From contig VGPU01000015.1 of the NCBI GenBank assembly GCA_016882525.1, positions 1 through 48,798 of the forward strand: DNA of 48,798 nt. The letters run 5' to 3'. Positions 1-48,798 of the stretch are shown piece after piece. The notes below the pieces were generated by a model. The model saw only the letters and a list, made by a program, of their open reading frames with translations. It did not search any database and had not been told where the DNA came from. The translations under genes were made by a program, and so were the position numbers. Every line of letters begins with the position of its first letter. The first letter of the stretch is position 1. This DNA comes from Cyanobacteria bacterium M_surface_10_m2_119 (lineage in GTDB: Bacteria; Cyanobacteriota; Cyanobacteriia; PCC-6307; Cyanobiaceae).

Positions 1-197
1 AGGGTGGCACCAGCCCGTTTCGCAGCGGAGGTGATGGTGTCCCTGAGGAAAGCTTCGTCGTCGAGCCTGGAGCTGTCGCAGTGATAGAGCTCGAGGATGC
101 AGTGTTTGCCCACCGTGTCGGAGACGGCGTTGGCAGGGGCGGCGCTGGTGGCGCTCCATCCAGGGTTGGGGTGGAGGGCTTGAAGGGTCTGGACCAT
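1..197 (-). CDS. speD: S-adenosylmethionine decarboxylase proenzyme, N-terminal part (cut by window edge)
   Basis: Read on the minus strand from ATG at 197 and open to the window edge (65 codons visible). The protein begins [14 protein letters not shown], followed after a short Ala/Ser-rich stretch by [13 protein letters not shown] and [22 protein letters not shown], which matches the start of bacterial SpeD. The enzyme decarboxylates S-adenosylmethionine to supply the aminopropyl donor for spermidine synthesis and is made as a proenzyme that self-cleaves at a Ser to form its pyruvoyl group. That Ser and its ESHxSxH context lie beyond the left edge, so activity cannot be judged here. It is divergent from acetate kinase, with 134 bases between the two starts. 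Confidence 0.9.
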
Positions 198-219
198 CGA
201 GGGTCAAGGCATGAAGAAA

Positions 220-237
220 GCAATGTAAGCCCATTGC
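220..237. promoter_or_regulatory. Inverted repeat between divergent speD and ackA
   Basis: GCAATG and CATTGC form perfect 6-base arms around a 6-base spacer, 23 bases upstream of the speD start, inside the short divergent region. The form suits a dimeric regulator or a 5'-UTR hairpin. No regulator is recognised; a 6-base arm pair may also arise by chance. Confidence 0.25.
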
Positions 238-331
238 CTGTGTTGCGCCGCACATTCACTGCGCTGCAGCAGCCTGCGGACGCTTGACTCCAGGGGCCTG
301 ATTGGAGCAGGCCTCCCCTGCCCTGCCGCCG

Positions 332-1429
332 ATGACTGCCAACCCGCCCGCCACCGCCCCGGTGCTGGTGGTGAATGCCGGCAGCTCCAGCATCAAGCTG
401 GCGCTCTGTGAGCGCGATGGCGGTCGACGCCTGTGGCAGGAGCAGCGGACCTGGGGGGTCCCTGAGGGGGGGGAGGGTCAGCCCCTCGAGGCGTTGCTGG
501 ACCAGTGGCTGGCGCCCCTGCTCAGCCAGGCGGAGCCGCCCCCGTCACTGGTGGTGCATCGCCTGGTGCATGGCAGCTCCCGGTTCACAGCCCCCACCCT
601 GCTCACGGAGGAGGTCTGCGCCGCCCTGGCCGACCTGGTGCCTCTGGCGCCACTGCATAACGGTCCGGCGCTCGCGGTGATCCGCTGGCTCGTGGATCGC
701 CCGGGCCTGGAGCAGTGGGCCTGTTTCGACATGGCGTTTCACGCCACCCTGCCGGAGGAGGCCTTCACCTATGCCATTCCCCAGGCCTGGCGGCAGCAGG
801 GCCTGCGCCGCTTCGGCTTCCACGGGCTCAATCACCAGCATGTGGGGGAGACGGCCGCCCGCAGTCTCAAGCCCCCCCTGCGGTTGATCAGCTGCCATCT
901 CGGCGCCGGCTGCTCCCTGTGTGCGATCGCCATCGGCGCCGACGGGGTGCCCCGCAGCGTCGACACCACGATGGGGTTCACGCCCCTGGAGGGCCTGGTG
1001 ATGGCCAGTCGCAGTGGCAGCGTCGATCCTGGGCTGCTGCTCCATCTGCTGCGCTCGGGGGTGGAGGCGACCGCGCTCGACCACGCCCTCAACCGTCGCA
1101 GCGGCCTGCTTGGGCTCTCCGGCCTCACCGGTGACATGCGCGAGCTCCGCAGCCAGGCCGCGGCCGGCCATCGGGGTGCCGCCCTGGCTCTGGCGGTGTT
1201 TCGCCATCGCCTGCTGCAGGGCATCGGCGCGATGGCGGCCAGCCTCGGCGGCGTCGACGCCATCGCGCTCACGGGGGGGATCGGTGAGCACGACCATGCC
1301 CTTGCCCTGGAGCTGGAGGATGCCCTGGGCTGGCTCGAACCCCTGCACTGGCTGCGGATTCCCGCCGACGAAGAGGGGCTGATGGTGCGCCAGTGCGTGG
1401 CGGCCCGGGTTGGAGCTGCCCCGGCTTGA
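332..1429 (+). CDS. ackA: Acetate kinase
   Basis: Interconverts acetyl phosphate + ADP and acetate + ATP in the cytoplasm, the ATP-yielding last step of acetate fermentation. The 365-residue product starts with VLVVNAGSSSIK, the N-terminal phosphate-binding strand of the ASKHA fold. It then has FGFHGLNHQHV, SCHLGAGCS, DTTMGFTPLEGLVMASRSGSVDPG, LTGDMREL and LTGGIGEHD, all in the family order. It is about 30 residues shorter than typical AckA, mainly at the C-terminus. ATG at 332 is chosen because the upstream in-frame TTG at 302 only adds a non-conserved stretch. No phosphotransacetylase gene lies beside it. Confidence 0.93.
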   Translation: MTANPPATAPVLVVNAGSSSIKLALCERDGGRRLWQEQRTWGVPEGGEGQPLEALLDQWLAPLLSQAEPPPSLVVHRLVHGSSRFTAPTLLTEEVCAALADLVPLAPLHNGPALAVIRWLVDRPGLEQWACFDMAFHATLPEEAFTYAIPQAWRQQGLRRFGFHGLNHQHVGETAARSLKPPLRLISCHLGAGCSLCAIAIGADGVPRSVDTTMGFTPLEGLVMASRSGSVDPGLLLHLLRSGVEATALDHALNRRSGLLGLSGLTGDMRELRSQAAAGHRGAALALAVFRHRLLQGIGAMAASLGGVDAIALTGGIGEHDHALALELEDALGWLEPLHWLRIPADEEGLMVRQCVAARVGAAPA

Positions 1430-1501
1430 GCTGGCCTTAACCGGCCTGGCACCAGACCTTCCCAGGCTGGGTGCAGAACCGCCGAACGCTCCCGGCCCGC
1501 C

Positions 1502-1816
1502 ATGGATGCCCCCTCCGCCGATGCGCTGATCCTTCGCAGCATGGAGCTGCTGGCTCACCACGGCACCACCCGCTCCGTGGAGCCCGGGGAGGTGATCTTC
1601 GCGGCCGGCGAGCCCGGGGACACGTTCTTCGGCGTGCTGGAGGGAGCGGTGCAGCTCAGCTGGGGCGACGGTGCCCAGGCGGAGCAGCTTGGCCCCGGCC
1701 GATGCTTCGGGGAAGGGGCGCTCGTGCAGCCATCCCACACCCGCCACGGCACCGCCAGGGCCCTGGAGCTGCTCGCCTCCCTGGAGGGGCGGCTGCAGGA
1801 TCTGCGGCGGGGTTAG
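1502..1816 (+). CDS. Small cyclic-nucleotide-binding-domain protein
   Basis: A 104-residue protein that is almost entirely one cNMP-binding beta-roll. PGEVIFAAGEPGDTFFGVLEG matches the first glycine-containing repeat. FGEGAL followed by RHGTARA resembles the phosphate-binding cassette, whose Arg and Thr contact the cyclic phosphate in the CRP family. There is no DNA-binding or catalytic domain, so it may be a stand-alone ligand-binding or adaptor protein. It lies between ackA and the TerB-like gene on the same strand, with gaps of about 70 and 50 bases. Whether it binds cAMP or cGMP cannot be told from sequence. Confidence 0.72.
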   Translation: MDAPSADALILRSMELLAHHGTTRSVEPGEVIFAAGEPGDTFFGVLEGAVQLSWGDGAQAEQLGPGRCFGEGALVQPSHTRHGTARALELLASLEGRLQDLRRG

Positions 1817-1867
1817 TCGGGCGTTAACGCTCGCTCGTCAGGGTTGGCCCAGCCCCCCCATTCCGCC

Positions 1868-2293
1868 ATGACCCAGGTCGTGTCCCTTTCCGAGGCCGAA
1901 GCCTTCGCTGCCATCCCCCTGGCGGCCGTGTGCTGCGACCAGACCTTTGCCCGCGAGGAAGCGGCCTTGATCCGGGAGCAGCTGATGAGCCGCTCGCCCT
2001 ACCGCACGATGGAGCCCTATGCCCTGGGCCTTCTCATCTCGGGTCTGCTGCAGCGCCTGCGCACCGAGGCCTGGCAGGGCCTCGTGGCAGCAGCGGTCCC
2101 CCTTCTGAACATCTCCCAGCAGGAAACGGCCTTCGCGCTGGCCTGCCAGCTGATTCACTGCGACCGTGTTGTGAGCGCCTCTGAGGTGGAGTTTCTCCAC
2201 GGCCTGGCTGTCGCTCTCTGCCTCAGCCCGTCCAGGTCCCATCAGATCATGGAGGTGTGCGCTCTGCTGAACCGCGACTGTCTGGCCGAATGA
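1868..2293 (+). CDS. TerB-like helical protein
   Basis: A 141-residue, mostly alpha-helical protein. The segment LLNISQQETAFALACQLIHCDRVVSASEVEFLHGLAVALCLS resembles the TerB/DjlA-like fold, in which an acidic helix-turn-helix region follows the LIxxDGxxxxxExxFL pattern. The usual DG pair is replaced here by DR. TerB-like domains occur in tellurite-resistance and membrane-stress proteins, but the exact role is unknown. ATG at 1868 is preferred to the TTG at 1844. Its stop overlaps the start of the MFS gene by 4 bases (ATGA), so the two are probably translationally coupled. Confidence 0.68.
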   Translation: MTQVVSLSEAEAFAAIPLAAVCCDQTFAREEAALIREQLMSRSPYRTMEPYALGLLISGLLQRLRTEAWQGLVAAAVPLLNISQQETAFALACQLIHCDRVVSASEVEFLHGLAVALCLSPSRSHQIMEVCALLNRDCLAE

Positions 2294-3705
2294 CCCCGCG
2301 CAGCGTCCAGGCCTACATCGAAGAGGTGCCCCACTGGGATGGCGGGGCCACCCTCACGGGCCCTCCCCTCTCAGGCATGCAGTGGCTGGTGTGGTCGCTG
2401 GCCACCGCGGGCAAGTTCTTCGAGGGCCTGATCGTGTTCATGGGTGGGATCGCCCTGCCTCTGGTGGCCGAGCAGTTCGCCATGACCAGCACCGACAAGG
2501 GTCTGGTGACGGCGGCCACCCTGGCGGGCATCCTGATCGGAGCCCTGGCCCTGGGAGGGTTGGCCGACCGCTTCGGCCGCAAGCCGGTGTTCATCGGTGA
2601 GATGGTGCTGCTGGCGGTGGCGTTGCTGGCTGCAGCCTGCAGCCCTGGCACGACCGCTCTGGTGGCGGCCCTGTTTGTGATCGGCCTGGCCCTGGGCGCC
2701 GACTATCCCACCGCCCACCTGGTGATCTCCGAGAGCATCCCGGCAGCGGTGCGGGGACGGCTGGTGCTGGGTGCCTTCAGCTTCCAGGCGCTGGGTGCGG
2801 TGCTGGGCACCGCCATCGCCGCCGTGGTGCTGGCCAGCGCTCCCAATCTGAATGCCTGGCGCATCTTCTACCTGCTGCCGGTGGCGCCGGTGGTGTGGGG
2901 CCGGCTGTTCCTGCCGGAGAGCAGCCACTGGCTGGTGAGCCAGGGCAAGGTGGAGAGGGCCGAACACCAGCTGCGCAAGCTGCTCGGCCGCAAGGATGTG
3001 CAGCTGCTCGCCGTGGAGATCGCCGAGGAGGGCCGAATCCAGCGCAGCAGCGACTGGCGCAGCCTGTACCGCGGCAAGCTGCAGCGCGCCACGATCCTGG
3101 CCTCGGTGCCCTGGTTCCTCCAGGACCTTTCCACCTACGGCATCGGCATCTTCACGCCGGTGATCATCGCGGCGGCCTTCGGAGCCTCGGCCAAGGAGCA
3201 CACCGTGGCCGCCGTGATCCACAACGACCTGCTCGGCGCCCGCGGCACCGCCCTGGTGGATCTGGGATTTCTGGTGGGGATTGCCTGTGCCATCGCCCTG
3301 GCCGACCGCTGGGGCCGCATCCCGCTCCAGATCATCGGCTTCGTGGGCTGTGCCCTGGGGCTGCTGCTCGCCGCCGCCGGCAGCCTGGGGGGCCAGAGCA
3401 ACCTGCCGGTGATCGTGGCCGGCTTCGTGCTCTTCCAGTTCATGACCAACCTCGGCCCGAACGCCCAGACCTACCTGCTGGCCGGCGAGGTCTTCCCCAC
3501 CCCGGTGCGCGGCCTGGGGGCGGGCCTTGCCGCCGCCACCGGCAAGGTGGGGGCGGTGCTCACCGCCTTCCTGTTCCCGATCCTGCTGGCCGACTGGGGC
3601 ACGGAACGGCTGCTGCCCCTGCTGGCCATCACCTCCCTGGTGGGGGCCGCCATCACCTGGGCCTACCGGATCGAGACCACCGGCAAGGCCATGGATGCGA
3701 TCTAG
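2290..3705 (+). CDS. MFS transporter, sugar/organic-acid:H+ symporter type
   Basis: A 471-residue, 12-helix major facilitator protein of the inner membrane. GGLADRFGRKP is the loop 2-3 MFS signature, and a second half-repeat copy is ALADRWGRIP. PESSHWLVSQGK corresponds to the PESPRWL motif of the sugar-porter and metabolite:H+ symporter branches, and VFPTPVRGLGAG to the helix 10-11 signature. The substrate cannot be assigned. ATG 2290 overlaps the TGA of the TerB-like gene, which makes it the best start; an upstream in-frame start at 2257 would overlap that gene further. The last codons and stop lie in the first copy of a 15-base tandem repeat. Confidence 0.85.
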   Translation: MTPRSVQAYIEEVPHWDGGATLTGPPLSGMQWLVWSLATAGKFFEGLIVFMGGIALPLVAEQFAMTSTDKGLVTAATLAGILIGALALGGLADRFGRKPVFIGEMVLLAVALLAAACSPGTTALVAALFVIGLALGADYPTAHLVISESIPAAVRGRLVLGAFSFQALGAVLGTAIAAVVLASAPNLNAWRIFYLLPVAPVVWGRLFLPESSHWLVSQGKVERAEHQLRKLLGRKDVQLLAVEIAEEGRIQRSSDWRSLYRGKLQRATILASVPWFLQDLSTYGIGIFTPVIIAAAFGASAKEHTVAAVIHNDLLGARGTALVDLGFLVGIACAIALADRWGRIPLQIIGFVGCALGLLLAAAGSLGGQSNLPVIVAGFVLFQFMTNLGPNAQTYLLAGEVFPTPVRGLGAGLAAATGKVGAVLTAFLFPILLADWGTERLLPLLAITSLVGAAITWAYRIETTGKAMDAI

Positions 3706-3759
3706 GTGGACGCGATTTAGGTGGATGCGATTGAGGTGGACGCGATCTCGGTGAATGCG
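3694..3759. repeat. 15-base tandem repeat, 4.4 copies, over the MFS stop codon
   Basis: Units at 3694-3708, 3709-3723, 3724-3738 and 3739-3753 plus 6 bases of a fifth, each of form GAYGCGATYNNGGTG. In the MFS frame they read VDAI followed by TAG, TAG, GAG and TCG in turn, so the first copy supplies the stop codon. The array fills the gap to the convergent sulfide:quinone oxidoreductase gene. Confidence 0.9.
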
Positions 3760-3769
3760 TCCTGCGCCC

Positions 3770-4987
3770 TCAGCGTTTCACCCCGGGGATGAAGCGGCGC
3801 TCGTGCTGAGCGCCGGCCAGCATGCGGTTCCAGTAAAGAGCAGGCAGGATCTTGCGCTTCACAAACCACATGCTCCAGCGCTCCTTGGTGGGATCGAGCG
3901 GGAACGAGGGGGTGGGCTCGGCCTTATAGTTGAACTCGGCCATGATCGTCTTGCCGTAGCCGGTGATCAGCGGGCAGCAGCTGTAGCCGTCGTAGGCGGC
4001 CTCCAGGGGCAGACCATCGAGGTGGGCGAGCAGGTTGGCCACCACCACCGGCGCCTGGCCACGCACGGCGGCGGCGGTTTTCGAGTTGGGCATGCCGCTC
4101 ACATCGCCCAGGGAGAACACGTTCGGGTAGCGCACGTGCTGGAGGTTGTACTGGTCCACCTCCACGAAGCCCGCGCCGTTGGCCAGGGGGCTGGTGGCCA
4201 CCACATCGGGGGCGGCCATCGGCGGGGTCACGTGCAGCAGGTCGTAGGGGATCACCTCCTCGCGGGTGGCCTCTCCCTCCGTGACGCTGAACACCGCTTC
4301 TTTCCTATCGGCGCGCACGGCGGTGAGCACGTGGTTGTAGCGGGCGTCGATGCCCTTGCGGGCCACCACCTCCCGCAGGGGAGCCGCATAGGTGGGGATG
4401 CCGAAGATGCCCGGGGTGGCGGTGGCATAGATCACCTTGGCGTTGAGCCGCTTCTTCTTGAAGACGTCGTCGGCCAGGTAGGCGATCTTCTGGGGCGCGC
4501 CGGGGCACTTGATTGGCATCGGCGCACAGGTGAACACGGCATTGCCGCCCTTGAACGCCTGGATGGCCTCCCAGGTGTAGGGGGCGAAGTCCTTGCTGTA
4601 GTTGCTGCACACGCCGCCCTGGCCCAGGGCATCCGTGAGCCCTTGGATCTTGTCCCAGCAGAGCTTGAGGCCAATGGCCACGATCAGCACGTCGTAGCTG
4701 AGGGTGTCGCCGGCGGTGGTGGTGACGCTGTTGTGATCGGGATCAAAGCCAGCAACCCCGGCCTGAATCCAGTGCACTCCTGAAGGGATCAGGTCTCGTT
4801 CGGCGCGCCTGGTTTCCTCGAGGCTGAACACCCCGCCCCCCACCAGGGTCCATCCCGGTTGGTAGTAGTGCTCGCCGGAGGGCTCCAGGATCGTCACCTC
4901 GAGCGACGGGCGCGCTCGCCTGAGCTGGGCGGCAACGGTGATGCCGGCGGCACCGCCGCCAACGATCAGGATCGGGTGGTGGGCCAT
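3770..4987 (-). CDS. sqr: Sulfide:quinone oxidoreductase-like flavoprotein
   Basis: A 405-residue FAD protein of the two-dinucleotide-binding-domain family. ILIVGGGAAGITVAAQL (about residues 6-22) is the FAD-binding Rossmann motif and VFSLGDVSGMPNSKTAAAV the second FAD contact. PIKCPGAPQKIAYL (Cys161) and YSCCPLITGYGKT match the two catalytic-Cys regions of mitochondrial-type (type II) sulfide:quinone reductases; GVCSNYS adds Cys127. The expected role is membrane-peripheral oxidation of sulfide to polysulfide or persulfide with electrons going to plastoquinone. A related NADH dehydrogenase is less likely because of the Cys pattern. It stands alone, with a direct repeat 52-72 bases before its start. 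Confidence 0.85.
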   Translation of the reverse strand: MAHHPILIVGGGAAGITVAAQLRRARPSLEVTILEPSGEHYYQPGWTLVGGGVFSLEETRRAERDLIPSGVHWIQAGVAGFDPDHNSVTTTAGDTLSYDVLIVAIGLKLCWDKIQGLTDALGQGGVCSNYSKDFAPYTWEAIQAFKGGNAVFTCAPMPIKCPGAPQKIAYLADDVFKKKRLNAKVIYATATPGIFGIPTYAAPLREVVARKGIDARYNHVLTAVRADRKEAVFSVTEGEATREEVIPYDLLHVTPPMAAPDVVATSPLANGAGFVEVDQYNLQHVRYPNVFSLGDVSGMPNSKTAAAVRGQAPVVVANLLAHLDGLPLEAAYDGYSCCPLITGYGKTIMAEFNYKAEPTPSFPLDPTKERWSMWFVKRKILPALYWNRMLAGAQHERRFIPGVKR

Positions 4988-5038
4988 GGCAGGTGCGGGG
5001 GCTGCAGCGGAGGGTGCAGCGCTGGCGGGTGGTGAACT

Positions 5039-5059
5039 GATTCAGTCACAGATTTAGTC
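5039..5059. promoter_or_regulatory. Direct repeat upstream of the sulfide:quinone oxidoreductase gene
   Basis: GATTCAGTC and GATTTAGTC (8 of 9 identical) are separated by ACA, giving a 12-base period; on the coding strand GACTAAATC precedes GACTGAATC. The pair sits 52-72 bases before the sqr ATG, where an activator or repressor could act, in an AT-richer patch of GC-rich DNA. No known consensus is recognised. Confidence 0.35.
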
Positions 5060-5125
5060 CCGCGCCAGGGGTGGCGCTTGGCATTGCAGCGATGTGTCGC
5101 AGCCTCCTGGCACCCCCGGCCCGGC

Positions 5126-5353
5126 TCAGATGGCCGGCTGCTCCACTTCGCGCTTGAGCAGGGCGTAGAGGTAGTCGGGCGACTTGTAGCGGCCGGGCAG
5201 ACATTTCTGCAGCAGGCTCAGCCGCTCCCAGCACACCGTGCGCTGGATGGCTTCGAAGCTGCGGCCGTCGCGGATCAGCAGGCGCAGGGCCTTGCAGTAG
5301 GTGGGATACCCAGCCTCCAGTTCCCCGATCGTGAGCTTGGCAGCAGCGGCCAT
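5126..5353 (-). CDS. Conserved small cyanobacterial protein of unknown function
   Basis: A 75-residue, soluble, helix-rich protein with two Cys. The sequence includes [24 protein letters not shown] and [23 protein letters not shown], ending in [15 protein letters not shown]. It looks like a real gene: ATG start, balanced amino-acid composition unlike the Arg/Ala/Pro-rich shadow frames, and a clean gap on both sides. It is divergent from pyrC (137 bases) and 138 bases upstream of the sqr gene on the same strand. I do not recognise a named domain. Confidence 0.65.
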
Positions 5354-5490
5354 GGGGCACTGGCGATTCCATCGACCTTAGGAAGGCGCGTGCGGCCGCC
5401 AGGGGGCTCCCGGTCACGGAGGCTCCGGCTCGACACGAATCCTTACGGGATGCCCTCTGGCAGGGTGGATCCAGCCGATCTCCGCTGCCC

Positions 5491-6558
5491 ATGGCTGCCC
5501 GGCAGCTCACCATTCGCCAGCCCGACGACTGGCACGTGCACCTGCGGGACGGGGCGATGCTGCAGGCCGTGGCCCCGGCCACGGCCGCCCAGTTCGCCCG
5601 GGCGATCGTGATGCCCAACCTCAGGCCGCCGGTCACCACCGTGGCCGCTGCCAGCGCCTACCGGGAGCGCATCCGGGCGGCCCTGCCGGATGGCAGTGGC
5701 TTCACGCCACTGATGACGGCCTATCTCACGGACACCATTGATCCGGAGGAGATCGAGCGGGGCTTCGGCGAGGAGGTGTTCACCGCCTGCAAGCTCTACC
5801 CCGCCGGCGCCACCACCAACTCCGATTCCGGCGTCACGGCGATCGATCGGATCGAGCCGGTGCTGGCAGTGATGGAGCGGATCGGCATGCCGCTGCTGAT
5901 CCACGGCGAGGTCACCGATGCCGAGATCGACATCTTTGATCGCGAGGCGGTGTTCATCGAGCGGGTGCTGGAGCCGCTGCTGGCGCGCCATCCGGGCCTG
6001 AAGGTGGTGCTGGAGCACATCACCACCAGCGATGCGGTGGATTTCGTGCGCAGCGGCCCGGCCAACCTGGCGGCCACGATCACCCCGCACCACCTGCACA
6101 TCAACCGCAACGCGATGTTTGCCGGTGGCCTGCGGCCCGACTTCTACTGCCTGCCGGTGGCCAAGCGGGAGCTGCACCGCATCGCCCTCCGGGCGGCGGC
6201 CACCTCCGGCAACCCCAAATTCTTTCTGGGCACCGACTCGGCCCCCCACAGCCGCGAGGCCAAGGAGTCGGCCTGCGGCTGCGCCGGGATCTACAACGCC
6301 CCGTTCGCGATCGAGAGCTACGCGGCGGTGTTTGAGCAGGAGAACGCCCTCCATCGCCTGGAGGGCTTCGCCTCGGAGTTTGGTCCCCGCTTTTACGGGC
6401 TGCCCCTCAACCCCGGCTCCATCACTCTGGAGGAGCAGCCTTTGGCGGTGCCTCCTGTCTTGCATCTCAACGATGCCGCCGGCACCTCCGTGAATCTGGT
6501 GCCGTTCCATGCCGGCCAGACCCTGCCCTGGCGTGTGCAGGCCCACGAAGCTCAATAG
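5491..6558 (+). CDS. pyrC: Dihydroorotase, homodimeric class II
   Basis: Catalyses the reversible cyclisation of N-carbamoyl-aspartate to dihydroorotate, step three of pyrimidine synthesis. The 355-residue length is typical of class II enzymes. Visible zinc-site residues: His15 and His17 in [10 protein letters not shown], the carboxylated Lys101 in [12 protein letters not shown], His in LLIHGEVTD, His in [10 protein letters not shown] and Asp in [17 protein letters not shown] and the C-terminal NPGSITLEE region also fit. The ATG at 5491 gives the normal N-terminus. The PyrF-PyrE fusion for later steps lies about 6.5 kb away. The stop lies in a 20-base duplication. Confidence 0.95.
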
Positions 6559-6586
6559 CCATTCAGGAAGCTCAACAGCTATTCAG
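6547..6586. repeat. 20-base tandem duplication over the pyrC and pyk-like stop codons
   Basis: GAAGCTCAATAGCCATTCAG at 6547-6566 is followed directly by GAAGCTCAACAGCTATTCAG at 6567-6586 (18 of 20 identical). The pyrC TAG lies in the first copy and the TGA of the convergent pyruvate-kinase-like gene ends in the second. The first copy has TAG where the second has CAG. Confidence 0.9.
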
Positions 6587-8447
6587 AAGGAGAGACAACA
6601 GAGCATCTGATCCGGCTGATCGGTGCTGTTGTCGGAGCGGGTGATGCCGGAGCGCTCGATGATCCGCCGCAGGCTGCGCACCGCCGCGGTGATGTTGGTG
6701 CCCTTGTTGAGCATCAGTGCTTCGGCCCGCGCTCCCATGGCGGCGTCAGTGATCTCCGGGCGGGTGGGGGTGCCGTGCTGGGCCATGGTCTCCAGCACCT
6801 GGGTGGCCCAGATGCAGGGCACATGGGCTGCGGTGCAGATGCGCAGGATTTCTTCCTGGATGCCACTGAGGGCTTCCCAGCCGCACTCAATTGCCAGATC
6901 GCCGCGGGCGATCATCACGCCAAGGGGGGTGGACTGGCGCATGGCGGCCAGCAGCAGCCTGGGGAGGTTGAGGAAGGCCTGGTGGGTCTCGATCTTCAGC
7001 ACCAGGCCCGTGCTTCCGGCCCCTGCGGCAGCTTCCTGCGCCCCCAGGGCCGCCTGCAGGCAGGCGATGTCGGCCTCGCTGCGCACGAAGGAGTAGTTGA
7101 TCAGGTCGGCCTGTTGGCAGGCGATGGTCAGGTCGTCCAGATCCTTGGCGGTGAGGGTCGGGGTGTGCAGGGGGGTGTCGGGGAGATTGATGCCCTTGTC
7201 GGCCCGCAGCCGGCTGCCCCGCGGCTTGGCCTGGGTGATCTCCAGCTCCACCCAGCTCCCCCCTGCGGGGGGTAGGGCCACCACCCGGGCGGCGATCTTG
7301 CCGTCGTCGAACAGCACCCGATCGCCCAGGGCCAGCTCCTCCAGCACCTCGGGCAGGGTGCAGGCGATCGCCGCCGGAGCCTCAGGCTTCTGCTCCGGAT
7401 CCGCCGCGGGGGGCATTGCTTGGGTTGTGGTGAGGCGCAGGTGCTGACCGCGCTGCAGCAGCAGGTCCCCCGGGCTGTCCGGCAGGGGCGCCACGGTGAG
7501 CGTGGCTGTTCCACCTTCCTGCCGGAAGACCAGGCCACTCACGAACCGGCAGTGCTGGCGGCAGTGCAGCAGCAGCCAACCGCTCCCCTGCTCACGCACC
7601 ACCAGCTCGCGCCAGCGGCCGGAGGCATCCCGGCTGCGCAGGCGGTCGCCACAGCTCAGCTCCCCCCAGTCGGTTCCCAGCGTTGGCAGTCGCACCAGCT
7701 CCCCGGCCCGCAGGTCTGCTGCAGCCGCTCCACTGGTGGGCTCCGGGCTGCCGGGCAGTGTCGCCAGGATCCGGGCCGGCTGCTGCAGGCGCCCATAGCG
7801 ATCCCGCAGGGGCCGCGCCGCGACCACCCCTGGCTGGGCCGGCAGGTTGGCGGTGCGCAGCTTGGGGCCGGCCAGATCCATGGCGATGCGGCAGGGGCGC
7901 CCGTGCCTGGCCGCGGCGGCCCGCACCTGGCTGGCCAGGGCGGTCCAGATCGCCGGGGTGTCGTGGGCGCAGTTGATGCGGGCGATGTCCATGCCGGCGG
8001 CCACCAGCTCCTCCACCAGCGCCGGGGCGTCGGCGGCTTCAGCGGGCAACGTCACCATGATGGCGTTGCAGCTGCCCAGCAGCTGCTCGCCGTTGCGGCG
8101 CAGCAGGGCGTGGCCCGCCGCGAAGCTCAGGGGGGCCTCTGCCGCTGTCGCTGGGGCTGGCGCGCCAGGCTGGCCGAGGAGGCTCTGCACCACGCCGATC
8201 AGGCTGCTCAGGCTGGCCAGCAGGTGGGGATCACAGCCGGCCAGGGTGCTGAGGCCCCGCTCCCGCAGGCTGGTCTGCAGCCCGGGGTGGTTGTGCCGGT
8301 GGAAGGCGATGAAGTGCAGCAGGTTGCGGGCGCTGGCCCGGTAGGGCTCGGCCACAGCCTGCAGCAGCTCCGCCTGCTCCTGTTCAAAGCTCTCCAGCTG
8401 CTCGCGCAGCCGCCGGAGTGCATCCAGCAGCTTCTCCAGGCCCATCG

Positions 8448-8451
<4 letters not shown>
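6583..8451 (-). CDS. Pyruvate kinase-like protein lacking the C-terminal regulatory domain
   Basis: A 622-residue protein with an N-terminal helical segment of about 130 residues not found in ordinary pyruvate kinase, followed by a PK barrel. ARINCAHD corresponds to the RLNFSHG motif, AMDLAGPKLRT to the A-domain core, VLKIETHQA carries the catalytic Lys, and IARGDLAIE matches the metal-site KGDLGVE motif. ATQVLETM retains the Thr that contacts substrate. After PTRPEITDAAMGARAEALML it ends at NKGTNITAAVRSL and a short tail, so the C-terminal allosteric domain is absent. It may convert phosphoenolpyruvate to pyruvate without the usual effector site. ATG 8451 overlaps the glgP stop by 4 bases, implying coupling. 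Confidence 0.75.
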
Positions 8452-11033
<2,582 letters not shown>

Positions 11034-11175
11034 GGCGGGATGTCACTGGCATGGCTCCAGGCTGGGAGCGCTGCGTTAAGGCTTCGTTGTTGTGGCCGGC
11101 CCGGTTCAGGGGTATCTCTGGATCAGGGCAGCCGCCCGCTCGGGCGCTGCAACGACGGGGTCCGCCTGCAAGACG

Positions 11176-13020
11176 ATGGCTGAGGCAGCCGTGCTGGTGT
11201 GTGGTCTCGGGGCCCTGGGGCAGGCCTGTCTCCAGCGGTTGCTCAGCTTTCGGGTGCCCCTGCGCCGTCTCGACCTGCGGGCGCCCAGCTGGCGTGATCC
11301 AGCCCTGGAGCAGGCCCTGGCCCCGCTGCTGATTCTCGGCGACATGCGCCTGCCGCACGTGCTGCAGCGGGCTGGCGTTGCCCAGGCCCGGGCCGTGCTG
11401 CTGCTGAGTTCCGAGGGCACGGTGAACGTGGAGGCGGCCCTGCAGGTCCGCCTGCTCAATCCCCGGGCCGAGATCGTGGTGCGCTCCAGCAGTCGCCAGG
11501 CCGATCTGGGGGCCCTGCTGGAGGAGCGTCTCCCCGGCGTGGCCGTGGTCGATCCGGTGCTGCTCTGTGCCGGGGCGATCACCTCGGCCCTGCGGCCTGA
11601 ATCGATCCCGGCCAGTTTCGAGGCCCAGGGCCTGCCGTTCCAGATCGTCGCGCAGCGCTGGGAGGACCATCGCTTCCAGCGGCCCCTGCGTCCCCGTCTG
11701 GAGCAGCCTTCCGACCAGCCCCTGCTGGTGATGCCCCGCTCCCTGCTGCCCCGGGGCGATTCCAGGGAGGGTGGGTGCGCACGCTTTGGCCGACGGCCCT
11801 GGATGCGGTTCCGTCTTGATCGTTCCCAGCGCCGCGTGCTGGGTGCCCTGGCGCTGCTGTTCGCCCTGGCCATGGTGGGGGTGCGTCTGTTCGCGGCTGC
11901 GAGTGGTTGGCAGCAGGGGGTCTTCGTCACCCTGGCATTGCTCAAGGGGGAATACGTCGATCCGGTGAACCTGCTGCTGCTCCAGGGCGCCGGCCTGGCC
12001 TCTGCCAGCGGCTGGTTGATCGGCGGCACACTGCTCTATTCGTTGGTGGGCACCCTGCTCACCTCCGCCCTGGTGGCGGTGATCCTGGAGCGCCTGTTGC
12101 GCGACCGCCTCGGGCGCGGCAGGCCCCGGCTGCCCCGCGCCGGGGGACGGCTGATTCTCCTGGTGGAGGGCGCGGGGCTGGGCGAGCGGGTGGCCCAGCT
12201 GCTTCAGCGGGAGGGACGCACCGTGCTGCGGGTCGGGGGGCAGCTCAGCGGCGCTGTCCCCCAGGGTGGCCTTTGGGTGGAGGATCTTGCTGCAGCCCAC
12301 AAGGTGCTGGATGGCCGGCCCGTCCGCGCCGTGGGTCTGCTCTCCGGCGACCTGCTCGCCAACCTGCAGCTGGCCCTGAGCCTGCAGCAGCGCTGGCCGG
12401 CGGCTCGCATCGCCATGCTCGCCCACGCCTTCGGCGGTGCCGAGCAGCTGGGGGAGCTGCTCGGCGGTGTGGCGGTGATCTCGGCCATGGATCTGGTCGC
12501 CGACGCCATGGTGGCCACGGCCTTCGGCGAGCGGATCGAGGCGGTGCTGCGGCTGCGGGGCACCAATCTCCTGCAGGTGCGCTACCGGATCGATGAAGCG
12601 GACACCCTCTGCGGTCGCACGATCGCCCGGCTGGAAAACGGCTACGCCCTCTCGGTGGTCGCCCTGTGGCGGCCTCGGCGGGGCGATCCCCAGGCCATGC
12701 CCCGCCTCGACACCGTGGTGGCACCGGGTGATCAGCTGGTGGTGCTCGCCACCGCCGACAGCCTGCGCCGGGTTGAGCTGGGGGAGGCCTCGCCTCCGGG
12801 GTGCCGGCTGCGCCTGCGCTTCGGCGGTGCCCCCCAGGATGCCCGCCGTTTCGAGGCCCAGCAGAGCCTGGCCCGCTGGCTCGGTTGCCTGCCCGCCGAC
12901 GTGGCGGGTCTGCTGGATGGCCGGGAGCATCGCTCCCCCCCGATTGATGCCGATCTCTGCGATCTGCTGATTGCTGATCTGCGCCGACAGAGTGTGGTCT
13001 GTGAGGTGGAGCCGGCCTGA
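11176..13020 (+). CDS. Membrane protein with two RCK/TrkA-N domains flanking a short membrane segment
   Basis: A 614-residue protein in the order RCK, membrane segment, RCK, TrkA-C-like. The N-terminus reads VLVCGLGALGQACLQRLL (GxGxxG at residues 10-15) with VEAALQVRLLNPRAEIVVRSSS, an RCK NAD-binding fold. Hydrophobic helices lie at about 220-240 and 278-303. A second Rossmann unit, RLILLVEGAGLGERV, begins near 325 and a TrkA-C-like VVAPGDQLVVLAT follows. Between the helices I find no TVGYG-type potassium filter, so it may be a channel-like sensor or need a partner pore. ATG 11176 is preferred; the upstream extension to 11092 is not conserved in character. Confidence 0.72.
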   Translation: MAEAAVLVCGLGALGQACLQRLLSFRVPLRRLDLRAPSWRDPALEQALAPLLILGDMRLPHVLQRAGVAQARAVLLLSSEGTVNVEAALQVRLLNPRAEIVVRSSSRQADLGALLEERLPGVAVVDPVLLCAGAITSALRPESIPASFEAQGLPFQIVAQRWEDHRFQRPLRPRLEQPSDQPLLVMPRSLLPRGDSREGGCARFGRRPWMRFRLDRSQRRVLGALALLFALAMVGVRLFAAASGWQQGVFVTLALLKGEYVDPVNLLLLQGAGLASASGWLIGGTLLYSLVGTLLTSALVAVILERLLRDRLGRGRPRLPRAGGRLILLVEGAGLGERVAQLLQREGRTVLRVGGQLSGAVPQGGLWVEDLAAAHKVLDGRPVRAVGLLSGDLLANLQLALSLQQRWPAARIAMLAHAFGGAEQLGELLGGVAVISAMDLVADAMVATAFGERIEAVLRLRGTNLLQVRYRIDEADTLCGRTIARLENGYALSVVALWRPRRGDPQAMPRLDTVVAPGDQLVVLATADSLRRVELGEASPPGCRLRLRFGGAPQDARRFEAQQSLARWLGCLPADVAGLLDGREHRSPPIDADLCDLLIADLRRQSVVCEVEPA

Positions 13021-13059
13021 AGGGCCGGCATGGGCTGAAATCTTTACTAAGAGATCTGT

Positions 13060-13075
13060 CGGGGGCTCGCCCCCG
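13060..13075. other. GC hairpin in the leader of the pyrF-pyrE fusion
   Basis: CGGGGGC and GCCCCCG pair perfectly around TC, 33 bases before the ATG at 13108 and 40 bases after the preceding stop. There is no T-run, so it is not a classic intrinsic terminator. It may separate the two genes or act in the leader. Just upstream (13039-13056) is an AT-rich patch that could hold the promoter. Confidence 0.4.
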
Positions 13076-13107
13076 GCCCGAGCGCTCGCCTAGCAACGAG
13101 GCCAGGC

Positions 13108-14604
13108 ATGAACCGCGGGCGGCCGCCGGGAATGGGCTTCTTCATCCAGCTCACCGATGCGATTGCTGCGCGCCAATCCCTGCTGGTGACCGGGCTCGAC
13201 CCCAACCCGGAGATGCTCCAGAGCTGGGCGGCCCGGCGCGGCCTGGCCGGGCGCTCCTTCCTCAGCCAGGCCCGCCACTGGATCAAGGCGGTGATCGAAG
13301 CCACCGCACCCCACGTGTGCGCCTACAAGCCCAGTCTGGGTTTCTACCAGGCCCTGGGGCCTGTGGGGTTGGAGCTGCTGCTCGAGGTGCGCGATCTGGT
13401 GCCGCGGGAGCTGCCCCTGATCATTGACGCCAAGCACGGCGATCTCAACTCCTCCTCGGCCCTGGCCCAGTACCTGTTCAAGGAGCTGGGCGCCGATGCG
13501 GTGACCCTCTCCCCCCTGGCGGGCCAGGACATCGCCGCTCCCTTTCTGCTCTACCCCGGCAAGGCGGTGGTGATGACCTGCCACAGCTCCAACCAGGCGG
13601 CCCGGGTGATCCAGCACTTCCCAAGTGAGCAGGACCCCCTCTACGTGCGCATCGTGCGCGAGACCCAGCTCTGGGCCACCCCCGAGCAGCTGCTGCTGGA
13701 GGTGGGCACCAGCGATCCCCAGGTGCTGGCCCGCGTGCGCGCTGAAGCCCCCGAGCGCTTCCTGATCCTGCGCAGTCTCTGGGGGGAGGAGGAGCGGCTC
13801 GACGCCATGCTCCAGGCCGGTTTCACGGCGGCGGGTGACGGCCTGCTTCTGCCCCTCCCCCAGAACCTGCTGGTGGAGGACGACATCGCCGAGCGGGCCG
13901 CGGCCCTGCGCCGGCAGATCAGTGACAGCCGCGAGGCATGGCTGGCCCAGCAGCAGCTGGAGGGGAGCTGTGCGCTCTGGCAGGCACCGCCGGACCGGGA
14001 TCCGATGGATCAGCTGATCCTCGATTTGTTTGACATCGGCTGCCTGCTGTTCGGCGAGTACGTGCAGGCCTCCGGAGCGGTCTTCAACTACTACGTGGAT
14101 CTGCGCCAGATCATCTCCGACCCCAACCTCTTCCATCGGGTGCTGCAGGCCTATGCCGGTGCCATGGCGGAGCTGGCCTTCGACCGCATTGCCGGCATCC
14201 CCTATGGCTCCCTGCCCACCGCCACGGGCCTCTCGCTGCTGCTGCACAAGCCCCTGATCTACCCCCGCAAGGAGGTGAAGGCCCATGGCGCACGGCGGCT
14301 GATCGAGGGCGACTTCGAGGAGGGCGATCTGGTGGTGGTGGTCGACGACATCCTGATCACCGGCGGCAGTGTGCTGGAGGGCATCGCCAAGCTGGAGAGT
14401 TCCGGCCTGGCGGTGCAGGACGTGGTGGTGTTCATCGACCACGGCGGCGACCACGACCGCCATGCCCGGGAGCGGCTGGCGGCCGCCGGCTACCGCTGCC
14501 ATGCCGTGCTCGACATCGGCCGCATCACCGCGGTGCTGCACCGTGCCGGCCGCTTGAGTGATGCCCAGGCCGCCACGCTGTTGCCCGGCGGCACCCTCGG
14601 CTAG
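13108..14604 (+). CDS. pyrFE: Bifunctional orotidine-5'-phosphate decarboxylase / orotate phosphoribosyltransferase
   Basis: A 498-residue fusion that performs the last two steps of UMP synthesis. The N-terminal half is OMP decarboxylase: [13 protein letters not shown], then [12 protein letters not shown], where Asp107, Lys109 and Asp112 are the catalytic DxKxxD set, then LSPLAGQD. The C-terminal half is [32 protein letters not shown], and [17 protein letters not shown] at about 409-425, the PRPP-binding loop. The order decarboxylase then transferase is the reverse of animal UMPS and is known in cyanobacteria. ATG 13108 has a GAGG ribosome site 8 bases upstream; ATG 13132 (MGFFIQL) is the alternative. 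Confidence 0.93.
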
Positions 14605-14651
14605 CGGCCAGGTGGGCTAGGACGGCAGCATCTGACCGGCCGTGCCGTTCC

Positions 14652-17600
14652 GTGAGGTCGTTCTCCGAGCCCTTCCTGCGCCGGCCGGTGCTCACCCTTG
14701 TGGTGACGGTGCTGATGCTGCTGGGCGGGCTGATCTGTCTTCCCCAGCTGGAGGTGGAGAACCTGCCCGCCATCGCCCCCAGCCGGGTGTCGGTGCGGGC
14801 CACCTACCCCGGTGCCAGCCCCGAGGTGGTGGAACAGGGGGTGACGGCCCTGTTGGAGAAGCAGCTCAACGGGGTGGAGCGCCTTGATCAGATCCGCTCG
14901 GTGAGTGCGGCCGGCAGCAGCGCCATCAACCTCACCTTCACGGGTGGCGATCCGGAGATCAACCAGATCAACACCCAGAACGAGGTGGCGGTGGTGCAGC
15001 GCCAGCTGCCGGGGCCCGTTGCCCGCTTCGGTGTGCAGGTGCGGCGCAGTTCCGACGACCTGCTGATGGTGCTGAGCTTCAGCGCTGACCGGGCCACCTA
15101 CAGCGACACGTTTCTGAGTGGCTGGGTGGACCAGGTGGTGCGCGACCGCCTCCAGCGGGTGCCCGGGGTGGGCAACGTCACCATCTCCGGGGGCAGCAGC
15201 CTGGCCTTTCGGCTCTGGCTCGATCCCCAGCGGCTGCAGGAACGGAACATCACCCTGGCGGAGGTGCGCGATGCCCTGGAGGGCCAGAACGTGCTGGCGG
15301 CCCTGGGTCAGCTCGGGGATGCCCCCAGCCCGCCGGGCCAGGAGCTCACCCTGCCCCTGCGCATGGAGGGCCGCCTGCGCTCCCCGGCTGAATTCGAGCA
15401 GCTGGTGGTGGCGCGCTCCGAGGCGGGGGGCGTCACCCTGCTGCGGGATGTGGGCCGGGTGGAACTGGGCACCGAGAGCTACGACACCGTGGCGACCAAT
15501 CTCCAGGGGGACGCGGTGGTGGCCGTGGTCGTCTTCCAGCGCGATGGCAGCAATGCCCTGGCCGTGAGTGGGGCGGTGAACCGAGCTCTGGAGGAGCTCG
15601 CCCCCCAGTTCCCGCCGGGGGTGGATCTGCAGCTGATCGTGGATGAGGCCGACTTCGTGCGCGGCAGCATCGACGCCACCGTGGCCAGCCTGCGCGATGC
15701 CGTACTGCTGGTGTTTCTCTCCCTGCTGCTGGGGCTGGGCAACCTGCGCCTGGCCCTGATCACCGCGGTGGCGGTGCCGGTGGCCCTGGTCGGGGCCCTG
15801 ATCGTGCTCCAGCTCACCGGCCAGTCGATCAACAGCCTCACCCTGTTCGGCATGGTGCTGGCCACGGGCTTGGTGGTCGACGATGCGATCGTGGTGAGTG
15901 AGGACATCGGCCGGCGGCTGGAGCAGGGCACCCCACCCCTGCGGGCCGCGCGCGAGGCCATGGCCGAACTGGGGAGCGCGGTGGTGGCCACCTCCCTGGT
16001 GCTGGTCTCGGTGTTCGTGCCCGTGCTGGGGATGGGGGGAAGCGCTGGCCGCCTCTATGCGCCGATCGCGATCACGATCAGCGCCACCATCGCCTTCTCC
16101 ACCTTCAACGCTCTCACCTTCACGCCGATGGCCGCCAGCCGTCTGCTCGAGATGGAGCGGCCTCAGCCCGGCTGGTTGCTGCGCTGGATCGATCCCCCCC
16201 GGCGCTGGCTGGAATCCCTGGAGGGTCCCTACAGCCGCCTGCTGGAGCGCACCATGGGCATGCGCCGGAGGGTGGTGGCGCTCCTGCTGCTGGGGTTGCT
16301 GCTCACCGGCCTGGCCCTGGAGCAGCGGCCCCGGGCGTTCATCCCCCAGGAGGACAACGGCCAGTTGCGCGGCGTGGTGATCCTGCCCGATGGCCTCGGC
16401 CTGCAGCCGACGGCCGCGGTGCTGGAGCAGGTGCGCCAGGTGGTCGCCGCTGAGCCGTTGATCACCCGGGCCAACTTCTACGCCGGACGTTCCTTCGGCG
16501 ACAGCAGCCCGAACAAGGGCATCTTCTATCTGCGCCTGGCCCCGATCGAGGAGCGCCGCAGCGCCGAGCAGAGCACGGAAGCCGTGGCCGGGCGCCTGAG
16601 CGCCGAGCTGCGCCGCCGCGTGAAGGGGGCGGTGGTGCAGCTCAGTCAGGCCCCCTCCGTGAGGGGCTTCAGCGCTGAAGGGGGCCTGGAGCTGGAGCTG
16701 CTCGACAGCAGCGGCGGTCAGCTTAGCCTCGATGCCTTCGTGCAGGAGGCCCAGGAGTTCATCGCCGCGGCCCAGGCCACGGGTGCCTTCGAGCGGGTGT
16801 CGACCCGGTTCACCGCCAGTGCCCCCCAGCTGCAGCTGGTGCCCGACCGGCTGCAGCTGGCCTCCCAGGGGGTTGACCTGTCCACGGTGGTCGACACCCT
16901 CGGTGCCGCCTTCGGCAGCGACTACGTGAACGACAGCTTTGAGAGCGAGCAGGTGCGCAAGGTGATCCTGCAGCTCGATGGCGCCGGCCGCCGCGACCGG
17001 GAGGATCTGCTCGCCCTGCCGGTGCGCAGCCGCGATGGCCGCTTGATTCCCTTGGCCCAACTGGTGCGGGTGGAGCAGGGCAGTGGCCCCACCAGCATCA
17101 ACCGCACCCGCCTGGAGCGGGCCATCAGCATCCGCGCCGTGCCGAAGGCGGGGGTGAGCAGCGGCCAGGCGATGGCGCTGCTGGAGCAGGTGCAGCGGCA
17201 GCGGGGCAGTGTGAGCACCGAGCTGGAGTGGGCCGGACTGGCGAGGGAGGAGGCGCGGGCCGGCGGCAGCAACGGGCTCACCTTCGCCCTGGCCGTGCTG
17301 GTCACCCTGCTGGTGCTGGCCGGCCTCTACAACAACTTCATCGATCCCTTCATCATCCTGGTGACGGTGCCCCTTGCCCTGCTGGGGGCCCTCATCGGCC
17401 TGGCGGCCCGGGGGATCCCCCTCGACGTCTATGGCCAGATGGGGCTGTTGGTGCTGGTGAGCCTGGCGGCCAAGAACGGCATCCTGATCGTGGAATTCGC
17501 CAACCAGCGCCTGGCGGAGGGTGTACCCCTGGATGCGGCGATCCGGGATGCGGCCCGGGCGCGCCTGCGGCCGATCCTGCTCACCGCCATCTCTTCCCTG

Positions 17601-17795
17601 GCGGGCTTCGTGCCCCTGGTGCTGGCCACCGGCTTCGGCTCCGGCAGCCGGGTGAGCATCGGCACCGTGGTGTTCGCGGGTCTGCTGGTGGCCACCCTGC
17701 TCAGCCTGTTCGTGGTGCCGGTGCTGTTCCGGATCGTGAAGGGCTGGGAACTGCGGGTGTTCAACCGCCAGACCGCCGATGGTCGTCATGGCTGA
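14652..17795 (+). CDS. RND-family efflux transporter, inner-membrane pump subunit
   Basis: A 1047-residue AcrB/HAE1-type proton-driven pump. It begins [19 protein letters not shown], the first membrane helix, followed by [20 protein letters not shown] of the porter domain. [14 protein letters not shown] (about 405-418) carries the paired Asp of helix 4 used in proton relay. The second half repeats the pattern with [21 protein letters not shown] and [18 protein letters not shown]. No membrane-fusion or outer-membrane partner lies beside it, so it is an orphan and the substrate is unknown. The start is GTG 14652, which gives the expected short cytoplasmic tail. Its 3' end overlaps the convergent K+ channel gene by 35 bases. 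Confidence 0.92.
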
Positions 17796-18522
17796 AGCGG
17801 CTGATCAGCAGACCCAAAACCACGGTGAGATAGGTCGTGCCTGCCACGGCGATCGCCACGCTGATCATCTGGGCCAGGGGTGTGAGCGGGGCCACATCGC
17901 CGTAGCCGGTGGTGGTGAGGGTGACGAAGGCGTAATAGTTGAGGCGTACGAAGTTCAGCCCCCACACCGGACCGCTCAGGGGTTGCCCCGGAGCGCCGAC
18001 GGCGCTGCTCTCAAAGCTCCCCGGCACGATGGTCTCGAGGGCTGAGCACAGCAGGCCGCCGCTGAGCCCGAGCATCAGGTAGCCGGCCAGGGCACCGCGC
18101 ATCACATCGCTGCCCACTTCCCGCTCCTGGGCGAGGGCCTCGATCAGGCGGATCGCACTCCACACGCTGAACAGGGTCCAGAGGCCGAGCAGGGGAATGC
18201 CCGTTCCCTTCAGCTCCACTGGCGTGAGGTACCAGATCAGGCTGGAGGCCAGGGCGGCCACCCCGGATATGCGGTAGAGCAGCTTGGGCATCACCCCCCG
18301 CCCCATGCTGCTGTGCACCGGGCTGAAGGCCCGCAGCATCACCCCCCCGAGCAGGAGGTAGCCCAGGGATGACAGCCGGCTCCAGGGTGCCGGCAGGGTG
18401 AAGCTCACCAGCACGCCGATGCAGATGGTGAGCAGCAGCCGGTAGCTCCTGCCCCGGTGGTGGCTGCCTGGCGGGCGCTGGTGCGCGGGGGGGCGGTGGT
18501 GGTCGGGGTGCGCGGTGTTCAC
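17761..18522 (-). CDS. Potassium channel-like ion channel, six membrane helices
   Basis: A 253-residue membrane protein with a His/Pro-rich soluble start (residues 1-27), then about six hydrophobic segments. The pore helix and filter are [17 protein letters not shown], with TTGYGD at 204-209, the classic K+ selectivity signature. The last helix is [23 protein letters not shown]. There is no RCK or cyclic-nucleotide domain. Start GTG 18522 overlaps the TGA of the SDR gene (GTGA), so it belongs to the run below chlL. Function is inferred as K+ flux across the inner or thylakoid membrane. Confidence 0.82.
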
Positions 18523-19247
18523 TGTTCCAGCTGACAGCTCACATTGAACTCAAACGGCACGGCGCTGGCCGGGAGCGCCAGCAGGTGGCTGACGCTCGCT
18601 GCCAGATCCTCCGGCTGGGTCATGGCCTCCCGGGGCAGGGCTGTCACGGCCGCGGCCATGGTTGTGTTCACCCAGCTGGGGCAGACCGCCGTGACGCGGA
18701 TGCCGGCGGTCCAGCCCTCGTTCCGCATGGTCTGGCAAAGGCCCATCAGGGCGAACTTACTGGCGCTGTAGGCGGCAAGACCCCCCTTCACCCGCTTGCC
18801 GCTCATGGAGACCAGGGTGATCACCCGCCCGTCGCCGCAGGCGAGCAGCTGGGGCCAGGCGGCCCGGCTCAGCCGCCAGGGGCCCAGCAGGTTCACCGCC
18901 AGCAGCTCCTCGATCTCGGCCTGCTCGCCGGGGGCGTAGGTGAGCCCCACCCGCGAGAAGAGCCCGGCGCAGTGCACGACGCCATCCAGGTGGCCGAAGT
19001 GCTCCAGCGCGGCCACCACCCAGCTCTCGGCGCTGTTGGGAGCACTCTCCGGAGCCAGGGCGTCGTAGGGGTGGCGATGCAGCTGGGGCCCATCGCTGTC
19101 GGCCGTCAGCCAGGGGTCGGCCAGCTCGGGCTGGCGCAGCCCCAGGCTCAGGCGGTGGCCGTCGGCCAGCAGGCGCCGGGCGATGGCCTGGCCGATGCCG
19201 CGGCTGGCACCGCTTACGAGCAGGGTGCGGGGGCGGCAGGGGCTCAT
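18519..19247 (-). CDS. Short-chain dehydrogenase/reductase
   Basis: A 242-residue classical SDR. SGASRGIG at 12-19 is the NAD(P)-binding glycine motif; Asn119 (AVNLLG), Ser147/149 (LVSMSGKR), Tyr160 and Lys164 (YSASK) form the catalytic tetrad. VHCAG matches the NNAG region. The substrate is unknown. It is too short and lacks the features of light-dependent protochlorophyllide reductase, although it lies in a gene run below chlL. Its ATG overlaps the TGA of the kinase gene and its TGA overlaps the GTG of the channel gene, so all three are probably cotranslated. Confidence 0.88.
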   Translation of the reverse strand: MSPCRPRTLLVSGASRGIGQAIARRLLADGHRLSLGLRQPELADPWLTADSDGPQLHRHPYDALAPESAPNSAESWVVAALEHFGHLDGVVHCAGLFSRVGLTYAPGEQAEIEELLAVNLLGPWRLSRAAWPQLLACGDGRVITLVSMSGKRVKGGLAAYSASKFALMGLCQTMRNEGWTAGIRVTAVCPSWVNTTMAAAVTALPREAMTQPEDLAASVSHLLALPASAVPFEFNVSCQLEQ

Positions 19248-20854
19248 GGCAACGACGCCAGGCGGGTGATCATCGCGGGCAGGCGGCAGTCTGCAGACTC
19301 CACCTCAACTGTGCGCGCTCGCTCCCAGGCTGTGAGCGGCTCCTGCTGCTGCAGCTGGCGTTGCAGCACGGCCAGGTCGGCATCGGAGGGGTCTCCCCCC
19401 TCCTGCTGGCGGGCTGTGAGCCGTGCCTGCAGCACCGCCGGCGGCGCCAGGCAGCTGAGGATGCGCAGGGGCACGCCGGCGCGGCGGGCGGCCTCGGCCA
19501 TCACCTGGCGATGGCGGAGGCGCAGAAAGGTGGCATCCACGATCACCACAAAGCCTGCGGCCAGCAGGGCCGAAGCGCGCGCGGGCAGGTGCTCCTCAAA
19601 CAGTTCGGCGGTCACGGCTGGCGCATAGGGGTCGCCCTGACGCCCGGCTGGATCGCCGGCGTCGGGGTCCAGATCCCAGAGGCCGAACCAGCGCTTGCGC
19701 TCCACGTCCGAGCGCAGCCAGATCGCCCCCAGGGCGGCGGCCAGGCGGCCGCTCAGGTGCGACTTCCCGGATCCGGAGGGGCCATGGAGCAGCAGCAGGG
19801 CCGGCTGGCCCTGCCGCATGCAGCCCTCGGCCACGGCCAGGTAGGCGGCCCCGGGGCCGTCGTCGCACCAGGGGCCGCTGAGGGCGGCGACCTTGGCGCG
19901 CACCAGGGCCCGATAGCTCATGTACCAGCGCCAGAGCGGCAGGCCGTCGTAGTCGCCGCTTCGTGCCAGCCAGCGGTTCAGCAGGCGGTTGGCCGGCTCC
20001 GGCGCCCCCCGCTCCTCCAGGTCCATCACCAGGAAGGCCATGTCGCTGATCACATCGATCCAGCGCAGGGAGGGGCTGAATTCCAGGCAGTCGAAGACGC
20101 GGATGCGATCGCCTGCCAGCAGCATGTTCCCCAGGTGCAGGTCGCCATGGCACTCCCGCACCCGGCCCTGGGCCAGCCGCTCCGCCATCAGCCCCGCCAG
20201 CTGTGCAAACTGCCCATCGGCCCAGTGGCGCAGCGCCACCAGCCGCTCCTGCTGGTGGGCCGGCAGCCGCGCCTCGAGCACGGCGAGGTTGGCGAGCACC
20301 GGTTGGCGCACGGCCTCCGGCGTGCCGAAGGGGCCTGCAGGATCGGCGATGGCAGCCTGCCGGTGAAAGCGGGCCAGGTCGTCGGCGAGGGTGTCGATGG
20401 CGCTGGTGCTGAGGCCGCCGGCGGCGAGCACAGCCGGCAGCAGGGCCTGCTGGGGGAACTGGCGCATGCGCACGGCGTACTCCAGCACCGCCGGCTGGGG
20501 TCGCCCGCCCAGGGCGCCGGCTTCGATCAGCCGGGGCTTCTCCCGACTGCCGACCACGGCCATCAGGTCGCAGTAGAGATCGCTGCTCAGCCGGCGGTTC
20601 AGGCGCAGTTCCTCGCGGCAATCCTCCAGGCGCCGCTCCAGGGTGGTGAAGTCGAGGAAGCCGAGGTTGACCGGCTTGTGCAGCTTGTAGGCGAAGACGC
20701 CGGTGAGCAGCACCCAGCTGATGTGCGTCTCGACCAGGCCGATGGGCTCCACCACCGGATGGGGCCAGGCTCCGGGCGCCGACCGCAGGGCCTCGATCAG
20801 CTCAGGGCCCGCAGGGTTGCCCGGGGCAGAAGGGGTGGTTGCCGCAGGGCTCAA
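19244..20854 (-). CDS. APH-like phosphotransferase fused to a P-loop kinase
   Basis: A 536-residue two-domain protein. Residues 40-300 resemble the aminoglycoside-phosphotransferase/kinase fold: LHKPVNLGFLDFTTLERR near the start, then CHGDLHLGNMLL (235-246), the catalytic HGDxHxxN loop, and VFDCLEFS in place of the metal-binding Asp motif. Residues 350-536 are a P-loop kinase with LLHGPSGSGKSHLS (358-365) and a lid-like Arg/Gln-rich C-terminus. This pairing is known as a conserved family of unknown substrate. The start is TTG 20854 because no ATG or GTG occurs before the conserved region. It follows chlL by 15 bases. Confidence 0.82.
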   Translation of the reverse strand: MSPAATTPSAPGNPAGPELIEALRSAPGAWPHPVVEPIGLVETHISWVLLTGVFAYKLHKPVNLGFLDFTTLERRLEDCREELRLNRRLSSDLYCDLMAVVGSREKPRLIEAGALGGRPQPAVLEYAVRMRQFPQQALLPAVLAAGGLSTSAIDTLADDLARFHRQAAIADPAGPFGTPEAVRQPVLANLAVLEARLPAHQQERLVALRHWADGQFAQLAGLMAERLAQGRVRECHGDLHLGNMLLAGDRIRVFDCLEFSPSLRWIDVISDMAFLVMDLEERGAPEPANRLLNRWLARSGDYDGLPLWRWYMSYRALVRAKVAALSGPWCDDGPGAAYLAVAEGCMRQGQPALLLLHGPSGSGKSHLSGRLAAALGAIWLRSDVERKRWFGLWDLDPDAGDPAGRQGDPYAPAVTAELFEEHLPARASALLAAGFVVIVDATFLRLRHRQVMAEAARRAGVPLRILSCLAPPAVLQARLTARQQEGGDPSDADLAVLQRQLQQQEPLTAWERARTVEVESADCRLPAMITRLASLP

Positions 20855-20869
20855 GGCGGGGCGCTGGGG

Positions 20870-21901
<1,032 letters not shown>

Positions 21902-21932
21902 CTAACCCGGTCGTTCTGCCGTTCTTCTGGCC

Positions 21933-23573
21933 TCAGCGGCTGTAGTGGGCTTTGGCCTCGTAGAGGGCTTCGCTGTCGATCAACGCCAGGCCACGCTCCC
22001 GGGCATAGGTTTCCGTGTTCCGGCGCACCTTGCCGCGCACAAAGAAGGGAATCTTGGCCAGTTCGGCCTCGCCATCGGGGCTCCAGCTGAGCCCCGCTTC
22101 CGCTCCTCCCCGGGAGTCCTTGGCTATGGGGGTGGCAGCGGTCCCGGCCGTTGCAGGGGCCGTGGGTTGAGGAGCGGCCGCCGGCGCCCCGTCTCCCAGG
22201 TGGCTGCGGTGGCCGTCCACGAATTCGAAATCGTGGCGGAACATGCCGATCAGGTGCTCCTCCAGCCCCATCATCAACGGGTGCACCCAGGTGTCGAAGA
22301 TCACGTTGGCCCCCTCGAAGCCCATCTGCGGGGCGTAGCGGGCCGGCACATCCTGCACATGCAGCGGCGTGCTGATCACGGCGCAGGGGATGCCGAGCCG
22401 CTTGGCGCTGTGGCGCTCCATCTGGGTGCCGAGCACCAGCTCCGGGGCCGCCTCGGCGATGGCGGCCTCCACGGCCAGGTAGTCGTCGCTGATCAAAGCC
22501 TCCAGACCCAGCTCCTTGGCGGCGGCGCGCACCTCGCGGGCCTGCTCGCGGCTGTAGCTGCCCAGACCCACCACCGCGAACCCCAGCTCGCGGCTGGCGA
22601 TGCGGGCGGCGGCGATGGCGTGGCTGGCGTCGCCGAACACGAACACCCGCTTGCCGGTGAGGTAGGTGGAGTCCACCGAACGCGAATACCAGGGCAGGCG
22701 CGAGCGCCGCTCGGCCTCGCACACCCCCTCGGCTCCGGCCTGCAATTCGCTGGGGATCTCCATTCCCAGCACGCTGTGCAGCTCCCGCAGGAAGGCCACC
22801 GTGGCGCCGATGCCGATCGGCACCGTGTTCACGGCCGGCATGCCGAACTGGCGCTCCAGCCAGCTGCACACCGTGCCGGAAACCTCGGGATAGAGGTTGA
22901 GGTTGGCATCGGCGCTGGGGATGCGCAGCAGGTCGGCCGGCCGGGCCCCCAGCGGTGCAACCACCGCCACATCGATGCCGTAGCTGGCCAGCAGCTGGCT
23001 GATCTCGCGCACGTCGTCGCGGCAGCGGAAGCCCAGCAGGGAGGGGCCCAGCAGGTTCACCCGCGGCCGGCGGCCTTCAGCGCGCCAGCGGCCGGGGTCG
23101 GGCCTGGGGGTGCCTGGGGGCGGCAGCTGCGCTTTGAGCAGGCCACGCACCAGCTGGTAGAAGGTCTCGGCGGCGCCCCAGTTCTCCTTCTTGGAGTAGG
23201 CCGGCAGCTCCAGGCTCACCATCGGAATGCCGCCCAGGTCCATGCCGGCGGCCAGGGCACCGGGCTGGTCTTGGATGAGCTCGGCGGTGCAGCTCTCACC
23301 CACCAGCAGGGCCTCGGGCTGGAAGCGCTCCACCGCCTCGGCGATCGTGCGCTTCACCAGTTCGGCCGTGTCACCCCCCAGATCGCGGGCTTGAAAGGTG
23401 GTGTAGGTGACGGGCGGACGCCGGTCGCGCCGCTCGATCATCGTGAACAGCAGGTCGGCGTAGGTGTCGCCCTGGGGGGCATGCAGCACGTAGTGCACTC
23501 CCTCCATGGAGGCGGCGATGCGCATGGCGCCCACGTGGGGCGGGCCTTCATAGGTCCAGAGGGTGAGTTCCAT
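21933..23573 (-). CDS. chlB: Light-independent protochlorophyllide reductase subunit B
   Basis: Catalytic DPOR subunit that pairs with ChlN. The 546-residue protein starts [20 protein letters not shown]. Asp36 in [10 protein letters not shown] is the unusual aspartate ligand of the NB [4Fe-4S] cluster in this family. [28 protein letters not shown] and [19 protein letters not shown] are further family blocks. An Ala/Pro/Thr-rich linker near the C-terminus leads to a final PCP-reductase-type module with [19 protein letters not shown] and [13 protein letters not shown] 23573 gives the conserved N-terminus; the frame open to 23810 overlaps chlN. It follows chlN by 49 bases. Confidence 0.97.
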
Positions 23574-23622
23574 CGAGGCAGATGCCAGCGGGGAGTGGGA
23601 AGGAGCGAGACGCGCGAAGCGT

Positions 23623-25169
<1,547 letters not shown>

Positions 25170-27278
25170 GTGACCCATTCCAATGTCTTTGGGGTGATTG
25201 AGTTCGGAGCTGAGCTTTATGAGTTGATGGAAAGTTGTAGTGATCTGATTCAGATCACGAGTGCTGACCGTTGCATCGTTTATGCAAATCCCGCCTGGTG
25301 CCAAGCTCTGGGTACGTCCTTCGCGGCTATCGAGGGTGGTGATCAGCTGGAGCTCATGCATCCGGCTTCACGGGAACGCTGGCTGCAAAGTGTCGAACGG
25401 GTCTCCTCAACGGGTCAGTCGGAAACAGTGTGCTGCCATCTTCTTGCAGCGGAGGCTTCGCCATTGGTGCTGGAGGGCACTCTGGCGTGTTGGAAGCCCA
25501 CGGAGCACGACCATTTTGTGAGGTTGATGCTCCATCCAAAGCGGATGTTCAGGGATCCTGCCGAATCCGGTGACGCTCCCTCCCAGGGCGATCTCGGGCC
25601 TGGCCGCGAGGAGCCCTCGGCCGAGATCCTGCGCAGCCGCCAATTGCTGCAGGAGGCCCAGCGCATTGCCCAGGTCGGCAGTTGGAGTCTTGACCTTCGC
25701 AAGGCTGAGCTGCTCTGGTCGCCTGAGATCTACCGGATTTTCGAGCTGGACCCATCCAGATTTGAGCCCAGTTATGAAACATTCCTGGCGTGCGTTCATC
25801 CCGAAGATCGCCAGAAGGTTGACCGGGCTTACGCCGACTCGCTCATCGATCAGAAACCCTATGAGGTGGTGCACCGCCTGCTGATGCCGGATGGTCGGAT
25901 CAAGGTGATCCGAGAGCGCTGTGAGACGAGCTTCAGTGAGGAGGGGGAGCCACTGCTATCGATCGGTACTGCCTCCGACATCACGCTGCAGACCGAGGCT
26001 CTTGAGCGTCTCGAGCAAGGAGAGCGAAAGCTGCGAAGTTTGGTGGAGCTTGCTCCTCTGGGCATCGTGCTGAGCAATCTCGAAGGTGAATTGCAGGAGT
26101 GCAACTCTGCATTTGCTCGCATGCTGGGTTGTGCTTCTTCGGGGGTGATTGTCGCGAGCTCGAGTTTCAATGCGTTGGCTGCTAAGGCCTTGAGCGATGT
26201 TCTGAGGGGCAACCGCGAGGAGCTATTGAATAATGGTTGCTGCGGTCCAGTCAAGACTTCCATTCGAAGGCCTGATCACGTGCTGATTGATCTGAAAATT
26301 AATTCACTTCTTTTCGAAGTGGGTGATCAAGGCCCTCTGGTTTGGTCGATCGTTGAGGATGTCAGTGAGAGTTTGCGTATTCAGGAGCAGCTCGAACAGG
26401 CCGCCAGCGTGTTCAGCCATTCCCATGAGGGAATCATGATTACGGATGCTTCTGGAAAAATCCTTGACGTGAACCAGGCTTTGTGCCGGATCACTGGCTA
26501 TCGGCGTGAGCAGCTGCTTGGCTCCAACCCCAGGCGGTTGAAGTCTGGAATTCATGATGATGACTTCTACCGTTCCATGTGGCAGGAGTTGCAGGACCAG
26601 GGCACATGGTCTGGCGAGGTGATCAATCGGGGGCGAGATGGCAACTTGCTGCCGGTGCGGGAGACGATCAGCGCGGTGAGGTCTCCCGATGGCCAGACCC
26701 GCCGCTATGTAGCCCTGTTGACTGATATTCGGGAGCTGAAAGAGCAACAGCAGCAGTTGGAGAATCTCGCATTGAGCGATCCGCTCACTGGACTGCCCAA
26801 CCGTGTTCTTCTGCGCGACAGGATGGAGCAGGCCATCCGATTCGTTCAGCGCAATTCAGGCTGCATGGTTGTTGCATTGATTGACCTTGATGGTTTCAAG
26901 CAGGTGAACGACCGCCATGGGCATGCCGCTGGGGATCACCTGTTGCAGGTCCTGACTGAGCGCCTTCTTGTGGTGTTGCGCAGGGGTGAGACCCTTGCCC
27001 GCCTCGGGGGGGATGAATTCGTGCTGCTCGTCCCCAATCTCGACGATCCACCTCAGGTGCTTCCCCTGGTTGAGCGGTTGCTTGCGGCTGTGAACCTGCC
27101 GGTGGAATGGGATGACCGCGCGCTGAGCGTGGGTGGCAGTGTCGGCCTCACGGCGCTGGTTGGCGGATCTGAATCTGCGGACCATCAATCTCTCCTGCTC
27201 CAGGCCGACCAGGCGATGTACAAGGCGAAGCGCACCGGGGGTAACCGCGTGGTCTGGTATCCCGACTTCCCCTCCTGA
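25170..27278 (+). CDS. Multi-PAS diguanylate cyclase
   Basis: A 702-residue soluble signalling protein with about four PAS units and a C-terminal GGDEF domain. PAS-like segments begin near residues 19 (SCSDLIQITSADRCIVYANP), 168 (VGSWSLDLRKAELLWS, PAS_3 type), 292 (LAPLGIVLSNLEGELQECNS) and 410 (HEGIMITDASGKILDVNQA). The cyclase domain has DPLTGLPNRVLLRDRM, DLDGFKQVNDRHGHAAGD and RLGGDEFVLL near 610-620, so c-di-GMP synthesis is expected. No membrane segment is visible. The start is GTG 25170. Codon use and GC are clearly lower than in neighbours through the first two thirds, which suggests transfer or a different history. Confidence 0.88.
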   Translation: MTHSNVFGVIEFGAELYELMESCSDLIQITSADRCIVYANPAWCQALGTSFAAIEGGDQLELMHPASRERWLQSVERVSSTGQSETVCCHLLAAEASPLVLEGTLACWKPTEHDHFVRLMLHPKRMFRDPAESGDAPSQGDLGPGREEPSAEILRSRQLLQEAQRIAQVGSWSLDLRKAELLWSPEIYRIFELDPSRFEPSYETFLACVHPEDRQKVDRAYADSLIDQKPYEVVHRLLMPDGRIKVIRERCETSFSEEGEPLLSIGTASDITLQTEALERLEQGERKLRSLVELAPLGIVLSNLEGELQECNSAFARMLGCASSGVIVASSSFNALAAKALSDVLRGNREELLNNGCCGPVKTSIRRPDHVLIDLKINSLLFEVGDQGPLVWSIVEDVSESLRIQEQLEQAASVFSHSHEGIMITDASGKILDVNQALCRITGYRREQLLGSNPRRLKSGIHDDDFYRSMWQELQDQGTWSGEVINRGRDGNLLPVRETISAVRSPDGQTRRYVALLTDIRELKEQQQQLENLALSDPLTGLPNRVLLRDRMEQAIRFVQRNSGCMVVALIDLDGFKQVNDRHGHAAGDHLLQVLTERLLVVLRRGETLARLGGDEFVLLVPNLDDPPQVLPLVERLLAAVNLPVEWDDRALSVGGSVGLTALVGGSESADHQSLLLQADQAMYKAKRTGGNRVVWYPDFPS

Positions 27279-27299
27279 GCCTTGAGGGGCTGGCGGGAC

Positions 27300-27332
27300 C
27301 CGGAAGCCTTCAGCCCCGGAAGCCTTCAGCCA
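27300..27332. repeat. 16-base tandem duplication at a convergent gene junction
   Basis: CCGGAAGCCTTCAGCC at 27300-27315 recurs from 27316 with one difference at its last base; a further partial copy AAGGAAGCC follows. The stop codon of the minus-strand RTX-like gene (27326-27328) lies in the second copy. Each unit holds the near-palindrome GAAGCCTTC. Confidence 0.8.
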
Positions 27333-28250
27333 AGGAAGCCCCCGATGCCCTGGTCGTTCACCACAAAGGTGCCCAGCTCAAGCCGCTCCCTGCCGCCCTG
27401 CAGCCCGGCCAGCGCATTCATCCCCGAGACCAGCAGAAACGTGTCTGCCGTGGAGATCTTCAGCACCGCTGGATCAGATCCCGGCCCCGGCGCCGTGTTC
27501 TCCACCGTGTAGCGGCCCGGCGGCAGCACCAGGGTGTCGGTGCCTTTGCCGCCCCTCACCGTTCCGATCAGGTCGTCGTTCAAGGACTCCGGCGGTGCCG
27601 TGGCAAATCCCCTGAGCAGATCATCCCCGGGGCCCAGGGCGAGTCGGCCATAGGCCCAGAGGTCCAGTCCGCCTGCAAGGGCATCCACGGCGTCATCCCC
27701 TTTGCCCGTGGTCATGCCGCCTTCGGTGAGCCTCAGGGTTCCCTGGGAGGACAGACGGTCGTTCCCGTTGCCCAGGTCGATGGTGGCGATCCCCGTAAAC
27801 ACGCCTGCCGAACCGATGCGGATCGCGTCCTTGCCGGGGCCGGTGGAGAGGAACCCCCCCGATCAGGGCGAGATGCTCCGCTTCCACCGTGTCCTTGCCC
27901 GAGCCGGTGAGAACGCCGCTGTCTTCGCCGATGAGCAGCTCGCCCTGGCTCACGACAAGGGCATCACTCCCCTTGCCGGTCTCCAGGGAGCCGTTCCAGT
28001 CGTCGACGGCCAGCAGGGTGATCTGCTGCTCCGCCTCGATCCGATCCCGCCCAGGCCCCACGCTGGTGGCGCCGAACAGCTCGATCGTGCGTCGGCCGGT
28101 GATGGTGTCCGCCCCGCCCAGCAGGCGGATCACCCCCCGGCGGCCGTTGATCACCCGCTGCCGGCGAGTGCTGCCCCGCACCAGATCGTCGCCGGGGGTA
28201 CCGAGCAGTTCCTCCTGATTCGGGGCCTTGAGGGTGAAGGTGCGGGCCAT
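27326..28250 (-). pseudogene. RTX-like repeat protein gene with a frameshift at a G7 run
   Basis: On the minus strand an ATG at 28250 begins MARTFTLKAPNQEELLGTPGDD. Acidic Gly/Asp units recur through the product: LGGADTITG, GPGRDRIEA, GKGSDALVV, GSGKDTVEA, GPGKDAIRI, GNGNDRLSS, GKGDDAVDA and GPGDDLLRG, a loose RTX/hemolysin-type calcium-binding pattern. At 27854-27860 a G7 run (coding strand) shifts the frame. Removing one G joins LIGG to FLSTGPGKDAIRIGSAG and continues to the stop at 27326, giving about 307 residues. I therefore treat it as one gene with a one-base insertion, real or a sequencing artefact. There is no signal peptide; RTX proteins are often secreted by type I systems, which are not seen here. 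Confidence 0.72.
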
Positions 28251-28330
28251 GCCGTTCGCCTCGCCGATCGTGGATGTCTGCAGGCCGTGGTGCTGCTGAG
28301 CCAGGGCGTGCAGCGCCACGGCCGCTCCCT

Positions 28331-30412
28331 TCAGTATGGGTCGACATTCGGGGGGGGGCCGCTGTTCCGGAGGTGCACCTGACGCAGATCGACGATGCAG
28401 GTGTCCGGAGCGCCCGTGTGCTCCCAGGGGGCCGGGCAGTCGGCTGGTGCAGCCGGGAGCCCGCACTCCGGCTGCAGGGGCATGAACCGGGGAGAGCCCG
28501 GCTCCAGAACCCAGTGTGAGTTCGTGCCCGCGTGCTCGATCGCCAGTACCAACGAGCCCTCCGGGGGAATGCCCGGGTGGAGGCAGGGATAGAGCCGCTG
28601 CTCCCTCCAGCGCACGGCCATGGGCAGCTCGCGATCCGCAGGCAGGGGCAGCAGCCGTCCCTGCAGCCGCAACCGGCAGGCCTGGCGGAAGCTGGCATTG
28701 GCGGTCACCTCGAAGCGGCGCAGGGAGGCATCCACAAAGCGGCTGGTGTGGCCGCCCTCCCGGGGGGTGTCGCAGATCAGGGGCCAGGGTTCGAGCGCAT
28801 GGCGCAGCTCCAGGGCCGCGCCGCTGGCGGGATCGTGCCACTGCAGCAGCAGGGGGAAGCGCCAGGCCCAGATCTGCCGATAGATCTCCGGCTCCAGGGG
28901 CAGACCAGCGGCCTCCAGGTCGGCCAGCACCTGGCTCAGATCGGCCCAGAGCTGGCTCGGCAGCAGCATCCGCTCATGCAGGGCCGGGCCCCAGTCATGG
29001 AGTCGCTCAGGCCGGTGTTCTGGATCCAGCAGCAGCGCTGCCAGCGATGTCCACAGCAGGGCGATGGCCGCGGTCCAGTCGGCGCGGGGCAGGCTCTCGA
29101 TCGCCCGGAACTCGATCAGCCCCTGACAGCCGCCCGGCACGCCGGGATTCCAGAACTTGTCGAAACTCACCTCGCTGCGGTGGTTGTTGCCGGAGCGATC
29201 GGCGTGCAGGTGGCGCAGGGTCTCGCCGATCAGCTCGCGCTGATCGCCGGGGGGCGCCGCCTTCAGCACCCGGTAGGCCAGCTCCAGATCCGCGAGCGTT
29301 CCCAGGGCTTCATCCGGCCGGGGGGCCTGGGAGGCGGCCCCCACGCCATCGCCGCTGAACAGGTAGGCCAGGCAGGGGTGGTGCTGCCAGTAGCGCAGGA
29401 TCCCCACCAGCCAGGCCGGCCTGGGGAAGAAGGGATTCTGATCGAGGTCGGGGCCTCCCCAGAGCAGGTGGTTGCCGCCACCGGTTCCCCGCTGGATTCC
29501 AGCCGGATCCTGCCGCCAGCTGCGCAGCCCCACCGCGGCGCTCGCATCCTCCAGCAGTGTCAGCCAATCCCGGTAGGCGACCCAGCTGCGGCAGACCGGC
29601 AGGTTGATTTCCAGCACCCCCGGATCGGCGGTCAGGCCCAGCACCTGCCAGCCTGTCTCCGCATCGAGGGGGAGCACGCCGCTGAAGAGGGGCCGGCCGA
29701 GGGGCGTGTCCCGCGCTGGATCGGTGGCGCCGGCCGCGATCGCCTGCAGCAGCTGCTCGATCGCCAGCCGCTCCAGCGGTGGCAGGAACAGCTCCCAGCC
29801 CTCGCCATCGAGCTCCAGGGTGAGCAGCTGGCAGGTTTCCCCCGCCGGATAGTGCTCCAGGGGCAGCCGCAGCCCGGCAGGGCCCTGGGCAGGTCCCAGC
29901 TCGCGCAGGGCAGGCGCCAGGGGCCAGGGCAGGCTGCGCCAGTGGCCCTGCTCCCAGGTGAGGGGCACGGCCCACACTGCCCGTGCCGGGTCGCGGGGAT
30001 CCCGCAGCCGCAGGGTGTGCAGCGCCACCCCCAGGCGCTCTCCCAGCTGCTGCAACCAGGCTTCAGCCTGGCCTGCCCCCAGGGGCCGGGCTCCGGCCTG
30101 CTCCGGCCAGGGGGCGATGGGACGGCCGTCATGGCCGGTGATCAGGCGTAAGGCCCAGCGGGGGTTCACCTCACCGGCGTAGCGCTTGCCACTGCAGTAG
30201 AGCAGGGTGCTCCCGGGCCAGGTGCGCGCCTGGATGGCTGCCGCCAGCTCCCTGGCGAGACCCAGCTTGGTGGGGCCATCGGCCGCCACACTCCACTCCG
30301 CTCCCTCCGGTTCCAGCGGCACCACCGTCGGCTCGCCCCCCAGGGTGAGCGCGATGCCGGCCCGCTTCAGGCGCTGCTCGGCCCGTTGAGCGGCGTGGTC
30401 CATCCAGCCCAT
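28331..30412 (-). CDS. DUF2126-type putative amidoligase protein without its transglutaminase half
   Basis: A 693-residue protein similar to the C-terminal DUF2126 region usually found fused behind a bacterial transglutaminase-like domain. Conserved-looking blocks include LTLGGEPTVVPLEPEGAEW near the start, GGGNHLLWGG, HLHADRSGNNHRSEVSFDKF, GLIEFRAIESLP and the C-terminal SLVLAIEHAGTNSHWVLEPG. DUF2126 has been proposed to be an amidoligase of the glutamine-synthetase-like fold; this is prediction, not assay. ATG 30412 (MGWMDHAAQ) is chosen because the frame runs open to 31615 but that part is antisense to an RCK channel gene. It is divergent from that gene. Confidence 0.75.
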   Translation of the reverse strand: MGWMDHAAQRAEQRLKRAGIALTLGGEPTVVPLEPEGAEWSVAADGPTKLGLARELAAAIQARTWPGSTLLYCSGKRYAGEVNPRWALRLITGHDGRPIAPWPEQAGARPLGAGQAEAWLQQLGERLGVALHTLRLRDPRDPARAVWAVPLTWEQGHWRSLPWPLAPALRELGPAQGPAGLRLPLEHYPAGETCQLLTLELDGEGWELFLPPLERLAIEQLLQAIAAGATDPARDTPLGRPLFSGVLPLDAETGWQVLGLTADPGVLEINLPVCRSWVAYRDWLTLLEDASAAVGLRSWRQDPAGIQRGTGGGNHLLWGGPDLDQNPFFPRPAWLVGILRYWQHHPCLAYLFSGDGVGAASQAPRPDEALGTLADLELAYRVLKAAPPGDQRELIGETLRHLHADRSGNNHRSEVSFDKFWNPGVPGGCQGLIEFRAIESLPRADWTAAIALLWTSLAALLLDPEHRPERLHDWGPALHERMLLPSQLWADLSQVLADLEAAGLPLEPEIYRQIWAWRFPLLLQWHDPASGAALELRHALEPWPLICDTPREGGHTSRFVDASLRRFEVTANASFRQACRLRLQGRLLPLPADRELPMAVRWREQRLYPCLHPGIPPEGSLVLAIEHAGTNSHWVLEPGSPRFMPLQPECGLPAAPADCPAPWEHTGAPDTCIVDLRQVHLRNSGPPPNVDPY

Positions 30413-30502
30413 GGCTTGCGTGGGCGTCACGCCCGCTGCGGATCTGCGGCGCAGCCACTGTGACCAGAGAGCGCTGGAGCCGGCCGCCGGAACGGCTACC
30501 GA

Positions 30503-31678
30503 ATGGCCATCAACAGCCAGGTGGCCGGTCTGTTCTTGGTTCAATGGCTGGTGATGGCCCCCCCCCCTCGCCGGCGCCGCCGCCCTCCGTCGCCACCTTC
30601 CACCCGCATCCGCCGCCCCTGGCGTGCGCCCCTGGCGCTCACGGTGCTGGTGAACGTTGCTGCGGTGGGCTACCGGCTCACCGAGGGCTGGGACTGGGGC
30701 GACTGCTACTGGATGGTGGCGATCACCATCAGCACCATCGGTTTCGGTGAGGTGCAGCCGCTCAGTCCCGCTGGGCGGATCGTCACCGCCCTGCTGATCC
30801 TGGGAGGGTTGGTGGTGGTGCAGATCAGCATCCAGGGGGTGCTGGGGCTCAGTGAGTCGGGCTACTTCCGCCGCCTGAGAGAACGCCGTTTCCGCCGCTG
30901 GCTGTCCACCATGAACGACCACGTGATCCTCTGCGGCTATGGCCGCATCGGCCGGGAGATCGCCGAGCAGGTGAGCCGCGAGGGGGTGCCCCTGCTCGTG
31001 GTGGAGATGGATGAGGACCGCAGGATCGCGGCGGAGGACCAGGGGCTGCCCGTGCTCATGGCCGACGCCACCCTGGATGAGACGCTTCGGGAGGCGGGCA
31101 TCCAGCGCTGCCGTTCCCTGGTGGCCGCCCTCTCCAGCAACGCCGCCAACCTCTATGTCGTGCTCAGTGCCCGGGGGCTGGTGCCTGATTGCCGCCTGAT
31201 CGCCAGGGCCGACAGCGATGAGGCGGAACGCAAGCTGCGGCTCGCGGGTGCCGACGAGGTGGTGAGCCCGTACGTGAGCGGCGGTCGGATCATGGCGGCC
31301 ACGGCCCTGCGGCCCATGGCCGTGACCTTCATGGACCTGATCGCGGGCAGCGACTGCGAAGTGGAGGAGTTCCGGCTGAGTGCCGATCCCGCCAGCCTGG
31401 GGGAGCTCAACGGCCTCACGCTCGGGGAGCTGCAGCTCGGCCGCCGCACCGGTGCCCTGGTGCTGGCGGTGCGCTTCCCGGTCACCTCGGCGGTTCCCCG
31501 CCAGTACCGGGGCTCCACCTACGGCGACCGGGAGGCCGTGCTGGTGGCCAACCCCGGCCGGGATCTGCGGCTGGAGCCTGGACAGCTGCTCGTGGTGATG
31601 GGCAGCAAGCAGCAACTGGCCCAGGTTGAAGAGCTGTTCGGCCCGGCGCTGAACAGTGTCGACGTGGTTGCCGGCTGA
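30503..31678 (+). CDS. RCK-type potassium channel (TrkA-N domain)
   Basis: A 391-residue protein with an Arg/Pro-rich N-terminus, a helix near 43-58, the pore ITISTIGFGEVQP (filter T78-I79-G80-F81-G82), and a second helix near 92-112. The cytoplasmic part is an RCK domain: VILCGYGRIGREIAEQ (NAD motif 145-150), LLVVEMDEDRR, LMADATLDETLREAGI, then a TrkA-C-like end with LEPGQLLVVMGS. The expected role is ligand-gated K+ flux. ATG 30503 is taken; ATG 30554 is an alternative and is followed at once by a C10 run (30558-30567), a place where slippage would change the frame. Confidence 0.88.
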   Translation: MAINSQVAGLFLVQWLVMAPPPRRRRRPPSPPSTRIRRPWRAPLALTVLVNVAAVGYRLTEGWDWGDCYWMVAITISTIGFGEVQPLSPAGRIVTALLILGGLVVVQISIQGVLGLSESGYFRRLRERRFRRWLSTMNDHVILCGYGRIGREIAEQVSREGVPLLVVEMDEDRRIAAEDQGLPVLMADATLDETLREAGIQRCRSLVAALSSNAANLYVVLSARGLVPDCRLIARADSDEAERKLRLAGADEVVSPYVSGGRIMAATALRPMAVTFMDLIAGSDCEVEEFRLSADPASLGELNGLTLGELQLGRRTGALVLAVRFPVTSAVPRQYRGSTYGDREAVLVANPGRDLRLEPGQLLVVMGSKQQLAQVEELFGPALNSVDVVAG

Positions 31679-31704
31679 TCCTCGCCAGTGGCTGCAAGCC
31701 GTGC

Positions 31705-32283
31705 TCAGGCCTCGCGATCCGCGTCGCCTTCCTCAAGGATCTGGCGCTTGAGTTCAATCTGATAGCCCTCGGTCATCGCGTCCAGGGCGTCGCTCTCCTG
31801 TTCATCGACCTGCAGGGCATCGGCGAGGGTCATGTCCGGCACCTGGGTGGCGCCCACAGCAGTGAGGGCCATGCCGAGCGAGGCGCTGTCGCGGTGCCAG
31901 ATGGAGGCGGCCTCCGCCAGCTTGGCCAGGGTGTCCTCATCCACTGGTTCCCCCTGTCGCTGATCCAGGGCGGCCTGGAGACGGCGCTCGTCGAACACCG
32001 CTGCGGCCGCCAGGTGGGCCGCATGCAGGGCTCCGAGGCTGTACAGGGCTTCGGTGCGCAGGGTCGCCAGGCTCTTCCCCAGGGCCCGCTCCCGCACGCC
32101 CTGCCAGGGTTCCGAGGGCATCGTCTCCCGTTCGGCGGCCGGTCCCTGGTCCGGGTCCGCCAGGCCGGGCAGCTTGCGGTTGCCCCCCCCCAGGCCGGGC
32201 TCGCCGGGCTGGGGATCAAGGCGCTCGCCCAGCTGCCGCAGCTGCCGTGCCAGCCATTCCCCCAGGCCCCTGCGCCAGCCCAT
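31705..32283 (-). CDS. Conserved protein of unknown function
   Basis: A 192-residue acidic, helical, soluble protein with no membrane segment. The first 45 residues are basic and Gly/Pro-rich (MGWRRGLGEWLARQLRQLGERL), then a helical body with LYSLGALHAAHLAAAAVFDERRL and an acidic C-terminus ending EEGDADREA. I do not recognise a domain. ATG 32283 is chosen over an upstream GTG-type extension that would overlap the divergent H-NOX leader. It is divergent from H-NOX by 59 bases, so the two promoters probably share control. A C9 run lies inside the gene (32183-32191). Confidence 0.6.
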   Translation of the reverse strand: MGWRRGLGEWLARQLRQLGERLDPQPGEPGLGGGNRKLPGLADPDQGPAAERETMPSEPWQGVRERALGKSLATLRTEALYSLGALHAAHLAAAAVFDERRLQAALDQRQGEPVDEDTLAKLAEAASIWHRDSASLGMALTAVGATQVPDMTLADALQVDEQESDALDAMTEGYQIELKRQILEEGDADREA

Positions 32284-32342
32284 GCCAACGTTCCTGCATC
32301 TCTCTCTACTGTGGACGTTCACGCTGCTGTTGCCTTCGCTTC

Positions 32343-32927
32343 ATGTACGGCCTGGTGAACCAAGCCATTCGCGACATGATCGTCGTGAACCACGGTGAAG
32401 AGACCTGGACCCGGGTGCGGGAACGCGCCGACGTGGAAGTGGAGCAGTTCGAGGGCATGGAGCCCTATCCCGACGACCTCACCCACCGCCTCGTGATGGC
32501 GGCCAGCGTGGAGCTCAACGCCGATCTCCATGCCCAGCTGCGGGCCTTCGGCGAGTTCTGGGTGACCTACACCGCGGCGGAGGGTTACGGCCCCTTGATG
32601 GACATGGCCGGCTCGACTCTGCCGGAGTTCCTGCACAACCTTGACGACCTTCACGCCCGGGTGGGCGTGAACTTTCCCCAGCTCGTGCCCCCGAGTTTTG
32701 ATGCCGAAGACCTGGACGAAGGCAGCATGCACCTCCACTACCACTTCAGTCGGGAGGGGTTGGCACCGATGGTGATCGGTCTGGTGGAGGGGCTTGGTGG
32801 CCGCTTCGAGACGCCGGTGGAGGTGGAACAGCTGGCCTCCCGCAATGAGGGTGCGGACCACGACGTCTTTGCCGTGCGCTATGAGGTTGAGAGGGGGCGG
32901 CCCGACAGCGAGCCTTCCGAGCCATGA
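32343..32927 (+). CDS. hnox: H-NOX heme-based gas sensor
   Basis: A 194-residue stand-alone heme nitric oxide/oxygen-binding protein. The N-terminus MYGLVNQAIRDMIVVNHGEETW is diagnostic, and VTYTAAEGYGPLMDMAG and LPEFLHNLDDLHARVGVNFPQL match the family, with His104 as expected proximal heme ligand. PPSF and LHYHFSREGLAPMVIGLVEGLGGRF follow. The heme-propionate motif YxSxR reads Y133-H-F-S-R137: Tyr and Arg are kept, but Phe replaces the usual Ser, with Ser one place later. Likely ligand is NO (inference). The ATG 32343 is certain from MYGLVN. It overlaps the next gene by 4 bases, so sensor and cyclase are coupled. Confidence 0.95.
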   Translation: MYGLVNQAIRDMIVVNHGEETWTRVRERADVEVEQFEGMEPYPDDLTHRLVMAASVELNADLHAQLRAFGEFWVTYTAAEGYGPLMDMAGSTLPEFLHNLDDLHARVGVNFPQLVPPSFDAEDLDEGSMHLHYHFSREGLAPMVIGLVEGLGGRFETPVEVEQLASRNEGADHDVFAVRYEVERGRPDSEPSEP

Positions 32928-33910
32928 GCCTGGCGCCGTCGCCCGCCCGTTTTCCGGAGCTGTTTCCGTTTCACCTGGTCGTTGACGGGGATCTGGTGAT
33001 CCGCCAGGTCGGCCCCGCCCTCGCCAGGCTCCTGGGCCCTGGCGCCTGCGCTGCACCCCTGCTGGAGCAGGTGCACTGGCGCCGTCCCCATCTGCCCCAG
33101 GCCAACCTGGCTGCTCTGGAGCGCCTCAGCCACAAACTGGTGGTGCTGGAGCTGCGCAGCCTGCCCCTGCAGCTCAAGGGCCAGTTGCTGGTGGAGCCAC
33201 CGCTGGCCTTCTTCCTCGGCACCCCCGTGGTGCACAACCTCGAGCAGCTGAGCGCGCTCGGCATCCGGTTCAGTGACATCGCCCGCCACGACGCCCTCGC
33301 CGACGCCCTGGTGATGCTCCAGACGAAGGACATGACCATCGCCGATCTGGTTCAGCGCCGCACCCAGGATCTGGAGCAGCTCGCCACCCAGGACGCCCTC
33401 ACCGGCGTCGGCAACCGCCTGCTGTTCAACCGGGAGCTCAGCGAGGAACTGGTGGAGCACCGCCAGCAGGACAGGCCCCTGGCTCTGCTGCTGGTGGATG
33501 TGGATCACTTCAAGCGGTTCAACGACAGCCACGGACACCTGGCTGGCGATGCCTGCCTGCGCGCCGTGGCTGAGCGGCTCGTGGACCTGGTGGGGCGCGG
33601 AAGCGACCGGGTCTACCGCTATGGCGGTGAGGAATTCGCCGTGCTGCTGCCCGGCACCGATCTGGCCGGCGGGCGTCAGGTGGCCGCGCGGATTGTGGAG
33701 GGGTTTGCGGCCTCGTCCCTGCGCTTCGCCCTGGCGGCCGGCGCTGCGCCCCAGAGCCATGCCATCACCCTCAGCACCGGTCTGGCCTGGGCTCACCCGG
33801 GGGAGGAAAGGGCCGAATCCCTCGATGAGATGGGCCTGATTGCCCGGGCCGATGAGGCGCTCTACCAGGCCAAGCACGCTGGCCGCAGCCGCTTCGTGAG
33901 CCTGGTCTGA
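32924..33910 (+). CDS. HNOBA-domain diguanylate cyclase, partner of H-NOX
   Basis: A 328-residue protein. Residues about 10-135 resemble the H-NOX-associated (HNOBA) domain of soluble guanylate cyclase: FPFHLVVDGDLVIRQVG, then LPLQLKGQLLVEPPLAFFLGTPVV, HNLEQLSALGIRFSDIARHD. A coiled-coil-like linker (MTIADLVQRRTQDLEQLATQ) leads to a GGDEF domain with DALTGVGNRLLFNREL, DVDHFKRFNDSHGHLAGD and RYGGEEFAVLL near 234, an intact active site. In animal guanylate cyclase the same domain order ends in a nucleotide cyclase; here the output makes c-di-GMP. ATG 32924 overlaps the H-NOX stop. It ends 23 bases from a convergent HD-GYP gene. Confidence 0.88.
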   Translation: MSLAPSPARFPELFPFHLVVDGDLVIRQVGPALARLLGPGACAAPLLEQVHWRRPHLPQANLAALERLSHKLVVLELRSLPLQLKGQLLVEPPLAFFLGTPVVHNLEQLSALGIRFSDIARHDALADALVMLQTKDMTIADLVQRRTQDLEQLATQDALTGVGNRLLFNRELSEELVEHRQQDRPLALLLVDVDHFKRFNDSHGHLAGDACLRAVAERLVDLVGRGSDRVYRYGGEEFAVLLPGTDLAGGRQVAARIVEGFAASSLRFALAAGAAPQSHAITLSTGLAWAHPGEERAESLDEMGLIARADEALYQAKHAGRSRFVSLV

Positions 33911-33937
33911 GACCGGCGGCGACCCCGTCGTTCTCAG
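33907..33937. terminator. Hairpin joining the stop codons of the diguanylate cyclase and HD-GYP genes
   Basis: Outer arms CTGAGA (33907-33912) and TCTCAG (33932-33937) contain the two convergent TGA stops; an inner CGAC/GTCG pair (33920-33923, 33927-33930) closes a CCC loop. It may act as a bidirectional terminator, though no T-run is present. Confidence 0.35.
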
Positions 33938-35082
33938 CGATCCTGGAAGCGGTCGCAAATGGCCATCACCTCCCCGCGATGGCGTTTCACGGCGGCCACG
34001 CAGTCGGCATCGAACTTGCCGGTGGCCACCAGCCGCTCCAGTTCGGCCACCGCATCCTCGAAGCTCCAGGGCTCCTTGTAGGGCCGGTGACTCGTGAGGG
34101 CATCGAGCACATCGGCGACGGCGATGATCCTCGCCTCCAGGGGGATGGCCTCCCCCTTCAGACCCAGGGGATAGCCGGAGCCATCGAGGCACTCGTGGTG
34201 GCCGGCCACCACATTGCGCATCACCGCGGAGTCCGGCAGCTCCTCCAGGCCGAACTCACCGATCAGTTTTTCCAGCACCTCCACGCCCTTGCCCACGTGG
34301 GTTTCCATCAATTGGCGTTCCTCCGGGTCGAGGCGGCCGGGCTTGAGCAGCACGCTGTCGGGGATGCCGATCTTGCCGATGTCATGCAGGGGGGCAAAAA
34401 GATAGAGGTGCTCGATGAACTCGTCACTGAGGCCATGGCTCTCCTGCAGGTCGCGGGCGATCAGCCGGGCGTAGTGGGCCATGCGCTCGAGGTGGCCGCC
34501 GGTCTCGAAGTCGCGCAGATTGGCGAATTCCCGGGCCACCTGGGCTGAGGTGGTGATCGAGCGCACCAGGTTGAGTTCGTTGCTGATCGTCATGTTGATC
34601 AGCGTGGAGAACAGGGAGAGGTTGCGCTGCACCGCTGCGGTGAAGGCCGCTGGCCGGCGGGAGTCGTAGAAGAGGAAGCCGATGAACGCCCCCTTGTCGT
34701 AGAGCGGCACCGTGAGCGAGGAGCGGTAGCCCTCCTTCAGCAGCCAGATCGAGTGCAGGCTGTTGCCCTGGACGGCGGAGGGGATGTCGTCGAGCACCCG
34801 GGTGCTGCCGCTGCTGGCCAGCCGGCTCAGGGAGTCGCTCTTGGCCAGCCGGAACTCATAGGCCTTGATCGCCTCGCCGGAGCGGGTGCTGTCCACGAAG
34901 ATCTTTAGCAGATCGTCCTGCGGGTCGTAGAGCACGCAGGCGATCCGATCGACATCCGGCACCAGCTCCAGCAGCTGCTCATGGAGCTGGCGCAAGCGGG
35001 TGCCCAGCGCATCACCGACCCGGGTGCCGACCACGGCCGCGAGGGATGCCTGCGGTGGTCCGGATGAGCCAGGGGAAGTCAC
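33934..35082 (-). CDS. GAF-HD-GYP c-di-GMP phosphodiesterase
   Basis: A 382-residue protein. Residues 25-170 form a GAF-like sensor (IACVLYDPQDDLLKIFV, SSLTVPLYDKGAFIGFLFYDSRR). Residues 190-370 are HD-GYP: ETGGHLERMAHYARLIARDL, HDIGKIGIPD with His233-Asp234, HHECLDGSGYPLGLKGEAIP with His295-His296-Glu297 and GYP at 303-305, and RIIAVADVLDALTSHRPYK. All metal-binding and GYP residues are in place, so c-di-GMP hydrolysis to pGpG or GMP is expected. The start is GTG 35082. It converges with the HNOBA-cyclase gene and follows the GGDEF-EAL gene on the minus strand. Confidence 0.9.
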   Translation of the reverse strand: MTSPGSSGPPQASLAAVVGTRVGDALGTRLRQLHEQLLELVPDVDRIACVLYDPQDDLLKIFVDSTRSGEAIKAYEFRLAKSDSLSRLASSGSTRVLDDIPSAVQGNSLHSIWLLKEGYRSSLTVPLYDKGAFIGFLFYDSRRPAAFTAAVQRNLSLFSTLINMTISNELNLVRSITTSAQVAREFANLRDFETGGHLERMAHYARLIARDLQESHGLSDEFIEHLYLFAPLHDIGKIGIPDSVLLKPGRLDPEERQLMETHVGKGVEVLEKLIGEFGLEELPDSAVMRNVVAGHHECLDGSGYPLGLKGEAIPLEARIIAVADVLDALTSHRPYKEPWSFEDAVAELERLVATGKFDADCVAAVKRHRGEVMAICDRFQDR

Positions 35083-35198
35083 GCAGCGTGCTCCAGCAGG
35101 AGACCTTTCGTTTTCTTAGCTCGCCTGGCGCGACGGGCGAAAGGGGTCTGGGCTGCTCTGTCACCGAACCCTGCATCGGAACGCCCAGGGTCGCGGTG

Positions 35199-37292
35199 TC
35201 AGCCCGGCATTGCCAACGAGGCCCAGAGCGGCCCATGGAGCGGGGAGGGCCGGCCGAACAGGTAGCCCTGGCCGGTGACGCAGCCCAGATCCAGCAACGC
35301 CTGCCGTTGGGCCACGGTTTCAATGCCCTCGGCCACCACCCGCAGGCCCAGCTCCTGGAACACCCGCACAAAGCCCCGCACCAGGGTGGCGCAGCGGGGG
35401 TCCTGATCCATCTGGCGGATGTACGACTGGTCGATCTTCACCTGATCGATCGGCAGCTGACTCAGCCAGGCCAGGCTGGAATAGCCCGTGCCGAAGTCGT
35501 CGAGGGCGATGCTCACCCCCGCCGCCCGCAGGGCGGTGAGGTTGTGATGGGCACGGGCGTGGGCCTGCAGCAGCACGGTCTCGGTGATTTCCACCGTGAG
35601 GCCGGCCAGGTCCACGCCCGTGCGTGCCTGTTCGGCCAGCAGTTCCTCCGCCAGATGACCCCGCTCCAGGTGCTGGGGACTGACGTTGATCGCCAGGTGC
35701 CAGGGCTGCCCCTGCCGCTGCCAGCCCGCGAGCACGTCGAGGGCCTCCGCCAGCACCCAGCGCTCCATTGGCACGATCAGTCCGGTGCGCTCCGCCACCG
35801 GGATGAAGGCGTCGGGCTGCACCAGCTGGCCATCGCCGTCCTGCAGTCGCACCAGGGCTTCCGCCCCCACCACGGCGCCGCTCTCCAGGTTCACCATCGG
35901 CTGGTAATGCAGGAGGAAGCGGCTGTGGCGCAGGGCCTGCTCAAGCTGCTGGCGCATGCTCACGCTCTGCTGCACCTGCTGGTCCATGGCCACCGTGTAG
36001 ACGGCCACGCCGTTGCGCCCGGCGGCCTTCACCTGATACATGGTGAGGTCGGCCCGTCGCAGCAGCTCCTCGGCGTTCACGCCTCCCCGGCCGCCTCCTC
36101 GGCCGCCTCCAAGGGCCACGCCCATGCTCATCGACAGGGTCAGTTCCTCATCGCCGTAGTGCCAGGGCTCGGCCAGGCTGGCCCGCAGCCGTTCTGCCAG
36201 CGTGAGGGCGTCCTCGTCGGCGTGGAGCTGCTCCACCAGCACCACGAATTCGTCGCCGCCGAGGCGTGCCAGGGTGTCCTGGCTGCGCAGCACGGTCTGC
36301 AGCCGGTTGGTGAGCTCCAGGAGCAGGGCATCGCCCGCAGCATGGCCGTAGCGGTCGTTCACCTCCTTGAAGCGATCGAGGTCGCAGAAGATCAGGGCCA
36401 GATCCTGGGTTTCGTGGCTGAGCGCCCGCTCCAGGCGATCAATCAGGCCACGGCGGTTGGGCAGGCCCGTGAGTGGGTCGCTGAGCACCTGTTGTGCCAG
36501 GGACTGCTCGCCCGCGCGGCGCTCGGAGACGTCGCGCTGCACCGAGACCCAGTGGGTGAACCAGCCCGCGCCGTCGGCCAGGGGGGCCACCTTCAACTCG
36601 TTCCAGTAGGGCTGTCCCTCGCGGGTGTAGTTCAGCACTTCCATGCTGGGGCGTCCCCACCGGCGCAGCTCCCGGCCGAAGCGGCGGGTCACCTCCGGGT
36701 CGGTCTGGGGGCCCTGGAACAGCCGTGGTGTGCGCCCCAGCAGTTCGTCCAGCCGATAGCCGCTCTGCCGCAGCAGGGTCTGGTTCGCGTACACGATCAG
36801 GGGGCCGGGCAGATCCAGGGGTTCCGCCAGGGTCACCAGCAGGGCGTCCTCCACCGTGTTCAGGAGTGTGGTGAGCAACTCCACCAGGGGCCGGTCTCCC
36901 TCGCTGATCGCGTTCTGTCCCCGGACGGCCACCCCCAGACCGGTGTCGGTGAGAAAGAGACGAAGTGACAGCGTCTCCTCCCCGGTGGTCAGGGCGGCCG
37001 GAGGGGGCAGATGGAGATCCAGCGGCCCGTGCTCCAGGCTCGGATGGAGACCCTCCAGCTGGCCATGGAGGTCGGGCCAGAGGTCGCTCAGGGATGCGCC
37101 TCTCCAGCCGGCCAGCCGAGGCTCCAGGGTGCGATCGACCCATTCCACCAGCCCGTCGCGGCTTGCCAGCAGCAAGCCATCGCCCGGCAGCAGCAGGAAT
37201 CCGGGCAGGGCGGCGTTCCAGGGGGTGGCCGCTGCGGTGGAGCCGGAAGGGGCGATGGTTCGACAGGATCGGTGCGGAGATTCTGATGCCAC
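35199..37292 (-). CDS. PAS-GGDEF-EAL bifunctional c-di-GMP enzyme
   Basis: A 697-residue protein from GTG 37292. An N-terminal uncharacterised region is followed by a PAS unit with LIVYANQTLLRQSGYRLDEL, GRTPRLFQG and MEVLNYTREGQPYWNEL. GRTPRLFQG sits where LOV domains have the flavin-binding Cys, which is absent, so it is PAS rather than photoactive LOV. GGDEF follows (DPLTGLPNRRGLIDRL, DLDRFKEVNDRYGHAAGD, LGGDEFVVLV) with a Gly/Arg insert [10 protein letters not shown]. The EAL domain has GAEALVRL, NVSPQHL, VEITETV, LDDFGTGYSSLAWL, KIDQSYI and AEGIET, so both catalytic sites look intact. A TTG at 37388 would extend it, overlapping the hli promoter; GTG 37292 is my choice. Confidence 0.85.
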   Translation of the reverse strand: MASESPHRSCRTIAPSGSTAAATPWNAALPGFLLLPGDGLLLASRDGLVEWVDRTLEPRLAGWRGASLSDLWPDLHGQLEGLHPSLEHGPLDLHLPPPAALTTGEETLSLRLFLTDTGLGVAVRGQNAISEGDRPLVELLTTLLNTVEDALLVTLAEPLDLPGPLIVYANQTLLRQSGYRLDELLGRTPRLFQGPQTDPEVTRRFGRELRRWGRPSMEVLNYTREGQPYWNELKVAPLADGAGWFTHWVSVQRDVSERRAGEQSLAQQVLSDPLTGLPNRRGLIDRLERALSHETQDLALIFCDLDRFKEVNDRYGHAAGDALLLELTNRLQTVLRSQDTLARLGGDEFVVLVEQLHADEDALTLAERLRASLAEPWHYGDEELTLSMSMGVALGGGRGGGRGGVNAEELLRRADLTMYQVKAAGRNGVAVYTVAMDQQVQQSVSMRQQLEQALRHSRFLLHYQPMVNLESGAVVGAEALVRLQDGDGQLVQPDAFIPVAERTGLIVPMERWVLAEALDVLAGWQRQGQPWHLAINVSPQHLERGHLAEELLAEQARTGVDLAGLTVEITETVLLQAHARAHHNLTALRAAGVSIALDDFGTGYSSLAWLSQLPIDQVKIDQSYIRQMDQDPRCATLVRGFVRVFQELGLRVVAEGIETVAQRQALLDLGCVTGQGYLFGRPSPLHGPLWASLAMPG

Positions 37293-37381
37293 CGCTCCTC
37301 TCGCTCCCGCAGCTCCAGTCGCCTGGGTTGGCGCTGGGATGGGCGGGCGGGGAACCGAACCGCCCTCCCTACCCCCAGGAG

Positions 37382-37413
37382 GCTTCAAAAGTCTTTACAC
37401 TCGCTTCAAGTTT
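37382..37413 (+). promoter_or_regulatory. Promoter region of hli with a direct repeat
   Basis: GCTTCAA occurs at 37382-37388 is read from GGCTTCAAAA, and again at 37403-37409, 21 bases apart, flanking TCTTTACACT. TACACT (37396-37401) could be a -10 element, leaving a leader of about 20 bases. TTTACACT resembles one half of the RpaB-binding HLR1 motif known at high-light genes; the second half matches poorly. Confidence 0.35.
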
Positions 37414-37427
37414 CGCAATCCCTTCCC

Positions 37428-37574
37428 ATGGCTGACTCCAACACCTCCCGCTTCGGTTTTGTGGCCTTCGCTGAGACCTGGAATGGCCGTCTGGCCATGC
37501 TCGGTTTCGTGATCGGCCTGGGCACCGAGCTGCTCACCGGCCAGGGCATCCTCGGCCAGCTGGGTCTGGGCTGA
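37428..37574 (+). CDS. hli: High-light-inducible protein (Hlip)
   Basis: A 48-residue, single-helix chlorophyll-binding protein of the thylakoid. Translation reads MADSNTSRFGFVAFAETW then NGRLAMLGFVIGLGTELL and a short TGQGILGQLGLG tail. AETWNGRLAMLGF is the Lhc-superfamily core (ExxNGRxAMxGF), whose Glu and Asn ligate chlorophyll and whose Arg pairs with a partner Glu. Hlips dimerise, bind chlorophyll and carotenoid, and protect photosystem assembly under high light. It is a single-gene unit: a promoter just upstream and a clear intrinsic terminator 35 bases after the stop. Confidence 0.95.
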   Translation: MADSNTSRFGFVAFAETWNGRLAMLGFVIGLGTELLTGQGILGQLGLG

Positions 37575-37608
37575 AGCGCCCCTTCCGCTGATCACTTCAC
37601 CCCTTGAG

Positions 37609-37638
37609 AGGCCTGACTCCCCGGAGTCAGGCCTTTTT
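37609..37638 (+). terminator. Rho-independent terminator of hli
   Basis: AGGCCTGACTCC (37609-37620) and GGAGTCAGGCCT (37623-37634) are perfect 12-base complements around CC, followed by a run of T ending at 37638. It is the clearest intrinsic terminator in the window. Confidence 0.92.
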
Positions 37639-37665
37639 GCTGTATGTCCCTCTCAGGCCCCCTCC

Positions 37666-38677
37666 TCAGGGCCTGTCGCTCCCCAGTCCCTGGGTGATCA
37701 GGTTGAGGTTGTGCCTGAGCAGCTCCAGGTAGGAGGGGGCCAGGCCGTCGAGGCTGGAGAGGGAATCCACGAAGAGGGTGCCGCCGAAGCGTGCTCCGAT
37801 GTCCCGGGCCAGCTGCCGCTGCTGGCTGTCGTCGTAGGTGCTCTCGCAGAACACGGCAGGCACCTGCAGATCCCGCACCTTGCCGGCCACCTCCTGCAGC
37901 CGCTGCTTCGAGGCCTGTGGGGTGCCCTGCGATGGCCAGAGGTTGACCTCCTGGAGGCCGTAGTCGGCGCTGAGATAGGCCAGGGATCCCTCGCAGCTCA
38001 CCAGGGTGCGCCGGTTGGCTGGGAGGCGGCCCAGCTCTGCACGCAGCTGGCGATCGAGCTCCACCAGCTTCTCGCCGTAGCGGGCCGCGCAGCTGCGGTA
38101 GGTGGCGGCGTGCTGGGGATCGAGGGCGATGAAGGCATCGCGGATGTTGCGCACGTAGGTCTGCGCCTGCCGGGGGGACATCCAGGCATGGGGATCGGGC
38201 TGGCCGGCCCGTGCTCCCGCGGGAATGCGCCGCGGTTGGATGCCGGCGGCCACGTCGGCCGTGGGGGGGGGCGCCGGCCTGCTTGAGCAGGGGCTGCAGC
38301 CAGGGATGCAGATTCAGCCCGTGAACCAGCACCAGATCTGCCTGCCTGAGCTAGTGGCGTTCGCGTTCACCGGGCTGATGGGCGTGGATCTCTGCGCCAG
38401 GGGCCAGCAGCGATTCCACCTGCAGCTTGCCGCAGGCCACGGCCTGCGCCATGGCCCGGGGCACGGTGAAGCTGGTGATCACCAGGGGGCGGCCATCCCG
38501 CTTGAGATCCAGCCCCGGATCGGCCATCAGGTCGCGCCAGCCGGTGGGATGGAGCAGGCCGCAGCTGCTCACCAAGGCCGCCAGCAGCGGGAGGCCCAGC
38601 CACGGAGCACGATCAGGCCTAAGCCAGCCTCGCCGTCCGCGGCGATGCGGTAAGTGCCTGGGCGCCTGGAGTTCCAT
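37666..38677 (-). pseudogene. Metal-binding lipoprotein of an ABC transporter (ZnuA/MntC type), broken by an amber codon and a frameshift
   Basis: From ATG 38677, preceded by AGGAGG, the product has a lipoprotein-type start with LPLLAALVSSCGLL, then VITSFTVPRAMAQAVACGK and LAPGAEIHAHQPGERERH. An in-frame TAG at 38351-38353 interrupts before LRQADLVLVHGLNLHPWLQPLLKQAG. A C9 run (coding strand, 38263-38271) then shifts the frame; eight C would join GAPP to TADVAAGIQPRRIP. The rest continues with PDPHAWMSPRQAQTYV, VFCESTYDDSQQRQLARDIG and LFVDSLSSLDGLAPSY to a stop at 37666. His in HAHQP, His in DPHAW, Glu in CEST and Asp in VDSLS are the usual four metal ligands. No permease or ATPase partner is adjacent. 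Confidence 0.82.
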
Positions 38678-38841
38678 GTTTGCCTCCTGCTCCGGGCCGA
38701 TTCTGGCTGAAAGCGAACGGCATGTGTTGATCCGCATGCGCTGATTCGCCTGGGCCCCTGCCCTGCAGCTGCCAGGGGCAGCGCGTGGATGACGTCGTCG
38801 TGGTGCTCCAGCACCGTGGATGCGCTCCAGCGGCCGGCCCC

Positions 38842-39084
38842 TCAGCGGGGGGGCGTGCCCACGTTGCTTTCCCGGCGAAACAGACCGTTGAGGTAGTGCT
38901 GGGCCACGGCCCGCTCCTGGCAGCCCTGCTGGAACAGAAACCCGGCCAGGGCCGACTGCATCAGCCGGTACTGATCCCATTGCGGATGGGCGGCGATGAA
39001 CCCCGTCATCGCCTCATACAGATCCTGCGGGAACTCATTCACGACGCTCACGTAGGCAGGGGCGTGGTCGGGGATCTGGCTCAT
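38842..39084 (-). CDS. Small DUF2811-like cyanobacterial protein
   Basis: An 80-residue protein with VSVVNEFPQDLYEAMTGFI, AAHPQWDQYRLMQSALAGFL and QQGCQERAVAQHYLNGLFRR, which resembles the short DUF2811 family of cyanobacteria: one helix with a His/Pro/Trp-Asp turn, then a helix ending in a YLxxLF motif. Function is unknown. The ATG at 39084 and the balanced composition support a real gene. It is followed after 164 bases by the broken metal-binding lipoprotein gene on the same strand. Confidence 0.65.
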   Translation of the reverse strand: MSQIPDHAPAYVSVVNEFPQDLYEAMTGFIAAHPQWDQYRLMQSALAGFLFQQGCQERAVAQHYLNGLFRRESNVGTPPR

Positions 39085-39460
39085 GCGCTCCGGATGACGG
39101 GATCCCCATCAGGCCACGCCGGCCACCCCGCCGTCAAAGAGGCAGAACCACGCCGGGATCCCTGCGTCTCCTGCTGAGATTCGCTGGGAATGCGCTCTTC
39201 GCGAGGGTGTCCCCCTGGCTGGTGGGCGCTGCCGGCGCTTCTGGATCGCGCCGTCAAGAGGAGATCGGTTTTCCCCGCCCAGGGCGGGCGCGGGCCGTCC
39301 AAGGCGTGGGTCTTGGCTGATCCGGCTGTGGAAAACCTCGGATTTTCCGGGGAAAACCGCCGATTCACGGGGAAAACCCCATTGGTGAGCAGCGCTGATG
39401 GTTGCTGCCGTTCCCGAACAGGAGTGGCAATCCGGCCCATCTCCCGCTTGACGGGGCCCC
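39085..39460. other. Intergenic region with phased A/T tracts
   Basis: 376 bases with no gene I can support; a minus-strand frame across 39081-39440 encodes a low-complexity, non-conserved product. Runs of AAAA/TTTT framed by GG and CC occur at 39269-39272, 39332-39335, 39342-39345, 39353-39356 and 39373-39376. The last four are spaced about 10, 11 and 20 bases. A short hairpin CCGCCC-AG-GGCGGG lies at 39276-39289. Confidence 0.5.
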
Positions 39461-41020
39461 TCAGCTGCCGAGGTCGAGGCTCAGCTGGGCGGGGGCCGGG
39501 CGCATCGTGCGGGTGCGCCTGCCGCTGGCCGAGGGGGCCAGTCCCGAGCGACGCGAACCGTGGCGCTCCTGAATCGCATCGGCCAGCCTGTGGAAGCCCT
39601 GCTCCCGCCGGCAGGCGTGGATGCGCTCCCGCGCGGCCCGGGCTGCGGCCTCAGGATCCACGATCGGGGCCGGATAGTCGCGGCCCAGGTGCCAGTCGAG
39701 GCTCGCCTGCGTGAGCGGATCCAGCTTCCAGGGCTCGTGCACCACCGCCGCCGGCAGCGGCGCCAGCTCCGGCAGCCACCGGCGGATGAAGACGCCCTCG
39801 GGGTCGTGGTCGATCCCCTGCTTGATCGGGTTGTAGACGCGGATCGTGTTGATGCCGGTGGTTCCCGACTGCATCTGACACTGCAGCCAATGGATCCCGG
39901 GCTCGTAGTCCACGAAGCGGCGGGCCAGCACCAGGCCGCTGGCCCGCCAGGGCAGCCAGAGGTGGTAGCTCGCCACCGACTGCAACATGGCGCGCATGCG
40001 GAAGTTGATCCAGCCGCTGGCGATCAGGGCCCGCATGCAGGCATCCACGAAGGGCAGGCCGGTGCGGCCCTCGCTCCAGGCCGCCAGCCGATCGGCCTGG
40101 GGCTGCGCGAGCCAGTCGGCTTCTCCCTCCCGCAGGCCGGCCGTGAGCGGATGCAGTTCTTTCACCTCCAGGTCGGGCTGGCTCTCCAGCTTCTGGATGA
40201 AGTGGCAGTGCCAGTGCAGCCGCTCCTCGAAGGCCCGCCGGGCCAGTCCGCCGTTCCCGCGGCCGGCGGCGCGGCTGGCCTGCACCACCTCCCGCATCGA
40301 CAGCGTGCCCCAGGTGAGATGCGGGGAGAGGCGGGAGCAGCTGCGGAAGGCGGTGAGCGGGCTGGAGAGTTCGCGGTGGTAGGCCCGGCCCCGCTCCCCG
40401 AGAAAGCTCTCCAGCAGCGCCAGTCCCGCCCGTCGCCCCCCTGGCTGCCGCTGAGGACAGGGATCGCTCGCCAGCTGCAGGTCGGCAGCGGTGGGCAGGG
40501 CCCCCGCCGCGATGCCCGCCAGCGGCGCCAGGGCTTCCGGGGCGGGGGCGATCGGCTCGGCCATGCGCGCCTCCCAGCGGCGGGCCCAGCCATCCCGGCT
40601 GGCCAGCCGGCGCACCACCCCGAACTGCGGCAGCTCGTGCCAGGGGATCCCATGGCGGCGAGCCCAGGCGGCCACGCGTCGGTCGCGGGCGTAGGTCCAG
40701 CCGTTGCCGGTTTCCTCATGGCTCCAGAGCGCAGCCACCCCCAGTTGCCGCCGGGCCCGCTCCAGCACCGTCACCACATCCCCCAGCCGCACCACCAGGG
40801 GTTGGCCCAGGGCGGCCAGGGCTTCTTGCAGCTCGTTGGCACACTCCGCCGCAAACGCCCACTGGCGCCCCGAGGCATCCTCCTGCTGCCACAGCTCCGG
40901 CTCCACCACCAGCAGCGGCAGCACCGGCCCGCGCCGGCTGGCCTCCAGCAGCGGCCGGTGGTCGTGCAGGCGCAGGTCCCGCTTGAACCACACCACCTGC
41001 AGCGGCGTGCCCGGGGTCAT
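39461..41020 (-). CDS. Photolyase/cryptochrome family protein
   Basis: A 519-residue flavoprotein that likely repairs UV pyrimidine dimers with light. The N-terminal antenna domain starts [21 protein letters not shown]. The FAD domain has [68 protein letters not shown] and [26 protein letters not shown]. Where class I photolyases have STGTDAAPYFR, this one has [10 protein letters not shown], so it belongs to a separate subgroup and repair versus cryptochrome function is open. ATG 41020 overlaps the P450 TGA by 4 bases, showing it is the last gene of that unit. Confidence 0.88.
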
Positions 41021-42351
41021 GCGCCCTGGGCCCGCACCAGCAGCCCATCGCGGGGGGTGGGGCTGGGCAGCAGCTGCAGCTCCAGATCCTGATCGTGGGC
41101 CAGCTCCAGGCGCAGCTGGCGCAACAGGCCCACCACCATCAGGCGGATTTCCAGTTCCGCCAGGGCCTTGCCCAGGCACACCCGCTCTCCGCCGCTGAAG
41201 GGCAGCAGCGTGGCGCCGGTGGCCCCCTCCAGGTGCCGCTGGGGCCGGAAGGTGTTCAGGTCGAGGGGCGTTGCAGCAGCGGCAGTGCCGGCGGGCGGCT
41301 CCGGGGCGTAGCGGTTGGAGGCGGCCAGGGCCACCTGCACCACCCGCCCTGCGGGCACCGCCACGCCGGCGAGGGTGAGGGGCCGGGTGGTGCGGCGGAA
41401 GAAGCCGCCCACCGGCGGGGTGAGCCGCAGCACCTCCTGCACCAGGGCGTTCAGTTGCGGCGCCCGCTGGGGGTCGTAGGCGCTGGCGGCTGCCTCGGCC
41501 GTTGGCGGCCAGGGCAGGGTCTGCAGCTCCTGGCGCAGCCAGTCCTCCACCGGCGGGTGGAGCAGCAGGGCCCGCATCAGGCAGCTGAGTGAGGAGGCGG
41601 TGGTCTCGTAGCCGGCGAAGAGCAGCAGCAGCAACTGCTCCACCAGGTCGTCGTCGGTGAGGGGCACCCCCAGCTCATCGAGGCCGCCCGCCAGCAGGTC
41701 GAGCCCACCGCTGAGCTGGGGGGCCCGCTCGAGCACGCGCTGCAGCCGCGCCAGCAGGCGCCGGCGCGCGGCCAGGGCCCGCGCGAAGGGGCTCCCCGGC
41801 AGCGCCAGGGGGATGGAGAAGAGCGCCTGGGTCCAGATTTCGAAGTCGACGAACAGGGCGTCGCGATCCGGGCCCTCCAGGCCCAGCACCACCGTGGCGA
41901 TCACCGCAAAGGCGAAGCGGCGCATGCGCGCGGCCAGGGGCACCGGCGCGGTCGCCGTCGCCAGCTCCGCGGCCAGCTCGTCGACCAGGCCGACGATGCG
42001 GGGGCTGTAGCGCCTGAGGGCCGCGGCGGAAAACAGCTGCCCCACCACCCGGCGCCGTGCCCTGTGGGCTGGGCCGTTGCGGTTGACCAGGGAGCGGCTG
42101 CCCAGCAGCTGGCGCACGCTCTCGGGCCACCAGCCCTCCACCCCATCGCCGGCGGCCAGCAGATCATCGATCGCCGCTGCCCCCCGGATGAACACCATCG
42201 GCTGACCCAGCAGCACCGTCTCGAACACCTCCCCATGGCGTTCAAAGCGGGTCTGGGCAAAGGCGGGGTCGCGGAAGAAGGCCAGTGCCTCCAGCACGCC
42301 GCCCACGGCGCCGGTGCGGGGGAGGGGGCGCGGGCCCTGCCGGCTGTTCAC
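41017..42351 (-). CDS. Cytochrome P450
   Basis: A 444-residue P450. The heme-binding loop [17 protein letters not shown] has Cys near residue 391; the I-helix oxygen-activating motif is AGYETTASS, and EVLR is the K-helix Exx[12 protein letters not shown] precedes the heme loop. It is soluble-looking with no N-terminal anchor and resembles the CYP120-like group, some members of which oxidise retinoids; that assignment is inference. No redox partner lies nearby. It sits between an ABC ATPase gene (73-base gap) and the photolyase gene (4-base overlap). Confidence 0.92.
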
Positions 42352-42424
42352 GGGTCGTGGCCATTGCTGACCGGACCCTAAACAGCACCGCTTCCCCGCC
42401 GCGCCCGGGCCCGTGCTGGGGCCT

Positions 42425-43234
42425 TCAGCCCGGCAGCACCTGGCGCCAGCCGCCGGCGCGCACCACCTGCAGCGGCGTGTCGAACAGGGCGCTGAGGGGG
42501 GCGTTGCTCAGCAGCACATCGGCCGGGCCATCCCCCACCAGCTGGCCCCCCTTGAGCAGCAGCACCCGTTGCACCTCCGGGAGGATCGCCTCCAGGTGGT
42601 GGGTCACCAGCAGCAGGGTGGTGCCCTGCCGGCACAGCTGGCGCAGGTTGGCCAGCAGCTGGTGACGCGCCCGTAGATCGAGCCCGTTGGTGGGCTCATC
42701 GAGCACCAGCACCTCCGGGTTGTGCACCAGGGCCCGGGCGAGCAGCAGGCGTCGCTTCTGGCCCTCGGAGAGTTCGGCGAAGGGGCGGTCGGCCAGCTCG
42801 CCGAGCTGCAGCTCCTCCATCAGCGCCGCCACCCGCCCGCGCTGGGCGGGGCTGGCCACCTGGCTGCGGCCGATCCCCACCGAGCCGAAGAATCCCGAGA
42901 GCACCACATCGCTGGCGGCCACCCGGCCCCGGTAGCTGGTCTGCAGGTCGGTCGACACCAGGCCGATGCGCCGCCGCAGCTCCCAGAGGTTCACCGTGCT
43001 CTGGCCGAACAGACGGAACGCGGAGCCGGGCTTCACCACCGGGTAGAGCTCCCGGCTGAGCAGCTTGACCAGGGCACTTTTGCCCGCGCCGTTGGGCCCC
43101 AGTACCGCGGTGTGTTCGCCCTGGTGCAGGCAGAGGCTCAGGTCCCTGAACACCGGGCGGGGCCCCAGCCAGGCTTCCACCGCCTGCAGCTCCAGGTAGG
43201 GAGGGGCGCCGGCCCCGGGGGCGGCAAGGGTCAT
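42425..43234 (-). CDS. Single-domain ABC ATPase of the ModF/YlmA (COG1119-like) type
   Basis: A 269-residue ATPase with Walker A GPNGAGKSALVK, signature LSEGQKRRLLLARAL, Walker B EVLVLDEPTNGLD and H-loop THH. Segments VVKPGSAFRLFGQSTVNLWELRRRIGLVS and VVLSGFFGSVGIG are characteristic of the ModF/YlmA group. That group was named for molybdenum transport and photorepair, but its function is unproven. No permease or binding protein is adjacent, so it may not be a transporter. ATG 43234 gives the family-like start; the frame open to 43549 is non-conserved. It leads a minus-strand unit with the P450 and photolyase. Confidence 0.82.
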   Translation of the reverse strand: MTLAAPGAGAPPYLELQAVEAWLGPRPVFRDLSLCLHQGEHTAVLGPNGAGKSALVKLLSRELYPVVKPGSAFRLFGQSTVNLWELRRRIGLVSTDLQTSYRGRVAASDVVLSGFFGSVGIGRSQVASPAQRGRVAALMEELQLGELADRPFAELSEGQKRRLLLARALVHNPEVLVLDEPTNGLDLRARHQLLANLRQLCRQGTTLLLVTHHLEAILPEVQRVLLLKGGQLVGDGPADVLLSNAPLSALFDTPLQVVRAGGWRQVLPG

Positions 43235-43825
43235 GGCGCCATCGGCTTCATGAAGTCTCTTGTCCCTGCGTGAAGAGGCATGTGCGCCGGGCTCCTGGTC
43301 CTTGCCGGGGATCGCCGCCTGATCCATGGTGACTGCATCGGGATTCGGAGGCTCCACAGATGGAAGACACCCCCCCTGAGCAGACCGTAGGAGCGCGCTG
43401 ACGATCCGGCCCCTGCTCCAACACTCTCGACGGATCTCTGACGTTCCAGGCCTGTCTGTCGCCCTGCGTGCGACCAGGCCGTCCACTGCACCGTTCACCG
43501 CCGCCCGCTCCCGTCCCAACTGTTTCTGGCTGACGGGAGCCGGCGACATCAGGTGCCCCGGACCCTGCGGAACGTCCCACTAGTCAACTGGCCCCAGGTG
43601 CCAGCGCCGGCAGCTCCGCCCACAACTGAAGATCGCGGGATCCCAGCATCCCCATTCATCCATCAGCACCAGAATCGCGACGCTGCCGGCAGCCCCAGAG
43701 GTTGCCCCCGCGGCTGAGCAGGCAAATGCCCGGGGCCCACGCTCCGGGCTTTGTTGTGAGGGCCGGAAAGCATCCTGGCTCCTCCCGATCATGGGGCGAT
43801 CCCCAGCCGCTGCCGAGCCCCCCTG
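43235..43825. other. Intergenic region between the ABC ATPase and arsS genes
   Basis: 591 bases without a supported gene, between divergent transcription units. It contains a perfect 10-base palindrome CTTCATGAAG (43246-43255) just before the ATPase start and a hairpin at 43728-43749. Open frames here have the Arg/Pro/Ala-rich composition of shadows. No tRNA or known RNA motif was seen. Confidence 0.55.
43728..43755 (+). terminator. Possible hairpin terminator or leader element upstream of arsS
   Basis: GCCCGG and CCGGGC pair around a 10-base loop and are followed by TTTGTTGT. It is 98 bases from the hairpin start to the arsS ATG, with no upstream plus-strand gene to end. It might therefore attenuate arsS transcription instead. 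A weak U-tract limits confidence. Confidence 0.35.
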
Positions 43826-44830
43826 ATGCCAGCCGACCCCCTCGCAGCCGAACGGACCGAGGCGCCGCCCGTGCCCGTGCCCTTTCGAGGGCTGCGCCGG
43901 CAGGCGCTCCGCACCCTGCAGGTGAACCTGGGCTACCGCTGCAATCAGAGCTGCAGCCACTGCCACGTGAATGCAGGGCCCAGCCGCAACGAGATGCTGG
44001 CGGCCGATGCCGTGGCCCTGATCCCTGCGGTGCTGCGGGCCCGGGGGATGCGCTGCCTTGATCTCACCGGCGGCGCGCCGGAGTTGCATCCGCAGTTCCG
44101 CGACCTGGTGCGCAGGGTGCGGGCCCTGGGGGTGGAGGTGATCGATCGCTGCAATCTCACCATCCTCAGCGAGCCGGGCCAGGAGGACCTGGCCTCTTTC
44201 GTGGCGCAAGAAGGGGTCACGGTGGTGGCCTCGCTGCCCTGCTACACCGCGGCCACCGTCGATGAACAGCGGGGGGAGGGGGTCTTTGCGCGCAGCCTGG
44301 CCGGCCTCCGCCAGCTCAACGCCCTCGGCTACGGCCAGCCCGGCAGCGGCCTGGTGCTGAACCTCGTCTACAACCCCCTCGGCCCCCGGCTGCCGCCTCC
44401 CCAGGAGGCCCTCGAGCGCGACTACCGGCGGGAGTTGCTGGCCCGCCATGGCGTGCGCTTCAACAGCCTGCTGGCCCTCACCAACATGCCGATTCAGCGC
44501 TTTGCCGCCGTGCTGCGCAGCCAGGGCGAGCTGGAGGCCTATCAGGCGCTGCTGGAGGCGAACCACCAGCCGGCCAATCTCGAGCGGGTGATGTGCCGCA
44601 CCCTGATCAGCGTCGACTGGCAGGGCTACCTCTACGACTGCGATTTCAACCAGATGCTGCAGCTGCCTGCGGCGGGCCGGCGCCAGCGTCCCCACCTGCG
44701 CGACCTGCTGGACCGGGATCCGGCGGGAGACGCCATCGCCGTGGGGTCCCACTGCTTCGGCTGTACCGCCGGGGCGGGCTCCAGCTGTGGTGGCAGCCTG
44801 AGCCCTGCCAGCGCGTCTGCCCTGCCGTGA
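43826..44830 (+). CDS. arsS: Arsenosugar biosynthesis radical SAM protein ArsS
   Basis: A 334-residue radical SAM enzyme that adds a 5'-deoxyadenosyl group to dimethylarsenic on the way to arsenosugars. The cluster motif is Cys39-x3-Cys43-x2-Cys46 in GYRCNQSCSHCHVNAGPSRNE. DLTGGAPELHP and VIDRCNLTIL are typical of the family. The C-terminal Cys-rich part has VMCRTLISVDWQGYLYDCDFNQML, HCFGCTAGAGSSCGG. It overlaps arsM by 4 bases (GTGA). No arsR-type regulator or arsenate reductase is adjacent. Confidence 0.92.
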   Translation: MPADPLAAERTEAPPVPVPFRGLRRQALRTLQVNLGYRCNQSCSHCHVNAGPSRNEMLAADAVALIPAVLRARGMRCLDLTGGAPELHPQFRDLVRRVRALGVEVIDRCNLTILSEPGQEDLASFVAQEGVTVVASLPCYTAATVDEQRGEGVFARSLAGLRQLNALGYGQPGSGLVLNLVYNPLGPRLPPPQEALERDYRRELLARHGVRFNSLLALTNMPIQRFAAVLRSQGELEAYQALLEANHQPANLERVMCRTLISVDWQGYLYDCDFNQMLQLPAAGRRQRPHLRDLLDRDPAGDAIAVGSHCFGCTAGAGSSCGGSLSPASASALP

Positions 44831-45927
44831 CCCAACCCGCCGCTCCAGCGATCAAGGCCGCCGTGCAGGCCTACTACGGCTCCACCCTGCAGAGCAGCGA
44901 CGACCTGCGCACCAGCGCCTGCTGCGATGCCGGCAGCGTGCCGGATGGGCTCAAGCCCCTGCTGGCGCGCATCCATCCCGACGTGCTGGCCCGCTACTAC
45001 GGCTGCGGCCTGGTGGTGCCCCCCCTGCTGGAGGGTCTGCGGGTGCTGGATCTGGGCTGCGGCAGTGGGCGGGATGTGTATCTGCTGGCCCAGTTGGTGG
45101 GGCCCGGGGGCTCGGTGGTGGGCGTCGACATGACCGCCGAGCAGCTGGCGGTGGCCGAGGGCCATCGGCAGCACCACGCCGAGCAGTTCGGCTACGCCAA
45201 CGTGCGCTTCGTGTGCGGCGAGATTGAACAGCTCGACCGGCTCGGCCTCGAGCCCGCCAGCTTCGACCTGGTGGTGTCCAACTGTGTGGTGAATCTCAGC
45301 ACCGACAAGGAGGCGGTGCTCAGCGGCGTGAGGCGTCTGCTCAAGCCCGGGGGTGAGTTCCACTTCGCCGACGTCTACGCCGATCGGCGGGTGCCTGCGG
45401 CCCTGCAGCAGGACCCCCTGCTCTACGGCGAGTGCCTTGCCGGGGCGCTCTACTGGAACGACTTCCTGCGCCTGGCCCGCGCCGCCGGGTTCAGCGATCC
45501 TCGCCTGGTGGCCGACCGGCCGCTGCTGATCACCGACCCCCAGGTGGCCGCCCGCACGGGCGCCATCGCCTTCCACTCGGCCACCTACCGGCTGTTCAAC
45601 ATCGACGGCCTCGAGGATGCCTGCGAAGACCACGGCCAGGCCGTGATCTATCGGGGCACGGTGCCGGGCCACCCGTCAGTCTTCCCGCTCGACAAGCACC
45701 ACCGGATCGAGACCGGCCGGGTGTTTCCGGTGTGCGGCAACACCTTCCGCATGCTCACCGAAACGCGCCTGGCGCCCCACTTCAGCGCCATCGGGGATTT
45801 CAGCGGCCACTACGGATTCTTTGGGGGCTGCGGCAGCACCTGCCCCTTTGACGGCACTGCAGTGGAGGCCACGGCTGCGGCGGCCCCCATGCCAGCTGAG
45901 TCCGTCAGCGCGGGGGGGTGTTGCTGA
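44827..45927 (+). CDS. arsM: Arsenite S-adenosylmethionine methyltransferase
   Basis: Methylates As(III) stepwise to volatile or sugar-bound forms, using S-adenosylmethionine. The 366-residue protein has the SAM-binding DLGCGSGRDVYLLAQ at 75-89 and Cys residues in the places used by characterised ArsM: Cys32-Cys33 (SACCD), Cys60, Cys153 (SNCVVNL) and Cys203 (GECLAGALYW). The C-terminal domain ends with GGCGSTCPF and GGCC, an additional Cys-rich tail. GTG 44827 overlaps the arsS stop and is preferred to the long frame beginning at 44593, which is antiparallel noise to arsS. The 3' end overlaps the convergent GT2 gene by 23 bases. Confidence 0.93.
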   Translation: MTQPAAPAIKAAVQAYYGSTLQSSDDLRTSACCDAGSVPDGLKPLLARIHPDVLARYYGCGLVVPPLLEGLRVLDLGCGSGRDVYLLAQLVGPGGSVVGVDMTAEQLAVAEGHRQHHAEQFGYANVRFVCGEIEQLDRLGLEPASFDLVVSNCVVNLSTDKEAVLSGVRRLLKPGGEFHFADVYADRRVPAALQQDPLLYGECLAGALYWNDFLRLARAAGFSDPRLVADRPLLITDPQVAARTGAIAFHSATYRLFNIDGLEDACEDHGQAVIYRGTVPGHPSVFPLDKHHRIETGRVFPVCGNTFRMLTETRLAPHFSAIGDFSGHYGFFGGCGSTCPFDGTAVEATAAAAPMPAESVSAGGCC

Positions 45928-47977
45928 TCGGACTGGAGCTGGCAAGCACGATCGGCAGGGCGCTGCGGTGGAACCAGCCAGGGGGACGGGGAGGCCGGAT
46001 CAAGCGCCCGAGCAGGGCCAGCAGGGCCCAGGGTTCCGTCGGGGCCCGCCGCACCGGCCAGCAGCCGGCCTGCTGCCCCAGCTGGGCCTGAAGCCGCAGG
46101 TGCTGCCGGGGAGAGTGCCAGCTCCAGGTCCCCCCCAGGCGCACCCTGCGGCCCTGGTGCTGAAGCTTCCGGGGAAGCAGCGTGAAGCTCTCTTCTCCCA
46201 GGTCTTTCCCCAGGAGACGAATGGGCTGGTGGCTGCAGGAGGGGCCGGCTTGCCAGGCCAGCTCCACCCTCTGCTCGCTGATGGCCTGCACTTGGGCGGT
46301 CCAGCATCTGTCTTCCTGGCTCAGCACCACCTCGAGCTGCACAGGGGCGAACCACACCTCCTGGTCGGCCTGGGCAGCGGGGACCCGATCCCAGCAGATC
46401 CGCACGGCCGCCAGGAGCATCACGATCGCCAGGCCGCTCCAGGCCAGCGGCACCACCGGGCTCGGCCCCTGCGCCAGCAGCACCTGCGCCCCATTGGCCA
46501 GCTGCAGCGCCAGCAGCAGCAGCAGGGGCAGCAGCAGGGGCAGCGCTGGGCTGCTCTCGGCGCCATCGAGGCTCTTGGGGGTGACCCGGAACAGCCGAGG
46601 GCGTCCGAGGGCCGTGGCGATCACAGCCCGCAGCAGGGGCGCCAGAAACACCCAGCGGTAGAGCTCAGGCATCAGGGCCGAGCGCGCATCGCGGCTGAAC
46701 CAGCGCGCCAGCAGCAACTGGGCCAGCAGCAGGGGGAGGGCCGCACTGACCAGCCCCTGATCCCGCAGGAGCAGCGGTGGCACCCCAAGCAGGCCGTAGC
46801 TCAGGGGCATCAGCAGCAGCACGAGCTGGGGCAGCACGTTGCACCAGTGCAGGATCCCCTCGAGGAAGGCCAGCCGCTGCAGGGGGGTGAGCCCGGCGAT
46901 GGTGAGCGGATTGGCGCCGGTGCGCAGGGTCTGGAGGGTGCCGCTGGCCCAGCGGCTGCGCTGGCGGGCCATGGCCATCAGGCTGGGCGGCGCCAGGCCG
47001 GCGCTGAGCTTCTCGTTCAGATAGAGCACCCGGTGCCCGGCAGCGCTCAGGCGGATGCCGGTGGCCAGATCCTCGGAGGAGGTGGCCGTCTCGAAGCCAC
47101 CGACCTGCTCCAGGGCCGTGCGGCGCACCAGGAAGGACGTGCCGGCACAGACCACCGCCCCCACCCCCTGGCGGGTGGGTTCGATCCAGCGGTAGAAGAA
47201 TTCCTCGTCGGGCATCAGCCAGCGTTCCAGCCCGAGGTTGCGGATCACCGGATCCGCATTCCGGTAGCTCTGGGGGGTCTGCACCAGAGCCACCCGGGGA
47301 TCGGCGAACAGCCCCACCGTGCGCTTCAGGAAGGGCCCCTGGGGCACCACGTCGGCATCGAACACCGCCAGCAGCTCCCCTTCCATCCGGGGCAGCGCCT
47401 GGTTGAGGTTGCCGGCCTTCGCATGGCGGCGGTCGCTGCGGCTCAGGTACCGGCATCCCAGCCGCCGGCAGAGGCGTGCCATCTCCGACCGTTGTCCGTC
47501 GTCGAGGAGCCAGACCCGGAACCGGGGGTAGTCGAGGGCCAGGCAGGCCCGCAGGGACTGCTCCACCAGCGCTTCCGGCTCGCCGCAGGTGGGCACCAGC
47601 ACCTCCACCAGGGGCACGCTTGCCCCAGCCCCGAGTTCCCGGCCCAGCCGCTGGGCCGCCTGCTCAGCCTCCGCGGCCACCGGTGGTTCAGGGAACCAGG
47701 CCAGCCCCAGCTGTAGGAGACCATGGCCCAGCAGGGTGGTCTCCGCGGCCAGCAGGAGCAGGCTCAGGCCTGTGGCCAGCGGGCTGCTGATGTTGAGCGT
47801 GGCCGTGACCCGCCAGAGGAGGTAGTGGACACTCAGCAGGGCCAGCACGGCTATGGCCATGCGGCGGTGGCTGATCTGCCGTTCTGCCTCGGGACGGCGA
47901 CGCAGCAGCAGGGCCCAGGCCAACACCACGGCGGCCGGCAGCCAGAGCAGGGGGCCGTTGGTGGCGGGAAAGGCCAA
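45905..47977 (-). CDS. Cellulose-synthase-like glycosyltransferase (GT2, BcsA type)
   Basis: A 690-residue inner-membrane processive glycosyltransferase. N-terminal helices (10-90) precede the catalytic domain with VEVLVPTCGEPEALVEQSL, LLDDG, FDADVVP (Asp207-x-Asp209), TSSEDLATGIRL (Ser-Glu-Asp 301-303) and QRSRW (339-343), the full D,D,D,Q(Q)xRW set. More helices follow, then a C-terminal barrel-like region where BcsA has PilZ. I find no RxxxR or DxSxxG, so c-di-GMP binding is unlikely. No bcsB, bcsC or endoglucanase is adjacent. The start is TTG 47977, directly after the TGA of the upstream gene; it is uncertain. Confidence 0.85.
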   Translation of the reverse strand: MAFPATNGPLLWLPAAVVLAWALLLRRRPEAERQISHRRMAIAVLALLSVHYLLWRVTATLNISSPLATGLSLLLLAAETTLLGHGLLQLGLAWFPEPPVAAEAEQAAQRLGRELGAGASVPLVEVLVPTCGEPEALVEQSLRACLALDYPRFRVWLLDDGQRSEMARLCRRLGCRYLSRSDRRHAKAGNLNQALPRMEGELLAVFDADVVPQGPFLKRTVGLFADPRVALVQTPQSYRNADPVIRNLGLERWLMPDEEFFYRWIEPTRQGVGAVVCAGTSFLVRRTALEQVGGFETATSSEDLATGIRLSAAGHRVLYLNEKLSAGLAPPSLMAMARQRSRWASGTLQTLRTGANPLTIAGLTPLQRLAFLEGILHWCNVLPQLVLLLMPLSYGLLGVPPLLLRDQGLVSAALPLLLAQLLLARWFSRDARSALMPELYRWVFLAPLLRAVIATALGRPRLFRVTPKSLDGAESSPALPLLLPLLLLLALQLANGAQVLLAQGPSPVVPLAWSGLAIVMLLAAVRICWDRVPAAQADQEVWFAPVQLEVVLSQEDRCWTAQVQAISEQRVELAWQAGPSCSHQPIRLLGKDLGEESFTLLPRKLQHQGRRVRLGGTWSWHSPRQHLRLQAQLGQQAGCWPVRRAPTEPWALLALLGRLIRPPRPPGWFHRSALPIVLASSSPISNTPPR

Positions 47978-48685
47978 TCAGGGCTGGGCGGGGACGGCGG
48001 CCGGACACTGCTGGGCAGCGAAATCACAGGCGGTGATCGCCGGCTTCTGCCAGTGCAAGGGGATTTCCAGCAGATCCCGCGGCCCGCTGATGCCCTGGGC
48101 CAGGAACACGACGGCCGCCAGCACCGTTGCCGACACATGCAGCCGCCTCCAGCGCGGGCTGCGCTGGGTTTCCGGCTTGGCGGCCATCGCCAGCAGCAGC
48201 AGGCCGCAGAGGCCGATGCCCCCCCAGAAATGTGATTGCCAGAAGGCGGGCTCCAGGGGGTTGTCGCCCAGGCGCCACACTTCGGGCTGCAGGCCCAGCC
48301 CGATCAGGCCGACCCAGCAGAGGAGGGCGAAGCAGGCCCGATAGGCCGCGGCCCGCACCCGCCACAGGCAGGCCAGGCTCACCGCAGTTCCCAGGGCCAC
48401 CAGGGCCAACAGCCCCAGGCGGCCCGCCTCGCCGGGGAGGGACGCCGGAGGCACCTTGGTGCCGATCACCACGACCAGTGCGATCAGCACAGAACCCACC
48501 ACGGTGGAGGTGAGCCAACGGCCGAGATCGGCGTGGTCCTGGCCGGTCTGGGGGGGGAGCTTGGCCTGGCCGAGGCGCCGGGCCCGGGCCTGGAGCCCGA
48601 GGCGTGCGGCCATCCCCAGCAGGGGATAGACGAGCACCACGGCGGCCACCGGGTGGATCAGCCAGAGCCAGTCGATCGTCTGCAT
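47978..48685 (-). CDS. DUF4079-like membrane protein
   Basis: A 235-residue protein with about six hydrophobic segments, including WLIHPVAAVVLVYPLLGMAA, TSTVVGSVLIALVVVIGTKVP, LALVALGTAVSLACLWRVRA and LHVSATVLAAVVFLAQGISGPRDLLEIP. The pattern of WLWLIHP near the start and a final HxSATVLA helix resembles DUF4079 membrane proteins of cyanobacteria and plants, of unknown function. ATG 48685 is chosen; a TTG at 48721 would add 12 residues. It is directly followed on the minus strand by the cellulose-synthase-like gene, whose start touches its stop, so the two are probably cotranscribed. Confidence 0.75.
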   Translation of the reverse strand: MQTIDWLWLIHPVAAVVLVYPLLGMAARLGLQARARRLGQAKLPPQTGQDHADLGRWLTSTVVGSVLIALVVVIGTKVPPASLPGEAGRLGLLALVALGTAVSLACLWRVRAAAYRACFALLCWVGLIGLGLQPEVWRLGDNPLEPAFWQSHFWGGIGLCGLLLLAMAAKPETQRSPRWRRLHVSATVLAAVVFLAQGISGPRDLLEIPLHWQKPAITACDFAAQQCPAAVPAQP

Positions 48686-48798
48686 GAAGGCCAGCAGCCC
48701 ATGTTCAGGAATTCTGTCCAAGCTCGGTGGCCGCTGCAGGGTGGGGTGCCACCCGGTGGGTTCTCCGTATCCAGCGCCACCCCCACCGGGGCCGGGAT

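Follow-up and report, generated by a model that had tools for sequence, protein, structure and literature searches.

An overlapping H-NOX and HNOBA-GGDEF gene pair in Cyanobiaceae as a candidate split gas sensor on the plan of soluble guanylate cyclase

Introduction

An H-NOX gene that overlaps the gene of an HNOBA-GGDEF protein raises the question of whether the two products act as one gas receptor on the plan of animal soluble guanylate cyclase (sGC), with c-di-GMP as the output, and of how unusual such a layout is. The pair lies in a 48,798-nucleotide stretch of DNA from Cyanobacteria bacterium M_surface_10_m2_119, which was analysed as a whole and is called the window here. Animal sGC and the window's pair have a common order of parts (H-NOX, HNOBA/PAS, helical linker, nucleotide cyclase); however, in sGC the H-NOX domain is in the same chain and the cyclase is of class III, whereas in the window H-NOX is a separate protein and a GGDEF domain stands instead of the cyclase. 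Iyer et al. (BMC Genomics, 2003) reportedly defined HNOB and HNOBA, and are said to have described the split arrangement together with the rule that HNOBA lies beside HNOB. Our main reading, to which we assign a probability of roughly 0.68, is that the pair is a two-protein gas sensor on the sGC plan, in which H-NOX acts in trans on HNOBA and drives the GGDEF domain.

Results and Discussion

Domain Content of the Pair

The features of the pair are as follows:

32343-32927, + strand: H-NOX (haem NO-binding) protein, 194 aa, with the start MYGLVN (PF07700, E 5.7e-45; phmmer against Nostoc Alr2278 structures, E 1.1e-64)
32924-33910, + strand: HNOBA-GGDEF protein, 328 aa (PF07701, E 2.1e-18; PF00990, E 9.3e-40)
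32936-33280, + strand: HNOBA (PAS-like) core, approx. residues 5-119 (alignment with 6jt0_B and 2p04_A; pLDDT approx. 78-95 at residues 11-120)
33281-33382, + strand: linker, approx. residues 120-153, mostly helical in a low-confidence prediction (model helices 124-133 and 139-181)
33383-33892, + strand: GGDEF (diguanylate cyclase, DGC) domain, containing GGEEF and the I-site motif RxxD (PF00990, residues 154-323)

The initial annotation, made from the letters and their open reading frames, had called an H-NOX protein and an HNOBA-GGDEF protein, split relative to sGC, and had named the lack of an HNOBA match as the result that would speak against it. Such a match was obtained: PF07701 is found in two stretches of the second protein (67 bits against a cut-off of 23.4, best at residues 81-154), PF07700 (HNOB) covers residues 2-163 of the first protein over positions 1-163 of 163 of the model (153.6 bits against a cut-off of 25.5), and PF00990 completes the assignment. 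The peptides quoted in the annotation, the MYGLVN start, His104 and the overlap of four bases are all present in the sequence. H-NOX also matches sGC beta-1 in phmmer. The DGC motifs are intact, in agreement with a c-di-GMP type of output, with GGEEF from residue 234, the metal/substrate signature D-x-D-x-FK-x-x-ND-x-x-GH-x-x-GD read as DVDHFKRFNDSHGHLAGD, and RxxD five residues before GGEEF. A class III guanylate cyclase domain, as in sGC, was not matched in the Pfam scan of the pair.

H-NOX and HNOBA are encoded in separate reading frames and not in one chain as in sGC; the start codon of the HNOBA-GGDEF gene, at 32924, is within the H-NOX gene and gives a four-base overlap with its stop, so that the HNOBA gene adjoins an HNOB gene, as is expected of its family, and an H-NOX gene adjoins a DGC gene, as in H-NOX-regulated DGC pairs. 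The identical overlap is present in all six GGDEF-type pairs of the window's family. Against five relatives, purifying selection is seen on both H-NOX (dN 0.12-0.20, dS 0.81-1.15) and HNOBA-GGDEF (dN 0.21-0.36, dS 0.76-1.01). When residues 1-153 alone were compared with the PDB, the matches were to sGC beta-1 (6jt0_B, E 2.3e-11), 2p04 (E 3.8e-9) and sGC alpha-1 chains. Because of this match to sGC beta-1, and because dN is well below dS in both genes, the pair as annotated is far above chance.

The single-chain AlphaFold2 model of HNOBA-GGDEF (31 rows) has a mean pLDDT of 79.0 and a pTM of 0.51, with the linker residues 124-159 mostly below 50; by position, the linker corresponds to the sGC coiled coil. 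In a Foldseek search with this model, sGC chains take the first 16 places (E 6e-14 to 1e-11), with a query TM of only 0.31-0.36 and a high rmsd, which is expected if the domain folds are kept and their arrangement is not. The VIA-align listing (50 rows) was filled by GGDEF domains; sGC is absent among the matches listed, which according to the tool is not counter-evidence.

Distribution of H-NOX/HNOBA Pairs

Contigs of GTDB were scanned with two peptide patterns taken from a cyanobacterial H-NOX alignment, which biases the scan to cyanobacteria and makes it uninformative on proteobacterial H-NOX; it yielded 147 stretches with 137 relatives, of which the best 80 were kept. In all 80 of these best loci, H-NOX is directly followed by an HNOBA gene in the same orientation. 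Its output is a histidine kinase in 78, GGDEF-EAL in one (L215) and GGDEF alone in one (L144, Synechococcus sp. GreenBA-s), while two of the 78 kinase loci have an extra HNOBA-GGDEF-EAL gene upstream. Since a home-made HNOBA profile also matches some unrelated GGDEF frames (ORFs in L104, L116 and L119, three in all), its matches were accepted only if supported by Pfam or by a PF[HY] anchor at the N-terminus; the anchor was passed by all 80 downstream rows except L221, which is plainly HNOBA by sequence.

Regarding the window's family, HNOB was found in 22 of 400 genomes and an N-terminal HNOBA domain in 25, among them all 22 with HNOB. This gives 22 genomes with both, three with HNOBA without HNOB and 375 with neither (Fisher p 2.6e-33, uncorrected for kinship). 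Four further genomes (G498, G511, G535 and G712) were dropped from the HNOBA side, as their weak matches covered only the profile end (approx. 150-216), and in a survey of the phylum, PF07701 matches occurred in 51 of 386 genomes, many of which likewise cover only positions of approx. 150-216 and were not counted as HNOBA. Six of the 22 H-NOX-bearing family genomes have HNOBA-GGDEF (the window's, G391, G270, G516, G546 and G584); the remaining 16 have an HNOBA-histidine kinase, five by Pfam and eleven by scripted comparison. A plasmid collection was also tried as a source of homologues (tblastn with HNOBA-GGDEF as the query) and was uninformative: all 4281 records were below 60% identity, and the ten rows inspected start at query residue 54 or later and are generic GGDEF by label.

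The annotation's view that an HNOBA partner is unusual is not supported: 80/80 best loci, in a scan biased to cyanobacteria, and 22/22 H-NOX-bearing family genomes carry HNOBA. The split H-NOX/HNOBA pair is the cyanobacterial norm; the rare part is HNOBA with a plain GGDEF output.

In trees of 40 rows, the six GGDEF-type pairs form one clade with 100/100 support for both H-NOX, where the bootstrap had not settled (correlation 0.946), and HNOBA. The GGDEF clade of the HNOBA tree was the same with too long a trim (740 columns prior to filtering) and with one of approx. 152 residues. Both output types occur within the window's genus, with G391 and the window having GGDEF and G395 and G386 a kinase, and another genus, g8, likewise has both. 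Upstream of the window's pair lie a K+ channel and a divergent ORF, and G391 has flanks that match these, unlike G395 and G386. Due to this flank pattern and the presence of both types in one genus, the GGDEF type seems to be a separate locus, sparsely kept or transferred, rather than the result of an output swap at one site.

Three more genes near the window's pair are likewise of c-di-GMP type:

25170-27278, + strand: PAS-GGDEF gene, within 11 kb of the pair
33934-35082, - strand: GAF-HD_5 (HD-GYP-like) gene, convergent, within 11 kb of the pair, with its end 24 bases away from the stop of HNOBA-GGDEF
35199-37388, - strand: PAS-GGDEF-EAL gene, within 11 kb of the pair

A counterpart of the HD_5 gene was not found in the stretches compared, which came from relatives of the GGDEF type (five) and of the kinase type (two). 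Elsewhere in the window, at 27326-28841 on the - strand, overlapping frames with Gly/Asp-rich, repeat-like stretches may belong to one repeat protein that is interrupted by a frameshift.

Residues of the sGC Relay

According to the available part of PMC8196705, the His105-bearing helix of H-NOX in sGC is touched by beta R258 of the PAS domain, at D106 and, once the receptor is activated, at D102; K307, together with R305, reaches D106 when sGC is active. R54 and K85 of the window's HNOBA align to sGC beta-1 R258 and K307. Among 110 HNOBA rows with an adjacent H-NOX (two collections mixed, duplicates retained), R54 is Arg in 108 (Gln in the other two) and K85 is Lys in 107 (two Arg, one Glu); L221, which has no anchor motif, was left out of these rows, and its residue at the R54 place is Gln. 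Three genomes have HNOBA and no HNOB (G683, G578 and G519; rows L120, L122 and L123); R54 and K85 are both lost in 3/3 of them, while P15, F16, H17, G30, P55, G86 and L109 are kept in 3/3. These orphan rows are only three and possibly of one lineage, two of them come from ORFs of just 187 and 197 aa, and they also lose the conserved columns 97, 132 and 133. HNOBA genes away from H-NOX in L131 and L139 keep both residues, and their genomes (G340 and G042) have H-NOX elsewhere; in L142 (G417), both are lost though the genome has H-NOX with other adjacent HNOBA partners. Two other contact residues differ, with sGC D106 aligned to Ala105 and R305 to Gln83, where the pairs D102/D101 and D106/A105 were derived from the offset of His105 to His104.

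What is new here is that two H-NOX-contact residues of sGC, R258 and K307, are kept in nearly all paired HNOBA rows and lost in the genomes without HNOB, which are few and perhaps related. As a pattern of aligned residues, it lends modest independent support to a docking of H-NOX on HNOBA between chains. In addition, the hydrophobic residues of the sGC dimer face, F213, F217, L320 and L322, align with F10, F14, F96 and L98.

The Haem Motif of the Window's H-NOX

The proposed proximal haem ligand, His104, is His in 112 of 114 aligned H-NOX rows, and W73 (114/114) and M143 (111/114) are near-invariant; the latter two presumably match the distal-pocket residues W74 and M144 of the Nostoc protein. 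The sGC haem motif is named as Y135, S137 and R139 in the accessible text of PMC3212528. The window has YHFSR in place of Y-x-S-x-R, with Tyr133 and Arg137 retained and Phe at position 135, where Ser is found in 111 of 114 rows and the other two exceptions are decayed genes. Codon 135 is TTC (32745-32747); in L105, the nearest relative, the codon is TCC and the next two codons are those of the window. Phe135 may be a genuine variant that alters the affinity for haem, a first sign of decay, or a base error, and the window's H-NOX is best regarded as a homologue by profile whose haem function should not be assumed, given YxFxR.

Altered H-NOX genes were also observed elsewhere in the family. In L117, L118 and L119 (G502, G444 and G563), H-NOX is short or broken and the HNOBA-kinase gene is long and open, with Glu at the K85 place in L117. 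The haem His is Asp in L111 (G175), whose HNOBA partner also has Glu at the K85 place. L108 (G584) has an open H-NOX frame without the usual first residues MYGLVNQAIRD, and its GGDEF partner is without the Asp of the RxxD I-site.

Weighing of the Alternatives

It could be that haem binding is lost or altered in the window's H-NOX, so that in this strain the pair is in decay, or responds to redox or haem status instead, while its relatives are NO sensors. The change of a nearly invariant Ser by one C-to-T step from the codon of the nearest relative fits with this, as does the fact that decay of H-NOX with HNOBA kept is found in the family, where H-NOX is broken in three genomes, has lost its His in G175 and its first residues in G584. 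Against it, the H-NOX frame is complete with dN well below dS, the Tyr, Arg and His of the haem site are retained, and a single-base sequencing or assembly error at codon 135 may account for the Phe; we regard lost or altered haem binding as unlikely. We consider it about equally unlikely that HNOBA is a dimerisation or docking module only, or binds a ligand of its own, with H-NOX reaching the cyclase by another surface. A model for such coupling is offered by the H-NOX/DGC pairs of Legionella and Shewanella, which function according to PMC8846402, and the manner in which PAS domains signal in sGC is called unclear in the available part of PMC8196705; yet HNOBA follows H-NOX regardless of the output domain in the best 80 GTDB loci, and paired HNOBA retains the residues by which sGC contacts H-NOX. 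That the two proteins are mere neighbours without physical coupling is very improbable in light of the 80/80 best loci, the 22/22 genomes and the overlap identical in 6/6.

Returning to the gas sensor on the sGC plan, H-NOX would bind NO through haem on His104 and would dock in trans on the PAS-like HNOBA domain of the second protein, which would dimerise as sGC does. As there is one HNOBA gene, the dimer is probably a homodimer, unlike that of sGC. Ligand binding would move the H-NOX helix bearing His104, and this movement, relayed first by HNOBA and then by the helical linker, would change the pairing of the GGDEF domains and with it the rate of c-di-GMP synthesis. Phe135 in the haem motif, the differing contact residues Ala105 and Gln83, the loss of R54 and K85 in L142 and the low confidence of the linker model count against this reading. 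NO is a more likely ligand than O2, judging from the closeness to Nostoc Alr2278, which we take to be an NO/CO binder, and NO may in this way tune c-di-GMP, for which the window's genome has a pathway with 28 GGDEF and four PilZ matches. In most characterised H-NOX/DGC pairs, as summarised in the available part of PMC8846402, NO lowers DGC activity, and inhibition by NO is therefore our default guess for this pair. More tentatively, and with somewhat less than even odds, such pairs could be naturally split, homodimeric receptors on the sGC plan, with cross-chain docking by the R258/K307 contacts through which the signal passes within animal sGC, and with GGDEF in place of the cyclase.

Relation to Known Systems

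Among the nearest known systems are the cyanobacterial pairs of H-NOX and HNOBA-histidine kinase, in which, like in the window, a separate H-NOX gene is followed by a gene that begins with HNOBA; their output is a histidine kinase, whereas that of the window is a lone GGDEF. The PAS domain of one such kinase is that of PDB 2p04/2p08, which we take to be from Nostoc and which the window's protein matches in sequence, as given above for 2p04. HNOBA joined to c-di-GMP domains, as here, is also found in the cyanobacterial HNOBA-(GAF/PAS)-GGDEF-EAL proteins L141, L142 and L215, which are longer than the window's protein, with extra sensor domains and EAL; L141 precedes its H-NOX gene, and L142 lies at a distance from any H-NOX. 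Characterised H-NOX/DGC pairs are described for three bacteria in the part of PMC8846402 available (Legionella Hnox1/Lpg1057, Shewanella woodyi SwH-NOX/SwDGC and Dinoroseobacter H-NOX/Dgc1), and have, as here, a free-standing H-NOX with a c-di-GMP enzyme; a possible difference is that the window's enzyme begins with HNOBA. The same 2022 census, in the text seen, states that HNOB/HNOBA may associate only with GGDEF-containing proteins in c-di-GMP signalling. The suggestion of a new or rare layout is thus only partly borne out: a plain GGDEF output is rare (6/22 family genomes), but the split pair is the norm in cyanobacteria, and the link of HNOBA with GGDEF was already made in that census. In the literature searched, which took in few subscription papers, no experimental study of an HNOBA-GGDEF protein was found. 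The parts are known; the pairing of H-NOX with HNOBA-GGDEF is rare.

Conclusions

Cyanobacteria combine one sGC-like sensor module with at least three outputs, namely kinase, GGDEF-EAL and GGDEF, and the pair presented here is a compact two-gene system for signalling from H-NOX to its partner via HNOBA, with an easily assayed output. If the more tentative reading of cross-chain docking by the R258/K307 contacts is true, the pair would be handy for a structure of a bacterial H-NOX/partner complex, which was wanted in 2021 according to the accessible part of PMC8196705, and the sGC relay would be an old, exchangeable module, able to act between separate proteins and with kinase, GGDEF-EAL or GGDEF outputs.
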